DNA of 64,000 bases from Niastella koreensis GR20-10 (GTDB lineage: Bacteria; Bacteroidota; Bacteroidia; Chitinophagales; Chitinophagaceae): NCBI RefSeq assembly GCF_000246855.1, contig NC_016609.1:6832744-6896743 (forward strand), given 5' to 3'. Numbering within the stretch: position 1 is the stretch's first letter; every line of letters starts with the position of its first letter. The notes below the pieces were generated by a model. It was not told the DNA's origin and ran no database searches. It saw only the letters and a list, made by a program, of their open reading frames with translations. Shown here one piece after another: positions 1 through 64,000 of this stretch. A program made the position numbers and the translations under genes.

Positions 1-236
1 TAAAAGTTTTTGCTTATGGGAGATGGCACAATGCCTGCAAACAGGTACGATTTAAACCAGATGGTTTCACCGGTATTGTAAGCCGGTTTATCAAAGTGAA
101 CATAGATCTTTTCCTGCGGGTATCTTTCCCCGTACAGATTTATCATGGAATCGATCTGTTGAGCATAGCCGGCCCTTATACCGGAAAAAATTAAAGCCAG
201 AGCAATCAGGGATCTATAAAAACGGGTGCAATTCAT
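1..236 (-). CDS. Large secreted MG2/TonB-plug-type protein, N-terminal part only
   Basis: The first 78 codons run off the left edge of the window. Translation from the ATG at 236-234 gives a signal peptide of about 25 residues ending near AGYA|QQ. It is followed by EKIYVHFDKPAYNTGETIW (about residues 43-61), the opening signature of the MG2-like (alpha-2-macroglobulin type) domain. In Bacteroidota this often begins large outer-membrane or periplasmic proteins that also carry a TonB-plug domain. Only the N-terminus is visible, so whether a plug or barrel follows cannot be seen. The gene is not in the supplied ORF set because it is truncated; the start is the only ATG ahead of a clean signal peptide. 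Function is unknown beyond export. Confidence 0.75.
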   Translation of the reverse strand, partial: MNCTRFYRSLIALALIFSGIRAGYAQQIDSMINLYGERYPQEKIYVHFDKPAYNTGETIWFKSYLFAGIVPSPISKNF

Positions 237-379
237 GGGGCAATTTAACGTTTAACAAATTAATGGCTTTCATAGCTTAAAATTGATAAAAATTTGTCTA
301 TGAAATGTTAAAGAAACCCTCATATTAGGACTTTTTAATCTGGATTGCCGTGTAGTTGGCGGTATTTCACATTTTCATT

Positions 380-528
380 GGCAGACGGCAGACGGCAGAA
401 ATGAAAGGCAGTGGCCAGTAGGCAAAGGGCAGTAGTGAAAAAGGCAAAGGGCAAAAGGCAGAAAACAGCCGCAAGCCGCAAGCTACAAGCAATACACTTC
501 TGCGCGGTGGTCAGCAATAAATTTCAGG
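380..528. repeat. Short-word array (GGCAGACG/GGCAAAGG words) plus dispersed module
   Basis: This low-complexity block is built from tandem 7-8-nt words such as GGCAGAC and GGCAAAG. It then has AAGCC/AAGCTAC words, and from 487 to 528 a module reading AAGCAATACACTTCTGCGCG followed by a tail ending ATTTCAGG. The same module recurs inverted at 28750-28792 and in part at 48060-48084. The 60-codon open frame on the minus strand here is a by-product of the repeat. Confidence 0.75.
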
Positions 529-590
529 AGGGGCAAGTTTTCTAATTAATCTGCCGTGTCGCCAGCCCAAGCCAACACTTGCGGTCGGCA

Positions 591-616
591 TCCCGACAAG
601 CGAAGCTTCGTCGGGA
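591..616. repeat. TCCCGAC...GTCGGGA hairpin (dispersed)
   Basis: A 7-bp stem TCCCGAC (591-597)/GTCGGGA (610-616) encloses an AAGC/GCTT inner stem. It lies just past the 3' end of the thioesterase gene. The same 7-bp stem with another loop is at 7417-7435 in the nrdB leader, so it looks like a small dispersed hairpin rather than a dedicated terminator; there is no T-run. Confidence 0.5.
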
Positions 617-634
617 CTCACCACTTACTACTCA

Positions 635-1027
635 CTACTCACTACTCACAATAGGCACCGGTCTTTTATGTTCGTCCACGGCTACCAGGGTAAATGTGCC
701 GCTGATAGCTCTTTCCCGGCCATCTGAATACATTTCTTCAATGTATATTTCAACCAGCACCCGCACACTGCTTTTACCGGTATGAATAACCTTGCCAATC
801 AGTTCAATGATGGTGCCTGCGGGTATGGGCCGGGTAAAATCAATTTTATCTGAGGAAACTGTTACCATGCGTTTGCGGGCAAAACGGGTGGCGCAAATAA
901 ACGCAACTTCATCCATCAAGGCCATGGCTGTGCCGCCAAATAAGGTATCGTAATGGTTAGTGGTGTTGGGAAATACGGCTTTGAATATTCTTGTTTCTGA
1001 TTGTTTAATTTTTTCCTCTATCGTCAT
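635..1027 (-). CDS. Acyl-CoA thioesterase, hotdog fold (YciA/BACH-like)
   Basis: This 130-residue single hotdog domain should hydrolyse acyl-CoA to free acid and CoA in the cytosol. The signature is NHYDTLFGGTAMALMDEVAF (residues 24-43), matching the N-x-x-G-x-x-FGG-x(6)-MD motif of YciA-type thioesterases. Asp39 sits where the family's catalytic acid lies. KIDFTRPIPAG (about 61-71) is the second conserved family strand. The length fits a single-domain member. The ATG at 1027 is the only sensible start. metE lies upstream on the same strand, 111 bp away, with a repeat element in the gap, so co-transcription is possible but unproven. Substrate chain length cannot be told from sequence. Confidence 0.88.
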   Translation of the reverse strand: MTIEEKIKQSETRIFKAVFPNTTNHYDTLFGGTAMALMDEVAFICATRFARKRMVTVSSDKIDFTRPIPAGTIIELIGKVIHTGKSSVRVLVEIYIEEMYSDGRERAISGTFTLVAVDEHKRPVPIVSSE

Positions 1028-1046
1028 TTGTAACTATTGTTATAAG

Positions 1047-1113
1047 AAAAGGTTACAGGTTACAAGTGCCAGGTTACAGGGAAAAAGCCCCTGCAACCTG
1101 AAACCTGTAACTG
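1047..1113. repeat. Palindromic GGTTACAG-word element between metE and the thioesterase gene
   Basis: Tandem words GGTTACAG on the left face their complement CCTGTAAC/CCTGAAAC on the right. An inner stem AGGTTACAGGG/CCCTGCAACCT has one mismatch and a short A-rich loop. It is one of the word-array palindromes scattered through this window. Confidence 0.65.
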
Positions 1114-1138
1114 AAACTTTAAATGAAAATGCTTCTAT

Positions 1139-3454
1139 TTAAACCAATGCTGGTTCTTCTGCTTTCTCCCTTGCCTGCTGAGCAGCCTGCACCATGTTCT
1201 TCAGGGCGGCAATGGTTTCCGTCCAGCGGCGGGTTTTTAATCCGCAGTCGGGATTAACCCATAGATTTTTAACCGGTAATAAAGCGGCTGCTTTTTCCAG
1301 TAAATGGGTCATCTCTTCTACTGTGGGTACCCGTGGAGAGTGAATGTCGTATACGCCGGGCCCAATTTCATTAGGGTATTTGAATCGGGCAAAAGCTTCC
1401 AGCAACTCCATTTGCGAGCGGCTTGTTTCAATGGTAATTACATCGGCATCCATTTTGGCAATGTGCTCCATAATATCATTGAACTCGCTATAACACATAT
1501 GGGTATGTATCTGGGTTTCATCCTTCACTCCACTGGCCGACAAGCGGAATGCTTTTACCGCCCATTCCAGATAAGCCGGACCGTCTTTCTTTCTCAATGG
1601 CAACCCTTCCCTGATAGCCGGCTCATCTATCTGAATTACTTTAATGCCTGCTTTTTCCAGGGCCACCACTTCATCTCTTATGGCCAGCGCTATTTGAAAA
1701 GCCGTTTGCCATCTCGGCTGATCGTCCCGTACAAACGACCATTGCAAAATGGTTACGGGGCCGGTAAGCATGCCTTTCATCAGCCTGTTGGTTTGCGCCT
1801 GGGCAAAGGTGCTCCACCGAACGGTCATATCAGCGGTTCTGCTTACATCGCCTGCAATTACCGGTGGTTTCACACATCGGCTGCCATAGCTTTGTACCCA
1901 GCCGTTCTTTGTGAATACGTACCCTTCCAGCTGTTCGCCAAAATATTCCACCATGTCGTTGCGCTCAAACTCGCCATGCACCAGTACATCCAACCCGATC
2001 TCTTCCTGCACGCGAATAGCCGAGATGGTTGCTTCTTCAATTTCTGACTCATATTTCTGTTGTGTCAGATCGCCCTTTTTCAACCTGGCACGCAACTGAC
2101 GGATCTCTTCTGTTTGCGGGAACGACCCAATGGTTGTAGTGGGATATAATGGCAACTGAAACCGTTGCTGTTGTATTTGCTGCCGAACGGTAAATTCATT
2201 GTTGCGGGTTGCATCGGCATCTTTTATTGCAGCCACCCGGTCTTTCACCACCTGTTTATGAATACGGGTTGAATTACGGCGGCTTTCGATAATGGCAGTG
2301 TTCTTCTTCAACAAGTCACTATTACCCGCCGCTATTTGTTTTAAGTCATTGATCTCATCCAGCTTTTGTTTGGCAAAAGCCATCCAGCTTTTTATGTCGG
2401 CATCCAATGCTGTTTCCCCATCCAGGTCAACAGGAGAGTGCAACAGTGAGCAGGAAGGCGCCAGCATGAGGCGTTCTTCCGGGATAACTGCTTTTGCTTT
2501 CTCTATCAGCGCCAGGGATTTACTGTAATCGTTCTTCCAGATGTTACGGCCATCTACCACGCCTAATGAGAGTGACAATTTTGGCGGCAGGGCCCTCACA
2601 ACTTCATCAATCTGCTGAGGCGCCCGTACCAGGTCAATATGCAGGGCGCATACCGGCAGGCTCACGGCCAGGCTGGTGTTCTCCTGCAAACCTTCAAAGT
2701 AAGTGGCCAGCAATATTTTCAAATCGCCGCATTGTTTGCGGATCTCTTTATAGGCATATTCAAATGCCTGCTTTTGTTTTTCGGTAAGGTCTGTTACCAG
2801 GAAGGGCTCATCTATCTGCACCCAGATGGCGCCGTTCTCTTCCAGCTTTTTAAGCACCTCAATATATACAGGTAATAGTTTCTTTAACAGGTCAATCCTG
2901 TCAAAAGGCTGGGTATCTTTTTCTTTTCCTAACAATAAATACGAAACGGGGCCAATCAATACCGGTTTAGGTATAGTACCGGTTACGCGCTGGCATTCGT
3001 TGAACTCGTTAAACAGCTTATCGCTCAACAGTCGAAACTGCTGGTTGGCTGTAAACTCAGGCACAATGTAATGGTAATTGGTATCGAACCACTTCGTCAT
3101 CTCCATGGCGGTGATATCGAGGTCCTGTTGCTGGTAACCGCGGGCCATGGCGAAGTACAGGTCAATCTCTGTATTTTCTTTGATATCCGTGGCCACAGGC
3201 GTATAACGGGGCGGCACAGCGCCCACCAGCAATGACATATCCAGTACCTGGTCGTAAAAGCTGAAATCGTTACAGGGTATCATGTCGATACCGGCCTGTT
3301 TTTGCAATAACCAGTTTTCTTCCCTGATCTTTTTAGCGGTAAGAAATAATTCGCTTCTGGTAATGTTACCAGCCCAGTATTGTTCACTGGCCTTTTTCAA
3401 TTGGCGTTGCGCCCCAATACGGGGGAACCCAAGATTGTGTGTTAGCATACGCAT
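1139..3454 (-). CDS. metE: Cobalamin-independent methionine synthase
   Basis: 5-methyltetrahydropteroyltriglutamate--homocysteine methyltransferase makes methionine without B12 in the cytosol. The 771-residue length is typical. The N-terminal signature LGFPRIGAQRQLKK is the folate-side repeat. The C-terminal catalytic half holds the zinc site: HTHMCYSEF (His and Cys), ITIETSRS (Glu) and NPDCGLKTR (Cys). QIDEPAIREG supplies the Asp that binds homocysteine. The start at 3454 gives MRMLTHNLGF, which aligns residue for residue with the E. coli N-terminus. The gene is preceded by a complete cobalamin riboswitch, so expression should fall when B12 is available, which in turn implies a MetH elsewhere. 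No frame breaks were seen. Confidence 0.97.
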   Translation of the reverse strand: MRMLTHNLGFPRIGAQRQLKKASEQYWAGNITRSELFLTAKKIREENWLLQKQAGIDMIPCNDFSFYDQVLDMSLLVGAVPPRYTPVATDIKENTEIDLYFAMARGYQQQDLDITAMEMTKWFDTNYHYIVPEFTANQQFRLLSDKLFNEFNECQRVTGTIPKPVLIGPVSYLLLGKEKDTQPFDRIDLLKKLLPVYIEVLKKLEENGAIWVQIDEPFLVTDLTEKQKQAFEYAYKEIRKQCGDLKILLATYFEGLQENTSLAVSLPVCALHIDLVRAPQQIDEVVRALPPKLSLSLGVVDGRNIWKNDYSKSLALIEKAKAVIPEERLMLAPSCSLLHSPVDLDGETALDADIKSWMAFAKQKLDEINDLKQIAAGNSDLLKKNTAIIESRRNSTRIHKQVVKDRVAAIKDADATRNNEFTVRQQIQQQRFQLPLYPTTTIGSFPQTEEIRQLRARLKKGDLTQQKYESEIEEATISAIRVQEEIGLDVLVHGEFERNDMVEYFGEQLEGYVFTKNGWVQSYGSRCVKPPVIAGDVSRTADMTVRWSTFAQAQTNRLMKGMLTGPVTILQWSFVRDDQPRWQTAFQIALAIRDEVVALEKAGIKVIQIDEPAIREGLPLRKKDGPAYLEWAVKAFRLSASGVKDETQIHTHMCYSEFNDIMEHIAKMDADVITIETSRSQMELLEAFARFKYPNEIGPGVYDIHSPRVPTVEEMTHLLEKAAALLPVKNLWVNPDCGLKTRRWTETIAALKNMVQAAQQAREKAEEPALV

Positions 3455-3611
3455 AAAACATTTTGAGAAACATTAATGAATAGTATTAATGTCTTTACGT
3501 TTAATGTGTATGCTTTCGTGATAAAGTGTTAGAGAGAAACAGTTACATTGTGAGGTGCAACGTGAGGTGATTAACTGCTCCTGACTGCTGCTTTTTAACC
3601 GCGAAAGCATT

Positions 3612-3795
3612 GGTCTCCGTTTTCAGGCAAGTATCCTGGCTCGTTGTTCTGCTACATGCCTTCCCATAACATTGAGGTCTGCTACAGTGGCTTCTTATGC
3701 AGCGCTGTGGGAACAATACCCACTACAACATACAGTTGCGCGACAGCCCGTGATTCACACACGGTTCCTTTTTAATCCTCTCCCGTTCAGGTCAG
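3612..3795 (-). promoter_or_regulatory. Cobalamin riboswitch upstream of metE
   Basis: Read on the minus strand, all conserved cobalamin-aptamer boxes appear in order: AAGGAACCGTG, GTGTGAATC, GCGCAACTGTA, GCCACTGT, GGGAAGGC, and the terminal B12 box GAGCCAGGATACTTGCC. Adenosyl- or methylcobalamin binding normally shuts off the downstream gene, here metE, whose ATG is about 160 nt further on. Between aptamer and ATG, ATGCTTTCG (3610-3602) can pair with CGAAAGCAT (3518-3510). That may be part of the expression platform, but it has a long loop and no T-tract, so control may be translational. The aptamer call is strong; the mechanism is inferred. Confidence 0.95.
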
Positions 3796-3856
3796 AAGAG
3801 AAACCCAAAAACATGCGTTAAAGTAAAGAACTACCCGGCAAATATAAGGAAATCAA

Positions 3857-3888
3857 AATAAAAGAGAGCCCCCAAATAGGGGCTCTCT
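3857..3888 (-). terminator. Rho-independent terminator after nrdA
   Basis: A 10-bp GC-rich stem (3863-3872 with 3879-3888, six-base loop) is followed on the minus strand by TTTTATTTTG. It lies about 37 nt after the nrdA stop and before the metE riboswitch, so it ends the nrdBA transcript. Confidence 0.85.
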
Positions 3889-3924
3889 GTGTTCAATACT
3901 TGGTATATGTTCGAGCTGTGAAGA

Positions 3925-6294
3925 CTATGAGCTGCAGGTAACGCAACCTTCTTCCATAGTGCACACCTGTCCTTCTATTATCTCATCGTTGCTTTCACCT
4001 GATTTTGGTACTACAGGCTCCATTTGACGGCTGCCTTGTTTTTCAACCGTAAACTGTACCGCCTGTGATGCTGCCTGTGTACGCAGATAATACATGCCTG
4101 TTTTCAAACCTACTTTCCATGAGTAGAAGTGCATAGAAGTAAGTTTAGCTACAGTTGGATTATCAACAAACAGGTTCAGTGATTGCGACTGGCAAATGAA
4201 TGCGCCGCGATCGGCTGCCATGTCAATCAAATGACGTTGTTTTATTTCCCATACGGTTTTGTACAACGCTTTGATTTCGGCAGGTATTTCGTTGATGTTT
4301 TGAATAGAACCATTGGCTGCAATGATCTTGTTCTTCATGGAATCGTTCCAAAGGCCCAGTTGTACCAGGTCTTTCAACAGGTGTTTGTTTACAATGATAA
4401 ACTCACCACTCAATACCCGGCGAACATAGATGTTTGAGGTATAGGGTTCAAAACATTCGTTGTTACCTAATATCTGTGAAGTAGAAGCGGTTGGCATGGG
4501 TGCTACCAGCAGGGAGTTGCGTACGCCATGTTTCATTACTTCTGCACGCAGTGCATTCCAATCGTACCGGTTTGATGGTTCTACATTCCACAGATCAAAC
4601 TGGAACTGTCCTTTTGATAATGGTGAACCGGCAAAGGTTTCATAAGCGCCCTGTTCAATGGCCATATCCTTGCTGGCGGTCATAGCCGCAAAGTAGATGG
4701 TCTCGAAAATGTTCTTGTTCAACATTTTTGCCAGGTCGCTTTCAAAAGGCAAGCGCAACAGGATGAACACATCGGCCAGTCCCTGTACACCTAACCCAAT
4801 TGGGCGGTGACGCAGGTTGGAACGTTTTGCTTCCTCAATTGGATAATAGTTGTTATCAATAATCTTATTGAGGTTACGTGCTGCCTGGTAGGTTACTTCG
4901 AATAATTTATCGAAATCGAATTTTCCTTCGTTTACAAAGCGTGGCAATGCCAGTGAAGCCAGGTTACATACCGCTACTTCATCAGCGCTGGTATATTCCA
5001 GGATCTCGGTACACAGGTTGCTGCTTTTGATGGTTCCCAGGTTCTGCTGGTTGCTCTTACGGTTAGCCGCATCTTTATACAGCATGTAAGGCGTACCGGT
5101 TTCAATTTGCGCTTCCAGAATAGCGAACCACAGGTCCTGCGCTTTTATTACTTTACGTTGACGGCCTTCTGCTTCGTAGCGATTATACAGCGCTTCAAAC
5201 TCCTCGCCAAATGTATCGCCTAAACCAGGCGCTTCATTAGGGCAGAACAGGCTCCAGTCGCCATTCGATTCCACGCGCTTCATGAACAGGTCGTTTATCC
5301 ACAGTGCATAGAACAGGTCTCTTGCACGCATTTCTTCTTTACCATGGTTCTTACGCAGGTCCAGGAACTCTACGATGTCGGCATGCCAGGGTTCCAGGTA
5401 AATAGCAAAGGCGCCTTTGCGTTTGCCACCGCCCTGGTCAACATAACGGGCTGTATCGTTGAACACTCGCAGCATGGGAATAATACCATTGCTGGTACCA
5501 TTGGTGCCGCCTATATAGCTACCGGTTGCACGTACGTTGTGGATAGACAAACCGATACCACCGGCGCTTTGTGAAATTTTAGCAGTTTGTTTCAGTGTAT
5601 CGTAAATGCCATCGATGCTGTCGTCTTTCATGGTGAGCAAAAAGCAGGATGACATTTGCGGTTTGGGCGTACCACCATTGAACAAAGTAGGCGTGGCATG
5701 GGTAAACCAGCGCTCACTCATGAGGTTGTACGTTTTAATAGCGCTTTCGATATCTTCTTTGTGAATACCGATTGATACGCGCATGTACATATGCTGAGGA
5801 CGCTCCACAATTGCTCCATCTATCCGCAACAGGTATGATTTTTCCAGGGTTTTAAAGCCGAAATAATCAAAACCAAAATCACGGTCATAAATGATAGAGC
5901 TATCCAGCAACTCTGCATTGGCCTCGATGATCTCCATTACGTCATCGGCCAGCAACGGCATTTTACGGCCTGTAGCAGAATCCGTATAATCATACAATCG
6001 TTTCATGGTGCCTGAGAATGACTTCTCAGTATTCTTATGCAGATTGCTCACTGCTATCCGTGAAGCCAGCAATGCATAATCAGGGTGTTTGGTAGTTAAT
6101 GACGCAGCTGTTTCAGCAGCCAGGTTATCCAGCTCTGAAGTGGTAACCCCGTCATAAATACCTTCAATTACTTTTTTTGTTACTTCTATCACATCAACCA
6201 GGGGGCTCAATCCATACGACAGTTTCTGAATACGCGCCGTGATTTTATCGAACTTTACTGTTTCTTTTTTCCCGTTCCTTTTTAATACGTTCAT
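3925..6294 (-). CDS. nrdA: Class Ia ribonucleoside-diphosphate reductase, large (alpha) subunit
   Basis: This is the catalytic subunit that reduces NDPs to dNDPs together with NrdB. It has 789 residues. An N-terminal ATP-cone (about residues 1-90, beginning [17 protein letters not shown]) indicates allosteric dATP/ATP control. Substrate-site motifs are visible: [11 protein letters not shown] (first redox Cys), NLCTEI (radical Cys and Glu) and [11 protein letters not shown] (second redox Cys). Tyr residues needed for radical transfer are likely within NIYVRRV and nearby. The tail ends CVTCSS, the flexible cysteine pair re-reduced by thioredoxin. It follows nrdB by 89 nt on the same strand and shares its B12-box leader. 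A terminator follows. No intein or frameshift was seen. Confidence 0.96.
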
Positions 6295-6383
6295 GTCAAT
6301 GGAGTTTATAGTGCTATCAAATAATATTTCCGATCTTTCGGGATGCTGGATTTTTTACGCTCTGGCCTTTACGATGGTTCTCC

Positions 6384-7355
6384 TTAGAAATCTTCATCAA
6401 GCGAAAACTGTTGCGATTCTTTGCTGGCGTTTACCCCGGCTTTGCGGTAATCGCCTACTCTCTTTTCAAAGAAGTTGGTTTTACCCTGCAGGGAGATCAT
6501 TTCCATAAAGTCGAACGGATTGGTTGCATTGAACATTTTGGGGTAACCCAGTTCGCTCAGCCATCTGTCGGCAACAAATTCAATATACTGTTGCATTAAC
6601 CGGGCGTTCATTCCAATAAGGTCAACCGGTAATGCTTCGGTGATAAATTCTTTTTCAATACGCACGGCATCGCCGATGATATTGAACACCTGCTCCTGTG
6701 TTAATTTGGCATTCAGCATGCTGTATAACAGGCAGGCAAATTCGCAATGCAGGCCTTCGTCACGGCTAATCAATTCATTGCTGAAGGTAAGACCGGGCAT
6801 TAACCCTCTTTTCTTCATCCAGAAAATAGAACAAAAGCTACCGCTGAAGAAAATACCTTCCACTGCTGCAAAAGCTACTAAACGCTCGGCGAAGTTCCCT
6901 TGTTCAATCCAACGCAATGCCCACTCTGCTTTTTTCTTCACAGCCGGTACGGTATCGATGGCGTGGAACAGTCTGTCTTTTTCGTTAACATCTTTAACAT
7001 ATGTATCTATCAGTAATGCATATGTTTCGGAGTGAATGTTCTCCATCATGATCTGAAAACCGTAAAAGCAACGCGCTTCGGGCAATTGCACTTCACTCAT
7101 AAAATTCACTGCCAGGTTCTCATTCACAATACCATCGCTGGCGGCGAAGAAGGCCAGTACGTGTGAGATAAAATGGCGCTCGCCATCATTCAGCGAGGCC
7201 CAGTCTTTCAGGTCGCCACTTAAATCAATTTCCTCAGCCGTCCAGAAGCTGGCTTCATGCTTTTTATACATTTCCCAGATGGTGGGATATTTGATCGGGA
7301 GAATAACAAAACGGTCCTTGTTTTCCTGTAACAACACTTCATTTTCGGTCTGCAT
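6384..7355 (-). CDS. nrdB: Class Ia ribonucleotide reductase, small (beta) subunit
   Basis: This diiron-tyrosyl radical subunit has 323 residues. The metal ligands and radical Tyr are in order: the first Asp/Glu near [12 protein letters not shown], then [13 protein letters not shown] (Glu, His and radical Tyr with E-x-x-H-x-x-x-Y spacing). [10 protein letters not shown] follows (Glu), then [11 protein letters not shown] (Glu and His). The C-terminus QFSLDEDF is the typical acidic-aromatic peptide that docks into NrdA. Because the Tyr is kept, this is an Ia-type rather than a Tyr-less Ic-type subunit. The start at 7355 gives the family's usual N-terminal length. It is the first gene of the nrdBA operon, behind a B12-box element. 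Confidence 0.96.
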
Positions 7356-7416
7356 GACTACTATAGTGATTAGAATGTTAAAAATGCGGCACGACAGCAG
7401 ATAGCAACCCCAGCGA

Positions 7417-7435
7417 TCCCGACTTGTCGTCGGGA
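7417..7435. repeat. TCCCGAC...GTCGGGA hairpin in the nrdB leader
   Basis: A perfect 7-bp stem with five-base loop TTGTC lies between the B12 box and the nrdB start. It has the same stem as the hairpin at 591-616. It may take part in the expression platform or be a dispersed repeat. Confidence 0.5.
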
Positions 7436-7513
7436 CACCAATACTTCACATGAAATGCTGAAGCAGTAATCATTTGCCGGTACCTTATCGGGAAAGTTCC
7501 AAACATACTTTGT

Positions 7514-7666
7514 AACGGCAGGTCTCCTGGCTTGTTGATGTGCTGAGGTGTGGCTGACCGATTGGTATGATGTCATTCAGTCAGCACCGTAACAAATTAT
7601 TAATAAGAACCTGTACGAAAATAATACCCCTGTGAAAAACTCATCGAAAAGGTTCTTCACACGGTG
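7514..7666 (-). promoter_or_regulatory. B12-box element (cobalamin riboswitch, 5' half divergent) upstream of nrdBA
   Basis: The minus strand at 7533-7514 reads AAGCCAGGAGACCTGCCGTT, a perfect match to the B12 box that ends cobalamin riboswitches. Just upstream is a 9-bp hairpin (7553-7561 with 7577-7585), then GCCACACC-like sequence. The usual 5' boxes (GGAA...GTGAAAATCC...CGCAACTGT) are not recognisable. Instead there are nested pairings CACCGT (7585-7590)/ACGGTG (7661-7666) and GAACC (7607-7611)/GGTTC (7651-7655). Control of B12-independent nrdAB by cobalamin is known in bacteria that also have B12-dependent NrdJ. The box is clear; whether the aptamer is a divergent subclass or degenerate is open. 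Confidence 0.65.
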
Positions 7667-7889
7667 TTAATAGTTTTATCACACAGGTTTAATGCAATTG
7701 AATATCAGGCACGTTCCACATAAGGCCGAAACCTTGCAAGCAATGGAAAAAGAAGTAGTTAGAACCGGATTGGGGAATAACGTTCCACTCACATTTTTCC
7801 ACCCTGTATTTTATTATTGTGGTGGTTTTTGGGTATGGTATAATTTACCGACTTTCGCACCCTGTTATTAAATAAAAATTTCATCCAGC

Positions 7890-9398
7890 ATGACAAATAC
7901 AGCTACCAGATCCCTGTACGATGAATATATAAAAGGGATGCAAACGATTGCCGATCTGCGCTATGCCGCCGCTGTGTTGCAGTGGGACCAGGAAACTTAT
8001 CTGCCACCCAAGGGCGCTCCCATTCGCGGACAGCAGATTGCCACCCTTTCTGAAATTGCCCATAAGCATTTTACCGATGAAAAACTGGGCGCGCTGTTGC
8101 AGGAGTTGTTGTCGGGTGATAAATTGTCAGCCGGTGAAAAAAGAAATGTGGAATTGACGTGGCAGGACTATTCCAAACAAAAGAAATTTACCTCCGCCTT
8201 TGTGCGTACACTGGCCGAGGCGGTGAATAAAAGTTTTCATAGCTGGATGGAAGCCCGCAAGGCTAATGACTTCTCCGTTTTTGCCAACGACCTGGGCCGC
8301 CTGGTTGAATTAAAAAAACAGGAAGCCGACATGCTGGGGTACGAACACCACCCCTACAATGCCTTACTCGACGATCACGATAAAGGCGCTACCGTTCAAC
8401 TGCTCGATGGGGTGTTTTCTACCATTAAACAGCCATTAAAAGACCTGTTGGGGAAAATTGCTGCCCAGCCACCGGCTGACGACAGCTTTTTGCGCCAACA
8501 TTTCAATAAGGATAAACAATGGCAGTTTGGCCTGCAGGTGGTAAAAGAACTGGGGTACGATATGGAAGCCGGCCGCCAGGATCTTTCGGAACACCCCTTC
8601 ACCACCAATTTCAACAGCCAGGACGTGCGCATTACCACCCGTATTGATGAAAATGACCTTAGCAATATGGTGTGGAGCTGTATTCACGAAGCGGGCCATG
8701 CCCTGTACGAACAGGGTTTACTGTTAAATGAATATGGGTTGCCGCTGGGTGAACCCGCCTCCTATACTATTCATGAGTCACAATCGCGCTTATGGGAAAA
8801 CCATGTTGGCCGTAGCCGGGCTTTTTGCGAACGCTGGCTGCCGGTATTGCAATCGTATTTTCCCGAACAACTGGGCAATGTCTCTGTTGAACAATTCTAC
8901 AAAGGCATTAATAAGGTAGAACCGTCGCTGATACGTACTGAGGCTGATGAACTTACCTATCATTTTCACATCATGATCAGGTATGAGCTGGAAAAACTGC
9001 TCATTGGCGGAGCCATGAATGTTAAAGACATTCCGGGTTACTGGAACGAGCAATACCTGACATTAATGGGCGTAAAAGTACCAGGCGACAAGCAGGGTTG
9101 CCTGCAGGATGTACACTGGAGCCATGGCAGTTTTGGCTACTTTCCCACCTACAGTTTGGGAAGCTATTATGCAGCACAGTTTTACTCCTATGCAAATCAG
9201 TCAATTACAGATTTAAACGGACTTATAAAACAAGGCAATAACGTACCTTTGCTGCAATGGTTACGAAATGCGGTGCACCAGAAAGGACGGCGACTTACCA
9301 GTGAGGAGTTGTGCAAAGATATATGCGGAGAAACCCTGAATATTGAATATTTTACAGGCTACTTACTTGGTAAATACAAAGATATTTACAAATTTTAA
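7890..9398 (+). CDS. M32 family metallocarboxypeptidase (carboxypeptidase Taq type)
   Basis: This zinc carboxypeptidase, which trims C-terminal residues from peptides, is likely cytosolic since there is no signal peptide. It has 502 residues, the family norm. The zinc site HEAGH is at residues 266-270, in WSCIHEAGHALYEQGL. The family motif HESQSRLWEN starts at residue 295 and provides the third ligand. The N-terminal helix-rich region begins LYDEYIKGMQTIADLRYAA, and AAVLQWDQETYLPP is an M32 hallmark. RTEADELTYHFHIMIRYE (about 349-366) and SYYAAQFY near the C-terminus are also conserved in the family. It appears to be a stand-alone gene in the gap between the divergent nrdB leader and the lipoprotein gene 30 bp downstream. 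Confidence 0.93.
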   Translation: MTNTATRSLYDEYIKGMQTIADLRYAAAVLQWDQETYLPPKGAPIRGQQIATLSEIAHKHFTDEKLGALLQELLSGDKLSAGEKRNVELTWQDYSKQKKFTSAFVRTLAEAVNKSFHSWMEARKANDFSVFANDLGRLVELKKQEADMLGYEHHPYNALLDDHDKGATVQLLDGVFSTIKQPLKDLLGKIAAQPPADDSFLRQHFNKDKQWQFGLQVVKELGYDMEAGRQDLSEHPFTTNFNSQDVRITTRIDENDLSNMVWSCIHEAGHALYEQGLLLNEYGLPLGEPASYTIHESQSRLWENHVGRSRAFCERWLPVLQSYFPEQLGNVSVEQFYKGINKVEPSLIRTEADELTYHFHIMIRYELEKLLIGGAMNVKDIPGYWNEQYLTLMGVKVPGDKQGCLQDVHWSHGSFGYFPTYSLGSYYAAQFYSYANQSITDLNGLIKQGNNVPLLQWLRNAVHQKGRRLTSEELCKDICGETLNIEYFTGYLLGKYKDIYKF

Positions 9399-9428
9399 TA
9401 TCTTAATGTAAGTGCCTAAGTCTGAACT

Positions 9429-9845
9429 ATGAGAATACTTAAACCTCTGATTTTGGTAGGGTGCCTAACCCTGATATCCATGTCGTGCAAGAAAGCAATT
9501 GAGAAGAAAGCGGAAGACATGGTAATGGATGCCATTACACATGGGGAATGGATCGTAGAACAGTACTTTGAGGGCAGCAATAATCTCTCCAGCTTGTTTT
9601 CAGCTTATAGTTTCAAGTTCAATTCAGATGGAACTTTAATTGGTACGGCAAATAGTGTCAGTACCAATGGCACATGGGCGCCAAACGTATCTGATTATAC
9701 CATAGACTCAGAATTTCCGACGGCTGTGGACCCATTGACAAGATTAATCGGCGTGTGGAAGATCAAAGACAGTGACTGGGATTATGTGAAAGCGGAGATG
9801 GTAACAGCCAACGGAACCAAACTTTTGATATTACGCAAAAAATAG
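9429..9845 (+). CDS. Small lipocalin-like lipoprotein, unknown function
   Basis: This 138-residue protein has a signal peptide and lipobox LISMSC, so Cys20 should be lipidated. The mature part contains HGEWIVEQYFEG, then SFKFNSDGTLIGT and NGTWAPNVSDYTI. This W-x-V...F-F-x-x-G-T pattern is seen in small lipocalin-like (DUF4923/5004-type) lipoproteins of Bacteroidota. I do not recognise a specific family with certainty. It follows the M32 gene by 30 bp on the same strand and may be co-transcribed. Its role is unknown. Confidence 0.7.
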   Translation: MRILKPLILVGCLTLISMSCKKAIEKKAEDMVMDAITHGEWIVEQYFEGSNNLSSLFSAYSFKFNSDGTLIGTANSVSTNGTWAPNVSDYTIDSEFPTAVDPLTRLIGVWKIKDSDWDYVKAEMVTANGTKLLILRKK

Positions 9846-10262
9846 ATCCAGAAAGAATTTTATCCCAACGAGGCTTGGATTTTTTTCGTACAAATAAGTT
9901 GACGCAACTACTTGCCCCGGCAAGTCGGGGTTAAACAATATACTCCTTCCCTTTTAACCGGCAACCTTTGAACGATCAGGCTTCAGCCCCTGAATATCCT
10001 ATTTAATACTTCAGACTACAATCCGCATACCCCTGATAAAACCGTTTGCCCAACAACTGGTTAAGAACTGGTCATTTGTGCTATGCAAATACGCATCATG
10101 GTGAAATATGTTTCGCCTATACGAAATATAATTTACCGGGAATAAGGTTTGCATTGAGAATGGTCACGTTGTTCAGATGAGGGGCATTACTGCCTAGTAA
10201 ACCATAAAACAGTTTTGCACTTGAGTAAATTTGTACTGGCACCTTGTGGTAACCGGTTACTT
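9846..10262. other. Intergenic region, no gene seen
   Basis: About 417 bp separate the lipoprotein and the PKD protein. A CTTGCC/GGCAAG or overlapping CCCCG/CGGGG hairpin lies at 9911-9930, just after the lipoprotein gene; it could be a weak terminator but has no T-run. No promoter stands out in the rest. Confidence 0.5.
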
Positions 10263-13200
10263 ATGCCGGTTCGGTTTGCATTTGTAAACCGGCTATCCCT
10301 ATTGAGAACATGGCTTTTTTTACCATTTGCGCTTTTATTTTCCCTGCCCGTTTTTGCACAACAAATGAGCCCCGACTTCACAACATCATCTCCGGCATCG
10401 GGTTGTGCGCCTTTAGGGGTTACGTTTAAAGATCTTACTACCGGCAGCCCCAAATTCTGGAACTGGGATTTCGGGAACGGCACGCTTTCCAATGCGCAAA
10501 ATCCTACTATAATATTTGATCAGCCCGGCACCTATACCGTGACGTTGGTGGTGAGAAACGATGACGGCACCAACGGCATCACAAAAACAAATTATATTAC
10601 CGTTTACCCATCTCCCGCCGCCGCTTTCAGCGCCAACTATACAACAGGTTGTATTCCGGTAAACGTTCAGTTTACCGATAAAAGTACAGCTCCCAATGGC
10701 AGTATTGTAGCCTGGCAATGGGACTTTGGCGATGGCGGCACCAGTACTGCTCAAAACCCTGCCCATACCTATAATGTCGCCGGTTTTTACAACGTTACGC
10801 TGATAGCTACAAGCAGTTCAGGTTGTAAAGGCACTGCCAGTTATGGCCGCTACATTCGTATTGTAGCTGGTGTAACAGCCGATTTTACCAATACAAAACC
10901 GAGTACCTGCCAGGGGCCTTATACTATCAATTTCACCAACCAGTCCAGCGGACCCGGTAATATGACCTTTCAATGGAACCTGGGCAATGGCAGCACCCCT
11001 ACTACAACAAATCCGTCAACTACATATGCTACTACCGGCACTTATAATGTAACCCTTACCGCCACCAGTGAGTTTGGTTGTTCGGGCACCATTACCAAAC
11101 CGGTTACCCTTTCGGGTCCCGTTACCGACATTAAAGTAGCGGATTCACCCTGTCAAAACACAAAAGTATCGTTCATTAATAATTCCACAGTAAAACCGCA
11201 AAAGACCCTGTGGGATTTTGGCAATGGCGCACAATCAACCAATACAGACGACAACACTATTTACCCCACAGCAGGTAGTTACACCGTGAAACTGTACAAT
11301 AATTACGCTGGTTGCAAAGACTCGGCAATTAAAGTAATATTTATAAAGCCCAGCCCTGTTATTAATTTTACCGCTACGAATGCCACGGCCTGTAAACCAC
11401 CCCTTACTGTAACTTTTCAGGATGCTTCACCTCCACCTGCTACCATCACCAAATGGTCGTGGGATTTTGGCGATGGCAGTACCGGATCCGGTTCACCCAC
11501 CACCCATCAATATAATTCGGCTGGCAATTACAACGTGTCGGCGGTTTTTACCGACAATGCGGGATGTGAAGGGCAGATCAGTAAACCGGCGGTTATTCAA
11601 ATAACTCCCCCAACAGTGAAGATCACCAGCGTACCGGCGGGTGGTTGCGTGCCCTATACTTATGCGCCCACAGCAATTGTTTCTTCTATTGACGGGGTAG
11701 CTACTTATTCCTGGGATTTTGGCGATGGCACGGTAATAACCGGCACCAATCCAAGTCCCTCGCATACTTACAACACCACCGGTATTTACAAAATAAAATT
11801 AACCATTACCACCACGGGAGGTTGCACCGCAACAGACGCTCCTTCGGATGACGTAAAGGTAGGTACCCCGCCGGCGCCAAACTTTTCAGCTGCCAGCTTT
11901 GATATTTGCCCTGCAGACAGCGCTCATTTTACCGATCTTACTCCTAAGCCGGCTGATGAATGGCTATGGAATTTTGGCGATGGCGCCACTTCCAAGGAAC
12001 AAAACCCGGCACATTTTTATAACGACACCGGTACATTTGTTGTTAAGCTAACAGCCTATAATAATCGATGTCCGGGACCCTCTGTATCATTGCCGATCCA
12101 TGTAAAGCCGCCGATCGCCAAATTTGTGTATAAGGTAATCTGCGGCGATCTTACGGTGGCATTTAAAGACACCTCCATAACAGATCCTGCGTATGGGCCC
12201 ATAACCTATACGTGGTCATTTGGCAATCCTGCACTTGGAACCAGCACTACCGTTGGCAATACCAGCTTCACATTCCCGGCGTATGGCGTTTATGCAGTTA
12301 CACTTCGCGTAACAAATGGCAGCTGCACCAGCATGTATGTAGACTCGGTAAGGATCTTAAAAGAGGTGGCAAATTTTGTAGCGCCTTCCCCTGTCTGCAG
12401 GAATGCCGGCTTTGTTATCAATTCCACCAATTCACCCGTTTACGTTACCAAATATGAATGGTCCATTGATGGCAATACTCCCATTATTGACGATGCCATT
12501 TTAGGAATCAGTTTGGCAACGAATGGCCCTCACAGCATAAGTTTAACCATTACGGATGTGAACGGTTGTACCGATACCAAAACAGCCCCGGTAACCGTTG
12601 TAAGCCCTACAGCCAACTTTACCAACGCATCGCCCGGTGGTTGTAAGAACGCCATCATTACTTTTATCGACCACTCTACGCCCAGCAGTGCCGGCAGCCC
12701 TATTTCAACATGGACATTCAATTTTGACGATGGTAAAACCCAAGCGTTTACCGCTGCACCTTTTACCCATCCTTATACCGATACCGGTGAATTTGTACCG
12801 CAGCTGACAATAACAGACGCTATGGGTTGCACGGATACCTATAAGTCGCCCGACACTGTTTTTATTTCAACACTGCACCCCTGGTTTAATTCAGACTATA
12901 CCACCATCTGTCCTTCGTCGAACATTCACTTTGCCGATTCATCATTAGTTGATGGGCTTACCTATCACTGGGATTTTGGTAATGGCGGTACCTCTACTGC
13001 CCAAAACCCTGTTTTCAGCTATGGTGGCAACAACGCTACCTATAACGTGAAACTGGTGATCACCGACCGTGGTGGTTGTACCGATTCCGTTACCCGTATC
13101 AATTATATTACAGCCGTAAAACCGGTACCGGCGTTTGGGATCGGCGACACCCTTACTATTTGCCCGCCACTGGAAACCAAATTCACCTTCCAGGGCAGCA

Positions 13201-14651
13201 ATTATGAATCCTTTGAATGGGATTTTGGCGATGGTTCCACCAACGCTTTAATGAACCCTTCGCACTTCTATAATACCTATGGCGATTTTACGCCGAAGTT
13301 GTATATCTATGGTTATGGAGGCTGTATAGATTCAACCAGCAAAACGGTACATGTATACAACCCCAATTCAGTCACCACCCTTAATTATAGTCCGCTCGAT
13401 GCCTGTAACGAATTAATGGTCAACTTCACAGTGGTTACCATCCCCGACATGAAATATGTTCTTGCTTTTGGTGATGGGTCTTTAGATTCTTCGATGGCCA
13501 GCACCTATCAGCACTTTTATAATTCACCAGCATTCTATCAACCCATATTACAATACACCGATAACCAGGGTTGTATTGCCGGTGTTGCGGGAGGCAGTCA
13601 GATCAAAATAATTGGCGCTGATCCATTCTTCGCCATGGACAAGAAAAAGTTCTGTGACTCCGGTATTGTTTACTTTACCAATTACACCATTGGGAACGAC
13701 CCGGTGGTAAGCAGAACCTGGGATTTTGGCGATGGTTCGCCCACTATTTCTGTTTTGCATCCTACGCACTACTTCCAGCAACCAGGCACCTTTATCGTGT
13801 CGCAAAGTGTAACAACGCAGCAAGGTTGTAGCAAAACCATAACTGATAGTGTGCGGGTTTACCGCACACCTGACCCTTACATAACCGGCGACAGCGTTGC
13901 CTGTTTGAACACAACCATGAACCTGCAGGGAAATTTAAAGGTACCCGATAGCATAGTTAACTGGAAGTGGGACCTGGGCGGTGGCAACTCAGCCACCACA
14001 CAAAATGTAGGGGTGAGCTTTAAAGCCAGTGGCAACTATGTGGTGAAACTACAGGCATCCAATGCGCTTGGTTGTTCCGATACTACCAGTAAAGAACTGT
14101 ATATTCCGCCATTACCCACCGTTACCGTTGGTCCTGGCCCGGTTATACCCGTAGGTACCGGGGTTACTTTACCGGTAACCTATGGACCGGAGGTAGTGAG
14201 CTATAACTGGATCCCCGACAAGAACCTGAGCTGTAGCGATTGTCCGGCGCCTTTTGCGAATCCTAAAACCACCACCACCTATACCGTGAAGGTTACTGAT
14301 GAGTATGGCTGTGTTAACCAAAGTGGTGTTACGGTAACTGTGGTGTGCAATGGTTTGAACTATTTTATTCCCAATACCTTCTCACCCAATGGCGATGGCG
14401 TGAACGATGTTTTTGCACCGCGTGGTGTTGGTTTGGCGCGTGTGAACAGCATGCGCATCTTCAACCGCTGGGGCGAGATGGTGTTTGAAAAAATGAATTT
14501 CATGGCTAACGACCGTACCCCTTCCGGCGGCTGGGATGGCAACTATAAAGGCAAACCTGCCAGCCCCGATGTATATGTTTATATCATAGAGTTTGTGTGT
14601 GAAAACAATACTATCGTTCCGGTTAAAGGTAATGTGGCGTTGGTGAGGTAG
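10263..14651 (+). CDS. Giant PKD-repeat surface protein with type IX secretion (type B) C-terminal domain
   Basis: This 1462-residue secreted protein is probably a cell-surface adhesin or matrix protein. The signal peptide, ending near PVFAQQ, fits the ATG at 10263; an upstream TTG would add 16 unlikely residues. About 15 PKD-type beta domains follow, each with a WDFGDG-like motif and a GC-x-P-like cysteine, one every roughly 85-95 residues. From about residue 1369 the tail reads IPNTFSPNGDGVND, then MRIFNRWGEMVFE, GGWDGNYKG and VYVYIIEF. That is the gliding-motility-associated (CHU_C, type B) sorting domain for the type IX system. A PorP/SprF-family gene follows immediately, a common arrangement in which the SprF-like protein serves export of its neighbour. 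No enzyme domain is visible. Ligand unknown. Confidence 0.93.
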   Translation: MPVRFAFVNRLSLLRTWLFLPFALLFSLPVFAQQMSPDFTTSSPASGCAPLGVTFKDLTTGSPKFWNWDFGNGTLSNAQNPTIIFDQPGTYTVTLVVRNDDGTNGITKTNYITVYPSPAAAFSANYTTGCIPVNVQFTDKSTAPNGSIVAWQWDFGDGGTSTAQNPAHTYNVAGFYNVTLIATSSSGCKGTASYGRYIRIVAGVTADFTNTKPSTCQGPYTINFTNQSSGPGNMTFQWNLGNGSTPTTTNPSTTYATTGTYNVTLTATSEFGCSGTITKPVTLSGPVTDIKVADSPCQNTKVSFINNSTVKPQKTLWDFGNGAQSTNTDDNTIYPTAGSYTVKLYNNYAGCKDSAIKVIFIKPSPVINFTATNATACKPPLTVTFQDASPPPATITKWSWDFGDGSTGSGSPTTHQYNSAGNYNVSAVFTDNAGCEGQISKPAVIQITPPTVKITSVPAGGCVPYTYAPTAIVSSIDGVATYSWDFGDGTVITGTNPSPSHTYNTTGIYKIKLTITTTGGCTATDAPSDDVKVGTPPAPNFSAASFDICPADSAHFTDLTPKPADEWLWNFGDGATSKEQNPAHFYNDTGTFVVKLTAYNNRCPGPSVSLPIHVKPPIAKFVYKVICGDLTVAFKDTSITDPAYGPITYTWSFGNPALGTSTTVGNTSFTFPAYGVYAVTLRVTNGSCTSMYVDSVRILKEVANFVAPSPVCRNAGFVINSTNSPVYVTKYEWSIDGNTPIIDDAILGISLATNGPHSISLTITDVNGCTDTKTAPVTVVSPTANFTNASPGGCKNAIITFIDHSTPSSAGSPISTWTFNFDDGKTQAFTAAPFTHPYTDTGEFVPQLTITDAMGCTDTYKSPDTVFISTLHPWFNSDYTTICPSSNIHFADSSLVDGLTYHWDFGNGGTSTAQNPVFSYGGNNATYNVKLVITDRGGCTDSVTRINYITAVKPVPAFGIGDTLTICPPLETKFTFQGSNYESFEWDFGDGSTNALMNPSHFYNTYGDFTPKLYIYGYGGCIDSTSKTVHVYNPNSVTTLNYSPLDACNELMVNFTVVTIPDMKYVLAFGDGSLDSSMASTYQHFYNSPAFYQPILQYTDNQGCIAGVAGGSQIKIIGADPFFAMDKKKFCDSGIVYFTNYTIGNDPVVSRTWDFGDGSPTISVLHPTHYFQQPGTFIVSQSVTTQQGCSKTITDSVRVYRTPDPYITGDSVACLNTTMNLQGNLKVPDSIVNWKWDLGGGNSATTQNVGVSFKASGNYVVKLQASNALGCSDTTSKELYIPPLPTVTVGPGPVIPVGTGVTLPVTYGPEVVSYNWIPDKNLSCSDCPAPFANPKTTTTYTVKVTDEYGCVNQSGVTVTVVCNGLNYFIPNTFSPNGDGVNDVFAPRGVGLARVNSMRIFNRWGEMVFEKMNFMANDRTPSGGWDGNYKGKPASPDVYVYIIEFVCENNTIVPVKGNVALVR

Positions 14652-14790
14652 TTGATAGAGTTGATCGAGTTGATAAGGGAACCGAAGTAAGAGGGAAGAA
14701 GCAGGAAGTTGACAGGTTGACAGGTTAACAAGTTGACAGGTTAAATTTTGCAGGAAAGCCCGGATTACGGGAACCCCTTCACGTTTCACG
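14652..14790. repeat. GTTGACAG 8-nt word array
   Basis: Direct 8-nt words (GTTGATAG, GTTGATCG, then GTTGACAG repeated with GTTAACAA variants) fill most of the gap between the PKD protein and the PorP/SprF gene. TTCACGTTTCACGTTTCACG follows. No gene is present. Confidence 0.65.
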
Positions 14791-14826
14791 TTTCACGATT
14801 CAAAAATAACCTTAAAAACAGAACAT

Positions 14827-15873
14827 ATGATTCCCGGCAGCTGCTTTAGACGATCTATAGCCGGCTTTACACTGATGCTTTCCCTGCTGACCGCAAAAGG
14901 GCAGGACCTGCATTTTTCGCAATTTTTTGAAGCGCCACTGCTACGCAACCCCTCGCTGGCCGGCATTTACACAGGGGATTACCGTATTCAGGGCGTGTAT
15001 CGCGATCAATGGAACAGCGTCACCAATGCTTACAGAACCGGTTCGCTGAACGCCGAAATAAAATTACCAATTGGTAGCGGCAATGATTTTATCAGTACCG
15101 GTATCCAGGCCCTGTTTGATAAGGCCGGTACCGTGGGCCTAACCACCACGCATATTCTGCCTGCCTTCAATTACCATAAATCGCTGAGCAACGATAAAAC
15201 CATGTACCTGTCGCTGGGCTTTATGGGCGGGCTGATCCGAAAAAGCATCGACATTACCAAGGTCACTACCGACAACCAATACAACGGCGCCGGCGGATAC
15301 GACCCCACTTTACCTACAGGCGAAACTATGTTATCGCCCAATTACAGCACGTGGGATGCCAGTGTGGGTATGAGCTTCAATACCACTTTTGGCACCGATC
15401 AGCAAAACAGCATGTTCATTGGCGGCGCCTATCACCATTTAAACCGGCCCAAAAACTCATTCTATCATAATCGCAGTATTGAGCTGAACCCCAAATATGT
15501 GGCGTCTATTGGGGTGAAGTGGAGCATGGATGATGTTTCTTACCTTACCCTGCAGGCCGATTACAGCAAACAGGGCGCCTACAAAGAAACCATCGGCGGC
15601 GCTTTGTATTCCTACAAACTGGGGGTGGATGCCGACAACAACCCGGCCTATACAGTAAGTGGTGGTTTATTTGTTCGCTGGAAGGACGCCATGGTGCCGG
15701 TGCTGAAAATTGAATGGGGCAACCTGTCAACCGCCCTGAGCTATGACGTGAACATCTCACAGCTAAAAACCGCCAGCATGGGCCGGGGTGGCTTTGAATT
15801 ATCCGTCAGCTACATTGGCTTTTTGCACCACGATAACAGCGCCCAGTACAAAATGTTATGTCCTAAATTTTAG
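14827..15873 (+). CDS. PorP/SprF-family type IX secretion outer-membrane protein
   Basis: This 348-residue outer-membrane barrel has a signal peptide cleaved near AKGQD. LHFSQFFEAPLLRNPSLAG (about residues 29-47) is the hallmark opening of the PorP/SprF family. It is followed by YRDQWNSV and FISTGIQALFDKAG. LSLGFMGGLIRKSID and later alternating aromatic strands fit a barrel. SprF is needed to export SprB, a type B-domain cargo. Here the gene sits 175 bp downstream of a type B-domain PKD protein, so it is very likely its dedicated partner. Its 3' end overlaps by about 11 bp the end of a decayed gene on the other strand. Confidence 0.9.
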   Translation: MIPGSCFRRSIAGFTLMLSLLTAKGQDLHFSQFFEAPLLRNPSLAGIYTGDYRIQGVYRDQWNSVTNAYRTGSLNAEIKLPIGSGNDFISTGIQALFDKAGTVGLTTTHILPAFNYHKSLSNDKTMYLSLGFMGGLIRKSIDITKVTTDNQYNGAGGYDPTLPTGETMLSPNYSTWDASVGMSFNTTFGTDQQNSMFIGGAYHHLNRPKNSFYHNRSIELNPKYVASIGVKWSMDDVSYLTLQADYSKQGAYKETIGGALYSYKLGVDADNNPAYTVSGGLFVRWKDAMVPVLKIEWGNLSTALSYDVNISQLKTASMGRGGFELSVSYIGFLHHDNSAQYKMLCPKF

Positions 15874-16090
15874 CACAAATACCGTATTTCAGGAAATCGA
15901 TTCCCCATTTCGAAAAAGATTTGGCATCCTGCTCCTCAAAATTATAACTCCCTGTCACCCCACTGCAGGCCAGTACAGCCATGCACCTAATTATCATCCG
16001 GCTATTCCATCCCATGGGTGGCGTTAAGGCAACGCCCGGCTGTGATTTTACGAATAATATAATAGGGAGAATGGAGGTTGTAATCGCAAA
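15863..16090 (-). pseudogene. Remnant of a GH27 alpha-galactosidase
   Basis: On the minus strand the frame reads a hydrophobic leader, then GVALTPPMGWNS, which is the N-terminal start of GH27 catalytic domains. After a short unrelated stretch it continues CSGVTGSYNFEEQDAKSF and SKWGIDFLKYGIC, matching the GH27 segment around the nucleophile strand (normally LKYDNC). The roughly 70-80 residues that should lie between them are missing. The nucleophile Asp is replaced (KYGIC), and a stop follows within a few codons. It is therefore a deleted, truncated fragment, not a working enzyme. It overlaps the 3' end of the PorP/SprF gene. The rest of the gene is absent. Confidence 0.75.
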
Positions 16091-16429
16091 CCTTTTCAGA
16101 ACCAAAAGAGTGCGTTTTTGAATAAGAATTAAACGACAATGAATTAGAACATTCGGCCCAAAAATAACCAACTGCCGAACAAAACAAACAGGCATACGTT
16201 TGTTGAAATTTATAAATAAGTGTAACCGTAAAAAGTTACAAACCCATGAGTCGGGTACACTTATTGTAATAAGAATATATCGCTGCTGAGTTACTGACTG
16301 CTGCCCTTTTCCTTTTTTGTGCCACCCGCGACCACCGCCAATTTCCTCCCCTGGAAAACTAATTCACATGCAGTTTTTTTTATTGATGGGTATTTATAAT
16401 TCGCTGATAAAATCTTAAATTTAATAAAC

Positions 16430-17002
16430 ATGAGAATTCCGGCAGCGATAGCAACCTCCCGCCGTCCGCACCAACCAACCGGACTGCCTGTAACAATGCT
16501 TATGACCATTGTTGCGCTGGCTCTTTCTTCAACTGCGTTTACCCAAAGCAGGTATGACTGGCGAACGAATATCGACCAGGTGATCCATGAAACAGACAGC
16601 CTCTCACTTAAATCGCAACGCACTTTTTACCTGAATAAAATAAAGGGGAAAGATGATCCCCTGAAAGAAACCTGGTATTACACCGTTCACAATAATAATA
16701 TCATTGTATTTGAGGTTCGCTACCGGATCGATTCGCTGGAGTATACCGAAACTTATTACATGAACAGGAACCGGTTGATATGTATGGAGTTGTATGAAAC
16801 CGATTTTCTCTCCTATTATGAAGATGAAATAAAGCATGGAGAGGTGTTCTTTTTCGACCACGACATGCTGATACAATATGTTACCGTGGGTAACGGACTA
16901 ACGGATTTGTCTTTCCGCGATCCGCAATACGAACCGTTACGAAGATTTTATAAGCGGTATATAGAGTTGCAAAAAAATATCCTGGCGCTGGCGACGAACT
17001 AG
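16430..17002 (+). CDS. Secreted protein of unknown function
   Basis: This 190-residue protein has a hydrophobic stretch at about residues 23-38 and a likely signal cleavage near AFTQ|SRYDW. Met23 or Met25 are alternative starts that would give a more standard signal peptide. The mature part is rich in Tyr, Asp and Glu, with DSLEYTETYYMNRNRLICM and EVFFFDHDMLIQYV. It could form beta strands of a small periplasmic domain. I do not recognise a family. It stands alone between the GH27 remnant and a word-array repeat. Confidence 0.7.
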   Translation: MRIPAAIATSRRPHQPTGLPVTMLMTIVALALSSTAFTQSRYDWRTNIDQVIHETDSLSLKSQRTFYLNKIKGKDDPLKETWYYTVHNNNIIVFEVRYRIDSLEYTETYYMNRNRLICMELYETDFLSYYEDEIKHGEVFFFDHDMLIQYVTVGNGLTDLSFRDPQYEPLRRFYKRYIELQKNILALATN

Positions 17003-17005
17003 GTG

Positions 17006-17121
17006 GCCTATTAGCTAATGGGCTAATGGGCTAATGGGCCAATATGCTATTTATATTCCCAATTAACTAATTTGCGATCGTTTTTAATTAGCATATTATC
17101 TCATTATCAAATTATCACATT
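17006..17121. repeat. Palindromic GGGCTAAT/TTAGCATA word element
   Basis: Four 8-nt words of GGGCTAAT type (17021-17045) face AATTAGCATATTATC words on the far side. The core has AATTAACTAATTTGCG. The element runs right up to the peroxiredoxin start codon, so any promoter of that gene lies inside it. Confidence 0.65.
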
Positions 17122-17583
17122 ATGATTGGCTCTCCCGCACCCGATTTTACCCTTTTTGATTCGGCCAAGAACCAGGTAAGTCTGCATAGCTTAAAAGGCA
17201 AAAAAGTGATCCTGCTTTTTTTCCCGTTCGCATTCAGCAGTACCTGCACCAGAGAGCTTTGTTATGTACGCGATAACCTAAGCCAGTTTAATAATGTCGA
17301 TGCAGCCGTATTGGGCATCAGTGTGGACTCATTATATACGCTGGCAAAATATAAAGAAGACCAGGGGTTTCAATTCACCCTGCTGAGCGATTTTAATAAA
17401 GAAGTATCCAGGCTTTACAACGCGATATATGAGAACTGGAATTATAATATGAAAGGAGTTTCAAAAAGAGCTTCGTTTGTGATTGACCGCAAAGGCATTG
17501 TACAGTATGCCCAGGTGTTAGTAAACGCCGGTGACATGCCCGACTTTGAGGCCATTGAGGCAAGCCTGGCTGCAATTAATTGA
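17122..17583 (+). CDS. Peroxiredoxin of the AhpC/TSA superfamily (AhpE-like)
   Basis: This thiol peroxidase of 153 residues is cytosolic. The thioredoxin-fold start is GSPAPDFTLFD. The active-site loop FPFAFSSTCTRELC places the peroxidatic Cys at 42, with Pro35 and Thr/Ser where the family needs them and a conserved-type Arg in KRASFVIDRKG. A second Cys at 47, five residues on, is too close to be a classical resolving cysteine by itself, so the reduction mechanism is uncertain. The length fits AhpE or bacterioferritin-comigratory (BCP) type one-domain enzymes. The start ATG follows an AT-rich repeat directly. Confidence 0.87.
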   Translation: MIGSPAPDFTLFDSAKNQVSLHSLKGKKVILLFFPFAFSSTCTRELCYVRDNLSQFNNVDAAVLGISVDSLYTLAKYKEDQGFQFTLLSDFNKEVSRLYNAIYENWNYNMKGVSKRASFVIDRKGIVQYAQVLVNAGDMPDFEAIEASLAAIN

Positions 17584-17677
17584 TTATTATCAATTAAGAT
17601 AAGGTTAAAAATCGATCTGTGTACAAAAATGTAAGCAGATTCCCTTATTAAAGCCCGGTTTATTCCTAAAGGATTTG

Positions 17678-17685
17678 TAATTTTG
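17678..17685 (+). promoter_or_regulatory. Putative TAnnTTTG promoter element
   Basis: TAATTTTG matches the Bacteroidota -7 consensus TAnnTTTG. It lies 46 nt before the ATG of the small type IX tail protein. No good -33 TTG is visible at the right spacing, so it is moderate. Confidence 0.4.
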
Positions 17686-17731
17686 GGCAAACGGGAGTAT
17701 ATTGACCAATAATTGTAAAATATCATCTTGC

Positions 17732-18067
17732 ATGAAGATTTTTTACGCATTGTCTACTATCCTTTTATTGACTTTACAAGCCAAAAGCCAGGACAGAACT
17801 CCCGGAGGAAATCCTGCACCCGCGATTGTAAAGTTCTACCCAAACCCGGCTACTTCTGTTATCACCTTTGATTTTCAAAGCGGCTACGATAAAAATTACA
17901 ACCTGCAGATCTATAACTTCATTGGTAAAAAAGTACAGGAAATAAATAACATTACACCTAAGACCACAGTTAACCTGAACGATTTTTATCGCGGCATCTA
18001 CATCTTCCAGTTAAAAGATAAGACCGGTAAAGTAATTGATTCAGGCAAGTTCCAGGTTTCCAAATAA
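17732..18067 (+). CDS. Minimal type IX secretion tail protein (signal peptide + type A sorting domain)
   Basis: This 111-residue protein has a signal peptide of about 19 residues ending LQAKSQD and a short linker. A complete type A C-terminal sorting domain follows: VKFYPNPATSVITFDF (about 37-52), YNLQIYNFIGKKVQEI, VNLNDFYRGIYIFQLKDK and GKFQVSK at the end. It matches the Por secretion-tail family over nearly its whole mature length, leaving no room for a cargo domain. The ATG at 17732 is preferred over an upstream TTG because it gives a clean signal peptide. An intrinsic terminator follows. It may be a small surface protein in its own right, or the leftover tail of a lost cargo gene. Confidence 0.88.
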   Translation: MKIFYALSTILLLTLQAKSQDRTPGGNPAPAIVKFYPNPATSVITFDFQSGYDKNYNLQIYNFIGKKVQEINNITPKTTVNLNDFYRGIYIFQLKDKTGKVIDSGKFQVSK

Positions 18068-18093
18068 GATCGTTTACACTTTATTATATAGCA

Positions 18094-18123
18094 AAAGGCC
18101 CCGACGGTTACCGTGGGGCCTTT
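18094..18123. terminator. Bidirectional intrinsic terminator
   Basis: AAAGGCCCC (18094-18102) pairs with GGGGCCTTT (18115-18123). An inner ACGG/CCGT stem lies between them. A-rich and T-rich flanks on both sides let it serve the small type IX tail gene (plus) and rlmI (minus), which converge here. Confidence 0.85.
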
Positions 18124-18138
18124 GTTTATTTAGTCTTT

Positions 18139-19311
18139 TTATAAAACCTGTACAACCAGGAATTTCAAATAATGGGTGTTCTCCCAACCCCAGATGATCG
18201 GGTGATCGGCCGATTGGGTTAAAAAGCTTACCTGCCTGATCTTTCTCCGGGCGTCCTTTGCCGCCAACTGAATGATCTCAAGGAACAGATCGGGTTGTAC
18301 CAGGTTGGTGCAACTGGAGGTAACCAGGAAACCACCCGGTTTAATCAGCTTCATACCCCGCAGATTGATCTCTTTATAACCAGTAATGGCTTTTTGAATA
18401 TTATCCCTTGTTTTGGTAAACGAAGGGGGGTCAAGCATCACCACATCATATTGCTTTCCTTCTTTTGCCCAGGCTTTCAGCACATCAAACGCATTCATAC
18501 ACTCGAACCGGCAGTTTTTGTCAACCCCGTTGAGGGCTGCATTGCGGTTGGCCTGGTCTACCGCGTTTTGAGAAATATCAAGCCCTAACACCGATTTGGC
18601 GCCGTAATGGGCGGCATGAATTTCAAAGGTACCGGTATAAGTAAAGGCGCCCAACACATCAGCTCCCTTTACAATATGCTGAATGGCGCGGCGGTTATCC
18701 TGCTGATCGAGGAAGTAACCTGTTTTTTGACCATTCTCAAGATCCACAAAGAACTTCAGTCCGTTCTCCGTGATGGTGATCTTAGGATCAAAAGGCGCCG
18801 ACAAAAATCCCTTTTGTTGTGGTAAGCCTTCCAGTTCCCGCACCGGCACATCATTGCGTTCATAGATGCCCTTTGGCTTAAAGATCTTTTCCAGCGCGGC
18901 TACAATAGCGGGTTTCCAAACATCGATGCCCAGCGCCAGGGTTTGAATAACAAAGTAATCATTGAACTTGTCGATGATCAACTGGGGCAGGTAATCGGCC
19001 TCCCCAAAAATAAGCCGGCAATTTTCTACATAGCCCAGTTGCTGGCGGTAATGCCAGGCTTCCAGCAGGCGCTTATAGAAGAACTCTTCATTTATTACAT
19101 CGTCTTTTTTACGGGTAAGCAGGCGTACCAGGATCTGCGAACGGGGGTTGATGTATCCTTTCCCGATAAACTTTTTATCGTGGGTGTATACGTCAACAAT
19201 ATCGCCGGGATTCACTCCTTCCGGAGCCTCATTTACTTCGTTGGCAAAGATCCAGGGATGCCCGTTTGCCACCCGCATACTGATCTTTCTTTTTAATATT
19301 ACCTGATTCAT
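18139..19311 (-). CDS. rlmI: 23S rRNA m5C methyltransferase, RlmI family
   Basis: This SAM-dependent RNA cytosine-C5 methyltransferase acts on 23S rRNA (C1962 in E. coli). It has 390 residues. The N-terminal PUA domain (about 1-75) begins VILKRKISMRVANGHPWIF. A middle domain is followed by a Rossmann methyltransferase domain: VLGAFTYTGTFEIHAAHYGA (SAM loop), LGLDISQNAVDQANRNA and VMLDPPSFTKT. VTSSCTNLVQPD carries the catalytic Cys. The ATG at 19311 lies only five bases after a TAnnTTTG element, so the mRNA may be almost leaderless. It is downstream of a 42-bp tandem array and ends at a shared terminator. Confidence 0.92.
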   Translation of the reverse strand: MNQVILKRKISMRVANGHPWIFANEVNEAPEGVNPGDIVDVYTHDKKFIGKGYINPRSQILVRLLTRKKDDVINEEFFYKRLLEAWHYRQQLGYVENCRLIFGEADYLPQLIIDKFNDYFVIQTLALGIDVWKPAIVAALEKIFKPKGIYERNDVPVRELEGLPQQKGFLSAPFDPKITITENGLKFFVDLENGQKTGYFLDQQDNRRAIQHIVKGADVLGAFTYTGTFEIHAAHYGAKSVLGLDISQNAVDQANRNAALNGVDKNCRFECMNAFDVLKAWAKEGKQYDVVMLDPPSFTKTRDNIQKAITGYKEINLRGMKLIKPGGFLVTSSCTNLVQPDLFLEIIQLAAKDARRKIRQVSFLTQSADHPIIWGWENTHYLKFLVVQVL

Positions 19312-19316
19312 CGCCG

Positions 19317-19324
19317 CAAAAGTA
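19317..19324 (-). promoter_or_regulatory. TAnnTTTG promoter element of rlmI
   Basis: On the minus strand TACTTTTG matches TAnnTTTG exactly, ending five bases before the rlmI ATG. No clear -33 TTG is seen. If used, transcription would start at or next to the start codon. Confidence 0.5.
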
Positions 19325-19354
19325 AGACTTTTTGTCCCGCCCCGGTTTCACCTC

Positions 19355-19564
19355 ATTTTCAGTTGAAAACAAGGCGGTATAAACTGAAACCACTCCATTT
19401 TCAATTAGAAATGATCCGCCACCAACTGAAATCACCCTGTTTTCAGTTAAAAACAATGCGCCACCAACTGAAAACACACTGCTTTCAGTTAGAAACAATG
19501 CACTACCAACTGAAATCGACCCGATTTCAGTTGGAAACAATACCCTCTAAACTGAAAACGCCCC
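19355..19564. repeat. Five-unit 42-bp tandem array of palindromic TTTCAGTT...AACTGAAA units
   Basis: Five contiguous units of exactly 42 bp begin at 19355, 19397, 19439, 19481 and 19523. Each holds TTTCAGTT and, about 18 bases later, AACTGAAA, so each unit can form a hairpin (unit 2 has one G-T pair). Units differ mainly in the loop and spacer. There are no unique spacers as in a CRISPR. Because 42 is 14 codons and the units lack stops, long artificial reading frames exist on both strands. The array ends within two bases of the ASPIC/UnbV stop codon and precedes the rlmI promoter. Confidence 0.92.
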
Positions 19565-19565
19565 A

Positions 19566-22500
19566 TTACCGGTTGGTTACAACCCGTTTATTCCCTTTAT
19601 TGTCAATGATCTCCACGCTAACGATACTGCTGTCCAGCACAATAAACCGGCCGGATTGCGACAGGAACGAGGCGCCATAATTCAATTCCCGCGCCTGCGT
19701 TTTACCATTCTGGTATTTTACATTTGCCTTTACCTCCAACGGACCAACCGGTTCACATCGCACGGGCTTTTTCAATGAATATATTTTTAGCGGGCCGCGG
19801 TTTTGCGCTGCCGCCAGCAGATAATTCCCTGCTGCATTTTTTAATTGTACCAGCGATTTGCCATTACCGGGAACAAAAATGCCGCTCTGCAGCAAACTAA
19901 GCGGGGTAAAGCCACCTTTGCCATCGCCTTGCAACAACAACCCGTCACAACCATCGTAGCGGCCAACCGATACTTCGGTACCGTAATCATTGCCGTTAAT
20001 CAACACATCCAGGTTGCCATCGCCATTGAAATCCTGCACCAGCATGCCATTCAAACAGGAGAATTGTGCCGGCATGGGCAGGGGTTGTAATTCAAACCGG
20101 CCATTGCCCTGGTTCTTCACCAAACAATGCGCAAAGAAATCGGCCTTCACCACCAGGGCGTTTTTCATTTCTTCAGGCTTGAACATCTGACTAAAGGGTG
20201 CAGCCGCATAGTTTTTGTAGTTCGGATATTTTGCTTTGAAGCCAACCACCTGTTTCGTTACATCGTCGCGCATTTCGGCAATAAATTCCTGCCGTTGTGG
20301 GTTTTCGGCGCTGGCCGGCAGGTATAAGGAGGGAATGGCATCATACACGCCGTTATTATCAAAATCTTTAGCGTACATGTGAACAGGGTAGTTGGCATTG
20401 CCCCGGTAAAATGAATTCAATCCCAGGTTACCGGCTATATAATCAATATCGCCATCGTTATCAAAATCACCTGGCGCCAGGCTTGTCCACCAGCCGGTTT
20501 TATCCTGGATGCCGGTTTGCGGTGTAATGTTGTTAAAGATCCCATTCGTATTCTTTATAAACGTAAGCGGCATCCACTCTCCTGCCAATGCCAGGTCGGG
20601 CCAGCCATCGTTGTCAAAATCTGTCCATGCGGCGTCGCACACCAACCCTATCTTATTTAAACAGGGAGCAACAGTTTGGGTAACATCCACAAAGCTGGGC
20701 ATGCCTGGTTTTGAATCGTTGCGGTAGATGAAGCTGCTCACCGGTTTGGGATAACTGCCCGGTTCAACCCTGCCTGCAATAAACAGGTCCAAATCGCCGT
20801 CTTTATCAAAATCTGCTACACGCACACATGATTTGCTCGTATAGTTTTTTGGAATGGCGGTTGTGTTCAGCACAAACCTGCCTTTGCCATCGTTGATGAA
20901 TAACTTATCGCCATAAGCGGTATCGTTTGCGGCATGTTCGTACCCGCCCCCGGCAATAAAAAGGTCAAGGTCTTTATCGCCATCTGCATCAAACAGGGCA
21001 ATGCCCATATCTTCACCCGGCTTGGTTTGTTCGCTCGCGTTGGGCTGCAATAGCTTTGATGTGAATTGTCCGCCTGGTGTCTGCAACAATAAGGTAGCGC
21101 TGTAGCCAGATGAGCCGCCACATACCAGGTCATCGAGCCCATTGCCATCCAGGTCACCTACAGCCATAGCCGGGCCATACTCCGACAATTTATGCGGCAA
21201 CAATTTCTGAATATAGAAATCAATAAAATCATTTTCGGTTTGGGTATACTGTATGCCGGTGTTGGCTGTAACATCCGTGAACAGAGTATTGCCTGCCTGC
21301 ACAGGTTGTTGCCAGGTATAAGGTGTTGTTGCTTTGGCCTGCACCACTGTTATCAATTGATCGGCCTTTACATGCTGCAATACCTGCATATTACCATTGG
21401 GCCATTTAATGCAAATGGAATCAACCTGGGTAACGGCGCCTAAGCCAAAATGCGCATCGCCCTGTACCGATGATAAATACCCCCGTACCGGCGATTGCTC
21501 ATACACCTGTTGATGACCTTTATAATACAGCTCAATAAAAGTGCCCAGTCCGTTTTTGTTTTTGTCGGCACCCTTTAAATGAAAGCGTAAATAATGAGCG
21601 CTATCGGGCTTATTATCGCGCAGGGTATTCTTATACACCATGGCTTCGTCATTGATATTGTTCACTACAAAATCAAGATCACCATCATTATCGAGGTCGG
21701 CCCAGGCGGCGCCATTTGAAAAGGAGGGCGTGGCTAAACCCCAGTCGGTTGTGGCATTGGTAAAAGTAAGATTGCCATTGTTGTGATAGGCGTAGTTATT
21801 GATTTTTACCTGCGGTATCTGATCGAGGATAAATTTTTTACTGGCCAGTCTGCTCGACTGGCTGCGAAAGGCGGTGAAGTCGTGATCGGTGACATCTTTG
21901 GGGTAACCATTGGTGATGATAATATCCCGCCAGCCATCGTTATCAAAATCCTGCACCAGCGGCGTCCAGCTCCAGTCGGTTTCTGCAATGCCCGCCATAA
22001 ACCCGATCTCGGCAAATACGGGGTCACCAATGGAATCTTTTTGCAACACCCGCGGCCCCATATTCAATTGCAGGGTATTGCGGATGTACTGGTATTGATA
22101 GTGATAGTAATCTGAGTTCTGGTATAATGAATAGCTGTTGGCCGGCAACATCATCTTTTTGCGGAAATTATCTTCGGGGTTCATATCCAGCTCTACTACA
22201 TCGGCCAGCCCGTCGTTGTTTATGTCTACTACATCCTGGCCCATGCCATAAAAAGAAGTATGCTTGAAATAGGTGGTTGCTTTATCGGTAAACGTGCCGT
22301 TGTGATTATTGATGTACAACAGATCGTTAGGGAGAAAATCGTTGGTCACAAAAATATCTTTCCAGCCATCCTTATTAAAATCGGCAATGGATACAGCATG
22401 CCCGTAGCCTTCAATGGTTATGCCTGCTTCTTTTGAAACGTTGGTAAACACCGGGTGTTTCAATTGTTCATTATAGTCGTTGCGATACAAACGCCCGGTG

Positions 22501-23147
22501 CTGAAGTGCGAACCATCGGTAATTTTTGGTCTGAACACAGAGGGGTTGTCCTTTTCCCTGATCTCATTAACCGCCAGGCACATGTCCAGATCGCCATCGT
22601 TGTCATAATCAAAAAAAGCGGCCTGGGTACTAAACGTGGTATCGTTGAGGCCGTAATCGGCAGCCTGCTCTTTAAATTTCGGCACACCGTTCTTATCAAT
22701 ACCCTGGTTAACATATAAGAGATTTTGCCGCTGGGCGCCCGTTTTTAACATGGAGGCGCATACATACAGATCGGCAAGGCCATCGTTGTTGATATCCACC
22801 ACACTAACACCGCGGCACCAGCGGCCTTCGCCGGCTACGCCAGCCTGTTGGGTCACATCCTCAAAAGTAAGATCGCCTTTGTTCAGGTACAGTTTATTGG
22901 GCACCAGGCTGCCGGTGAAGTACACATCCTGCAACCCATCGTTGTTGAAATCACCAATACCAACCCCGCCGCCGTTGTAAATATTTGTCATATCCAACGG
23001 GTTAATACTGTCGTTCTCTACAATGGTGTTGTTGAAATGGATCCCTGAATGCGACGAAGTGACCATCTGGAACAGGGTATTTTTTTGCTTACAGGCCGGG
23101 CCAAATAAGATGGCAAAGAAGGGTATCAGTACATAACAGTGCTTCAT
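19566..23147 (-). CDS. FG-GAP/VCBS-repeat lipoprotein with ASPIC/UnbV domain (CRTAC1-like)
   Basis: This 1193-residue surface or periplasmic lipoprotein has lipobox FGPAC with Cys19. The protein is a chain of FG-GAP/VCBS calcium-binding beta-propeller blades, each with a D-x-N-x-D-G signature. Examples are GIGDFNNDGLQDVYF (about 65), DINNDGLADLYV, DYDNDGDLDM and ADFDKDGDLDLFI. In the middle (about 530-570) VYEQSPVRGYLSSVQGD and HFGLG mark the ASPIC/UnbV module. It lies 104 bp downstream of susD on the same strand, a frequent companion of SusC/SusD pairs in Chitinophagaceae. A strong hairpin in the gap may set its level. A role in glycan or substrate binding at the surface is an inference; the family has no firm biochemical function. 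Confidence 0.88.
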   Translation of the reverse strand: MKHCYVLIPFFAILFGPACKQKNTLFQMVTSSHSGIHFNNTIVENDSINPLDMTNIYNGGGVGIGDFNNDGLQDVYFTGSLVPNKLYLNKGDLTFEDVTQQAGVAGEGRWCRGVSVVDINNDGLADLYVCASMLKTGAQRQNLLYVNQGIDKNGVPKFKEQAADYGLNDTTFSTQAAFFDYDNDGDLDMCLAVNEIREKDNPSVFRPKITDGSHFSTGRLYRNDYNEQLKHPVFTNVSKEAGITIEGYGHAVSIADFNKDGWKDIFVTNDFLPNDLLYINNHNGTFTDKATTYFKHTSFYGMGQDVVDINNDGLADVVELDMNPEDNFRKKMMLPANSYSLYQNSDYYHYQYQYIRNTLQLNMGPRVLQKDSIGDPVFAEIGFMAGIAETDWSWTPLVQDFDNDGWRDIIITNGYPKDVTDHDFTAFRSQSSRLASKKFILDQIPQVKINNYAYHNNGNLTFTNATTDWGLATPSFSNGAAWADLDNDGDLDFVVNNINDEAMVYKNTLRDNKPDSAHYLRFHLKGADKNKNGLGTFIELYYKGHQQVYEQSPVRGYLSSVQGDAHFGLGAVTQVDSICIKWPNGNMQVLQHVKADQLITVVQAKATTPYTWQQPVQAGNTLFTDVTANTGIQYTQTENDFIDFYIQKLLPHKLSEYGPAMAVGDLDGNGLDDLVCGGSSGYSATLLLQTPGGQFTSKLLQPNASEQTKPGEDMGIALFDADGDKDLDLFIAGGGYEHAANDTAYGDKLFINDGKGRFVLNTTAIPKNYTSKSCVRVADFDKDGDLDLFIAGRVEPGSYPKPVSSFIYRNDSKPGMPSFVDVTQTVAPCLNKIGLVCDAAWTDFDNDGWPDLALAGEWMPLTFIKNTNGIFNNITPQTGIQDKTGWWTSLAPGDFDNDGDIDYIAGNLGLNSFYRGNANYPVHMYAKDFDNNGVYDAIPSLYLPASAENPQRQEFIAEMRDDVTKQVVGFKAKYPNYKNYAAAPFSQMFKPEEMKNALVVKADFFAHCLVKNQGNGRFELQPLPMPAQFSCLNGMLVQDFNGDGNLDVLINGNDYGTEVSVGRYDGCDGLLLQGDGKGGFTPLSLLQSGIFVPGNGKSLVQLKNAAGNYLLAAAQNRGPLKIYSLKKPVRCEPVGPLEVKANVKYQNGKTQARELNYGASFLSQSGRFIVLDSSIVSVEIIDNKGNKRVVTNR

Positions 23148-23173
23148 GAAACAATCGCTTTTATATTAAACAG

Positions 23174-23212
23174 AGTCGTGCCACGGCTCCTGTTTTAGGA
23201 CGTGGCACGACT
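23174..23212. promoter_or_regulatory. Strong hairpin between susD and the ASPIC/UnbV gene
   Basis: A perfect 12-bp stem AGTCGTGCCACG (23174-23185)/CGTGGCACGACT (23201-23212) has a further TCCT/AGGA pairing inside. It has no T-run on the minus strand, so it is more likely an mRNA-stabilising or attenuating hairpin after susCD than a full terminator. Confidence 0.6.
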
Positions 23213-23251
23213 ACTTTTGTACAGCATTTTCACATTCTATGATAATCCGGA

Positions 23252-25090
23252 CTAGTACCCTGGGTTTTGTTTCAGGTTAACTGTTCCGAATGCGTTCTCA
23301 ATATCTATTTGTTGTTGAGGTATTGGGTAATATTCATTCTTTCTGGCCGTGAACGTAGATGTGTTGTTAATGGCAAAAATGGTAGGCCGTACCTTTTCTG
23401 CAGCAGCAAATGCATTCAACTCGGGCGCCATTACCGTTCCGGTGTTATTGTCCCAACGTGCCAGGTCAAAGAAGCGGGTGCCTTCCATAGCCAGTTCCAG
23501 CTTTCTTTCGAACCGGATCGCCTTCAATGCATACGTTTTATTGGCAAAAGCTCCAGCCGGATATTCCTTTACCAGGTAATTATCAGCCGTTGTGGTTTGC
23601 ACTTTGTATTTGCCGGCGCCTGCATCGTAATCACTGTTTTTATATACCCAACCGGTTGGGTCTGCAGCCCGTTTGCGAACATAGTTCACCAATGCCAGCG
23701 CCCTGTCTGGATTGTTCAATTCAATTTCACATTCTGCCTGCCACAACAGTACATCGGCAAAACGAATGAGGTTTACGTTGTTGGCATCCAGCTGTGTGGG
23801 TCCCCAGAAGCTTGTTTCAGTTGAAGACAATACGCCTTGCTGTGATTTGGAATATACATTCTTTTTGGGGCTGAAGTAACCATTTGAACCGGGATCACGT
23901 ACCCATGTGTTGGTAGGTGTTGGCCCCCAATCGAAGAATGGAATACCCGGGCGGCCCATAGTTAAATCGATGCGTGGATCCAGGTTACCTGCATAAGGCG
24001 CAGCAGGATCGCTTACATTTGGTGTGCTGTTATAGGTATCGAGCAGCGGCAAACCATTGGCATCCGTCTTGTACGAGTTGGCCAGGGAAATGCTTGGGTT
24101 ATTAAAACCGCAGCAGCCACCAGGACCTGCGCTGTTGGGGAAGCCCAACACATCGCCATAGTTACCATTGGTGCCTGAACCATCATTTACTACCGACTGG
24201 TAAGCAAAGATCGATTCTGCACTGTTATCTGTGGCCGCGTTGAAGTTGTCCTGGAAATTCACCAGCCTGTAAGCTTGTCCGCCCGATGTTTGTCCATTGC
24301 CGGAACCGCCATAAGTACCCGGGATTATCTTATCGAACTGTGCTTTAGCCAGTGCATATTTGTGTTCATACAAATATATTTTGCCCAGGTAAGCAATGGC
24401 CGCTGATTTATTGGCCCGGCCTATCTCCGGTTGTTTGTCGGGCAGGTCATTCACCGCCTTTTGCATATCGGCTTCTATCTTTGGCCAGATGTCAATATAA
24501 TTGCCTGAACCATCTATGTTCGGCACGTTGGTATTGTTGGCAACGTACGTGATGGTTTCATCAACAAAAGGCACATTGTTCCACATTCTCTTGGCTTCAA
24601 AATGAAAATGCGCCCTTAAAAAATAGGCTTCCGCCAACATTACTTTTTTAGAAGCGTCGTCCAGGTCAGTAACCTTTGCCATTGTGCGGATCACATCATT
24701 GGCGCGTTGCGCTCCATCATAAACGGCCTGCCATTTAAGATTAAAATACGGGTTGTTGGCATTATAGGCCCAGGTTTCTATAAACACCACATCACCCTGG
24801 TCGCTCGGGGTTGATCCTTTATAGGAATCACCGCCGGCAACACTGCCAAACGCCCAGTTAGAGGCGCCTGAGGCATAGTTGTTTCCGGCTGTAACACCAC
24901 CTTCGCCGCTTACCATATGGTAAGCGCCTACCAGCAGTCCCTGTACGCCGGCCGCGTTATATAATTGATCAGGACTAAATGCACCCAATGGCTTTTTATC
25001 GAGGAAGTTCTTGCCGCAGGCATATATCAGTACCAGGGTGATTACTGAAACCGCTGCGATGTACCGGTATTGAAAAGTTCTGAATTTCAT
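23252..25090 (-). CDS. susD-like: SusD/RagB-family outer-membrane nutrient-binding lipoprotein
   Basis: This surface lipoprotein caps the SusC channel and captures the nutrient. It has 612 residues. Lipobox IYAC carries Cys25, followed by GKNFLDKKPLGAFSPDQLYN, the usual SusD opening. Helical TPR-like scaffold segments include LAEAYFLRAHFHFEAKRMW and KSAAIAYLGKIYLYEHKY. The C-terminal hallmark is AIRFERKLELAMEGTRFFDL (about 540-559), and the end reads YYPIPQQQIDIENAFG. The gene follows susC by 18 bp and is surely co-transcribed. The substrate is not deducible, because no glycoside hydrolase is nearby apart from the dead GH27 fragment 8 kb away. Confidence 0.96.
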   Translation of the reverse strand: MKFRTFQYRYIAAVSVITLVLIYACGKNFLDKKPLGAFSPDQLYNAAGVQGLLVGAYHMVSGEGGVTAGNNYASGASNWAFGSVAGGDSYKGSTPSDQGDVVFIETWAYNANNPYFNLKWQAVYDGAQRANDVIRTMAKVTDLDDASKKVMLAEAYFLRAHFHFEAKRMWNNVPFVDETITYVANNTNVPNIDGSGNYIDIWPKIEADMQKAVNDLPDKQPEIGRANKSAAIAYLGKIYLYEHKYALAKAQFDKIIPGTYGGSGNGQTSGGQAYRLVNFQDNFNAATDNSAESIFAYQSVVNDGSGTNGNYGDVLGFPNSAGPGGCCGFNNPSISLANSYKTDANGLPLLDTYNSTPNVSDPAAPYAGNLDPRIDLTMGRPGIPFFDWGPTPTNTWVRDPGSNGYFSPKKNVYSKSQQGVLSSTETSFWGPTQLDANNVNLIRFADVLLWQAECEIELNNPDRALALVNYVRKRAADPTGWVYKNSDYDAGAGKYKVQTTTADNYLVKEYPAGAFANKTYALKAIRFERKLELAMEGTRFFDLARWDNNTGTVMAPELNAFAAAEKVRPTIFAINNTSTFTARKNEYYPIPQQQIDIENAFGTVNLKQNPGY

Positions 25091-25108
25091 ATTGCTTTGA
25101 TTTCAGTG

Positions 25109-28100
25109 TTAGAATGTTACGTTTACGCCAAACAGGTAATTCTTCTGGTTTGAAGGGAAGTTACCAAAGTCGATCCCGAAGTTCGTGTTGTCACGAAGAT
25201 CTGAACCGGTTAACTCCGGATCAAGGCCGGTATACTTGGTAATGGTGAACAGGTTGGCCGCCTGGATGTATACCCGCAACCGGTCGATACCGAATTGTTT
25301 TATTTTGGCTGAAGGAATATTATAACCCAACACCATTGACTTACACTTCAGGAACGAACCATTTTCAAGATAATAGCTGTTGAAATTGGTAGTAGTGCTA
25401 AAGTTGGCGCCACGTTCCAGCCGGGGCACCTTAGCGCCGGTGTTGGTGGGCGTCCAGGAATTGAGTGCCGCATCCTTACTCATAGCACCGTCAAACACCT
25501 GGGGAAAATCGGTCCAGTAACGTACATAGTTTATAACGTCATTTCCTACAGAAGTATAAAAGAAGGCCGAGAAATCGAAGCCTTTATAACTTGCTTCCAG
25601 GTTCAACCCTGCAGTGAATTTAGGATTGGGATTACCAAAGAATACGCGATCGCTGTCGCTGATCTTACCATCACCGTTTGCATCTTTGAACTTGAAGCGG
25701 CCGGGTGCTGCAGCGTCCTGTTTAGGCGATTTGTTTACATCATCATCGCTTTGAAACAGGCCTACTACCTGGTAGCCATAGAAAGCGCCCAAAGCCTCTC
25801 CTGGCTGCAGCCGGGAGAAAGCGCCAAAGCGGTTTGAACCCGAACTTACCTGGTCGTAATATTTAATACCGCCGGGCAGGCTTTTCACTTTGTTGTTGTA
25901 AGAGGTGAATGTACCGGTAATGTCGAACCGGAAATCATTGACATTACCATGGTAGGTAGCGGCAATATCAATACCGGTGTTCTGAATATTACCAGCGTTC
26001 ACGAACGGCGCAGGAGGGCCGCCGGCAGTTGCTGCCAGATTTGGGGTAAACAGCAAACCACTGATGGCTTTTTTATACCACTCCAGTGAGAAGGTCAGCT
26101 TGTTTTCCAGCAAATTCGCATCGAACCCAACGTTGGTAATGATGTCTTCTTCCCAGGTAGTTTGCCGGTTACCATTCTGACTGTTATAAATACCCAACGT
26201 AGAAGTATTGTTGGTACCATTGATATCGTAATAAGAAATGGGTGCCGACTGCGTATACAGGGTGTAGGCGTTGGTAGGATTGATATTACTGATGGAGCCC
26301 AGTTTACCCCAACCACCGCGCAACTTCAACTCGTTTAACCAGCTTACGCTTCCAAAGAACTTTTCGCGTGAGATGCGCCAGCCGGCTGTAACAGATGGGA
26401 ATACACCCCAGCGCTGGCTTTTATCAAACACCGAAGAACCATCACGGCGTAAAGTACCGCTCAACAGGTACCTGTCGTCGAAATTGTAATCAACCCGGCC
26501 GAATTGTGAATAGAGCGAACTCTGAATAGGTGTAGCCGGATTTTTGTTATCGATGTTTGTACCGCCGTTGATGTTCAGGTTACCTGTTACCTGGCCATTG
26601 GGCGGGCCAAATAACAAGGTCCACAAACTTGGATCAACTGTTAAGTTACTTGGGCCTGTTAATGGATATCCGTTTCGTGTTCCAAACATACCACGCTGGT
26701 AGTTATTGATGGCTTCGGTACCCACCAGCACTTTTATGTTATGACTTTTGATCTGGGTGTTGTACGTAAGGGTGTTGGTCCAGGTCCAGCTGGTGTTGTA
26801 CATATAGTTTTCAGTAAAACCATTCGGGTTCTTGTTGTTCTCTGCATTTTCATAAGCGGTATAAGAGAACATATTCCAGTAATGGTTATCGAAGAAACCA
26901 CCGAAGCTGGTGCGTGCGGTGAAGTGTTTCAACAGATCAACTTCTGCAAACACGTTGCCCTGCACCTGCCAGTCGTTATCCTTATTATTGGCAGTACGCC
27001 TTAGCTGGGCTACCGGGTTTTTTGCATTACCCAGCCCCTGCGATCCGGTTCCGGCAAAATTGCCTTTGATATCATACACAGGAATAAGCGGGCTTTCGCG
27101 ATAGCTCATGGAAATGGCGTTGTCCTCGTCCTGGTTGTTATCGGGCAAACCCGGGTTACGCTTGTAGAACACATAGGCATTCTCACCAATGCGGATCTTA
27201 TTGTTCAGATTGAACGTTGTATTGATACGGGCGGAATACCGTTTCTGGTACGTTTCGATCATGGTACCCTGTTGATCGAAATAGTTTACTGATAAGTAGA
27301 AAGTCGATTTGTCGGTACCCTGTGAAACAGCCAGGTTATGGCTGGTGATGGGCGCTGGTTTAAAGATCTCATGGAACCAGTCGGTGCCCACTTTATTCGT
27401 TTTGGTGATCTGGTTATCGTACAGTTTGTACGTTGAGGGATCGGTGTTGGGATCGCCTTCCTTGGCGGCGGTAGGTGTAATATAATCGGGAATAACCGGG
27501 GTATTGCCGGTGCCCAATTGTTTGTGGCCCGGGGTAAGTCCGCTGTTCAGATACCCTTGTTGAATGGCATTGGCCGTTTCCTGGGTATTGGCAATGTTAA
27601 AGCCATCTTTCAGCGGACGTTGTGTACCCAGATAGGCGTCGTAGGTAACCCTTACTTTGCCCGACTTACCGCGTTTGGTGGTAACCACAATTACGCCGTT
27701 TGAACCACGCACCCCATAAATGGCGGCTGCGCCGGCGTCTTTCAGTACCTGGATGGACTCGATGTCGTTCACGTTAATGTCGTGCAGGTTACCCTGTGTA
27801 CCATCGATGATCACCAGGGGATCGGTTGAGCCTACAGAAGTAATACCACGGATCCTGATGTTGCTGTTACCGCCCGGAGCACCGGAGGTAACAACCGTTA
27901 CACCCGCGGCCTGGCCCTGTAATGCTTTTTCAGGGGTGCCCGTGGGGATCTGGCGCATGTTATCTACTTCTACTACTGCCACCGAACCGGTAATATCTTT
28001 TTTCCGTTGGGCAGTGTAACCTGTGATAACTACTTCATTCAAATTGGAAGTAGCTGTTTTCAAAGACACATTCAGCACGATATTACTACCAACGGGCATC

Positions 28101-28354
28101 TCCTGCGGCTCGTAGCCAACAGAAGAAAACACCAACAATGCGGAAGTACCAGGAACTGAAATGGTAAAATGTCCTTCCCCGTTGGTTTGTGCAGCAACGT
28201 TCGATCCTTTCACCGTCACCGTAGCGCCGATGATGGGTTGATTGTTCGAATCCGTTACTTTCCCAGTAATAGTTTTTTGCTGAGCAAGAATCGTTGTGGC
28301 AGGTAATAGCAATAGTATGGCTAGCCACAACCTAACAGTTAGCTTTGAGGGCAT
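25109..28354 (-). CDS. susC-like: SusC/RagA-family TonB-linked outer-membrane transporter
   Basis: This 1081-residue TonB-dependent porin forms the channel of a SusCD pump. A signal peptide ends near ILAQQ. A carboxypeptidase-regulatory-like domain (about 27-105) begins TITGKVTDSNNQPIIGATV. Then comes the conserved NEVVITGYTAQRKKD link and a plug domain (about 120-235) with GSTDPLVIIDGTQG, DIESIQVLKDAGAAAIYG and RGSNGVIVVTTKRG. The rest is a 22-strand barrel ending YLFGVNVTF with a terminal aromatic residue. The TonB energy-transducing partner is elsewhere. No ECF sigma/anti-sigma pair is adjacent, so it is not a classical hybrid-regulated locus. Confidence 0.96.
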   Translation of the reverse strand: MPSKLTVRLWLAILLLLPATTILAQQKTITGKVTDSNNQPIIGATVTVKGSNVAAQTNGEGHFTISVPGTSALLVFSSVGYEPQEMPVGSNIVLNVSLKTATSNLNEVVITGYTAQRKKDITGSVAVVEVDNMRQIPTGTPEKALQGQAAGVTVVTSGAPGGNSNIRIRGITSVGSTDPLVIIDGTQGNLHDINVNDIESIQVLKDAGAAAIYGVRGSNGVIVVTTKRGKSGKVRVTYDAYLGTQRPLKDGFNIANTQETANAIQQGYLNSGLTPGHKQLGTGNTPVIPDYITPTAAKEGDPNTDPSTYKLYDNQITKTNKVGTDWFHEIFKPAPITSHNLAVSQGTDKSTFYLSVNYFDQQGTMIETYQKRYSARINTTFNLNNKIRIGENAYVFYKRNPGLPDNNQDEDNAISMSYRESPLIPVYDIKGNFAGTGSQGLGNAKNPVAQLRRTANNKDNDWQVQGNVFAEVDLLKHFTARTSFGGFFDNHYWNMFSYTAYENAENNKNPNGFTENYMYNTSWTWTNTLTYNTQIKSHNIKVLVGTEAINNYQRGMFGTRNGYPLTGPSNLTVDPSLWTLLFGPPNGQVTGNLNINGGTNIDNKNPATPIQSSLYSQFGRVDYNFDDRYLLSGTLRRDGSSVFDKSQRWGVFPSVTAGWRISREKFFGSVSWLNELKLRGGWGKLGSISNINPTNAYTLYTQSAPISYYDINGTNNTSTLGIYNSQNGNRQTTWEEDIITNVGFDANLLENKLTFSLEWYKKAISGLLFTPNLAATAGGPPAPFVNAGNIQNTGIDIAATYHGNVNDFRFDITGTFTSYNNKVKSLPGGIKYYDQVSSGSNRFGAFSRLQPGEALGAFYGYQVVGLFQSDDDVNKSPKQDAAAPGRFKFKDANGDGKISDSDRVFFGNPNPKFTAGLNLEASYKGFDFSAFFYTSVGNDVINYVRYWTDFPQVFDGAMSKDAALNSWTPTNTGAKVPRLERGANFSTTTNFNSYYLENGSFLKCKSMVLGYNIPSAKIKQFGIDRLRVYIQAANLFTITKYTGLDPELTGSDLRDNTNFGIDFGNFPSNQKNYLFGVNVTF

Positions 28355-28684
28355 AAATGATGATTTTGTGAAATGTTTGGTTGTGAAAATGCTGTAAACT
28401 AAAATTAGCGATTAATCAGGTTCACCAAAATAAAAATTCACGTTTTTGATACACCGTTAGTACCTGTTATTTATCCTGTAATTTTTTATATGTTTTATCT
28501 ATTGATAATTAACACCACGATAAATAGATAACGTAACATATATCAATAACCGGTATTATAATTAATTTGAAGAACCACAATTAAATGTATCCGATTTAGA
28601 GCTGCGGTTGAGGGAATCTGCTGCAAACGGTAAAAAAATGGTTAGTTTATGTTAAAACTGTATTGTGCTATAATGTTTTGCATA
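28355..28684. other. AT-rich upstream region of susC, no gene seen
   Basis: About 330 bp upstream of susC are AT-rich and hold no plausible gene. The susC promoter should be here, but I could not assign a convincing TAnnTTTG element on the minus strand. Confidence 0.5.
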
Positions 28685-28905
28685 GTGAGTTGTCAGTAGT
28701 GAGTAGTGAGTGGGCTCGCGACATTCCAGGCAAAAAACAAGATGCACCGCCTGAAATTTATTGCTGACTACCGCGCAGGGGTGTATTTGCTTATTACGCC
28801 GGCAGGCGGATAAAGCTTACAGCCTGTATTCGCTTTCAGCTTCAGGCTTTAGGCTTTGAGAAGTATTTGCTTGCGGCTTGTGGCTTGAAGCTTGCAGCTG
28901 TTTCC
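28685..28905. repeat. Composite word-array element with dispersed module
   Basis: It starts with GTGAGTTG/GTGAGTAG words. Then CCTGAAATTTATTGCTGACT (28750 on) leads through ACCGCGCAGGGGTGTATTTG to 28792, an inverted copy of the module at 487-528. CTTGCGGCTTGTGGCTTGAA words follow. The same GTGAGTTGTCAG opening and a GCTCGCGACATT segment recur at about 49209-49254. Confidence 0.75.
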
Positions 28906-28924
28906 CTTTTCTAAGCTACCTTTG
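28892..28924 (+). promoter_or_regulatory. Promoter of the grpE-dnaJ leader (TTG-22-TACCTTTG)
   Basis: The -7 element TACCTTTG at 28917-28924 matches TAnnTTTG exactly, with TTG at 28892-28894, 22 bases upstream. That is the accepted Bacteroidota layout. It would yield a leader of about 245 nt before grpE. Confidence 0.65.
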
Positions 28925-28929
28925 CGCCG

Positions 28930-29125
28930 CCCGGGGAAACCAATCAGCTTCCGCGTCAGAAGCGGTTGTTGAAATAAGACAATTTGACTCCCCGGAGCCT
29001 ACTGGCAAAATAATTGACAGATATAGCTTTACCAGTGAAAATTGGTATTTTTAGCGCCGCCGTTAAGGCAGCGTCACCGATGACGCAAAAAAGACCGGTT
29101 CCGGACCTCTATCGGAAGCGGTTTT
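28930..29125 (+). ncRNA. Candidate structured leader or small RNA before grpE
   Basis: Between the TACCTTTG promoter and grpE lie several compatible stems. They are CCGGGGA (28931-28937)/TCCCCGG (28989-28995) enclosing GCTTC/GAAGC; ACTGG (29001-29005)/CCAGT (29032-29036), which competes with TACCA (29030-29034)/TGGTA (29043-29047); and GCGTCA/TGACGC (29071-29086). Last is AAGACCGGTTCCG (29091-29103)/CGGAAGCGGTTTT (29113-29125), which looks like an intrinsic terminator. The unit may be a roughly 195-nt RNA or an attenuator for grpE-dnaJ. It matches no RNA family I recognise. Confidence 0.4.
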
Positions 29126-29177
29126 GACCGTCAATATTGCAGTTTTTGAAAAGTGAATAAAACACTAAGCACTAGTT

Positions 29178-29729
29178 ATGGCAGATAATGAAAAAAACAA
29201 CGGTACAAATGCCGGGATGGACATTAACACCGACGAAAGCATCAGCGGCACTTCGCATTTGAACGAACCAGTGGCCAATGAAGACGAGGTAGGCAAGTTG
29301 CAGGCGGAAATTGCCGAACTGAAAGATAAATACCTGCGCCAGGCAGCTGAGTTTGAGAACTTTAGACGCCGTACCGCGAAGGAACGCGTTGAAATGATAA
29401 ATACCGCTGGTAAAGAGGTTATCACCTCCCTGCTGGAAGTACTGGACGATTGCGACCGCGCCGAAAAGCAATTACAAAACAGTGACGATACCCAATTGAA
29501 AGAAGGTATTCAACTGGTATTTAACAAGTTAAGAAGCACCCTCCAGAACAAGGGCGTAAAAGCCATGCAAACCATTGGTTCTGATTTTAATCCGGACCAG
29601 CATGAGGCCATTACCGAAATTCCGGCCCCCACACCAGCCATGAAAGGCAAGGTGGTTGATGAGGTTCAGAAAGGTTACTTAATGAATGATAAAATTATCC
29701 GCTTCGCCAAAGTGGTGGTGGGGAAATAA
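29178..29729 (+). CDS. grpE: Nucleotide exchange factor GrpE
   Basis: GrpE releases ADP from DnaK. It has 183 residues. A disordered acidic N-terminus (1-45) is followed by the long dimer helix from about 45 to 85, VGKLQAEIAELKDKYLRQAA. The family core FENFRRRTAKERVEM comes next, and then the four-helix bundle. The C-terminal beta domain reads NPDQHEAITEI, then GKVVDEVQKGYLMNDKIIRF and AKVVVGK, a near-perfect family ending. dnaJ follows 24 bp later, the usual grpE-dnaJ operon. No CIRCE operator was seen; a promoter and structured leader lie upstream. Confidence 0.97.
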   Translation: MADNEKNNGTNAGMDINTDESISGTSHLNEPVANEDEVGKLQAEIAELKDKYLRQAAEFENFRRRTAKERVEMINTAGKEVITSLLEVLDDCDRAEKQLQNSDDTQLKEGIQLVFNKLRSTLQNKGVKAMQTIGSDFNPDQHEAITEIPAPTPAMKGKVVDEVQKGYLMNDKIIRFAKVVVGK

Positions 29730-29753
29730 ATCATATAAGCATATTAGTATTCT

Positions 29754-30917
29754 ATGTCGAAAAGAGATTATTACGAAATATTAGGGGTTTCAAAAGGCGC
29801 ATCGCAGGATGAGCTCAAAAAGGCCTATCGTAAGGTAGCCATGCAGTTCCACCCTGACCGTAACCCTGGTGATAAAGCAGCGGAAGATAAGTTCAAGGAG
29901 GCTGCCGAAGCCTATGAAGTGCTGAGTGATGCCGACAAACGCGCCCAATACGACCGTTTTGGGCATGCCGGCGTACAGGGTAATGGCCGTGGCGGCTATG
30001 GCGGCCAGGGCAATATGGAAGATATCTTCAGCCAGTTTGGCGATATCTTCGGCGACGATATCTTCGGAAGCTTTTTTGGCGGCGGCGGTGGCGGCGGAAG
30101 AAGAGGCGGCCAGCGGATGCGGGGTGTTCGTGGCAGCAACCTACGGATCAAGATCAAGCTGACGTATGAAGAGATCGCCAAAGGCGTTACCAAACAGGTA
30201 AAAGTAAAAAAACACGTACCCTGCAGCACCTGCCAGGGCAGTGGAGCAAAAGATAAAAGCAGCGTACAAACCTGTGGCACCTGCGGTGGCAGTGGACAGG
30301 TTCGCAGGGTTTCCAATACCTTCCTGGGTCAAATGCAAACGGTAACTACCTGTCCGCAATGTAACGGAGAAGGTACTACCATTACCGCTAAATGCGGCAG
30401 CTGTAAAGGCGAAGGAAGGGTATATGGCGAAGAAACCGTTACCCTCGATATTCCTGCCGGCGTCGGCGAAGGCATGCAGCTGAGCCTGGGTGGCAGGGGT
30501 AATGCCGGTGAACGCGGCGGCCCTCCCGGGGACCTGATCGTATTAATTGAAGAAGAACAACATAAAGACCTCCACCGTGATGGATTGAATGTGGCGTTCG
30601 AGCTGCATATCACTTTCCCTGATGCCTGCTTTGGTACTTCTGTTGAAGTGCCTACCATCGATGGCAAGGCCCGTATTAAAATACCTGCCGGTACTCAAAG
30701 CGGTAAGATCTTCCGGTTGAAAGGCAAAGGCTTCCCTGGCGTAAACTCTTACGAAAAAGGCGATCAACTGATCTATGTGAATGTATGGACGCCACAAAAC
30801 CTGTCGGCCGAAGAAAAAGCACAGCTGGAGAAAATGAACAGCTCGCCCAACTTCAAACCACAACCTGAAAAGTCTGATAAAAGCTTTTTTGATAAAGTGC
30901 GGGAAATGTTTTCTTAA
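29754..30917 (+). CDS. dnaJ: Chaperone DnaJ
   Basis: This type I Hsp40 stimulates the DnaK ATPase and delivers substrates. It has 387 residues. The J domain (1-70) has the HPD motif in [17 protein letters not shown]. The Gly/Phe region (about 75-125) includes [10 protein letters not shown]. The zinc-binding cysteine-rich domain (about 150-215) has four CxxCxGxG repeats: [24 protein letters not shown] and CGSCKGEG. The C-terminal substrate-binding domains and the dimer tail follow. It is complete and co-transcribed with grpE. Confidence 0.98.
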
Positions 30918-30918
30918 T

Positions 30919-31057
30919 GTGATAATTAGCTGATGTGATAATGTGATAATGCCTCTGCGCGGCTATCAATTTTGAATAAAGAAAGGACTGTATTTAGTTA
31001 ATAGCTGCACAGAAGGAGTTATCACATTATCGAATTATCAAATTAGCTAATTGGTTT
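30919..31057. repeat. Palindromic GTGATAAT/TTATCAC word element
   Basis: The left arm is made of GTGATAAT words (with TTAGCTGAT). The right arm is GTTATCACATTATCGAATTA leading to TTAGCTAATTGG. The core carries CTCTGCGCGGCTAT and AATAGCTGCACAGA, which can also pair. It lies between the convergent dnaJ and VWA genes and may serve as a terminator. Confidence 0.7.
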
Positions 31058-32803
31058 CTTCCGTTTTCTTATTTTACTGTAGATTTTCTTAGCCTTCTCT
31101 ACAATGGTGATAAACTCCTGCTGAATGGCGTCCTTCGGATCTGCCGACTCAGTAGCGAGTTTTATTACATCGCTCCACGTATACTTTTGCGCATACTTTG
31201 AATCCTTCAGCAGACCGGCAAACATGGCAACGGATGAAGCAAACCGGTAGTCGGCCGGCAGGCTCGCAAAGGAGGTAACATTATACGGACAACGATAACT
31301 GGTATAGCGTTGTAAGGTATCGTTGGGTAGTTTATAACGCACATTTATTTTAGCCAGGTTGGGCATATTTGTAACAGGCTGACCAGCTGCAAAAACGGGT
31401 TCCAGTTCAAACAAGGCAATCACCGAATGGCCCGATCCTACTTCTCCCCCATCCAGCTCGCTCACCGAATCAACCAGCGCTTTCCATTTGTTGTCAAAAC
31501 CAATTAACCGGTATTGTTTAACCAGGTCGGCATTGAAATCAATATTCAGGAAGGCATCATCCGCCACACTGTACAGCGTTTGGGTTAACTCCTTCACCAA
31601 CACTTTTTCGGCCTCCCGTTCATTATCGAGGTAAGCAAAATTGCCGTTCCCTTTTTTCGCCAGCACCTCCAGTTTCGAGTCTTTATAATTACCCATCCCC
31701 ACCCCCAAACAGGTTAAATAAATACCTGATTGCTGGTGCAGGGTGATTAGCTTTTCCAGCTCATCATCGCTTGTTTGGCCTACATTAAAATCGCCATCGG
31801 TAGCCAAAATAACGCGGTTGTTGCCCCCCTTTATAAACTGGCTTTTAGCCAGGTTGTACGCGGTTCTGATGCCAGACTCTCCCGGGGTTGAACCACCAGG
31901 GTAGAGGTCTTCGATAGACTTCCGGATCTTTTCTTTTTCCTTGCCCGAGGTAGGTTGCAGCCATACGCCAATTGTGCTGCCATACACTACTATGGAAATG
32001 GTATCCTTATCGCGCAGGTTATTCACCAGTAAGGTAAAGGCCGATTTCAACAGGGGCAGGCGGTTAGGCATATCCATGGAACCGGAGATATCTATCAGAA
32101 AAACAAGATTGCTTGGAGGTATTTTCTCCGGATCCAGTTTGCGGGCCGAGATCTGCAATGTGAGCAACTGGTTTGTTTTATTCCAGGGGCATTCCGATAC
32201 GTAGGAATGAAACCCGAATACACTATCCTCAGGCGGGGGAAGGTATTTAAAGCTGAAGTAGTTCAATAATTCTTCGGTACGCACCGCATCGGGCGGCACG
32301 GTGGTATTCATATTCAAAAAGCGGCGCACATTGCTGTACGATGCCTTGTCGGTATTGATGGCGAAGCCGGTTTCAGGATATTTCTCGGCCAGTACAAATT
32401 CATTTTCCAGTAACGAATTGTAAGTTTCCGTGCCTACCGTCCAGTTACGCCGTTCACCAGGTTTTAAATTGCGGGTAAAGGAAAGCAGCCGGTTCTTTTG
32501 CAGATTGGCCGAGGTGTATAATGTTTTTAAAACAAGAGAATGAAATTTGGCGGTTTCCAGTTTTATGGAGAGCGCCTGGTAGCCGTCGAGCGTAATCGTA
32601 ACGGAATCCACATGTTTGGTGGTCATAATGCCAAATGAGCCACTGCTTCCCGAAGAATATATATACCCGGTAGAGTGAAGCAAAATGCGTGCATTCGACA
32701 GAAGATTATTCTTTTCGTCCCTGATTTCACCACGCAAATAATACTGCGCATGCGCGGTAATTATAAACAGGAAGGAGATTAATATGGCGTACGCATGTTT
32801 CAA
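31043..32803 (-). CDS. VWA-domain protein of the YfbK type with carboxypeptidase-regulatory-like N-terminus
   Basis: This exported protein of 586 residues has a signal peptide ending TAHAQ. A small beta-sandwich (carboxypeptidase regulatory-like, about 20-95) starts YYLRGEIRDEKNN. Then comes the von Willebrand-associated N-terminal segment with TEELLNYFSFKYLPPP. The VWA domain (about 230-400) carries the MIDAS motif DISGSM (Asp near 236), ATDGDFNVGQTSD and a conserved Thr/Ser. The C-terminal DUF3520-like part, with DSKYAQKYTWSDVIKLA, completes the YfbK architecture. The family's function is unclear; protein-protein contact through a metal site is the usual assumption. It is downstream of hpt by 82 bp on the same strand, with no obvious terminator between. 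Confidence 0.88.
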   Translation of the reverse strand: MKHAYAILISFLFIITAHAQYYLRGEIRDEKNNLLSNARILLHSTGYIYSSGSSGSFGIMTTKHVDSVTITLDGYQALSIKLETAKFHSLVLKTLYTSANLQKNRLLSFTRNLKPGERRNWTVGTETYNSLLENEFVLAEKYPETGFAINTDKASYSNVRRFLNMNTTVPPDAVRTEELLNYFSFKYLPPPEDSVFGFHSYVSECPWNKTNQLLTLQISARKLDPEKIPPSNLVFLIDISGSMDMPNRLPLLKSAFTLLVNNLRDKDTISIVVYGSTIGVWLQPTSGKEKEKIRKSIEDLYPGGSTPGESGIRTAYNLAKSQFIKGGNNRVILATDGDFNVGQTSDDELEKLITLHQQSGIYLTCLGVGMGNYKDSKLEVLAKKGNGNFAYLDNEREAEKVLVKELTQTLYSVADDAFLNIDFNADLVKQYRLIGFDNKWKALVDSVSELDGGEVGSGHSVIALFELEPVFAAGQPVTNMPNLAKINVRYKLPNDTLQRYTSYRCPYNVTSFASLPADYRFASSVAMFAGLLKDSKYAQKYTWSDVIKLATESADPKDAIQQEFITIVEKAKKIYSKIRKRKKPIS

Positions 32804-32885
32804 TATGTTGATGTAGATTACGTAGCGTTCCGGTTAACAAGTCTGGTCGGCCGTTAACTGATGCAACTGAATATCATATCAACTC

Positions 32886-33422
32886 TTACTCAATCAGCTT
32901 GTAGATTTCCGGAATATTTCTACCCAATCCGTCATAATCAAGGCCATACCCTACTACAAACTTGTTCGGGATGGAAAAACCAAGGTAATCGATGGTAATG
33001 GGAAATACCGTTGCTTCGGGTTTGTGCAGCAGTGCTACAATTTTTAACGAGGCAGGTTGCTGGTGGTGTAACTGAGGTAAAAATTCGCTGAGTGTTTTGC
33101 CAGTGTCTACTATATCTTCTACAATTACCACATCCCGGCCAAACAGGTCCATATCGAGGCCAATAGCTGTTATTACATGGCCGGTTGATTTTGTTCCTTT
33201 ATAAGAAGCGAGCTTTATAAAACATACTTCTGCATCAATATGAAGCTCCTTATACAGGTCGGCAGCAAACATAAACGAGCCATTCAATATTGCAATGAAC
33301 AGTGGTTTTTTGTCACTGTAATCTCTATTCAGTTCGCCCGCAATTTCTTTTATACGGCCGGCAATCGTTGAAGCACTAATGTACGGTTCAAATTGTTTGT
33401 CGTGTACGCGAATATCACCCAT
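32886..33422 (-). CDS. hpt: Hypoxanthine phosphoribosyltransferase
   Basis: This purine salvage enzyme converts hypoxanthine or guanine plus PRPP to IMP or GMP. It has 178 residues. The PRPP-binding loop is VVIVEDIVDTGKTL (about 95-108). FIAILNGSFMFAADL is the N-terminal PRPP-loop region, and KFVVGYGLDYDGLGRN is the purine-contacting C-terminal loop typical of HPRT. It is complete. It lies 3 bp after the glucosaminidase gene, so it is the last or next-to-last gene of an operon reading O-methyltransferase, glucosaminidase, hpt. Confidence 0.95.
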   Translation of the reverse strand: MGDIRVHDKQFEPYISASTIAGRIKEIAGELNRDYSDKKPLFIAILNGSFMFAADLYKELHIDAEVCFIKLASYKGTKSTGHVITAIGLDMDLFGRDVVIVEDIVDTGKTLSEFLPQLHHQQPASLKIVALLHKPEATVFPITIDYLGFSIPNKFVVGYGLDYDGLGRNIPEIYKLIE

Positions 33423-33425
33423 AAA

Positions 33426-34658
33426 TCAGTTTTTGTAAATAACCAGTTCCTGTCCAATTTTCAGGTCATTACCAGTCAGCTTATTCCATTCTTTGATTTG
33501 TTCTACTGTAATACTATATTTTTTCGCAATACTAAACAAAGTTTCTTTTTCCGCAACCACGTGAATAGTGCCAGATACAGCTGATGAATTACCGGGCGTA
33601 ATCTGGGTAGGCGTTTGGAGCGCTAGCGGCGGTGTGGGAGTAGGTGTTACCACCACCACTACGTCTTTTGCCAGTTTAGGCATTTCCGGTGCTTTTCCCT
33701 GCAAATACAATTTCTCGCCTGCGGCCGGTTCACCCTGGTCTTGCAAATGGTTGTAATTAATCAGGTTTTCGAGGCGGATCCCTTCACTCTGGCTGATATC
33801 GTACAGCGTTTCGCCCGGCAGCACCACATGAAACTCCTGGCCCCCTTCCCTGCGTTTACGTTGTACAAACACTAACTGGTCCTGCGCCAGCACATCGTCT
33901 TCCTCTTTATCAAATTCATTAAAATCAAGCAGGTGTTTTAATGAAATGTCGAACTGCTTGGCTATGCCCAGTAAGGAAGTACCGGCTTTGGCAAAGATCA
34001 CTTTGGTTCTGTTGATCTTGAATTCACCGATGGGGTAATCAACCACGGGTTTGGGCCCCATTGGGATCTGTATTGCTACTCCGGTGCCGATATTCACTGG
34101 TTTGCCACCACCTGCCAGCACCTCATCCTTGGGCGATAACTTACCCAGGGCAATGAGCGTGTATTGTTGCAGGTTGTAATCTTCTATGTATTTGATAAGA
34201 ATCTGCGGGTACTTGGGATTGGTAGCATAGCCCGCTTTTTTCAGTCCGTATGCCCAGTCGCTGTAATTGGCAGGGTCTAATTGAAATAAAAAGGCATAGC
34301 GTGAACCATTCTTTAAAAAATCGGAATGATCGATATACGACTGTTCCGGCCTTTCATAACTTCTAAAGCACTCACCGCGTGCATCGTCGTCGTGATATAC
34401 TTTCTCGCCTTTCCAGGTGGCCTGGCATTTTATACCGAAATGGTTGTTCGATTTAATTACCAGGTCGCTTTTGCCTGCCATGCTTTCATGAATGCCCTGG
34501 GCCAGGGTAATGGCAGCGGGCACGCCACTGCGTTGCTCCTCGCGGATGGCGATTTCTTTATACGTATTTACATAATCTACCACATCGCTGCTGCGCTGTG
34601 CCCGAACATTAAGTCCCTTTATTGCGAAAAAAGCTGTTACAACCAGTAAACGTTTCAA
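33426..34658 (-). CDS. Secreted glucosaminidase (GH73-like) with three LysM domains
   Basis: This peptidoglycan hydrolase has 410 residues. A signal peptide ends near NVRAQR. The glucosaminidase domain (about 25-170) has TLAQGIHESMAGKSDL, with the catalytic Glu in GIHES, then NNHFGIKC and RSYERPEQSYIDHSDFL. Three LysM repeats follow: KAGTSLLGIAKQFDISLKHL (about 230), LPGETLYDISQSEGIRLENL (about 285) and EKETLFSIAKKYSITVEQIK (about 370). A Thr/Pro-rich linker precedes the last. It probably cleaves cell-wall glycan during growth or division in the periplasm. It is spaced 12 bp from the O-methyltransferase upstream and 3 bp from hpt downstream. Confidence 0.93.
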   Translation of the reverse strand: MKRLLVVTAFFAIKGLNVRAQRSSDVVDYVNTYKEIAIREEQRSGVPAAITLAQGIHESMAGKSDLVIKSNNHFGIKCQATWKGEKVYHDDDARGECFRSYERPEQSYIDHSDFLKNGSRYAFLFQLDPANYSDWAYGLKKAGYATNPKYPQILIKYIEDYNLQQYTLIALGKLSPKDEVLAGGGKPVNIGTGVAIQIPMGPKPVVDYPIGEFKINRTKVIFAKAGTSLLGIAKQFDISLKHLLDFNEFDKEEDDVLAQDQLVFVQRKRREGGQEFHVVLPGETLYDISQSEGIRLENLINYNHLQDQGEPAAGEKLYLQGKAPEMPKLAKDVVVVVTPTPTPPLALQTPTQITPGNSSAVSGTIHVVAEKETLFSIAKKYSITVEQIKEWNKLTGNDLKIGQELVIYKN

Positions 34659-34670
34659 CGGTATCCTGTT

Positions 34671-35309
34671 TTATTTTTTTCTAATCATTAATAATCCATC
34701 CCGGATGGTTAGCAACACCTTGTCAACCCGAACATCCTGCAACACATATTCATTGAATGCCTGAATGGCTTTTGCATTTTTGCCAGATACTGGTTGCTGA
34801 AGCACCTGACCATGAAAAAGCACGTTATCCGCAATGATAACGCCGCCAGGCCGCACCAGTGGTAACACCAACTGATAATATTGGGTATAACTTACCTTAT
34901 CTGCGTCAATAAAAACCAGGTCCCAGGTTTCCTGCAGCTCCGGGATTATGGTTAACGCGTTCCCAATATGCAAAATTATCTTCTCTGCGTCAATTGACCT
35001 ATTGAAATTTGCCTGGGCTACAGAAGCGTCCTGATCCCTAAGCTCAATTGTATGTATTTTCCCATCTTTTAACAACCCTTTTGCAAGGCAAAGGGCGCTA
35101 TAGCCGGTAAAAGTGCCTATTTCCAGTATGCGCCGGGGCTGCAACAGACAGCTGATCATTTCCAGGAATTTCCCCTGTACATGACCACTTAACATATGGG
35201 CATGGAGATGCATAGCCTGGGTAGTGGCGGCTATCTCCTGTAAAAGCGCCTCATCTGGTGAGGAGAACTGACTTGCATAGGCTTCTGCAAGCGGATCTAT
35301 TATGTCCAA
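34671..35309 (-). CDS. O-methyltransferase, caffeoyl-CoA O-methyltransferase-like (family 3)
   Basis: This SAM-dependent class I methyltransferase has 212 residues. Motif I ILEIGTFTGYSALCLAKGL is at about 62-80, and IHTIELRD (SAM-ribose acid) follows. The metal-binding Asp is in DLVFIDADKVSYTQYY (about 130-145), and GGVIIADNVLFHG carries the Asp-Asn metal ligands. The substrate is unknown; bacterial members act on small catechols or are uncharacterised. The start is a TTG at 35309, supported by a TACTTTTG promoter 15 nt upstream and the lack of an earlier ATG; the next ATG would remove the first helix. First gene of a three-gene operon. Confidence 0.9.
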   Translation of the reverse strand: MDIIDPLAEAYASQFSSPDEALLQEIAATTQAMHLHAHMLSGHVQGKFLEMISCLLQPRRILEIGTFTGYSALCLAKGLLKDGKIHTIELRDQDASVAQANFNRSIDAEKIILHIGNALTIIPELQETWDLVFIDADKVSYTQYYQLVLPLVRPGGVIIADNVLFHGQVLQQPVSGKNAKAIQAFNEYVLQDVRVDKVLLTIRDGLLMIRKK

Positions 35310-35323
35310 TGTTGAATTTTGGG

Positions 35324-35331
35324 CAAAAGTA
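35324..35331 (-). promoter_or_regulatory. TAnnTTTG promoter element of the O-methyltransferase operon
   Basis: TACTTTTG on the minus strand lies 15 nt upstream of the TTG start. It matches the Bacteroidota -7 consensus exactly; no clear -33 TTG was found. Confidence 0.5.
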
Positions 35332-35339
35332 AGACAGTA

Positions 35340-35515
35340 GGAAAACAGTTGAAAGTTTAAAGTTGAAAGCAGAGGCTATCCGGTTTTGAGTTGCCGGTTA
35401 TTAGGTTCGTAAGTTTTTAGGTTATTGAGTTCAAAGGCTCCAGCCGGAGTCAGGGGCTGGATTTCCATTATCACATTAGCCATTATTACATTATCACATT
35501 CCTCTTGCTTAGCCC
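35340..35515. repeat. Word-array half element (AGTTGAAAG, TTAGGTT, TTATCACATT words)
   Basis: This low-complexity sequence runs from GTTGAAAGTTTAAAGTTGAA through AGGTT words to CATTATCACATTAGCC and TTACATTATCACATT. It is built like the arms of the palindromic elements seen elsewhere, but its facing arm is less clear. Confidence 0.5.
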
Positions 35516-35517
35516 TC

Positions 35518-35689
35518 GGTCGGGAGTAAAATATCCATTCACCTTCAAAAAATGGTCTCCCGACCTCAGACTAAACACTCCAGCTATCGTAAATATTGTA
35601 TGGGTAATTTTTTACACTTTTCAAGGATGGTTTGCATATTGTACCATGTGACTTTCTTCGTTTATTGTACAGCGGTAATTGCATGGTAC
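35518..35689. repeat. Two inverted repeats in the gap before the symporter gene
   Basis: GGTCGGGAG (35518-35526) pairs with CTCCCGACC (35557-35565), with an inner CCATT/AATGG stem. Further on, GTACCATG (35641-35648) pairs with CATGGTAC (35682-35689). The region up to 35790 holds no convincing gene; a 65-codon frame here lacks any recognisable feature. Confidence 0.5.
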
Positions 35690-35797
35690 GTATTAAACGA
35701 GGTATTTTGGATTTTAGTTTATGAGTTGTTCATTTTTTTGAATGCATAAGTGTAACCATGGTATTAAAATTTATATGGCATATAAAACAATAAACAA

Positions 35798-35828
35798 AAA
35801 TGCCCCCCCGATAAACCGGGGGAGCATT
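35798..35828 (-). terminator. Intrinsic terminator after the sodium:solute symporter gene
   Basis: A C-rich/G-rich hairpin (AATGCCCCCC facing GGGGGAGCATT, one mismatch, A-rich loop) is followed on the minus strand by TTTTTGTTTATTG. It lies 21 bp past the symporter stop. Confidence 0.8.
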
Positions 35829-35848
35829 CGCGATATTTTTAATACATC

Positions 35849-37396
35849 TTACAAATGAACCGGTTCATCCAATAATGTTTGCGGAGTAGCTTTTTTTGAA
35901 ATACTATATAAACCAAGGTATGTAAGCAGTCCGTTTATGATAAGCAACTCGATGCCCACCTGGTAGCCAAAGAACAATTGCACTGAATACTGCTTGATTA
36001 AATAACATACAATTGGCGCGGCCAGACAAATAAAGGTAATCGCTGCTGACTGGGGCAAAGATCTTTTACTCAGGATGCCAAATGCGAAAAGTCCCAGCAG
36101 CGGCCCGTAAGTATACCCGGCCAGATCAAGTATTTTATCAATGATACTACGGCTTCCTATCTGGTAAAAAATCATAATGCAAATAAGGAAGATCACGGTA
36201 AATGAAAGGTGTACTGTTAATCTTAATTTCTTCTGTTGCTTTTCGGTAAGATCGGTGCGGCGCTTCAGCCCCAGGATATCTATACAAAAAGAAGAAGTGA
36301 GTGCAGTAAGTGCGCCATCGGCGCTGGGAAATAAAGCACTGATAAGCGCAATAATAAAGATGATAGAAATGGCCTGCGGCATCATTTCCAATGCCATTGT
36401 GGGAAACAGTTTATCGCCGATGATGTTTTTGCCTTCTGCAATAAATTGCATGGAGGTTCCGGACTGACCATAATGGGCGCCATGATCCATAGCATACAGG
36501 TATAACAAACCACCCAGCAACAGGAACAGAAAATTCACCCCGGCACTCACCAGGTTAAAGGTGATCATGTTCTTCTGCGAATCCTTCAGGGTTTTTACAC
36601 TGATGTTCTTTTGCATCATTTCCTGGTCAAGCCCGAACATGGAGATGGTGATGAAGGCCCCGCCAATGATTTGCTTTAGAAAAAATCCGCCACTCCGGGG
36701 GTCTGTATTAATAATTTTGGCATATCCCTTGTCGGTCAATGTTCGCATGGCATCCCCTACCGAAATATGCATGTTATTTAAAATATACACTACTGTTGCC
36801 ACCAGCCCTACCAGCATCAGGGTTGTTTGCAGCGTATCGGTATAAACAATGGTTTTTACCCCGCCTTCAAACGTATACAGCAAAATCATCAGCAAAATAA
36901 TAAGCGCAGTAACAACAAAGGGAACACCAAAGCTTTTTAAAATAAATTCCTGCAATACAAAGATCACCAGGAACAACCGGGCAGTGGCGCCTACGGTGCG
37001 GGAAATAATAAAGAACAACGCGCCAGTTTTATAGGCAATGGTACCGAACCGCTTTTGCAGGTAATTATAAATGGAAGTAAGGTTCATTTTATAATACAGC
37101 GGCAACAGCACAAAAGCCACTACCAGGTAACCAAAGAAATAACCGATCACTACCTGGAAATAAGCAAATCCTTTATATCCATCACCCGCAAAATCACCTA
37201 CAGTACCCGGCACAGATACAAATGTAACCCCGCTCAGTGATGTACCCACCATACCAAAAGCCACCAGCATCCAGTTTGAATTGCGGTTACCAATAAAGAA
37301 CGAATCGTTGTTCGAATTCCGCGAAGTAACCCACGCAACAACCAGCAACAAAACAAAATAACCGATCACAAACGAGAACAACAGGGATGCAGACAT
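35849..37396 (-). CDS. Sodium:solute symporter family protein
   Basis: This inner-membrane Na+-coupled transporter has 515 residues and about 13 hydrophobic helices. The SSS fold is evident from the N-terminal helix FVIGYFVLLLVVAWV, then DSFFIGNRNSNWMLVAFGM and GTSLSGVTFVSVPG. GALFFIISRTVGATARLFLV and EGGVKTIVYTDTLQTTLML, a conserved core segment, follow, as does IISALFPSADGALTALTSSF with the Ser/Thr residues of the sodium site. The substrate cannot be assigned; relatives move sugars, amino acids or sialic acid. It is a single gene with its own terminator. Confidence 0.92.
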   Translation of the reverse strand: MSASLLFSFVIGYFVLLLVVAWVTSRNSNNDSFFIGNRNSNWMLVAFGMVGTSLSGVTFVSVPGTVGDFAGDGYKGFAYFQVVIGYFFGYLVVAFVLLPLYYKMNLTSIYNYLQKRFGTIAYKTGALFFIISRTVGATARLFLVIFVLQEFILKSFGVPFVVTALIILLMILLYTFEGGVKTIVYTDTLQTTLMLVGLVATVVYILNNMHISVGDAMRTLTDKGYAKIINTDPRSGGFFLKQIIGGAFITISMFGLDQEMMQKNISVKTLKDSQKNMITFNLVSAGVNFLFLLLGGLLYLYAMDHGAHYGQSGTSMQFIAEGKNIIGDKLFPTMALEMMPQAISIIFIIALISALFPSADGALTALTSSFCIDILGLKRRTDLTEKQQKKLRLTVHLSFTVIFLICIMIFYQIGSRSIIDKILDLAGYTYGPLLGLFAFGILSKRSLPQSAAITFICLAAPIVCYLIKQYSVQLFFGYQVGIELLIINGLLTYLGLYSISKKATPQTLLDEPVHL

Positions 37397-37632
37397 AATG
37401 TAAAGATGATTAAACGGTTCATTAAAGCCGGATAAGTTATTGCGCTAAAAGCCTGACCAGGAGACGGTTTGCAATACAGGGTCTTTTCAACTGGTTATTT
37501 TCATAATGACATCCTGTTCACTATTCCCTTTCTTCCTGTTCAAACTTAGGGTCTGAAGGTAACAAAAATGTGTTTTACTATTGCTGATAATCCATTTATC
37601 TTAGTGGCTGACAGGCATTTTTTTAACAATAT

Positions 37633-38196
37633 ATGCCGGTGATAAAAACAGCCAACATGAAGTTAGAATCGGTAGTAGTTTTTTGCGGATCGAAGAACGG
37701 ACAGAACCCCAATTATGTAAAGCAAACGACAGAACTCGGCAAGCTCATTGCCTTGCTGAACCTGCGGATGGTGTATGGGGGTGGTAAGGCCGGGTTAATG
37801 GGGGTAATTGCCGATTCTGTACTGGCCAACGGTGGCAAGGTGATGGGCGTAATTCCTAAAATTCTTACCGAATGGGAAAGCCAGCACACCGGGTTAACGG
37901 AACTGTTTGTAGTGCCTGACATGCATACCCGAAAAAAGATGATGTACGAAATGGGCGATGCCGCCATTGTATTGCCCGGCGGTTTTGGCACCCTCGACGA
38001 ATTATTTGAAATGCTTACGTGGAATCAACTCAAGATCCACGATAAGAAAATATACATCCTTAACACCGATGGTTTTTATAACCACCTGCGGCTGCACTTA
38101 CAACAATTGAAAAAAGAAGGTTTCCTGTATGAACTGCCAGAGGAACGCATCATTTTTTGTGATACGCCGGTAGAAATATTTAATAAGATTGGTTGA
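37633..38196 (+). CDS. LOG family protein (TIGR00730)
   Basis: This Rossmann-like phosphoribohydrolase has 187 residues. It carries the LOG signatures YGGGKAGLMGVIAD (about 50-63) and LPGGFGTLDELFE (about 114-126). RKKMMYEMGDAAI precedes the second motif, with the conserved Arg and Lys. Plant and bacterial relatives release the base from cytokinin or purine nucleoside monophosphates; many bacterial ones are of unknown purpose. Met9 (37657) is an alternative start that leaves the fold intact. The gene is alone, facing the outer-membrane barrel gene. Confidence 0.9.
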   Translation: MPVIKTANMKLESVVVFCGSKNGQNPNYVKQTTELGKLIALLNLRMVYGGGKAGLMGVIADSVLANGGKVMGVIPKILTEWESQHTGLTELFVVPDMHTRKKMMYEMGDAAIVLPGGFGTLDELFEMLTWNQLKIHDKKIYILNTDGFYNHLRLHLQQLKKEGFLYELPEERIIFCDTPVEIFNKIG

Positions 38197-38204
38197 CAGG
38201 TTAA

Positions 38205-38274
38205 CACGTTGATTGGGTAAAATAGCCCTTTGCCTTTTGCCCTCTGCCTTTCTCACCACTGCCTGCTGCCTTTA
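38205..38274. repeat. Word array (TTGCCTTT/CTGCCT words)
   Basis: GTTGACAGGTTAACACGTTG is followed by CTTTGCCTTTTGCCCTCTGC and CCTGCTGCC words between two convergent genes. No gene. Confidence 0.55.
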
Positions 38275-38850
38275 TTAAAAACCAACATTATATCCAAAGT
38301 TAAAGAAGGCGCGGTTGCCATAGGGGCTGCGCACATTCTGTAACAGATCGTAATTGGCGGTTACAATAAAAGCTCCCCTGCCGGCCGGGATGGCCGCACC
38401 TAAGCCGCCTAATAAAGAAGGAACGATCTTGTTAGGTAGTTTTTCATCGGGTTCCCCATTATAAAAATGATACTTCAGCCAGGTATAGTTGGCTTCGGGT
38501 TGTACCTGCACAAAAAGATATTCAATCGGGTAAAAGCGGCCGAAGACATTCAACCCCGTCACACCATATTGTTCTTTATAATTCTGATTAACGTCGCCAA
38601 AGTCATATTTATAGCTGGAATATAAAAAGTTGATACCGGCACCGGCAGCCACATAACGGTTAAACCGGTAGCCTATTTGTGGCGATACATTTACCAAAGT
38701 TGAATAATTACCAAAGGCCAAACCAAAATTACCGCCAAAGAACAGTTTGCTTTTATCGAATCCGCTTTTTCCTTCCCCCTCCCCGTCCTGAGCCACAGCT
38801 ACAACACTGCAAAATGCCAGCAAACAGGCAGCCAATAGATATTTCTTCAT
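38275..38850 (-). CDS. Small outer-membrane beta-barrel protein
   Basis: This 191-residue protein starts at the ATG at 38850 (MKKYLLAACLLAF), which gives a normal signal peptide cleaved near AVAQD; an upstream ATG would add seven residues. An acidic linker (GEGEGKSG) is followed by alternating hydrophobic strands such as LFFGGNFGLAFGNYSTLVNV, QIGYRFNRYVAAGAGINFLY and AFIVTANYDLLQNV. It ends with aromatic GYNVGF, typical of eight-strand outer-membrane barrels in Bacteroidota. No specific function is assignable. Confidence 0.85.
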   Translation of the reverse strand: MKKYLLAACLLAFCSVVAVAQDGEGEGKSGFDKSKLFFGGNFGLAFGNYSTLVNVSPQIGYRFNRYVAAGAGINFLYSSYKYDFGDVNQNYKEQYGVTGLNVFGRFYPIEYLFVQVQPEANYTWLKYHFYNGEPDEKLPNKIVPSLLGGLGAAIPAGRGAFIVTANYDLLQNVRSPYGNRAFFNFGYNVGF

Positions 38851-38872
38851 AGCCATTAATTTAATATGCAAA

Positions 38873-39005
38873 TTAGCAAATGGAAAATGTGAAAATGAAA
38901 TACATCACGTGAGTGCTTCGCACGAGCCATAAATATTATTCACATTATCAGAAAGCTCTGTATTCCATTTGCAAATTTGCACATTTTCACATTTGCTAAT
39001 TGGTT
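38873..39005. repeat. Palindromic GCAAATTAG/GTGAAAATG element with CACGTGA...CTTCGC core
   Basis: The left arm GCAAATTAGCAAATGGAAAA and GTGAAAATG face the right arm CACATTTTCACATTTGCTAA. The core AAATACATCACGTGAGTGCT followed by TCGCACGAGCC recurs at 62487-62520, a second element of the same design. The left arm overlaps the upstream region of the barrel gene. Confidence 0.75.
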
Positions 39006-39470
39006 TTATGTGTTAAGATGTTGGTAATAGCTCAAAACACGGTGTATATCAATGATTAAGATAATATTGGGCAGCTATGTGGATAAATACTGCATATTCG
39101 CCTGCATTTATATAATTATCACTTACCGAACACCTTACACCTGAATAATTATAAGCATAGCTGCCGTACCCACTCCGGGGTATTTGATTTATTGGGTTTT
39201 GTTATTACTTTTATTGTGTCCATCCATTGAAAGCCATAAGGATTAACTGTTTGTAGCTTATCAACACCACAAATCCTTGGAAATTCCCCACATACCTGGT
39301 TAACCTCAAAGTGTTAATCTGACAATCCTGTAAAGCCGTTTTTGCATCAATTAATCTGATTCCTGCCAGCCATATGTCCTGGGAGTATTATTTCAATACC
39401 TGTGCGAACCGTACGTATCCATACGTCCTGTAGAAAACAAACTATTGTTTTCAGCATATAACGTACGAGA
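39006..39470. other. Intergenic region upstream of the response regulator, no gene seen
   Basis: This AT-rich sequence of about 465 bp has no convincing coding frame, tRNA or known RNA. The promoter for the response-regulator gene should lie here; none could be assigned with confidence. Confidence 0.5.
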
Positions 39471-39872
39471 ATGAAAAGAGTAATACTGGCTATTGATGAC
39501 AGCAAAGCAATAAGGTTCTTATTGCACACGGTACTTGGAAAAGATTACCAGGTAGTAACCGCCCCTGATGCCTGTTCGGCCATGTTCTGGTTAGCGAAAA
39601 AGAATTTGCCCGATCTGATTATCGCAGATCCGCAATTGCCCGATGTACAGGACTGGGAACTGATCGCCGAATTTTCATCGAGCGCCATTTACCGGGATAT
39701 ACCCCTGATTGTTTTGTCGTCACTGGATAAAGATGTCATTACGGCTAAATGCCTTAAGTATGGTATAGCCGATCATTATACAAAGCCCTTTAACCCGCTC
39801 GAATTAAATGAAACGGTCAAAAAACTCATGAGCAGGGTGGCTTCAAAATTGAATGAGAACGAAGTGAACTAA
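39471..39872 (+). CDS. Single-domain response regulator (receiver only)
   Basis: This 133-residue CheY-like receiver has no output domain. The acidic pair Asp9-Asp10 is in LAIDDSKAIR, the phospho-acceptor Asp53 is in LIIADPQLPD, the switch Ser is in LIVLSSLDKD, and the conserved Lys is in HYTKPFNPLEL. All catalytic positions are kept, so it should be phosphorylated by a histidine kinase located elsewhere. The next gene, 44 bp on, is a sugar transferase with a degenerate receiver-like N-terminus. The pair may therefore link a phosphorelay to polysaccharide priming. Confidence 0.92.
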   Translation: MKRVILAIDDSKAIRFLLHTVLGKDYQVVTAPDACSAMFWLAKKNLPDLIIADPQLPDVQDWELIAEFSSSAIYRDIPLIVLSSLDKDVITAKCLKYGIADHYTKPFNPLELNETVKKLMSRVASKLNENEVN

Positions 39873-39916
39873 GCGAAAGCCGGTTTAACCGGGATTGAAA
39901 AACAAAAACTGATGGG

Positions 39917-40984
39917 ATGGAACTAACACTACCTACGAAAAAAATTATTAATACGTACAAGCGCTATAGTTTGCCTGTTGAGAAAGAACCAACTGATGTA
40001 ACAAAATTGCAGTTCTTTTATATAGGTACGCAAACCCGCTATACCGAAAAACTGCAGGAATACTTTGAGTTCGGTTATACTACCAGCAGTGCGGATAATG
40101 CTATTAATACCTTAAAGCGGCTGCTGAAGAAAGCCGATGAAGTGACCATTCCCTCCATGGTGATTGCCGAGGGAACGCTGGGCACGGATCAACTGGTAGA
40201 GCTGCACAAATACATTTACAGCCATAAAATAATGGCCGATGTGCCTTTTATTGTTGAGGTAACAGGACTGGCCAAGGAGGAGTTAAACCGCTTTAAACGG
40301 TATACGTTTATTGATGAACTGTTATACCTGCATGAATTTACGGCCCCTGCCCTGGTGCGTAAGCTGAGCTTTCTGCAAAGAATGAAACAAAAGCGGGTAC
40401 AACAACCCGAGGCCTGTAAAGTGGAAACTTTCTTCCCCAAATATGCCAGCGTAAAGGGATTGGTAAAAAGAGGGCTCGATCTGCTGATCGCTTCTGTGTT
40501 CCTGGCAGTACTGGGACCTTTAATGCTGCTGATAGCACTGGCGGTAAAACTCGATACGGGTGGACCGGTATTATATGCAACTTTAAGAACCGGCCGGGGT
40601 TATCGCATCTTTAACCTGTACAAGTTCAACACTATCGTGCAGGATGCGGCGAAAAAGAAAGCTGGTCTTACCATCAGCAGAGTTGGCCTTTTCCTGCGCA
40701 AAACCAGTCTTGATGAGCTGCCTCAGTTACTGAATGTATGGTGGGGAGATCTGTCGCTGGTTGGTCATCGCGCATTGCCGTTATATGAAGCAGAAAGATT
40801 AACCACAAATGACAATGCCCATCACTTTCTGGCTCCCGCTGGTTTAACCGGCTGGCAGGTGCAGAAAAACGGCAAGGTGGTTATGCCGGTTGAAGCGCCG
40901 CTGGCTCCGGCAACCGACAAGCTCTACGATATCTGGCTGATGGCCAACAAGCCTGCAGCCGCTATTCAAAAGTCGAACGCCTGA
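39917..40984 (+). CDS. Pseudo-receiver fused to a polyprenyl-phosphate sugar transferase (WcaJ/PglC family)
   Basis: This 355-residue protein is predicted to prime exopolysaccharide or glycan synthesis by moving sugar-1-phosphate to a membrane lipid. Residues about 28-160 have the spacing of a receiver domain but lack its chemistry. LQFFYIGTQTR replaces the acidic pair, MVIAEGTLG has Glu where the phospho-Asp should be, and the Lys is lost. Residues about 175-345 form the transferase: a membrane hairpin in KRGLDLLIASVFLAVLGPL, then VKLDTGGPVLY, LYKFNTI (usually KFRSM), KTSLDELPQLLNVWWGDLSL with the catalytic Asp-Glu pair, and VGHRA (usually VGPRP). AGLTGWQV ends the core. Two conserved positions are altered, so activity may be modified. 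A terminator follows. Confidence 0.85.
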   Translation: MELTLPTKKIINTYKRYSLPVEKEPTDVTKLQFFYIGTQTRYTEKLQEYFEFGYTTSSADNAINTLKRLLKKADEVTIPSMVIAEGTLGTDQLVELHKYIYSHKIMADVPFIVEVTGLAKEELNRFKRYTFIDELLYLHEFTAPALVRKLSFLQRMKQKRVQQPEACKVETFFPKYASVKGLVKRGLDLLIASVFLAVLGPLMLLIALAVKLDTGGPVLYATLRTGRGYRIFNLYKFNTIVQDAAKKKAGLTISRVGLFLRKTSLDELPQLLNVWWGDLSLVGHRALPLYEAERLTTNDNAHHFLAPAGLTGWQVQKNGKVVMPVEAPLAPATDKLYDIWLMANKPAAAIQKSNA

Positions 40985-41011
40985 TTTACATATTGCACGA
41001 TTATTCAGCCG

Positions 41012-41046
41012 ATCCCCTGCCCTGCCCTACTGGCGGGGGATTTTTC
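41012..41046 (+). terminator. Intrinsic terminator after the sugar transferase gene
   Basis: ATCCCCTGCC (41012-41021) pairs with GGCGGGGGAT (41032-41041), including one G-T pair, and is followed by TTTTTC. It is 28 bp past the stop codon. Confidence 0.85.
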
Positions 41047-41048
41047 TT

Positions 41049-41336
41049 TGGTCGCCGAAGCTTTAGCGTAGGCGGCTGACTCTCACAAGAGAAATGAAGA
41101 ATGAAAAATTAAAAATGAGGAATGAAGAAGGCGAAGAATGTTGAATATTGAATGTCCAATATTGAATGTAGAAGTAGAAATACAGCTTTGATTCAGCTTC
41201 CGCGTCGCGGCCCTTTGCCCTTTGCCTTTCCCACCGCTGCCTACTGCCCACTGAATCCCGATAGCTATCGGGAGCCTACTGCCTCTTAATGCCTGCCGTC
41301 TGCCTTACCCACCTACGCTAAAGCTTCGGTGGGCGA
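41049..41336. repeat. Composite element with about 23-bp imperfect inverted ends
   Basis: GCCGAAGCTTTAGCGTAGGC near 41053 is mirrored by GCCTACGCTAAAGCTTCGGC-like sequence near 41308-41330. Inside lie GAATGAAGAATG words, CAATATTGAATG words, the segment CAGCTTCCGCGTCGCGG, TTTGCC/CTGCC words, and the palindrome CCCGATAGCTATCGGGAG (41257-41274). The stretch 41237-41275 recurs inverted at 51521-51559. The element fills the space between two terminators. Confidence 0.75.
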
Positions 41337-41340
41337 AGAA

Positions 41341-41368
41341 AAAAAATCCCCCGGTAAAACCGGGGGAT
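41341..41368 (-). terminator. Intrinsic terminator after atpC
   Basis: ATCCCCCGG (41346-41354) and CCGGGGGAT (41360-41368) form a 9-bp stem with loop TAAAA. It is followed by a run of T on the minus strand, 33 bp past the atpC stop. Confidence 0.88.
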
Positions 41369-41400
41369 GTATAGTTGATTTCAACTGAAATTATTCCTTC

Positions 41401-41658
41401 TTATCCTACAGTGGAAGCGCCTTCTACCAGCACGGTAACTTTATTATTTACCACTTCAACAAAACCACTTTGGATTTCATAAAAAGCCAGGTGATTGCTT
41501 TTATCTTTTAACACTTTTACCCTTCCGGATGCAAGTGCGCTTACCAGCGGAGCGTGTTTATCAAGCACTTCAAACTTACCGGTTATCCCAGGCAGTTGAA
41601 CGCCATACACCTCACCACTGAACAGCTTTTTCTCCGGAGTTAAAATCTCTAAATTCAT
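41401..41658 (-). CDS. atpC: F1Fo ATP synthase epsilon subunit, N-terminal domain only
   Basis: This central-stalk subunit has 85 residues. The beta-sandwich domain reads MNLEILTPEKKLFSGEV, then LPGITGKFEVLDKHAPLVSA and VLVEGASTVG. The C-terminal two-helix domain that inhibits ATP hydrolysis in E. coli is absent, which is usual for short epsilon subunits of Bacteroidota. So it is complete for its group rather than broken. It is downstream of atpD on the same strand, with a 125-bp repeat-filled gap, and ends at an intrinsic terminator. The other atp genes are not in this window. Confidence 0.93.
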   Translation of the reverse strand: MNLEILTPEKKLFSGEVYGVQLPGITGKFEVLDKHAPLVSALASGRVKVLKDKSNHLAFYEIQSGFVEVVNNKVTVLVEGASTVG

Positions 41659-41659
41659 A

Positions 41660-41783
41660 ATGTGCTAATTTGCTAATATGCTAATGTGCTATTGGGTTAT
41701 ATCAGTAGCGCATTTTGCTAATTGGGTAATTATGCTTCTTATTGATCTCCATTAGCTAATTATCTAATTAGCTAATTAGCTCA
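41660..41783. repeat. Palindromic TTTGCTAAT/AATTAGCT element inside the atpDC operon
   Basis: Left words TGTGCTAATTTGCTAATATG face the right run of AATTAGCT/AATTATCT 8-nt words. It fills the gap between atpD and atpC, which in most genomes is only a few bases. Confidence 0.75.
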
Positions 41784-43313
<1,530 letters not shown>

Positions 43314-43374
43314 TTAGGGTTTTGATTTACAACGCTTTACCGGCGCTTTCAACCAAAATTTTCAATTTCGGCTG

Positions 43375-43382
43375 CAAAGGTA
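43375..43382 (-). promoter_or_regulatory. TAnnTTTG promoter element of atpD
   Basis: TACCTTTG on the minus strand matches the consensus exactly and would give a leader of about 85 nt. No -33 TTG at standard spacing was seen. Confidence 0.5.
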
Positions 43383-43436
43383 AGTGAACGAGGTCTATTT
43401 TAGTATTTTAAACGGGGAGATTTTTTGTAAAGTGCC

Positions 43437-43580
43437 GCCAAAAGCCAGTTCCAGGTTCCAGGTCTCAGGTTCCAGGTCTCAGATTGGCTGGTATGTGTTT
43501 TATAAGTCACAGTTATCAGGGTCCCCCCAACCAGCCGGGGCAGGCTTTGCAACCTGTAACCTGTAACTTGTAACAATACT
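43437..43580. repeat. CAGGTTC/CAGGTCT 7-nt word array and facing AACCTGTAAC words
   Basis: Words CAGGTTC and CAGGTCT alternate in 7-nt register on the left. GCTGGT...ACCAGC lies in the middle, and AACCTGTAACCTGTAACTTG lies on the right. It sits upstream of atpD, between divergent genes. Confidence 0.65.
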
Positions 43581-43671
43581 ATAAACCAACAATCTATACA
43601 CGACATCCGACAACCGGTTACGGGAAACAGGAAACTTTTTACCGCTTTTTCGCTTTATTTGTACTTTGAAT

Positions 43672-44865
43672 ATGGACTATGCAGTATCCTTATATCCGAA
43701 CATGCAATTAACTGAAGTTACTACTGCTACAGCAGCCAAAGATTTCATCAGGGCCAATGTTGAACTAAATAAGTCCAACCCCAATTACATCCGTCCGCTC
43801 GATAAAGATGTGGAAGAGGTTTTCAATCCTGAAAAAAACAAGTCATTCCGCCATGGCGAATGTACCCGCTGGGTTTTATACAACAATGATGGTCAACATA
43901 TTGGGCGCATTGCCGCTTTTGTAAACAAAAAATACAAAAACAAGGGTGACGAATTTCCTGTAGGGGGTATCGGCTTTTTTGATTGTATAAACGACCAGTT
44001 TGCCGCCGATATGCTTTTTGACGTGGCCAAACATTGGTTACTGCAACGGGGCGTAGCGGCTATGGATGGCCCCATCAACTTTGGCGAACGCGACCGCTGG
44101 TGGGGATTGGTAACCGAAGGCTTCCAGGAACCACTGTATTGCATGAACTATAATCCGCCGTATTATAAACAGCTTTTTGAAACCTATGGGTTCCGCCCGT
44201 TTTTCAACCAGATCTGTATTGGCATAGATCCCAAGAAAAAGCTCAGCGATAAAATGCACGCCCGGCACGACCAGTACGCAACCGCCGATTACCGGTGCAT
44301 TCCCATCGATAAAAAACAGATCGAGAAATTCGCGGCCGATTTCGCCTATGTGTATAATAAGGCCTGGGCAGGTCATGGCGGACTAAAGGAAATGAAGAAA
44401 GAACAGGCAATCATCATGTTCAAAAAAATGAAAGTGGTGATGGATGAACGCATCATCTGGTTTACTTATCATAAGGAAACGCCCATTGCCATGTTCATTA
44501 ACCTGCCCGACCTGAACCAGTGGTTCAAATACCTGAACGGGCAATTCAGCTGGTACCACAAATTGAAATTCCTGTGGATCAAAAAAACCAAACCCTGTAA
44601 GAAATGCACCGGGCTGGTATTTGGTATCGTACCGGAATTTCAGGGCAAGGGCATCGATGCCTATATGATCGTTGAATCGGGCAAGGTAATTCAATGGCAA
44701 ACCCCGTATACCGAATACGAAATGCAATGGATTGGTGATTTCAATCCCAAAATGCTGAACGTGGCTGCCAGCCTGGGCGATACCTTTCGCAGCCGCGTGC
44801 TGACTACTTACCGTTATTTGTTTGATAGAACGAGAGAATTTAAACCACACCCGCATATTAGCTAA
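43672..44865 (+). CDS. GNAT-like protein of unknown substrate
   Basis: This 397-residue cytosolic protein has no signal peptide. The N-terminal part includes NPNYIRPLDKDVEEVFNPEK, then RWVLYNNDGQHIGRIAAFVN, GGIGFFDCIND and DGPINFGERDRWWGLV. The C-terminal half has GLVFGIVPEFQGKGIDAYMI, which resembles the acetyl-CoA pyrophosphate loop of GNAT enzymes, and a second acetyl-CoA-like fold. Similar Bacteroidota proteins are annotated as GNAT-family or hypothetical. The ATG at 43672 is used rather than a TTG two codons earlier. However, a TACTTTG element ends only three bases before it, so Met11 (43702) remains possible. Confidence 0.75.
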   Translation: MDYAVSLYPNMQLTEVTTATAAKDFIRANVELNKSNPNYIRPLDKDVEEVFNPEKNKSFRHGECTRWVLYNNDGQHIGRIAAFVNKKYKNKGDEFPVGGIGFFDCINDQFAADMLFDVAKHWLLQRGVAAMDGPINFGERDRWWGLVTEGFQEPLYCMNYNPPYYKQLFETYGFRPFFNQICIGIDPKKKLSDKMHARHDQYATADYRCIPIDKKQIEKFAADFAYVYNKAWAGHGGLKEMKKEQAIIMFKKMKVVMDERIIWFTYHKETPIAMFINLPDLNQWFKYLNGQFSWYHKLKFLWIKKTKPCKKCTGLVFGIVPEFQGKGIDAYMIVESGKVIQWQTPYTEYEMQWIGDFNPKMLNVAASLGDTFRSRVLTTYRYLFDRTREFKPHPHIS

Positions 44866-44877
44866 AAGCTATTTATA

Positions 44878-44915
44878 ACACAAGAGGCAACCAGTTACCG
44901 GGTTGCCTCTTGTGT
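44878..44915. terminator. Bidirectional intrinsic terminator
   Basis: A perfect 15-bp stem (44878-44892 with 44901-44915) has an 8-base loop. It lies between the convergent GNAT-like gene and the RND transporter gene and can serve both. Confidence 0.88.
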
Positions 44916-44944
44916 TTTGATAGAGCTACTTCTACTTTCAACCA

Positions 44945-47900
44945 CTACTCCCCTATCTTAGGTGCTAATAACTTATATAACACAGGAGTAACAATTCTCG
45001 TCAACAAAGTAGAACTAATCAATCCGCCAATAATCACCAACGCCAGGGGCGAATACAGGGGATTGTTTTCCATTACCAATGGAAGTAATCCACCGATGGC
45101 TGTTAAGGTGGTTAAAATGATGGGCACAAAACGTGTTTCACCCGCCTCCTGGATGGCTTTGTCGAGGCTCATTCCCTGTTTGCGCAACTGATCGGTATAA
45201 TCAACCAGCAGAATAGAGTTCTTTACTTCAATCCCGATCAACGCTATCAACCCAATCACGGCCACAAAGGAGAAGGTATTTCCTGTTGCTAACAACATCA
45301 ACACCGCGCCAATAATCCCCAATGGTATTACTGATAATACGATCAGCGTTCCGCGGAATGTTTTAAACTCCAGGATCAGGGTGCCCAAGATGCCGAATAC
45401 GGTTATCAATACAATCGTTCCCAATCCACCAAAGCTTTCCTGGCTGGCTTCCACTTCACCGGCCGCCACGTAATGCGAATTGGGTGGGAAATGCATGGAA
45501 TCCAGTTGTTTAATGATGCCTTCGGTTAATTTACCGGTATTAAAACCGCTTTGCACAAAAGCCGTGGTTACGGTAAAGCGGTCTTTATCATAGTGTTTAA
45601 TGGTAACGGGCGAAGTCTCAAAACGAATATCGGCCAGCTGGTTCAGTGGTATTGAGGCGCCTTTCACACTGGTGACATATATTTTGCTGAACGCATCAAA
45701 GGTTTGGTGGTCGCCACGCGGCAGGGTAACCGTAATGTTGTATTCATCGCCATTTTCTTTTCTGAAAGTGCCGATGTTCAGTCCAGCCACCGTCATGCGA
45801 ATGGTGCGATCGATATCATTAATAGGTACGCCTAACAACCCTGCTTTTTCTTTATTCACTTTTACCTGCAGATCGGTTTTCAGGGTGGTGAGCTCATTGT
45901 TTACGTAAATAGTGCCCGGTGTTTTCTTTAACAACGCTTCTACCTTAAAGGCCAGACTGCGCAGGGTATCCAGGTCTTCACTAAACAGGCGGATGGCGAT
46001 GGGCGCTTCCACCGGCGGGCCCTGTTCAAAATCCTTTACCTCAATTTTTGCATTGGGGTAGTGTTTGAATTTTGTCCGCAGCTGATCTATCAGTTTTCTT
46101 TTCTCCGCAGGCGGCGTTGCTTTCAACTGTACAAATAATTGCGCATAGTTGCTTACTTCGTTTTGCGGGATCACGTTGTAATAGATCCGGGGGTTACCGC
46201 GGCCTACATTGGTAGCGTAATTCTTCAGATCGGGAATGCTCTTTATTTCACTTTCCACATACCGCGCTACCTGGTCCGTGGCAGCCAGACTGGTACCCAA
46301 TGGGGTTTCAATGTTTATCAGGAACATTGGTTTTTCTGAAGCGGGGAATACACTAAACCCTACCACCGGTACCAGGGCTATTGATCCAGCAAAGATCGCC
46401 AGGGCCACCAGTAAGGTAGTAACAGGGCGCGTAATAGCGGTATGTAATAAGCGGCGATACGAACCACCAATGAACTTTTTCAAGCCACGCAGGAACAGGT
46501 TGCCTTCGGGGTTTTCGTGACTGCTTAAAATGCGGCTCGACAGGAACGGTACAATCGTCAATGAAACAAACAGCGAAGCCAATACGGTGGTAACTACTGC
46601 GGCGGGTAAACTGCGAATAAAATCCCCTGCCCCTTCGGGTAAGAACATCAGCGGTAAAAAGGCAAAGATCAATGTCACGGTACAACCAATAACCGCCAGG
46701 CCTATTTGTTTGGTGGCCGTCATGGCTGCTTCGCGCCGGCTGTAACCCATCCGCAGATAACGCTCTATGTTCTCCACCACCACAATACTGTCATCAACCA
46801 GCAAACCCAACGCTACCACCATACCTACAATACTCAACTGGTTAATGGTTATGCCAAACATATCCAGCAAAAACAAACCAATGGCCAGTGACAGCGGAAT
46901 GGAAATCATCACCACAATGGAAGCCCGTACGCCTAATGGCAACAAGGTCAGCAACACCAGGAAGATGGCAATGGCAAAGTCACGCGTAAAACCACCCAGC
47001 CGGGTATGAACACTTTTGGCGTTGTCAAAGCTTTGTTCGTAGGTTATGCTCTTAGGCAGGTCATGCTGAAATTTCTCCAGCACGGGTTTTATCTGCTTCT
47101 CCACATCAAAGATGTTGGTACCCATTTTACGGCTGGCAGTTACAAACACGCCGCGTTTGCCATTCAGGCGGCCTATATAAGTCTGTTCCTCGTAATTCCA
47201 GTTTATTTCGGCTATATCTTTTACATACACCAGTTTGCCATTTACATTACTAACAATGGTGTTCTTTATTTCTTCTACACTTTTATAATCGCCACTGGTT
47301 TTTATGTTGAACTTCTTCTCCCCCATTTCAATACTCCCGCCAGGAATGTTCACATTCTCACTTTGAATAGCGCCCAATACTTTGTTGAGTGGAATGCCAT
47401 ATTGCGCCAGTTTTTCCAGTTGCAGCGATACCCGTACCTGTTGTTGCGGAAAAGCCCAGTTATCAACGTTCTTCAACGACTTGATCTTTTCCAGCCGTTC
47501 TTTCAATTCCTTGCTCCATTCTTCCATGTCTTTATACGGCGTGGTTTCGCTCATAAGGGCTATTTGCAAAATGTTTACATCGGCCGGACTGAACTTTAAA
47601 ATATTGATATCGGTAACATCCCGCGGCAGTTGGGCTTTCAATGCATCTACTTCTCTCACTACATCCTGGTACTTTTTATCGGGATCGCTTTCATATTTAA
47701 ACTCTACCTGGATTACAGCCAGGCCATCATCTATGCGGCTGATGATGCGCTTGATGTCATCCAGCTCATTCATCCTTTTTTCAATGGGGTCAACCACCAG
47801 TTCTTCCATGTCTTTTGGACTGGTACCGGGATACACCACAACTAAACTAAAGGTGGGCGCCTGAAAGTCGGGGTCTTCACCCCGGGGCATATTCAGCAGC

Positions 47901-47983
47901 GAATTAACGCCTATGGCTATCAGCATCACAAACACAATGAGTGTGAACTGATAATTTTTTACTGAGAAGTCAGTTATTTTCAT
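44945..47983 (-). CDS. RND efflux transporter, inner-membrane pump
   Basis: This proton-driven exporter has 1012 residues and 12 transmembrane helices in two halves with large periplasmic loops. It opens KITDFSVKNYQFTLIVFVM, then MPRGEDPDFQAPTFSLVVVY, which is typical of this pump clade. The proton-relay pair is in LLVDDSIVVVENIERYL (Asp-Asp near 395) and the partner Lys is in GIEVKNSILLVDYTDQLRK near the C-terminus. The N-terminal porter motif is DPIEKRMNELDDIKRI. It is the last gene of the tetR-outer membrane factor-adaptor-pump set. Substrate unknown; hydrophobic drugs or lipids are typical. Confidence 0.95.
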   Translation of the reverse strand: MKITDFSVKNYQFTLIVFVMLIAIGVNSLLNMPRGEDPDFQAPTFSLVVVYPGTSPKDMEELVVDPIEKRMNELDDIKRIISRIDDGLAVIQVEFKYESDPDKKYQDVVREVDALKAQLPRDVTDINILKFSPADVNILQIALMSETTPYKDMEEWSKELKERLEKIKSLKNVDNWAFPQQQVRVSLQLEKLAQYGIPLNKVLGAIQSENVNIPGGSIEMGEKKFNIKTSGDYKSVEEIKNTIVSNVNGKLVYVKDIAEINWNYEEQTYIGRLNGKRGVFVTASRKMGTNIFDVEKQIKPVLEKFQHDLPKSITYEQSFDNAKSVHTRLGGFTRDFAIAIFLVLLTLLPLGVRASIVVMISIPLSLAIGLFLLDMFGITINQLSIVGMVVALGLLVDDSIVVVENIERYLRMGYSRREAAMTATKQIGLAVIGCTVTLIFAFLPLMFLPEGAGDFIRSLPAAVVTTVLASLFVSLTIVPFLSSRILSSHENPEGNLFLRGLKKFIGGSYRRLLHTAITRPVTTLLVALAIFAGSIALVPVVGFSVFPASEKPMFLINIETPLGTSLAATDQVARYVESEIKSIPDLKNYATNVGRGNPRIYYNVIPQNEVSNYAQLFVQLKATPPAEKRKLIDQLRTKFKHYPNAKIEVKDFEQGPPVEAPIAIRLFSEDLDTLRSLAFKVEALLKKTPGTIYVNNELTTLKTDLQVKVNKEKAGLLGVPINDIDRTIRMTVAGLNIGTFRKENGDEYNITVTLPRGDHQTFDAFSKIYVTSVKGASIPLNQLADIRFETSPVTIKHYDKDRFTVTTAFVQSGFNTGKLTEGIIKQLDSMHFPPNSHYVAAGEVEASQESFGGLGTIVLITVFGILGTLILEFKTFRGTLIVLSVIPLGIIGAVLMLLATGNTFSFVAVIGLIALIGIEVKNSILLVDYTDQLRKQGMSLDKAIQEAGETRFVPIILTTLTAIGGLLPLVMENNPLYSPLALVIIGGLISSTLLTRIVTPVLYKLLAPKIGE

Positions 47984-47995
47984 ACAATGAGAATT

Positions 47996-48113
47996 TGAGA
48001 ATGGTAAAAAGCTTAAAGCCTAAAGGTTAAAGCAGAAAGCAAATACAGCTATAAGCTGCAAGCAATACACCACAGCGCGGTGGCCGCGATGGCTTATAGC
48101 TTAAGGCTTATAA
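47996..48113. repeat. Palindromic element between adaptor and pump genes
   Basis: AAGCTTAAAGCCTAAAGG words face GGCTTATAGCTTAAGGCTTA words. The core holds CAAATACAGCTATAAGCTGC and AAGCAATACACCACAGCGCG at 48060-48079, the dispersed module also seen at 487-528 and 28750-28792. Confidence 0.75.
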
Positions 48114-49169
48114 CTATTTAATCACTTTTACGAATGATCTGTCTGTGAGGTAACCTACGCCCTCTGTTATCACCTCATGCGCACTATCCAAGCCGCTCCA
48201 AATGGCCGCTTTGTTGTTTTCCAAAAAGGCGATGGTCACTTTGTTTTTGGTAACGGTTTTGCCATCGGCATTTACGGTGTACACATACCCTGTTTTATCA
48301 GTGGCTTCGGTCAATGCTTCTACCGGCACCAGGGTTACGGTTTGTTCACCGGTTGGCTGCAACTTCACCGTAGAAAATAAACCGGCGGCAAAGCGGGCAG
48401 TACCTGGTAATACTTTTACTTCTATTTCATAGGTCCCGCTCGATACATCTGCACCCTGTGCTATCTCAGTGATAATACCGGTAAATGTTTTGTTGGGATA
48501 GGCGTCTATCTCTACTGAAGCCTTTTCCCCTTTCTTTAGCACGGCCCAGTCTTTATCTGATACCCCAAACCTGATCACCCAATCGTTGCCGGCTGTTCCA
48601 TTGAACTGAAACACGGGTGTACCAGGATTAGCCAGCTCGCCTTCATTCATTAATTTTTTAAGAATAGTACCATTCTCTGTAGCGCGGATCTGCGCGTATT
48701 GCTGGTTGAACCGGGCAATGCGTAAACTTTCTTCAGCAACTGATAACTGTGTGTTGGCGTTCTGCACCTGTTCCAGCGTAGCCACCGTATCGTTGTATAA
48801 ATTCTTTACTCTTGTTACATCGCGTTGTACTTTTTCAACACCCTGCGCCGCCTGTTGTACCTGGGCATTTATCTCAGTAAGATCGAGTGTCGCCAACAGT
48901 TGCCCTTTTGTTATATGATCGCCTTCCTTTACATAGATCTTTGAAATAATGCCGCCGATTTTAAACGAGAGCCGGGCTTCGGCTGTAGAAGCCATACTGC
49001 CTGAATATTTTAGTACCGGTGCATATTGAGTTGTAGTTACGGGCGACACTTTTACGGCAATGGCTTCATCAATTACATCGGCTGCTTTTGCATTGCTTTT
49101 GCAGCTTGTTAATACCACCGCTGCGGAAGCGATCAAGAAGATGGTTAAGGGAAGATATATGCGTTTCAT
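48114..49169 (-). CDS. RND efflux periplasmic adaptor (membrane fusion lipoprotein)
   Basis: This 351-residue lipoprotein has lipobox LTSC with Cys23. It links the pump to the outer-membrane factor. The lipoyl-like domain is split around a coiled-coil hairpin: GGIISKIYVKEGDHITKGQL (about 70-90), the helices of about 95-150, and then IRATENGTILKKLMNEGELA. A beta-barrel domain and the membrane-proximal domain follow, with GLFSTVKL near the end. It lies between the outer-membrane factor gene (upstream) and the pump gene (downstream), with repeat elements in both gaps. Confidence 0.93.
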   Translation of the reverse strand: MKRIYLPLTIFLIASAAVVLTSCKSNAKAADVIDEAIAVKVSPVTTTQYAPVLKYSGSMASTAEARLSFKIGGIISKIYVKEGDHITKGQLLATLDLTEINAQVQQAAQGVEKVQRDVTRVKNLYNDTVATLEQVQNANTQLSVAEESLRIARFNQQYAQIRATENGTILKKLMNEGELANPGTPVFQFNGTAGNDWVIRFGVSDKDWAVLKKGEKASVEIDAYPNKTFTGIITEIAQGADVSSGTYEIEVKVLPGTARFAAGLFSTVKLQPTGEQTVTLVPVEALTEATDKTGYVYTVNADGKTVTKNKVTIAFLENNKAAIWSGLDSAHEVITEGVGYLTDRSFVKVIK

Positions 49170-49194
49170 TTTAATTTATTTTATAGTTAGTTGC

Positions 49195-49311
49195 ATCAGT
49201 TTGATTGTGAGTTGTCAGTGGTGAGAGGTGAGTGGTGAGTTAGCTCGCGACATTTCGGACTAATAACCGATCTTACGCCGTCTGAAATCCTTTGCCCTCT
49301 GCCTACTGCCT
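49195..49311. repeat. Word-array element between outer-membrane factor and adaptor genes
   Basis: GTGAGTTGTCAGTGGTGAGA words are followed by GCTCGCGACATTTCGGACTA and by TTTGCCCTCTGCCTACTGCC. The GTGAG words and GCTCGCGACATT are shared with 28685-28725. Confidence 0.65.
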
Positions 49312-50673
49312 TTAAAATTTATAAGAGGCCGTCGCTCTTTCCAACTCAGCTGCACGTGTCAATACGGCCAATTGAGCCAGGGAATAGTTTAGTTCAGCAC
49401 TGGTTAATTGGGTGCGGGCATCAATCAACTCTATTTGCAGGGCCTGTCCTTCGCGGAATCTTCGCTCTGCAAAGCGGTAGGTTTCTACTGCGCTTTGTAC
49501 TTCATCATTCAACGCTTCCAGCGTTTGAATGGCCGAGCGGTAATTATTCATCGCCATGCGCACCTGTAAGTTTAGTTGTTGTTGTACATCTTTATACTGG
49601 TTGCCGAGCGCATCCAGGTCCAGCTGCGATTGTTGGATCTTGTATTTATTATCGTTGGCTTTAAACAGGTCCCACTTGAATTGCAGTCCGCCTAACTGGT
49701 AAAACTGATCGCTGTTGAATTTGAATCCATACCCCTGAAAACCGATATCATAAAAAGCATTGAGTTTAGGCACCAGGTAATTGCGGTTCATCTTCATACT
49801 GGTACCCACTACTTTTTGCGCGCTCTGTATTTTGGTAAGCTCTTCGCGATTGGTAGTTACTTCCAGTGCGGCGGGTATGCTGGTATTTGTTCTTTCCAGT
49901 AATGTGGTATCGAAAGTAACCGGCGCCTCCAGGTTTTCGTTCAACAGACAATTAAAATACGCGGCGGCATTTAATTGTTGATTGGTAGCAGTAATAAGCG
50001 AGGCCTTAACCTGGCTTACTTGCGCCTTTGCGCGCATTACCGATTCTTTGGTGCCTACATTGTTCTGAACAAACTTTTCGCTTACCCGTAAATTTTCACT
50101 GGCCAGCTTCAGCGCATTATTATAGATGTCTACCGCTTTGCCTGCCTGCAGGTATTGATAATAGGCTTCTTTTATGTTTTTAACCAACTCACGTTTGTAG
50201 ATCTCGATATCTACCTGTTGGGTATGAATTAACTCCTGTTTGATGGCTTTGTTATAATAGATGTCAGTGTTCACCAGTGGCAAGGATACTTCCAGGCGAG
50301 TGTCGTGAAAGTCGTTTGGCAGGAAGTTGATCTTCTGGTTGGCAACCTGCGGAAACTTGCTGGCGCCGGTTAACTGGTTTAAAGTAGAATACACATTGTT
50401 CAGCAGGTCGCCAATGGGAATATCCTGTGTACGGCCACCTGAAGCCAGGGTGTATTGCGAGTTCAAACTGGCCTGTGGATAGAACAGGGTCTTCGCCCTT
50501 TTCAGGTCCACTTCGGCTTTTTGCAGGTCGAACGATTTCTGGTGAAGGGCCAGGTTTGTTTCCAGTCCCTTTTTAATATAAGTATCCAGGATGGTGGTTT
50601 GCGCCAGGGACGCCTGAGCAAAAAGCATCCCCGCAACCCCGATTACTGCCGGGATTGATAGACTTCTTTTCAT
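49312..50673 (-). CDS. TolC-family outer-membrane factor
   Basis: This outer-membrane exit duct has 453 residues. A signal peptide ends near ASLAQ. The two-fold TolC repeat is helical with long coiled coils. Examples are TNLALHQKSFDLQKAEVDLK, then AKTLFYPQASLNSQYTLASG, and in the second half FRFRE-like AERRFREGQALQIELIDART and LTSAELNYSLAQLAV. It is the first structural gene of the efflux operon, directly downstream of the tetR gene, with a TetR-like operator half-match in the gap. Confidence 0.92.
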   Translation of the reverse strand: MKRSLSIPAVIGVAGMLFAQASLAQTTILDTYIKKGLETNLALHQKSFDLQKAEVDLKRAKTLFYPQASLNSQYTLASGGRTQDIPIGDLLNNVYSTLNQLTGASKFPQVANQKINFLPNDFHDTRLEVSLPLVNTDIYYNKAIKQELIHTQQVDIEIYKRELVKNIKEAYYQYLQAGKAVDIYNNALKLASENLRVSEKFVQNNVGTKESVMRAKAQVSQVKASLITATNQQLNAAAYFNCLLNENLEAPVTFDTTLLERTNTSIPAALEVTTNREELTKIQSAQKVVGTSMKMNRNYLVPKLNAFYDIGFQGYGFKFNSDQFYQLGGLQFKWDLFKANDNKYKIQQSQLDLDALGNQYKDVQQQLNLQVRMAMNNYRSAIQTLEALNDEVQSAVETYRFAERRFREGQALQIELIDARTQLTSAELNYSLAQLAVLTRAAELERATASYKF

Positions 50674-50706
50674 AAGTCGATCTGTTTTAAATTATAATGT
50701 AAATAT

Positions 50707-50723
50707 TATTAACACTGTAAAGC
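50707..50723. promoter_or_regulatory. Probable TetR operator upstream of the efflux genes
   Basis: TATTAACACTGTAAAGC, centred on 50715, matches 13 of 17 positions of the operator in the tetR promoter (51406-51422). It lies 34 bp before the outer-membrane factor ATG, where a repressor could block transcription. Confidence 0.55.
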
Positions 50724-50743
50724 ATTGGAGTAAAAAAAAACCG

Positions 50744-51379
50744 TTAGGTTTTCTTGCCAGAGGCATCCAATGAATTCAATAGCCAGGTCAAACTTTTATT
50801 CATCATTGGCACCATTTGGTCCCGGGGCACCAGCTTCTCGAACCGGTCCCTGATGGCCAGCGATACCATGCCATGCACCATACTCCAGATGGCCATTGAT
50901 ACGGCGTCCACATCCCCTTTTTCTATCAAACCCTTATCCATACACTCCCTAATGGTTTCTTTCAATTTGCCCAGTGCCTGGTCGCCGCTTTTCCATTCAC
51001 AATTTGCATCGAGCGACTCCAAAGCTTCCATGGGTGCTTTTAAAATAAACATCAGTTCATAAAAGGCAGGATTTTCCAGGCCGAACTGGATGTAGTATTC
51101 GCCCATTTTGGCCAGACGAACGACCGGGTTTTTTATTGTCCACAGGTCGGCATTATATTCAGCCATTTTATGAAATCCCTGTTCGTGCAGGTTGAAAAGA
51201 ATCTCGTTTTTATCTTTAAAGTATAGATAAACCGTTGTGGGACTATATTCTATAAGGTCTGCTATTTTACGGATAGACACATTCTCATACCCCTGCTCCA
51301 TGAATAATTTCAGGGATGCATCGAGGATCAATTTCCTGATCTCCTGCTTTTGTTTCTCTTTTCTTTCCGTTATACCCAT
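50744..51379 (-). CDS. TetR/AcrR-family repressor of the efflux operon
   Basis: This transcription factor has 211 residues. The N-terminal HTH domain (about 8-60) begins KQEIRKLILDASLKLFMEQG and continues YENVSIRKIADLIEYSPTTV and YLYFKDKNEILF, the TetR recognition helix with its conserved Y-x-Y-F-x-x-K. The C-terminal ligand domain is helical and variable. It sits immediately upstream of the efflux genes on the same strand and is preceded by a perfect palindrome within its own promoter. It should therefore repress itself and the operon until a ligand binds. Confidence 0.93.
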   Translation of the reverse strand: MGITERKEKQKQEIRKLILDASLKLFMEQGYENVSIRKIADLIEYSPTTVYLYFKDKNEILFNLHEQGFHKMAEYNADLWTIKNPVVRLAKMGEYYIQFGLENPAFYELMFILKAPMEALESLDANCEWKSGDQALGKLKETIRECMDKGLIEKGDVDAVSMAIWSMVHGMVSLAIRDRFEKLVPRDQMVPMMNKSLTWLLNSLDASGKKT

Positions 51380-51398
51380 ATTACCTTAATTAACGACA

Positions 51399-51429
51399 CA
51401 AATATACTTAACACTGTTAAGTTACCAAA
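51399..51429 (-). promoter_or_regulatory. tetR promoter with operator palindrome in the spacer
   Basis: On the minus strand the promoter has -33 TTTG (51429-51426), a 19-nt spacer, and -7 TATATTTG (51406-51399), matching the Bacteroidota consensus. The spacer is almost entirely the palindrome ACTTAACACTGTTAAGT (51406-51422, perfect 8-bp arms around one base), so a bound repressor would cover the promoter. The tetR ATG is at 51379. Confidence 0.75.
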
Positions 51430-51489
51430 CAAGTTATCGGCTTTTTTCAAAAATTCTCCAGATCAACCCGTGGGGTGTGGTTTTGGACA

Positions 51490-51800
51490 GGAAGGCAAAG
51501 GGCAGGGATGAAAGCAGTGGGCTCCCGATAGCTATCGGAATTCAGTGGACAGTAGGCAGTGGATTCAGGCTGAGTATGGAGCAATGGACGGAGAAAAATG
51601 GCAAACGGCAGGCGGCAAACAAGGAAAGGCAGTGAGAAATTGAGTTCGGCTGAGCCGTGAGCGGTAGACGGCAAAGAGAATGGCAAACGGCAGGCGGTAG
51701 ACGGCAAACAGGGAATGGCAGTGAGCAATTGGGTTCGGCTTAATCGCGGGCGGTAGACAGAGGTGAATGGGAAACGGTCCTGGCTGAGCCAGGAGCAAAC
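51490..51800. repeat. GGCAAACGG/GCAGTGAG word array with CCGATAGCTATCGG module
   Basis: Words such as GGCAAACGGCAGGCGGTAGA, GGCAGTGAG and GGTTCGGCT(GAG) recur across about 300 bp. The segment 51521-51559 contains CCCGATAGCTATCGG and repeats, in reverse orientation, the sequence at 41237-41275. Long open frames on the minus strand here are repeat artefacts. Confidence 0.75.
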
Positions 51801-51929
51801 AGCAAACAGGGAAAGACAATGAATCGCCTGCCCACCAGCCGGCCGATTCGGCGATCGAAGACAGCGGTTAAATGGAAGCAAAACTACCCCGTACGTACTC
51901 TCAACCTAATTTGTGGGACCTTTTATCAT

Positions 51930-52042
51930 AAGGTATTCTTTAGGTATTCTTAGGGTTATGCTAGGGTTATCCCAGGGTTTAAACCCTAAGATAACCCTAG
52001 GATGACCTTAAGATAACCTTAGGATGACCCTGGGATGGAAGG
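51930..52042. repeat. Long palindrome of 11-bp phased AGGGTTAT/ATAACCCT units
   Basis: The centre is AGGGTTTAAACCCT (51974-51987). Around it, units of exactly 11 nt run in register. To the left are AAGGTATTCTT, TAGGTATTCTT, AGGGTTATGCT and AGGGTTATCCC. To the right are AAGATAACCCT, AGGATGACCTT, AAGATAACCTT and AGGATGACCCT. About 41 of the 50 arm positions from 51931 to 52030 can pair (three as G-T); the inner 40 bases pair except for two. No gene is present. Confidence 0.93.
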
Positions 52043-52050
52043 TAGTTGAA

Positions 52051-52337
52051 AGATGGTTGGTAAACCAGTTGACCAGTTAACAAGTTGACGGATTGACGAA
52101 GAAAAATGGGGTAAAGTTTATAAATGGAATTAAAAGAAGCACGAGGTAGAGCGTAGGTGGGGTAGCTTGAAATGTTGACAGGTTGATAATTATCACAAAG
52201 TTGTATATCTCCTCTCCGCCAGTTGGCGAAGGCCGGGAGGGGGCCCAGAACCAACTTTCCGTTAAGTTTTCCCAAGCTGATTTCAGCCTCATAAATTACA
52301 CACATTCAATCAATTATCACATTTTCAAATTTGAACA
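52051..52337. repeat. GTTGACC/GTTAACAA words and a GC-rich hairpin
   Basis: Words GTTGACCA, GTTAACAA and GTTGACGG run to about 52100. The CGCCA/TGGCG hairpin inside CTCTCCGCCAGTTGGCGAAG lies at about 52211-52230. TTATCACATTTTCAAATTTG then leads into the dnaX promoter. No convincing gene. Confidence 0.5.
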
Positions 52338-52366
52338 TTTGCACATTAGACTATTCCTTACATTTG
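52338..52366 (+). promoter_or_regulatory. dnaX promoter (TTTG-17-TACATTTG)
   Basis: TTTG at 52338-52341 and TACATTTG at 52359-52366 have 17 bases between, an exact match to the Bacteroidota promoter layout. The ATG at 52376 is nine bases downstream, so the transcript would have almost no leader. Confidence 0.7.
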
Positions 52367-52375
52367 CGACATATC

Positions 52376-54253
52376 ATGGATAAATTCATTGTTTCAGCCC
52401 GGAAATATCGTCCGCAAACCTTTGACACGGTTGTAGGACAAGCCCATATTACCACCACCCTGCAGAATGCGATCAAGAACCACCACCTGGCGCATGCATT
52501 TTTGTTTTGCGGTCCGCGTGGAGTGGGTAAAACCACCTGTGCACGTATTCTGGCTAAAACCATCAACTGTGATAAGCCTTCGGCAGAAGGGGAAGCGTGC
52601 AATGAATGTCCATCCTGCAATTCCTTTAATGAAGGCACTTCGCTGAACGTATTTGAACTGGATGCTGCCAGTAACAACTCGGTGGAAGACATCCGGTCGC
52701 TGGTAGAAAAAGTGAGATTTGCGCCCGAACCCGGTAAACACAAGGTGTATGTAATTGACGAGGTACACATGTTGAGTTCCTCGGCCTTTAACGCCTTTTT
52801 GAAAACGCTGGAAGAACCGCCTTCCTACGCCATCTTCATTTTGGCCACTACCGAAAAGCATAAAATTCTACCTACCATCCTCAGCCGATGCCAGATCTTC
52901 GATTTCAAACGCATTACCAACAACGATACGGTAGAACACCTGGAAGGCATTTGTAAAAAAGAAGCCATCAATGCCGAGAAGCCAGCCTTACAGATCATTG
53001 CCCGCAAAAGCGAAGGCTGCATGCGCGATGCTCTCAGTATCCTCGATAAAATAGTAAGCTTTACCGCAGGTACCGTTACTTACCAAAATACGCTGGAGCA
53101 CCTGAACATCCTGGATGCAGACTACTATTTTAAATTAATAGACTGCATGCAGAACCAGGACCTTGCCGGCGCCATGTTATTGTATGACGACATTGACCGC
53201 AAGGGTTTTGAAGGCGATATGGTGCTGAACGGGTTTTCTGAATTCATCCGCAACCTGCTGGTTTGTAAAGATGAAAAAGTAGCCGGCCTGCTGCAGGTGG
53301 TAGAAAGCTTTAAGGATAAATACATAGCCACCGGACAAAAAACCCCGGTAGCCTACCTCATAAGCGCCCTGAATATCCTGAACGAAGCCGAGATCAACTT
53401 CAAAAGCGCCCGCAACAAGCGGCTGCATACCGAACTGGCCATTATAAAACTCACGTACCTGCAACAGGCGCTTGAACTGGCTGCCGGCGGGGACGGCCTT
53501 GCTAAAAAAAAAGTAGCTGAGGGAGCCCAGTCGGTAGCTTTTCGTAAGCTGGGAATGGTAGAGCAAAAGAAGGCAGACGGCAAACGGCAAACGGCAGAAA
53601 CTGTTGCTCCGAAAGCTGAAGTTCCAGTAAAAAAAGAACCGACAATTTATCGCCAGCCCACTGACGAAGCAAAGCTTATTATAGAAGAACCTTCGGTTGG
53701 GTATTTGAGTCCGGATGAGGAAGAGTTGAATTATATAAACTCCATGCATTCAGGTGCATCGAACCCGGTTCAGCCTCAACAGTCCGCGAATACAGGTAAA
53801 GCGATGCCCAAATTGGGAACTCTGGAATCCATCAGGCAGAAATATGCAGGCAAACAGGCAGGCAATACCAATCCGGCCATTCCCCTTACGCTGGAGCAAT
53901 TGCAGCAGCATTGGGCCGATTTCTCCCAAAAACTAAAAGATAACAAGAACCCGGCCGCTCAGTCGTTCGATATGGCGCAACTGGTTATTACCAGCGGGAA
54001 TTCGTTTGAAATTGTTACCAACAACAACCTGGAGCAGAAATTCATCGAGGGTGAGCGCCGCGAATTGTCGGAATTTGTACAGCAAAAGTTCAATAACCGC
54101 ACGCTGCTGTTTACGATTGTGGTTACCGATAAGCCGGTAGATTTTGTGCCCACAGAAAAGCCCCTCTCAACCAAAGAACAATACATTAAAATTATAGAAC
54201 AATACCCGCTGGTGAATGAATTGAGGAGCAAGCTGAGGTTAGGGTTTGATTAA
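52376..54253 (+). CDS. dnaX: DNA polymerase III subunit gamma/tau
   Basis: This clamp-loader ATPase has 625 residues. The AAA+ domain (1 to about 230) begins FIVSARKYRPQTFDTVVGQ. Walker A is GPRGVGKTTCARIL, a zinc module is built from NCDKPSAEGEACNECPSC, Walker B is YVIDEVHMLSSSAFNAFLK, and sensor 1 is FILATTEKHKILPTILSRCQ. Domain III follows, then a tau-specific, mostly unstructured C-terminus. An upstream TTG at 52331 is rejected because the promoter overlaps it. An uninterrupted A9 run at codons 377-379 could yield a gamma-like short product. The linker also holds a translated copy of an intergenic word repeat. The 3' end overlaps the end of the M48 gene by four bases. Confidence 0.96.
   Translation: MDKFIVSARKYRPQTFDTVVGQAHITTTLQNAIKNHHLAHAFLFCGPRGVGKTTCARILAKTINCDKPSAEGEACNECPSCNSFNEGTSLNVFELDAASNNSVEDIRSLVEKVRFAPEPGKHKVYVIDEVHMLSSSAFNAFLKTLEEPPSYAIFILATTEKHKILPTILSRCQIFDFKRITNNDTVEHLEGICKKEAINAEKPALQIIARKSEGCMRDALSILDKIVSFTAGTVTYQNTLEHLNILDADYYFKLIDCMQNQDLAGAMLLYDDIDRKGFEGDMVLNGFSEFIRNLLVCKDEKVAGLLQVVESFKDKYIATGQKTPVAYLISALNILNEAEINFKSARNKRLHTELAIIKLTYLQQALELAAGGDGLAKKKVAEGAQSVAFRKLGMVEQKKADGKRQTAETVAPKAEVPVKKEPTIYRQPTDEAKLIIEEPSVGYLSPDEEELNYINSMHSGASNPVQPQQSANTGKAMPKLGTLESIRQKYAGKQAGNTNPAIPLTLEQLQQHWADFSQKLKDNKNPAAQSFDMAQLVITSGNSFEIVTNNNLEQKFIEGERRELSEFVQQKFNNRTLLFTIVVTDKPVDFVPTEKPLSTKEQYIKIIEQYPLVNELRSKLRLGFD
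53504..53520 (+). promoter_or_regulatory. A9 slippery site in dnaX with stops in both other frames
   Basis: Nine A bases (53504-53512) encode three Lys. Slipping back one base (or adding one A) gives AGT AGC TGA, a stop after two codons. Moving forward one (or losing one A) gives TAG at once. Either would end the protein near residue 380, at the boundary between domain III and the tau tail. A CCCAG/CTGGG hairpin with inner AGCTT/AAGCT follows about 15-40 bases on. Confidence 0.6.
53568..53600 (+). repeat. Intergenic word repeat inside the dnaX coding region
   Basis: AAGGCAGACGGCAAACGGCA and the next bases repeat GGCAGACGGCAAACGGC words identical to those in intergenic arrays at 380-470 and 51600-51700. 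Here they are in frame and encode KKADGKRQTAET in the flexible tau linker. Confidence 0.75.
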
Positions 54254-56349
54254 TGCATTAAATAAACCTGTTGTGCCTGCAACAGGTTTTTAAATTTCCT
54301 GAAAATATGCTCATTGATATCGCCCCAACTTTCGGTACTTACCTGTTGCAATTCGTTTAACTCGTTATTGAAGAATTCCCTGTCCGAAAAATAGGTATAC
54401 GAGCTATTTATGAACTGTTGCACTCTTCCTTTAAACGTGTGTGAATGGTCGAATGCGCCGCTCTCCATCCAGGTCTTTAAGTACACCTTCAACAACGGTT
54501 CTTCATTCTTCAACCGCTTAATAATCTCCTGCGCCTCTTCAAGCGTAAGGCCGCCCTGGTATACAGGTTCAAGTCCCTGCAGCATGCCCTGAACATGTTC
54601 AAAATATTTGTCGGCCTGTTTGCGCAGGTCAAAATGCTCAATATATCCGTTCTTTATCGCCATAGCTTTGGCCACACTAATTTGCAGGGCGCGGCTATAC
54701 ATAAAACTATAGACTTGTTTATCGGCTGTTTCCAACTGTTGTTTCAATGCATCGAGGTCTTTTTGCAGCATTGACAACACTTCAGCCGCCTGATTGCGTG
54801 AATACTTTTCGCCATCAAAATCAAAGCTCTTCACCGCTATCATTTTTTCATCGATGGCTTTTACAACTTCCAAATCTGCTTCGGCCGCCCTGATCCTTTT
54901 ATGCAATCCTGCATGGTGTGCAGAAAACAGGTTTGCCGGGTCACATTCCGTTTCCGGCTGGGCCGATAGCGCTTCCACATCCAGTATCGTGATCTGTCTT
55001 TTTTCGTAAAAATTGTTATATACTTCTGGCAGCGAATAGGTTTCTGCATCCTGCAGTATCAGGCCATCAAAAGCCATAGCATCCAGCGACTGAATATCCT
55101 GCGGCAGTTCTACTCCATGGTATACCTTAAGCGTTAATTGTTGTTGCCATTGTTCGGGCTTATTAAACAGGATCCAGGCGCTGTCATCACAACTATCAGC
55201 CTGTACACCCAGTTTGGTAAGATGCGCCTCGCGTTCTGTAAGCGCGGGATGCGATGCCCACTGGTCTTTATAGTTAACGCGATTCAGTTGCAGGTTTTCC
55301 AGAAAGGATTCATTTACCACGGGCAAATTGTTCTGCAACAACAACTTATAATTGACTGCAATTTGCCGGGTCATGGTTTGTTGGTTAGGATATAAGTTGC
55401 TGGTTACCTGCTTTTCTTTATACAGCTCGCCGCATTTTTGAATAACGGCGCTGTAACTGGAACCGGCCAGCTCAATGCGGCGCAAGGCCGAAATACAATT
55501 GGCCGATCCGCTTACACTGGCAGCCATGGCATCGGCATGAAATTCCATTTCGCGCGACAGGCTCATATAATTCCGGTTCACCAGTGCATACATTTTTTGC
55601 AATACCCATTGAATGCCCATCACCACCCGAACGGTTAACCCAGCAAACAGGGCAAAGTAGTTGCTGGCGCTGGCAAAGTTGTTCAGGGAACGGGAGTAGC
55701 CGGTATTTTCATACAGCATGTTGTAAATTACCCGGTTTACATTGTATACAAAGCTGCCCAGCTTCATACTTCGCTGGGAAAAATGACCAAACTCATGCGC
55801 TATAATGGCTTTGAATTCACTCAGGTTAACTGCATTCACCAACCCTAAACCAATCTGCAGGTTCTTTTTTACGGGGAAGAACATGCTTAAAAAGCTGGAA
55901 TCGTAAAAAACACAGGCATTTACTTCGGGCGACAGGTAAACACGTTTGGGAAAACGGGTTTGGGTTTCCTGGCTTAACTGCTTAAGAAAAGCAAACAGTT
56001 TGGGGTGATCTTCTTCTTTTATTTCCACTATACCCGACCGGTCGTACCGCGAAACAGAAAACATAAATTTTATCAGGAACACGAATACCATTACCCCCAG
56101 GCCAATCAGCCCAATGCCGAGCATGATGGTCATTAACCGGGGCAGGGCAATGATCATATAAATACCGACATACACACAGGCGATGGCCAGCAATACTGAC
56201 AGGAATATTAATAAAAGGTAAACAACGAAGAACAGGACTACCGATCCCATTACTTTTGATACTTCCTTTTTAAAGGCGGCAGAAGGCGTTGTAATTGTCG
56301 CGGGTACATTTACCGGCGAGGCGGGGTAAAATAAGGGCTGGGAAGACAT
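54250..56349 (-). CDS. M48 family membrane metalloprotease
   Basis: This zinc endopeptidase of the inner membrane has 699 residues. N-terminal hydrophobic helices (about 30-115) include VLFFVVYLLLIFLSVLLAIA and MLGIGLIGLGVMVFVFLIKF. The peptidase domain has the zinc motif in FKAIIAHEFGHFSQRSM (HEFGH near 192-196), and a later MSLSREMEFHADAMAA carries the third ligand Glu in the E-x-x-A-D context. The large C-terminal region is helical, with a coiled coil around 450-560. Relatives include HtpX/Ste24-like proteases; the long C-terminal extension is typical of a Bacteroidota subgroup of unknown function. Confidence 0.9.
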   Translation of the reverse strand: MSSQPLFYPASPVNVPATITTPSAAFKKEVSKVMGSVVLFFVVYLLLIFLSVLLAIACVYVGIYMIIALPRLMTIMLGIGLIGLGVMVFVFLIKFMFSVSRYDRSGIVEIKEEDHPKLFAFLKQLSQETQTRFPKRVYLSPEVNACVFYDSSFLSMFFPVKKNLQIGLGLVNAVNLSEFKAIIAHEFGHFSQRSMKLGSFVYNVNRVIYNMLYENTGYSRSLNNFASASNYFALFAGLTVRVVMGIQWVLQKMYALVNRNYMSLSREMEFHADAMAASVSGSANCISALRRIELAGSSYSAVIQKCGELYKEKQVTSNLYPNQQTMTRQIAVNYKLLLQNNLPVVNESFLENLQLNRVNYKDQWASHPALTEREAHLTKLGVQADSCDDSAWILFNKPEQWQQQLTLKVYHGVELPQDIQSLDAMAFDGLILQDAETYSLPEVYNNFYEKRQITILDVEALSAQPETECDPANLFSAHHAGLHKRIRAAEADLEVVKAIDEKMIAVKSFDFDGEKYSRNQAAEVLSMLQKDLDALKQQLETADKQVYSFMYSRALQISVAKAMAIKNGYIEHFDLRKQADKYFEHVQGMLQGLEPVYQGGLTLEEAQEIIKRLKNEEPLLKVYLKTWMESGAFDHSHTFKGRVQQFINSSYTYFSDREFFNNELNELQQVSTESWGDINEHIFRKFKNLLQAQQVYLMH

Positions 56350-56572
56350 AAAGGTTTGGTTTTGGCGCCCTTAAAAAAACCGAATTATTTCGAATATTTC
56401 AATTTGGAGGGTCCTTTTTTATAAAAAACGAAAAAAATTGGTACTCTACCTTTTTCCTAACAGGCTGAATTCCTTATCCGGCAAAAGGCTAAGGGTTAAA
56501 TTTTCCAATTGAGCATTTTGCTGTAATTTCGGGCACTCAAATCGAAAAAATCAGAATATCAAATAAGAATTT

Positions 56573-58234
56573 ATGGCTGAAGTGATCTTAATGCCCCGCC
56601 TGAGCGATACCATGACAGAAGGCGTGATAGCGGCCTGGCATAAAAAGGTAGGCGACAAAGTAAAGAAAGGCGACTTACTGGCTGAGGTGGAAACCGATAA
56701 AGCCACCATGGAACTGGAAAGTTATAAAGATGGCACCCTGCTTCACATTGGTACTGAAAAAGGGGGAAAACTACAGGTAAATGATCTGCTGGCCATTATT
56801 GGTAACCCAGGTGAAGATATCAGCTCGTTGCTTGGTGGTGGTGGTCAAAAAGCCGCTGCTGCTCCATCTGCCCCGGCGCCTGAAGCACCAAAAGCCGAAC
56901 AAGCTGCCGCCGCTCAACCAGCCGCTGCCGGTGGCGCTACGCTCGACCTGGCCAATATGCAGGAAGTGATCCTGATGCCTCGCTTAAGCGATACCATGAC
57001 AGAAGGCGTTATTGCCGCCTGGCATAAAAAAGTGGGCGACAACGTTAAAAAAGGCGACCTGCTGGCTGACGTGGAAACCGACAAGGCTACCATGGAGCTG
57101 GAAAGCTATAAAGAAGGAAAATTATTATATATCGGTGCGCAAAAAGGCGATAAAGTTCCTGTTAACGCCCTGCTGTGCATCATTGGCGACGAAAAGAAAG
57201 TAAATGTTGACCAGATCGTAGCTGCCGCCAAAGGTGGTGGTTCATCTACTTCTGCCGCCGCTGCTCAAAGCCAGCCACAAGCTGCTTCCCAGCCTGCTGT
57301 AACCGCCAGCGCAACAGCCGAAACTGCCGCTCCTGCCGCATCCGGCAGCAATGGCAGAGTGCTCGCTTCACCCCTCGCTAAAAAATTAGCCGCCGATAAA
57401 GGCATCGATATTTCCAAAGTTGCCGGTTCCGGCGATGGCGGCCGTATCATTAAACGCGATATTGACAATTATACGCCTGCTGCAGGTGGTGGACAAGCCG
57501 CTCAAACAACTGCACAGCCTGGTAAAACTACCGCCCCTGCCGTTGCCGGCCAGGTAAGCTTTGAAGATGTACCGGTTTCGCAAATGCGTAAGGTAATTGC
57601 CAAGCGTCTTTCTGAAAGCAAGTTCACTGCACCTGAGTTCTACCTCACCATGGAAATCAACATGGATAAAGCCGTAGAAAGCAGAGCCAAAATAAATGAA
57701 ATAGCCCCGGTTAAGATTTCGTTCAACGACATGGTGTTAAAAGCCTGCGCTATTGCCCTGAAACAACACCCTAAAGTGAACAGCAGCTGGATGGGCGATA
57801 AGATCCGCGTTAACCATCATGTGAACATCGGTGTAGCCGTTGCTGTTGAAGAAGGCTTACTGGTGCCTGTTGTACGTTTTGCCGATCTGAAATCATTATC
57901 ACAGATTGGAACTGAAGTAAAAGAGTTTGCGAAAAAAGCAAAAGATAAAAAACTGCAACCATCTGATTGGGAAGGCAGCACCTTCACCATCAGCAACCTG
58001 GGTATGTTCGGCATTGAAGAATTCACTGCCATCATTAACCCACCAGACGCTTGTATCCTCGCTGTAGGCGCCATTAACCAGGTTCCTATAGTGAAGAATG
58101 GTCAGATCGTTGTTGGTAACACCATGAAAGTTACCTTAACCTGCGACCACCGCGTGGTTGACGGAGCTACCGGCGCCGCCTTCCTCCAAACGCTGCAACA
58201 GTTGTTGGAAGAGCCGTTGAGAATGCTCGTTTAA
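56573..58234 (+). CDS. pdhC: Pyruvate dehydrogenase E2, dihydrolipoyl acetyltransferase with two lipoyl domains
   Basis: This core subunit of the pyruvate dehydrogenase complex has 553 residues. Two lipoyl domains (about 1-78 and 130-208) each carry the lipoylated Lys in VETDKATMELESYK. They are nearly identical over their first 52 residues. An Ala/Pro/Gln-rich linker follows each. The peripheral subunit-binding domain (about 260-300) reads VLASPLAKKLAADKGIDISK. The acetyltransferase domain (about 330-553) ends with the active-site CDHRVVDGATGAAFLQTL (His and Asp). Complete. E1 genes are not adjacent. A terminator follows. Confidence 0.96.
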   Translation: MAEVILMPRLSDTMTEGVIAAWHKKVGDKVKKGDLLAEVETDKATMELESYKDGTLLHIGTEKGGKLQVNDLLAIIGNPGEDISSLLGGGGQKAAAAPSAPAPEAPKAEQAAAAQPAAAGGATLDLANMQEVILMPRLSDTMTEGVIAAWHKKVGDNVKKGDLLADVETDKATMELESYKEGKLLYIGAQKGDKVPVNALLCIIGDEKKVNVDQIVAAAKGGGSSTSAAAAQSQPQAASQPAVTASATAETAAPAASGSNGRVLASPLAKKLAADKGIDISKVAGSGDGGRIIKRDIDNYTPAAGGGQAAQTTAQPGKTTAPAVAGQVSFEDVPVSQMRKVIAKRLSESKFTAPEFYLTMEINMDKAVESRAKINEIAPVKISFNDMVLKACAIALKQHPKVNSSWMGDKIRVNHHVNIGVAVAVEEGLLVPVVRFADLKSLSQIGTEVKEFAKKAKDKKLQPSDWEGSTFTISNLGMFGIEEFTAIINPPDACILAVGAINQVPIVKNGQIVVGNTMKVTLTCDHRVVDGATGAAFLQTLQQLLEEPLRMLV

Positions 58235-58258
58235 GACAAATTACACCTGATTATATGG

Positions 58259-58287
58259 AAGCCTCACTGTTATGGTGGGGCTTTTTC
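58259..58287 (+). terminator. Intrinsic terminator after the E2 gene
   Basis: AAGCCTCAC (58259-58267) pairs with GTGGGGCTT (58275-58283), with one G-T pair, and is followed by TTTCTTTT. It is 25 bp past the stop. Confidence 0.85.
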
Positions 58288-58304
58288 TTTTATGTGTAGC
58301 TTTT

Positions 58305-58420
58305 GGTGAATTGGCAGAGGGCAGAGATAAAAGGCATACAGCTGCGACGCGGAACAGAGAACTGAGAACTAAGAACTGAGAACTTTGAACTTTGAACTTA
58401 AAACTATAAACTTGCTATCA
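58305..58420. repeat. AGAACTG/TGAACTT 7-nt word array
   Basis: TACAGCTGCGACGCGGAACA is followed by seven or so 7-nt words (AGAACTG, AGAACTA, AGAACTT, TGAACTT). GCGACGCGGAA resembles the inverted TTCCGCGTCGCGG in the element at 41200. Several frames stay open through it. Confidence 0.65.
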
Positions 58421-58438
58421 CAAAAGCAACAAACCCCA

Positions 58439-59296
58439 ATGAGGCCTGTAATTTACCTGCTATTCGTTATAATAAGCTTTTATTCATGCCAGTCACCTAA
58501 CGCCAAAGACGGATTGCCGTTTACCAAAGATTCCCTGATGGGCAACTGGATGCTTATACGAGTGACCAATTCCGCAAAAATTGAAAGCGGCGATCAGGAT
58601 GCGCTGTACGCCTACCGGGATTCAGTAATGGCGCCCTTAAACAAAAGTTTAGAACTGACTGCCTTTAACTTTCAACCCAAAGGCATTGTAACGGTAGATG
58701 ATGGTAAAATTGAAGAGTCAACCGGCCAGTGGTTTATTAACGACAATAACCAGATCCTGCTTCAATACAGGTATCTTGTTGAACAGGACAAATCCCTGTT
58801 TACGATCAAGCATTACTGGCACGACAGCCTGCGGCTGCAAAACCCTATTGGCAAAAACAAGGACACTTTGTTTGTTAACTATATTCTTCAAAAATTAAGG
58901 ACCAACGACAGCGTCCCCGATCTGTTTGATCCTGCGTTGAACAAATGGCGTACAAAACCAACGCAACCCGAAAGCGATGAGGCTATCAAAGCAAGGCTTA
59001 AACAGGTGGTGGATTATTACTCCGGCTATTTTGCCAACATCTCCGGCAACAGGATCCCTTATTTCAATATTGAAAAATTGCTTTGTCCTATCAGGTTCTA
59101 CAGCGGTGGTATAGGCATGAAGAAATTCAAGGGGGATGATGCCTGGACAAAAGTATATTACGACAGTACCGACGCGCATAAGGCGCATGGAATGCTTGAC
59201 GCGGCATTTGATAAACTAAAAGGCTATCCCGACCGCGGCGGCAATTTCGCAGCGGAATATGCTGCGGCGCTGAAGATGTTGGTGAATGTTTTATAA
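58439..59296 (+). CDS. Lipoprotein of unknown function
   Basis: This 285-residue lipoprotein starts at the ATG at 58439. It gives a hydrophobic leader and lipobox SFYSC with the Cys at about residue 16; the longer frame from 58385 lies in a word repeat. The mature protein begins QSPNAKDGLPFTKDSLMGNW and contains a lipocalin-like W-x-x-I stretch. GQWFINDNNQILLQYRYL and a second helical domain (about 190-285), with LKQVVDYYSGYFANISG and FYSGGIGMKKFKGDDAW, follow. I do not recognise a named family. Confidence 0.75.
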   Translation: MRPVIYLLFVIISFYSCQSPNAKDGLPFTKDSLMGNWMLIRVTNSAKIESGDQDALYAYRDSVMAPLNKSLELTAFNFQPKGIVTVDDGKIEESTGQWFINDNNQILLQYRYLVEQDKSLFTIKHYWHDSLRLQNPIGKNKDTLFVNYILQKLRTNDSVPDLFDPALNKWRTKPTQPESDEAIKARLKQVVDYYSGYFANISGNRIPYFNIEKLLCPIRFYSGGIGMKKFKGDDAWTKVYYDSTDAHKAHGMLDAAFDKLKGYPDRGGNFAAEYAAALKMLVNVL

Positions 59297-59339
59297 TGAA
59301 AATGCCTCGCTACCCTATCAACCTTCCACTTTATTTCAC

Positions 59340-59398
59340 CTTCTTTTACCTCGTCAACGTGTTAACTTGTCAACGAGTCAACGTGTCAACTCCCAACA
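59340..59398. repeat. GTCAACGT 8-nt word array
   Basis: Words GTCAACGT, GTTAACTT, GTCAACGA and GTCAACTC in 8-nt register overlap the 3' end of the phosphoesterase gene and so encode its last residues. Confidence 0.55.
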
Positions 59399-61223
59399 AA
59401 CTAACCTTCCCATCCATGGTAGAAACAACCAACTGCTTTTTACTTAATACCCGAACGGTATTCACCATAGAGTTATCGATCTTATGCGCCCAGATAGTTT
59501 TTTGTGTAGCGGGATCAATGGCATACACCACGCCATTGCGCGTACCAAAGAAAACCTGGCCGTCTTTTTCAATCAGCATACTGGGCACGTGTTCGTAACC
59601 AAAGCCGGCATTCATTACCCAGGCCGGGTGTTGCTCTGTGCGGCTGGTAGCATAGGCTGCTACGGTATCCTGCATAGTCTTTCCATATACATACTTTCCA
59701 TCGGCAGAAATGCCTATCGATTCGCGTACGCGTGTTTCACTGTTCTTCCATAAGGTGGTACCAGATACTGCATCGATGGCGTACAACGTGCGGTTTGGAC
59801 AAACCACATATACCACACTGTCGTGCGCTACGGGAATACAGGCTGCGGGCGAAAAATTAACTACAGTAAAACCAGGATTCCATTGCCAGGCCAGTTGTCC
59901 ATTGCTTCTGTTTATTGCATACAGATTCTTATCCCAGGCGCCAAAGATCACGTTATTGCCACAAACAAGCGGCGTGCTTACTACCGGTCCCTGCAAGCCT
60001 GCAAACTTCCAAAAAGGCGTTCCGTTTGCCAGGTTCAATGCCATAAAATTGTGATCGCTGCCTCCTATGAAAACCGTATCCTTTACAATCACCGGGCAAC
60101 CTAATACCGAAGCGTTGGTTTTATATTTCCAGATCAGTTGTCCGGTAAGCGAATTCAAACAATATACATAACCATCGCCCGAACCCAATACTACTTTATT
60201 GGCGCTCACTGCAGGTGATGAAAAAATAGCGCCGCTGGTTTTATATGTCCATTTCTTTTTACCGGTTTGTTGCACCAGTGCCGTTACCACACCATTCTGA
60301 TTGCCGAATATTACCAAATTGTTAGTGACTACAGGTGTAGAGATCACATTGGCATCGGAAGAGAATGTCCATTTCGGTTTTACCTGTGCGTATTGTTTGT
60401 TGATGGCATAAGAAGGCCGCTCATAATTTCCAAAAGTATCAACCCTATGCAGCATCACCTTTGTCCAGGGTTGCAAAGGTTCGCCACCCGGGCGGCGTTC
60501 GGTATATATAATGGAATCTGGTGTTACATCAACCAGGTTATACCCGCCCAGCGGCGCTTTGGCCCGCAGGTTCGAGCGGCCCATTACCCCGGGAATGCCT
60601 TCAAAATTCAAAGCATGGTTGTTGTGTCCGTGCCCGCACATGATCATCAGTGTATTGTACTTTTTTAACCGGTCTGTGATTTCATACCAGTTATCCAGGG
60701 CGTTATCGATGGGATAGTGATTGCAAAATATAATGGGTTGATTTTTGGGTGTTTTAGCCAGCACACTATCCAGCCAAACAATGGCATTGCGCGGCACATG
60801 GCCATCGCTCATGCGCACGTAGGGACCAGAGGCGCACCCGATAAACCGGATACCATTATAATCGAATTTGAATTTATCGTACCCGAAAGTGCTGGTGTAA
60901 TGATCGCCGCCGCTTTCGCTCCACCCCGCATCGTGGTTACCCGGAATAATGTAGTATTTCGGTTTTAAACTGTCCAGGATCTGTTTGGCTTTCGCCAGCT
61001 GGGCATCGGTACCCAGTTCGGTAATATCGCCGGTGATAATCACAAAGGCAATATTGTTCAACTGGTTAATATCCTGGATGGTACGACGGAGATCTTCCTC
61101 GGCCGACCCATTGGGCGAACCGATGTGCGTATCACTAATATGAATGTAACGAAAGGGTTTTATCTGTGCCTGGCCTAAAACAGCTCCATGCACTAACATT
61201 AAAAAAAAGAATAGCCTTTTCAT
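59370..61223 (-). CDS. Secreted metallophosphoesterase fused to a PQQ-type beta-propeller
   Basis: This 617-residue protein starts at the ATG at 61223 (MKRLFFFLML), with signal cleavage near GQAQI. The calcineurin-like phosphoesterase domain (about 22-250) has all blocks: HISDTHIGS, ITGDITE, PGNHDAG, FCNHYP and CGHGHNNH. The C-terminal part (about 285-617) is a propeller of PQQ-like blades such as GNQNGVVTALVQQTGKKKW, GSGDGYVYCLNSLTGQLIW and GAWDKNLYAINRSNGQLAW. The propeller may bind the phosphoester substrate or a partner; no PQQ-dependent chemistry is implied. A TAATTTG element lies just before the ATG. Confidence 0.9.
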   Translation of the reverse strand: MKRLFFFLMLVHGAVLGQAQIKPFRYIHISDTHIGSPNGSAEEDLRRTIQDINQLNNIAFVIITGDITELGTDAQLAKAKQILDSLKPKYYIIPGNHDAGWSESGGDHYTSTFGYDKFKFDYNGIRFIGCASGPYVRMSDGHVPRNAIVWLDSVLAKTPKNQPIIFCNHYPIDNALDNWYEITDRLKKYNTLMIMCGHGHNNHALNFEGIPGVMGRSNLRAKAPLGGYNLVDVTPDSIIYTERRPGGEPLQPWTKVMLHRVDTFGNYERPSYAINKQYAQVKPKWTFSSDANVISTPVVTNNLVIFGNQNGVVTALVQQTGKKKWTYKTSGAIFSSPAVSANKVVLGSGDGYVYCLNSLTGQLIWKYKTNASVLGCPVIVKDTVFIGGSDHNFMALNLANGTPFWKFAGLQGPVVSTPLVCGNNVIFGAWDKNLYAINRSNGQLAWQWNPGFTVVNFSPAACIPVAHDSVVYVVCPNRTLYAIDAVSGTTLWKNSETRVRESIGISADGKYVYGKTMQDTVAAYATSRTEQHPAWVMNAGFGYEHVPSMLIEKDGQVFFGTRNGVVYAIDPATQKTIWAHKIDNSMVNTVRVLSKKQLVVSTMDGKVSLLGVDTLTR

Positions 61224-61314
61224 GGCCGCCAAATTAAGGTAATAATAAAGAGCAAATACCAGCAGAAAACAGCAATAGGATTAAATCCTGATAAAATTGT
61301 AATGCTGCTTTGTC

Positions 61315-62452
61315 ATGTTTCCAGCTTCTCAACTACCTATAATGTATAAAGGAAAAATTATGCTGCTCAGCATTACCACCTGGTGGCAACACCTTGAAGC
61401 CTTTGAAAAGATCCTTTGGGGAATTGCCTTTACTTTTTCTTCGCTTTACCTGTTACAAAATTTACTTAGCCTTTCCGGAGGCGATACCGGCCATGGCGAT
61501 GGCCATGCCATGTCTATGTTCAGGCGGTACAAACGCTGTCCCAGCGACCGTGTACTGGTAGTATATGGTAAAGTAGGCCGGTCAAAAGATGGCACCAACG
61601 GTAACCTGAGCGCCAAATGTATACACGGTGGCGCGGCTTTCATTTGGCCGGTAATACAGGATTACAAATTCCTCGACCTCACCACTCCTATTTCCATTGA
61701 GGTGAATCTTACCAATGCGTTGAGTAAACAAAACATTCGTGTAGATGTGCCTTCCCGTTTTACGGTTGGTATTTCTACCGAACAGGGCGTAATGCAAAAC
61801 GCCGCCGAATGTTTATTGGTTTTATTACAACCTCAGATCCACGACCTGGCCAAAGACATCATCCTAAACCCAGAAGGAACGCGACGTACAGATTGCCGAA
61901 ACCCAACGCGACCGCAACTCCATGATAGCTGTTGCAGAAAAAGATAAAGAGATCCTGATCGCTGCGGCTAATAGAGATGAACAAATTGGTAAGGTAGAAG
62001 CAGACAGAGATACGCGTATTAAATCGGCAACCGCCAACTCGGTTGCGGTACAGGGAGAAAACCTTGCGAAAATACTGATAGCCGATTCAGAAGCTTCCCG
62101 CCGCGAAAGGGAAGCGGAAGCGAGGGGTATGTATGAGATCTTAACCAAACAGGCCGAAGGTTTAGAAAGGATCGTGAAGGCAGCAGGCAATAATCCCAAA
62201 GATGTAGTGCTGTTACTCATCTCCGATAAATTACCCGAACTGGTGAAAATGCAAACAGACGCTATCAGGAACATCAGGATAGATAAAATAACGGTTTGGG
62301 AAAACGGGCAGAACGGCCCGGGCAAAAGCTCTACCGCTAACTTTGTGTCGGGTCTGTATAAAGCAGTACCCCCATTGAAAGATATTTTTGATATGGCGGG
62401 CATGGATCTCCCTGGCTACCTGGTAAACTCCCAAAAAGCAGAAGAGAGTTAA
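61315..62452 (+). pseudogene. Decayed flotillin-family gene (frameshift and internal deletions)
   Basis: Two adjacent frames together read as a flotillin. The first (61315-61947; likely start Met16 at 61360) has a membrane helix, then YKRCPSDRVLVVYGKVG, IHGGAAFIWPVIQDYKFLDL and LSKQNIRVDVPSRFTVGIST of the SPFH domain. It loses homology after LAKDIILNPEG. The second frame resumes ERDVQIAETQRDRN, then SEASRREREAEARGMYEILT, KQAEGLERIVKA and ANFVSGLYKAVPPLKDIFDM, the normal flotillin ending. The stretch between (rest of SPFH plus most of the coiled coil) is missing, and a stop lies in the second frame just before it resumes. A further internal deletion occurs at the REAEA repeat. It is therefore probably not functional. 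Confidence 0.8.
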
Positions 62453-62590
62453 TCCGATAATGTGATAATCCGATAATGTGATAATGAAATACAGCTCACG
62501 TGAATGCTTCGCGTGAGCTATTTTATTTACAGAAGCTGGCAGCTTTGCATTACATTAGCTAATTATCACATTATCGGATTATCACATTGT
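62453..62590. repeat. Palindromic AATCCGAT/AATGTGAT element with CACGTGA...CTTCGC core
   Basis: The left arm consists of 8-nt words AATCCGAT and AATGTGAT. The right arm is TAATTATCACATTATCGGAT and TATCACATTG. The core AAATACAGCTCACGTGAATG and CTTCGCGTGAGC (62487-62518) is shared with 38898-38926. Confidence 0.8.
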
Positions 62591-62593
62591 TTT

Positions 62594-63457
62594 ATGCTAC
62601 AGTCAAGTACCATTCAACTACTCAGGTTCCACTTTTCGTTCTTCCTGTTACCGGTGTACCTGTTTGCTGTAAGCCAGGTGCCTGTTATTAATACTACCCA
62701 TGCAGTATTGATATTTTTCATCCTGCATTTCCTGGTGTATCCTTCCAGCAATGGGTACAACTCGTACATGGACCACGATGAAACGCCAATTGGCGGCATA
62801 GAGCGTCCCAAACAGCCAACACGCCAGTTATTTTATGTAAGTATTGTCATGGATGTGACGGCCATCATATTAAGTCTTTTTATCAGCTACTGGTTTACTA
62901 TTTGCATAATAGCTTATATAGCCGCCTCAAGAGCATACAGCTACCGGGGCATCCGGTTAAAAAAACACCCGATAGCAGGCTATGCAATTGTAATTATATT
63001 TCAGGGCGCCGTAACGTATTTTATGGTTTATCACGGAAGCAGCATTGACAAAACGTTAACAATACCACCGGCCAATATGGTGGCGGCGAGTTTACTTATC
63101 GGTGGCTTTTACCCGCTCACGCAAATTTACCAGCACGAAGCCGATAAAAAAGACGGCGTAATTACCATCAGCGCTTTATTGGGTTACCGCGGTACTTTTA
63201 TTTTTGTGGCACTAGTCTACACCCTGGCCATGAGTGTGCTGGCGATGTCGTACTTCGCGCATAACGAACAAAAAAAATTCTTCTTGTTAGCAACTGTAAT
63301 GCTGCCAATTCTCGTATATTTTTTCAGGTGGGCAGGTTTGGTGTGGAAAGACGTTGGCAATGCCAATTTTACCAATACCATGCGAATGAATATGCTGGCA
63401 TCTGTCTGTACCAACCTTGCATTCCTTACCTTATTAATCTGGAGGGGTTTTGAGTAA
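62594..63457 (+). CDS. UbiA-family prenyltransferase
   Basis: This integral membrane prenyltransferase has 287 residues and about eight helices. The first aspartate-rich motif is in NGYNSYMDHDETPIGGIERP (about 53-72). The second is in QIYQHEADKKDGVITISALL, with HEADKKDG replacing the usual D-x-x-x-D. The fold is UbiA: it moves a prenyl group to an aromatic or similar acceptor. The ATG at 62594 is preferred; a longer upstream frame lies in a repeat. The gene overlaps the start of a type III polyketide synthase by eight bases, so the product probably prenylates the polyketide made by its neighbour. Confidence 0.88.
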   Translation: MLQSSTIQLLRFHFSFFLLPVYLFAVSQVPVINTTHAVLIFFILHFLVYPSSNGYNSYMDHDETPIGGIERPKQPTRQLFYVSIVMDVTAIILSLFISYWFTICIIAYIAASRAYSYRGIRLKKHPIAGYAIVIIFQGAVTYFMVYHGSSIDKTLTIPPANMVAASLLIGGFYPLTQIYQHEADKKDGVITISALLGYRGTFIFVALVYTLAMSVLAMSYFAHNEQKKFFLLATVMLPILVYFFRWAGLVWKDVGNANFTNTMRMNMLASVCTNLAFLTLLIWRGFE

Positions 63458-64000
63458 AATTATTGCCATTGGTACCGCAGTGCCCGCATTCCGGCACAGG
63501 CAGGAAGACATTCTGCAATTCATGCAGCTTATTTATTCGTATTCGGATGCCGACAAACGCCGGTTACGTTTTCTGTACCACCAAAGCCATATAGATACCC
63601 GTTATTCCGTGATCCCCGATTACAGCCGGCCCTGTCCCGAATGGAAATTTTATCCGCATACCGAGAACCTGGAACCATTTCCGTCGCTTGAGCTGCGTAT
63701 GAGCTGGTATCACAAATATGCGCCGCAGTTATCGGTGAACGCTATCCGCGATTGTATGGATGGGAAATTACCAGAATCGGAGATCACGCATTTGATCACA
63801 GTGAGCTGTACGGGCCTCAGCGCCCCCGGGCTTGACCTGCAGGTAATGGAGCTGCTCGATCTGCCGCGGAATACTGCGCGTTCTTCCATCAACTTTATGG
63901 GCTGCTACGCCGGCGTTCACGCCCTGAAAACTGCCGACGCTATTTGCCAGGCCGATAAACAGGCAAAAGTATTGATCGTTTGCACGGAGCTGTGCACGTT
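63450..64000 (+). CDS. Type III polyketide synthase, 5' part (truncated by window edge)
   Basis: This chalcone-synthase-like enzyme is visible for 183 codons. The TTG at 63450 follows a GGAGGGG ribosome-binding site and opens SKIIAIGTAVPAFRHRQ. The fold signature RFLYHQSHIDTRYSVI is at about 32-47. EITHLITVSCTGLSAPGLD is at about 117-135, and SINFMGCYAGVHALK holds the catalytic Cys (about 154). It condenses malonyl-CoA units onto an acyl starter; the product cannot be told. It overlaps the UbiA gene, suggesting a small biosynthetic cluster making a prenylated alkylresorcinol or pyrone-like lipid that continues beyond the window. His and Asn of the triad lie outside. Confidence 0.9.
   Translation, partial: MSKIIAIGTAVPAFRHRQEDILQFMQLIYSYSDADKRRLRFLYHQSHIDTRYSVIPDYSRPCPEWKFYPHTENLEPFPSLELRMSWYHKYAPQLSVNAIRDCMDGKLPESEITHLITVSCTGLSAPGLDLQVMELLDLPRNTARSSINFMGCYAGVHALKTADAICQADKQAKVLIVCTELCT

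Follow-up and report, generated by a model that had tools for sequence, protein, structure and literature searches.

A Ten-Unit, 11-bp-Phased Palindrome in Niastella koreensis, from a Family of Dispersed Intergenic Arrays That Appear Tied to a Small, Unnamed Protein Family

Results

A quasi-palindromic array between a regulator gene and a dnaX-like gene

The window, the whole stretch of 64,000 nucleotides that was analyzed, corresponds to positions 6,832,744-6,896,743 of the single 9,033,684-bp contig that makes up the genome of Niastella koreensis GR20-10. In this window, a minus-strand gene (50744..51379), whose product we take from its sequence to be a TetR/AcrR-like regulator and a homolog of which is next to the array in several relatives as well, is followed by a plus-strand gene (52376..54253) that we assume, from its sequence and from an earlier preliminary description of this DNA, to be dnaX-like and to encode DNA polymerase III gamma/tau. 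The gap between them holds a quasi-palindromic array (approximately 51918..52043, no strand) that resembles three other copies in the genome and that is designated here subfamily 1, site B. Its dyad center, AGGGTTTAAACCCT (51974..51987, no strand), has the axis between 51980 and 51981. The right arm (51984..52038, plus strand) consists of five 11-nt units of the pattern CCYWRRGATRN, which from position 51984 read, in order, CCCTAAGATAA, CCCTAGGATGA, CCTTAAGATAA, CCTTAGGATGA, and CCCTGGGATGG, in a register that is kept in the other copies; the left arm (51923..51977, minus strand) mirrors these units with five of its own in inverted orientation. By eye, and without statistics, the array ends on the right in the motif GATGGAAGGTAG (52034..52045, plus strand), with similar ends in many copies, and on the left, again by eye, in a minus-strand motif that reads ACCTTTTATC on the plus strand (51918..51927).

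The preliminary description had called this the most regular structure in the window, and the scores bear it out: the palindrome is both the top ungapped dyad, scoring 38 with 50-nt arms against 29 for the next separate site and a window mean of 12.5 (sd 3.2), and the top lag-11 repeat, scoring 94 against 64 for the best place elsewhere in the window. The 11-nt phase reported there stands as well, but the number of units around the center has to be raised from eight to ten, five consecutive ones in each arm, and the figure of about 41 paired positions out of 50 is reached when G-U pairs are included, Watson-Crick pairs alone numbering 38/50. The symmetry extends over approximately 51918-52043, giving 63-nt arms that are 75% complementary. 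As RNA, the palindrome is predicted to fold with a minimum free energy of -66 kcal/mol (z = -8.9, 200 shuffles).

Copies of the array at shared intergenic sites

A genome-wide search for the units, proposed in the preliminary description, revealed a family of copies. Nucleotide searching recovered four in N. koreensis, the three besides the window copy being at 6.800, 6.979, and 8.873 Mb, and 34 in seven of 10 Niastella genomes when 39 genomes, N. koreensis included, were searched; copy number is 3-6 per genome among the genomes with any. No subfamily-1 match was detected at E ≤ 0.001 in Niastella genomes G001, G006, and G007 or in 29 sampled genomes of other genera. Because alignable copies exist in other genomes, an assembly artifact, which the preliminary description had named as a refuting outcome, is very unlikely. 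None of the 34 copies is found inside an ORF of at least 150 aa; ORFs of 81-136 aa overlap a few of them, and one copy is close to a contig end. Twenty-four of the 34 occupy six sites (A-F), each with common neighbor genes in two to six genomes, and ten were counted as single; a possible seventh shared site (L063/L069, with two shared ORFs) was left uncounted. Site A is near what is presumably a citrate synthase gene and site E is by a presumed ferrochelatase gene, both named from their sequences. One gap can hold different array families in different species, and site E of N. koreensis is occupied by a GGTGATTCCGA-type array.

Mean identity, taken as averages without a significance test, was 0.738 for paralogs in the same genome (67 pairs; sd 0.07), 0.703 for orthologs between genomes (42 pairs), and 0.683 for nonorthologs between genomes (419 pairs). 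This ranking is not kept in every genome pair, the orthologs of G000 and G008 being 0.805 identical versus 0.792 for the G000 paralogs. Copy L069, with one inserted base, was left out of this comparison and of the position-wise arm test described below. Subfamily-1 copies would seem to evolve as a set, and their resemblance within genomes fits either a common partner for the sites or re-seeding.

The pattern of three right-arm units was also compared with 84,980 species genomes, which gave 57 loci. Outside Niastella, which is among them, these include Paraflavitalea pollutisoli (seven loci) and Flavihumibacter (three loci), with the Niastella layout wherever the stretch shows it, and the Bacteroidales-labelled MAG bin-3998 (ten loci), with a related layout; several matches in unrelated phyla resemble plain tandem repeats. 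The four N. koreensis copies lie within ~1.3 Mb of a GC-skew minimum near 7.65 Mb, as placed from 40 sampled stretches.

The dnaX gene was located in 28/29 genomes. An 11-nt array is found no more than 1.5 kb from dnaX in N. koreensis and in three of the 27 others: Niastella populi and Niastella sp. OAS944, with subfamily-1 units, and Niastella soli, with a subfamily-3 array. No array was seen in the dnaX stretch examined in the remaining 24 genomes, two of which (G008 and G027) have almost no sequence upstream of dnaX and five of which are Niastella; one of these five, N. yeongjuensis, has a copy ~4.3 kb from dnaX. The comparison of the dnaX gap suggested in the preliminary description is thus positive for three relatives and blank for 24, and the refuting outcome named there, relatives that lack both the palindrome and its phase, did not come about.

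Families with other units and a similar layout

When 1.30 Mb of N. koreensis sequence, with some overlap, was scanned at lag 11, there were 10 hits, which fall at nine places; five of these places were new and had other unit sequences. For comparison, lag 12 gave a single hit and lags 9, 10, and 13 gave none; lags 7, 8, 14, and 21 were also rich. One such family, subfamily 3 (CCGTAYATGTC), matches seven places distributed around the N. koreensis genome and is also present in seven other Niastella genomes, among them those without subfamily 1; G008 and four genomes from other families gave no match. Genes beside subfamily-3 copies are codirectional in 18, divergent in six, and convergent in four of 30 cases.

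The lag-11 profile about the center is alike in three families. Its signal reaches ~±80 nt for subfamily 1 and ~±110 nt for each of the others; no center was detected in L243 of bin-3998 or in one of the 31 subfamily-3 loci. GC content in subfamily 1 has a period of 11.0 and a phase of ~4.9 in both arms; relative to the center, the phase differs between families, being ~4.9 in subfamily 1 and 7.0 and 8.4 in subfamily 3, in an analysis from which two more subfamily-3 loci were dropped and in which the bin-3998 centers are poorly defined. A GGAT core shared across units (5/19, P = 0.016) is weakly supported. The families have different 11-nt units in a similar layout, and the palindrome is a member of a family of dispersed intergenic phased arrays in soil bacteria.

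Loci L213, L216, L230, L238, L239, L252, and L263 of bin-3998 and L257 of bin141 carry very similar arrays of GGATAACCCAA-type units, ~220 bp in length and with a TTATATAG-like center; no partner gene was detected in the stretches examined.

Complementarity between the arms

If pairing of the arms were selected, the arms of one copy should match each other better than arms taken across copies. In subfamily 1, within-copy arm identity was 0.659 versus 0.682 (sd 0.008) when arms were shuffled within the genome, with 1,999 of 2,000 shuffles at or above the observed value (33 copies), and a local-alignment form of the test agreed (46.7 versus 51.7; 2,000/2,000 shuffles; 34 copies). Inner arms (0-60 nt) show no covariation, that is, no excess pairing, in any of the three families: subfamily 1 has a deficit, and the shuffles at or above the observed value were 1,462/2,000 for subfamily 3 and 1,823/2,000 for bin-3998, where eight of the nine loci left after L243 were used, the bin141 locus being at most one among them. 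The outer arms of subfamily 3 do match better within a copy, the observed value being reached by 2/2,000 permutations at 55-115 nt and by 5/2,000 at 120-180 nt, a range that lies beyond most of the array. This excess is contrary to a uniform no-hairpin reading.

No Rfam family matched the array in the window at gathering scores, the only match being a cobalamin riboswitch elsewhere; across six array loci, matches on the arrays were sub-threshold only, and one match, to DUF805b, was off the array in L216. With no compensatory arm matching and no gathering-score Rfam match, the cruciform and the stable RNA hairpin that the preliminary description had put forward find no support, and the subfamily-1 palindrome does not look like a hairpin element.

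A small-protein gene adjoining the arrays

The sister array at site A lies directly upstream of a gene encoding a protein of ~100 aa (106 aa; N. koreensis 6,800,011-6,800,328, minus strand), which starts just downstream of the array and is ~84 kb from the window palindrome. In six Niastella genomes the start of this gene adjoins the array of site A, and two Flavihumibacter homologs of the 106-aa protein also have an array just upstream. The earlier remark that the palindrome explains no gene is therefore true of the window copy but not of its sister, and the homologs tend to follow the sister; most arrays, the window palindrome included, are away from the small-protein gene. The 106-aa protein has no Pfam or NCBIfam family, and no transposase family in either collection matched it at E ≤ 1.

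Protein searching of 79 genomes of the family, N. koreensis included, identified 15 homolog loci in nine genomes. A lag-11 score of at least 50 was found within 300 bp upstream of 8/13 homologs, from five of eight genomes, and a score of at least 45 upstream of 11/13, whereas none of the 13 reached 45 at lags 9, 10, 12, or 13. Among 550 control ORFs of N. koreensis, two reached 50 and five reached 45, so that the difference at the higher score (8/13 versus 2/550) has a Fisher P of 2 × 10−13 with genes treated as independent and with controls from one genome, unmatched for intergenic upstream DNA. Left out of these counts were L292, which was found through its array, L301, which has 33 bp upstream, and L066 and L075, for which the scored frame began at the wrong start; L332 and L336 were unscored, and five protein-search places had no locus. 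In genome G072 there are five genes of this kind, each preceded by an array of different wording; four of these arrays score at least 50 and one scores 47.

A form of ~211 aa has arrays in 4/4 genomes, where the genes are probably orthologs, and the one case scanned contains a nucleotidyltransferase domain (PF01909, 22.9 bits; cutoff 21). Among 17 other longer relatives there is one 11-nt array (L333, score 69); L317 and L318 have a 10-nt repeat upstream, a third relative (L322) reaches 47 at lag 10, and all others are under 50 at every lag tried. In the 300 bp upstream of relatives of ~190 aa (L324, L315, L328, L330, L326, and similar), several of these genes have, by eye, similar and apparently structured sequences in place of an 11-nt array, some of them of the kind GGAGTTTCGCTCAGGGCTAACAG...GAGCG.

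In the predicted fold of a Flavihumibacter homolog, three helices come after a two-strand hairpin (four-sequence alignment; mean pLDDT 79, hairpin ~70-74), and a structural search with this model gave no informative match. The hairpin stretch is net basic in 21/21 aligned rows, and the helical part is basic on average too. Together, these sequence comparisons suggest that the arrays appear tied to a small, unstudied protein family that has no name.

Co-occurrence and a forward test

Nine Niastella genomes are at least 99% complete; six of them (G000, G002, G003, G004, G005, and G009) have both subfamily-1 arrays and the short protein and three (G001, G006, and G007) have neither (Fisher P = 0.012, the unit of the test being the species and not an independent event). 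G008, which is 61% complete, has arrays, and the short protein was not found in it.

It was predicted beforehand that most new short members of the protein family would have arrays. The forward sample was phylum-wide and comprised 395 genomes, with at most 12 candidates scored per genome. Three of seven new short members (L350, L353, and L354) passed the stated threshold, an enrichment that falls short of "most"; L349 scored 48, and L345, L348, and L352 failed. L348 and L352 are one sequence in two genomes, and L349 is a close relative of one of the passes. The nominal P of 1 × 10−5 for enrichment over the control overstates the weight of the result, because the three passes represent two genomes of one genus and two of the four protein lineages in the sample. 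Arrays were found with 0/5 new long members, and the difference between short and long (3/7 versus 0/5) is not significant (P = 0.20).

Discussion

We favor, at a probability of about 55%, the reading that the palindrome is a putative cooperative binding array for the ~100-aa protein family. The preliminary description had suggested a site for a DNA-binding protein, and a phased binding site does fit the evidence best, although the binding itself is something we infer. The palindrome would function as double-stranded DNA, in two opposed rows of five 11-bp units each about a TTTAAA-centered dyad, with the units facing nearly one side of the helix. The likeliest binder would be the ~100-aa protein encoded downstream of the sister array at site A, which may occupy adjacent units in the manner of filament- or wrap-forming proteins, with one 11-bp unit per protomer or dimer and the two rows meeting at the dyad; because the unit spacing is close to one helical turn, neighboring protomers would probably touch. 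The upstream array would let the small protein regulate its own gene, and the protein may mark or tie together the other array sites. Its relatives, whether encoded in the same genome or elsewhere, would each be paired with separate arrays built from a separate unit sequence. A role of the arrays in chromosome organization is the least certain step of this proposal, subfamily 1 being near the GC-skew minimum and subfamily 3 not.

More tentatively, the arrays and proteins might form an undescribed class in the Bacteroidota: small basic β-hairpin proteins, some fused to either a nucleotidyltransferase or a winged-helix domain, each with a private 11-bp-phased dyad array before its own gene and further fixed intergenic copies. 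Protein and unit would drift jointly, and several insulated networks per cell could organize or mark the chromosome; we regard this wider scheme as possible, at well under even odds.

The palindrome could instead be a mobile extragenic palindrome, MITE- or REPIN-like, with little host function, whose spread the small protein aids and whose 11-nt phase is left over from an expansion in tandem. By eye, the copies in the bin-3998 MAG resemble one another closely, as a recent spread would leave them, and one gap can carry different subfamilies by species, as at site E of N. koreensis and in the dnaX gap of N. soli. REPIN-RAYT systems pair repetitive extragenic palindromes with a cognate gene, and the dispersed intergenic palindromic units, the subfamilies per genome, and the gene adjoining one copy all recall them (PMC3116915). 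Against mobility, 24/34 copies are at shared sites, same-genome copies have diverged (mean identity 0.74, sd 0.07), and the small protein has no transposase match in Pfam or NCBIfam. The Niastella element further differs from REPIN-RAYT pairs in being a 10-unit 11-nt phased array with most copies at shared sites, in the 106-aa protein having no detectable transposase domain of the HUH/Y1 kind, and in arms that are not kept complementary, subfamily-1 arm matching being below shuffles despite a stable predicted fold. Target duplications and empty sites were inspected by eye at sites E and F. On balance, we think a mobile element rather unlikely. A structured RNA or cruciform, that is, a long hairpin, transcribed or extruded, with an 11-bp repeat that matches the A-form helical turn, is a good deal harder to sustain: it would account for the very stable predicted fold and for the outer arms of subfamily 3, which match better within than between copies, but none of three families has excess pairing in the inner arms, subfamily 1 has a deficit there, no Rfam family matches the array at gathering scores, and the genes beside subfamily 3 lie in all orientations.

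Nor is a strong DNA gyrase site any more probable, in which 11-bp phasing and two-fold symmetry over ~130 bp would favor gyrase wrapping. The E. coli gyrase motif is symmetric, 130 bp long, and GC periodic at 10.75 bp, so that it and the Mu strong gyrase site resemble the arrays in length (~130 bp), two-fold symmetry, and period (10.75 versus 11 bp) (PMC6379681); a second report gives a GC periodicity of 10-11 bp for gyrases of three species (PMC12324340), and subfamily 1 has its GC period of 11.0 in a common phase in both arms. The phase relative to the center varies by family, however, and because it is not common to the families a single shape-reading protein such as gyrase is disfavored; moreover, the units conserve letters beyond GC content, the sites are few, and a gyrase site would offer no explanation for the tie to a single protein family. 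Least credible of all, in our estimate, is a chromosomal centromere in place of parS in Niastella. A parS site is a 16-bp palindrome, and the arrays share with ParB-parS the small number of sites per chromosome and, for the four subfamily-1 copies, a roughly origin-proximal position, no more than ~1.3 Mb from the GC-skew minimum (near 7.65 Mb). Searching the N. koreensis genome for TGTTTCACGTGAAACA-like parS sites gave one two-mismatch place at 6.255 Mb, off the arrays and equal to the control, and no site above the control; parS clusters are present in several other genera. In opposition, a ParB above the family cutoff is present in N. koreensis, genomes G001, G006, and G007 are without both subfamily-1 arrays and consensus parS, subfamily-3 arrays occur all around the genome and are not origin-proximal, and four sites are few.

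Returning to the cooperative binding array, plasmid R1 carries a locus, parC, whose 11-bp iterons are grouped in fives and bound by ParR. Both systems have 11-bp units in rows of five and a small-protein gene adjoining an array, but the arrays described here are chromosomal, occur at several sites, and have inverted rows. Set beside the ribbon-helix-helix of parC/ParR, the homolog model, with its two-strand hairpin and helices, is of modest confidence, and its structural matches are uninformative. A likeness also exists to DUF6266: a 212-aa protein of G006 matches it (E = 1 × 10−46) and is reached by the small-protein profile (E = 6 × 10−8). The 106-aa protein nevertheless has no match to PF19781, one of six scanned relatives does, and most ~190-aa relatives have no 11-nt arrays. 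No paper on DUF6266 was found in the open-licence literature.

The novelty lies in the array family and in its connection with a protein family that has no name. Features that define REPIN-RAYT pairs (a transposase gene and complementary arms), parS sites, and known RNA elements were looked for and not found. In the open-licence literature, we found no published description of such arrays and none on 11-bp repeats in Bacteroidetes; for Chitinophaga intergenic palindromes or tandem repeats, it yielded only one baculovirus paper. If the pairing of array and protein is true, the arrays would represent a chromosomal element of a new type that comes with its own partner. They would be short, regular, and easily read, with a unit sequence that varies by family and apparently by species. 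They would offer natural matched protein-DNA pairs for the evolution of specificity and for cooperative assembly on phased DNA, a handle on chromosome organization in the Bacteroidota, and a first lead on the unnamed protein family.

Other features of the window and genome

The cobalamin riboswitch in the window (RF00174, 89.9 bits) is at 3609-3823 on the minus strand, upstream of a gene that we take to be metE-like, and in G008 a subfamily-1 array is found in the orthologous gap. Window positions 51560-51830 contain diverged short repeats of the GGCAAAC/GGCAGAC type, recognized by eye, and the richness at lags 7, 8, 14, and 21 extends across the genome sample. In N. koreensis, dnaA is at 0.6 kb, a long way from the GC-skew minimum (~7.65 Mb, 40 samples).
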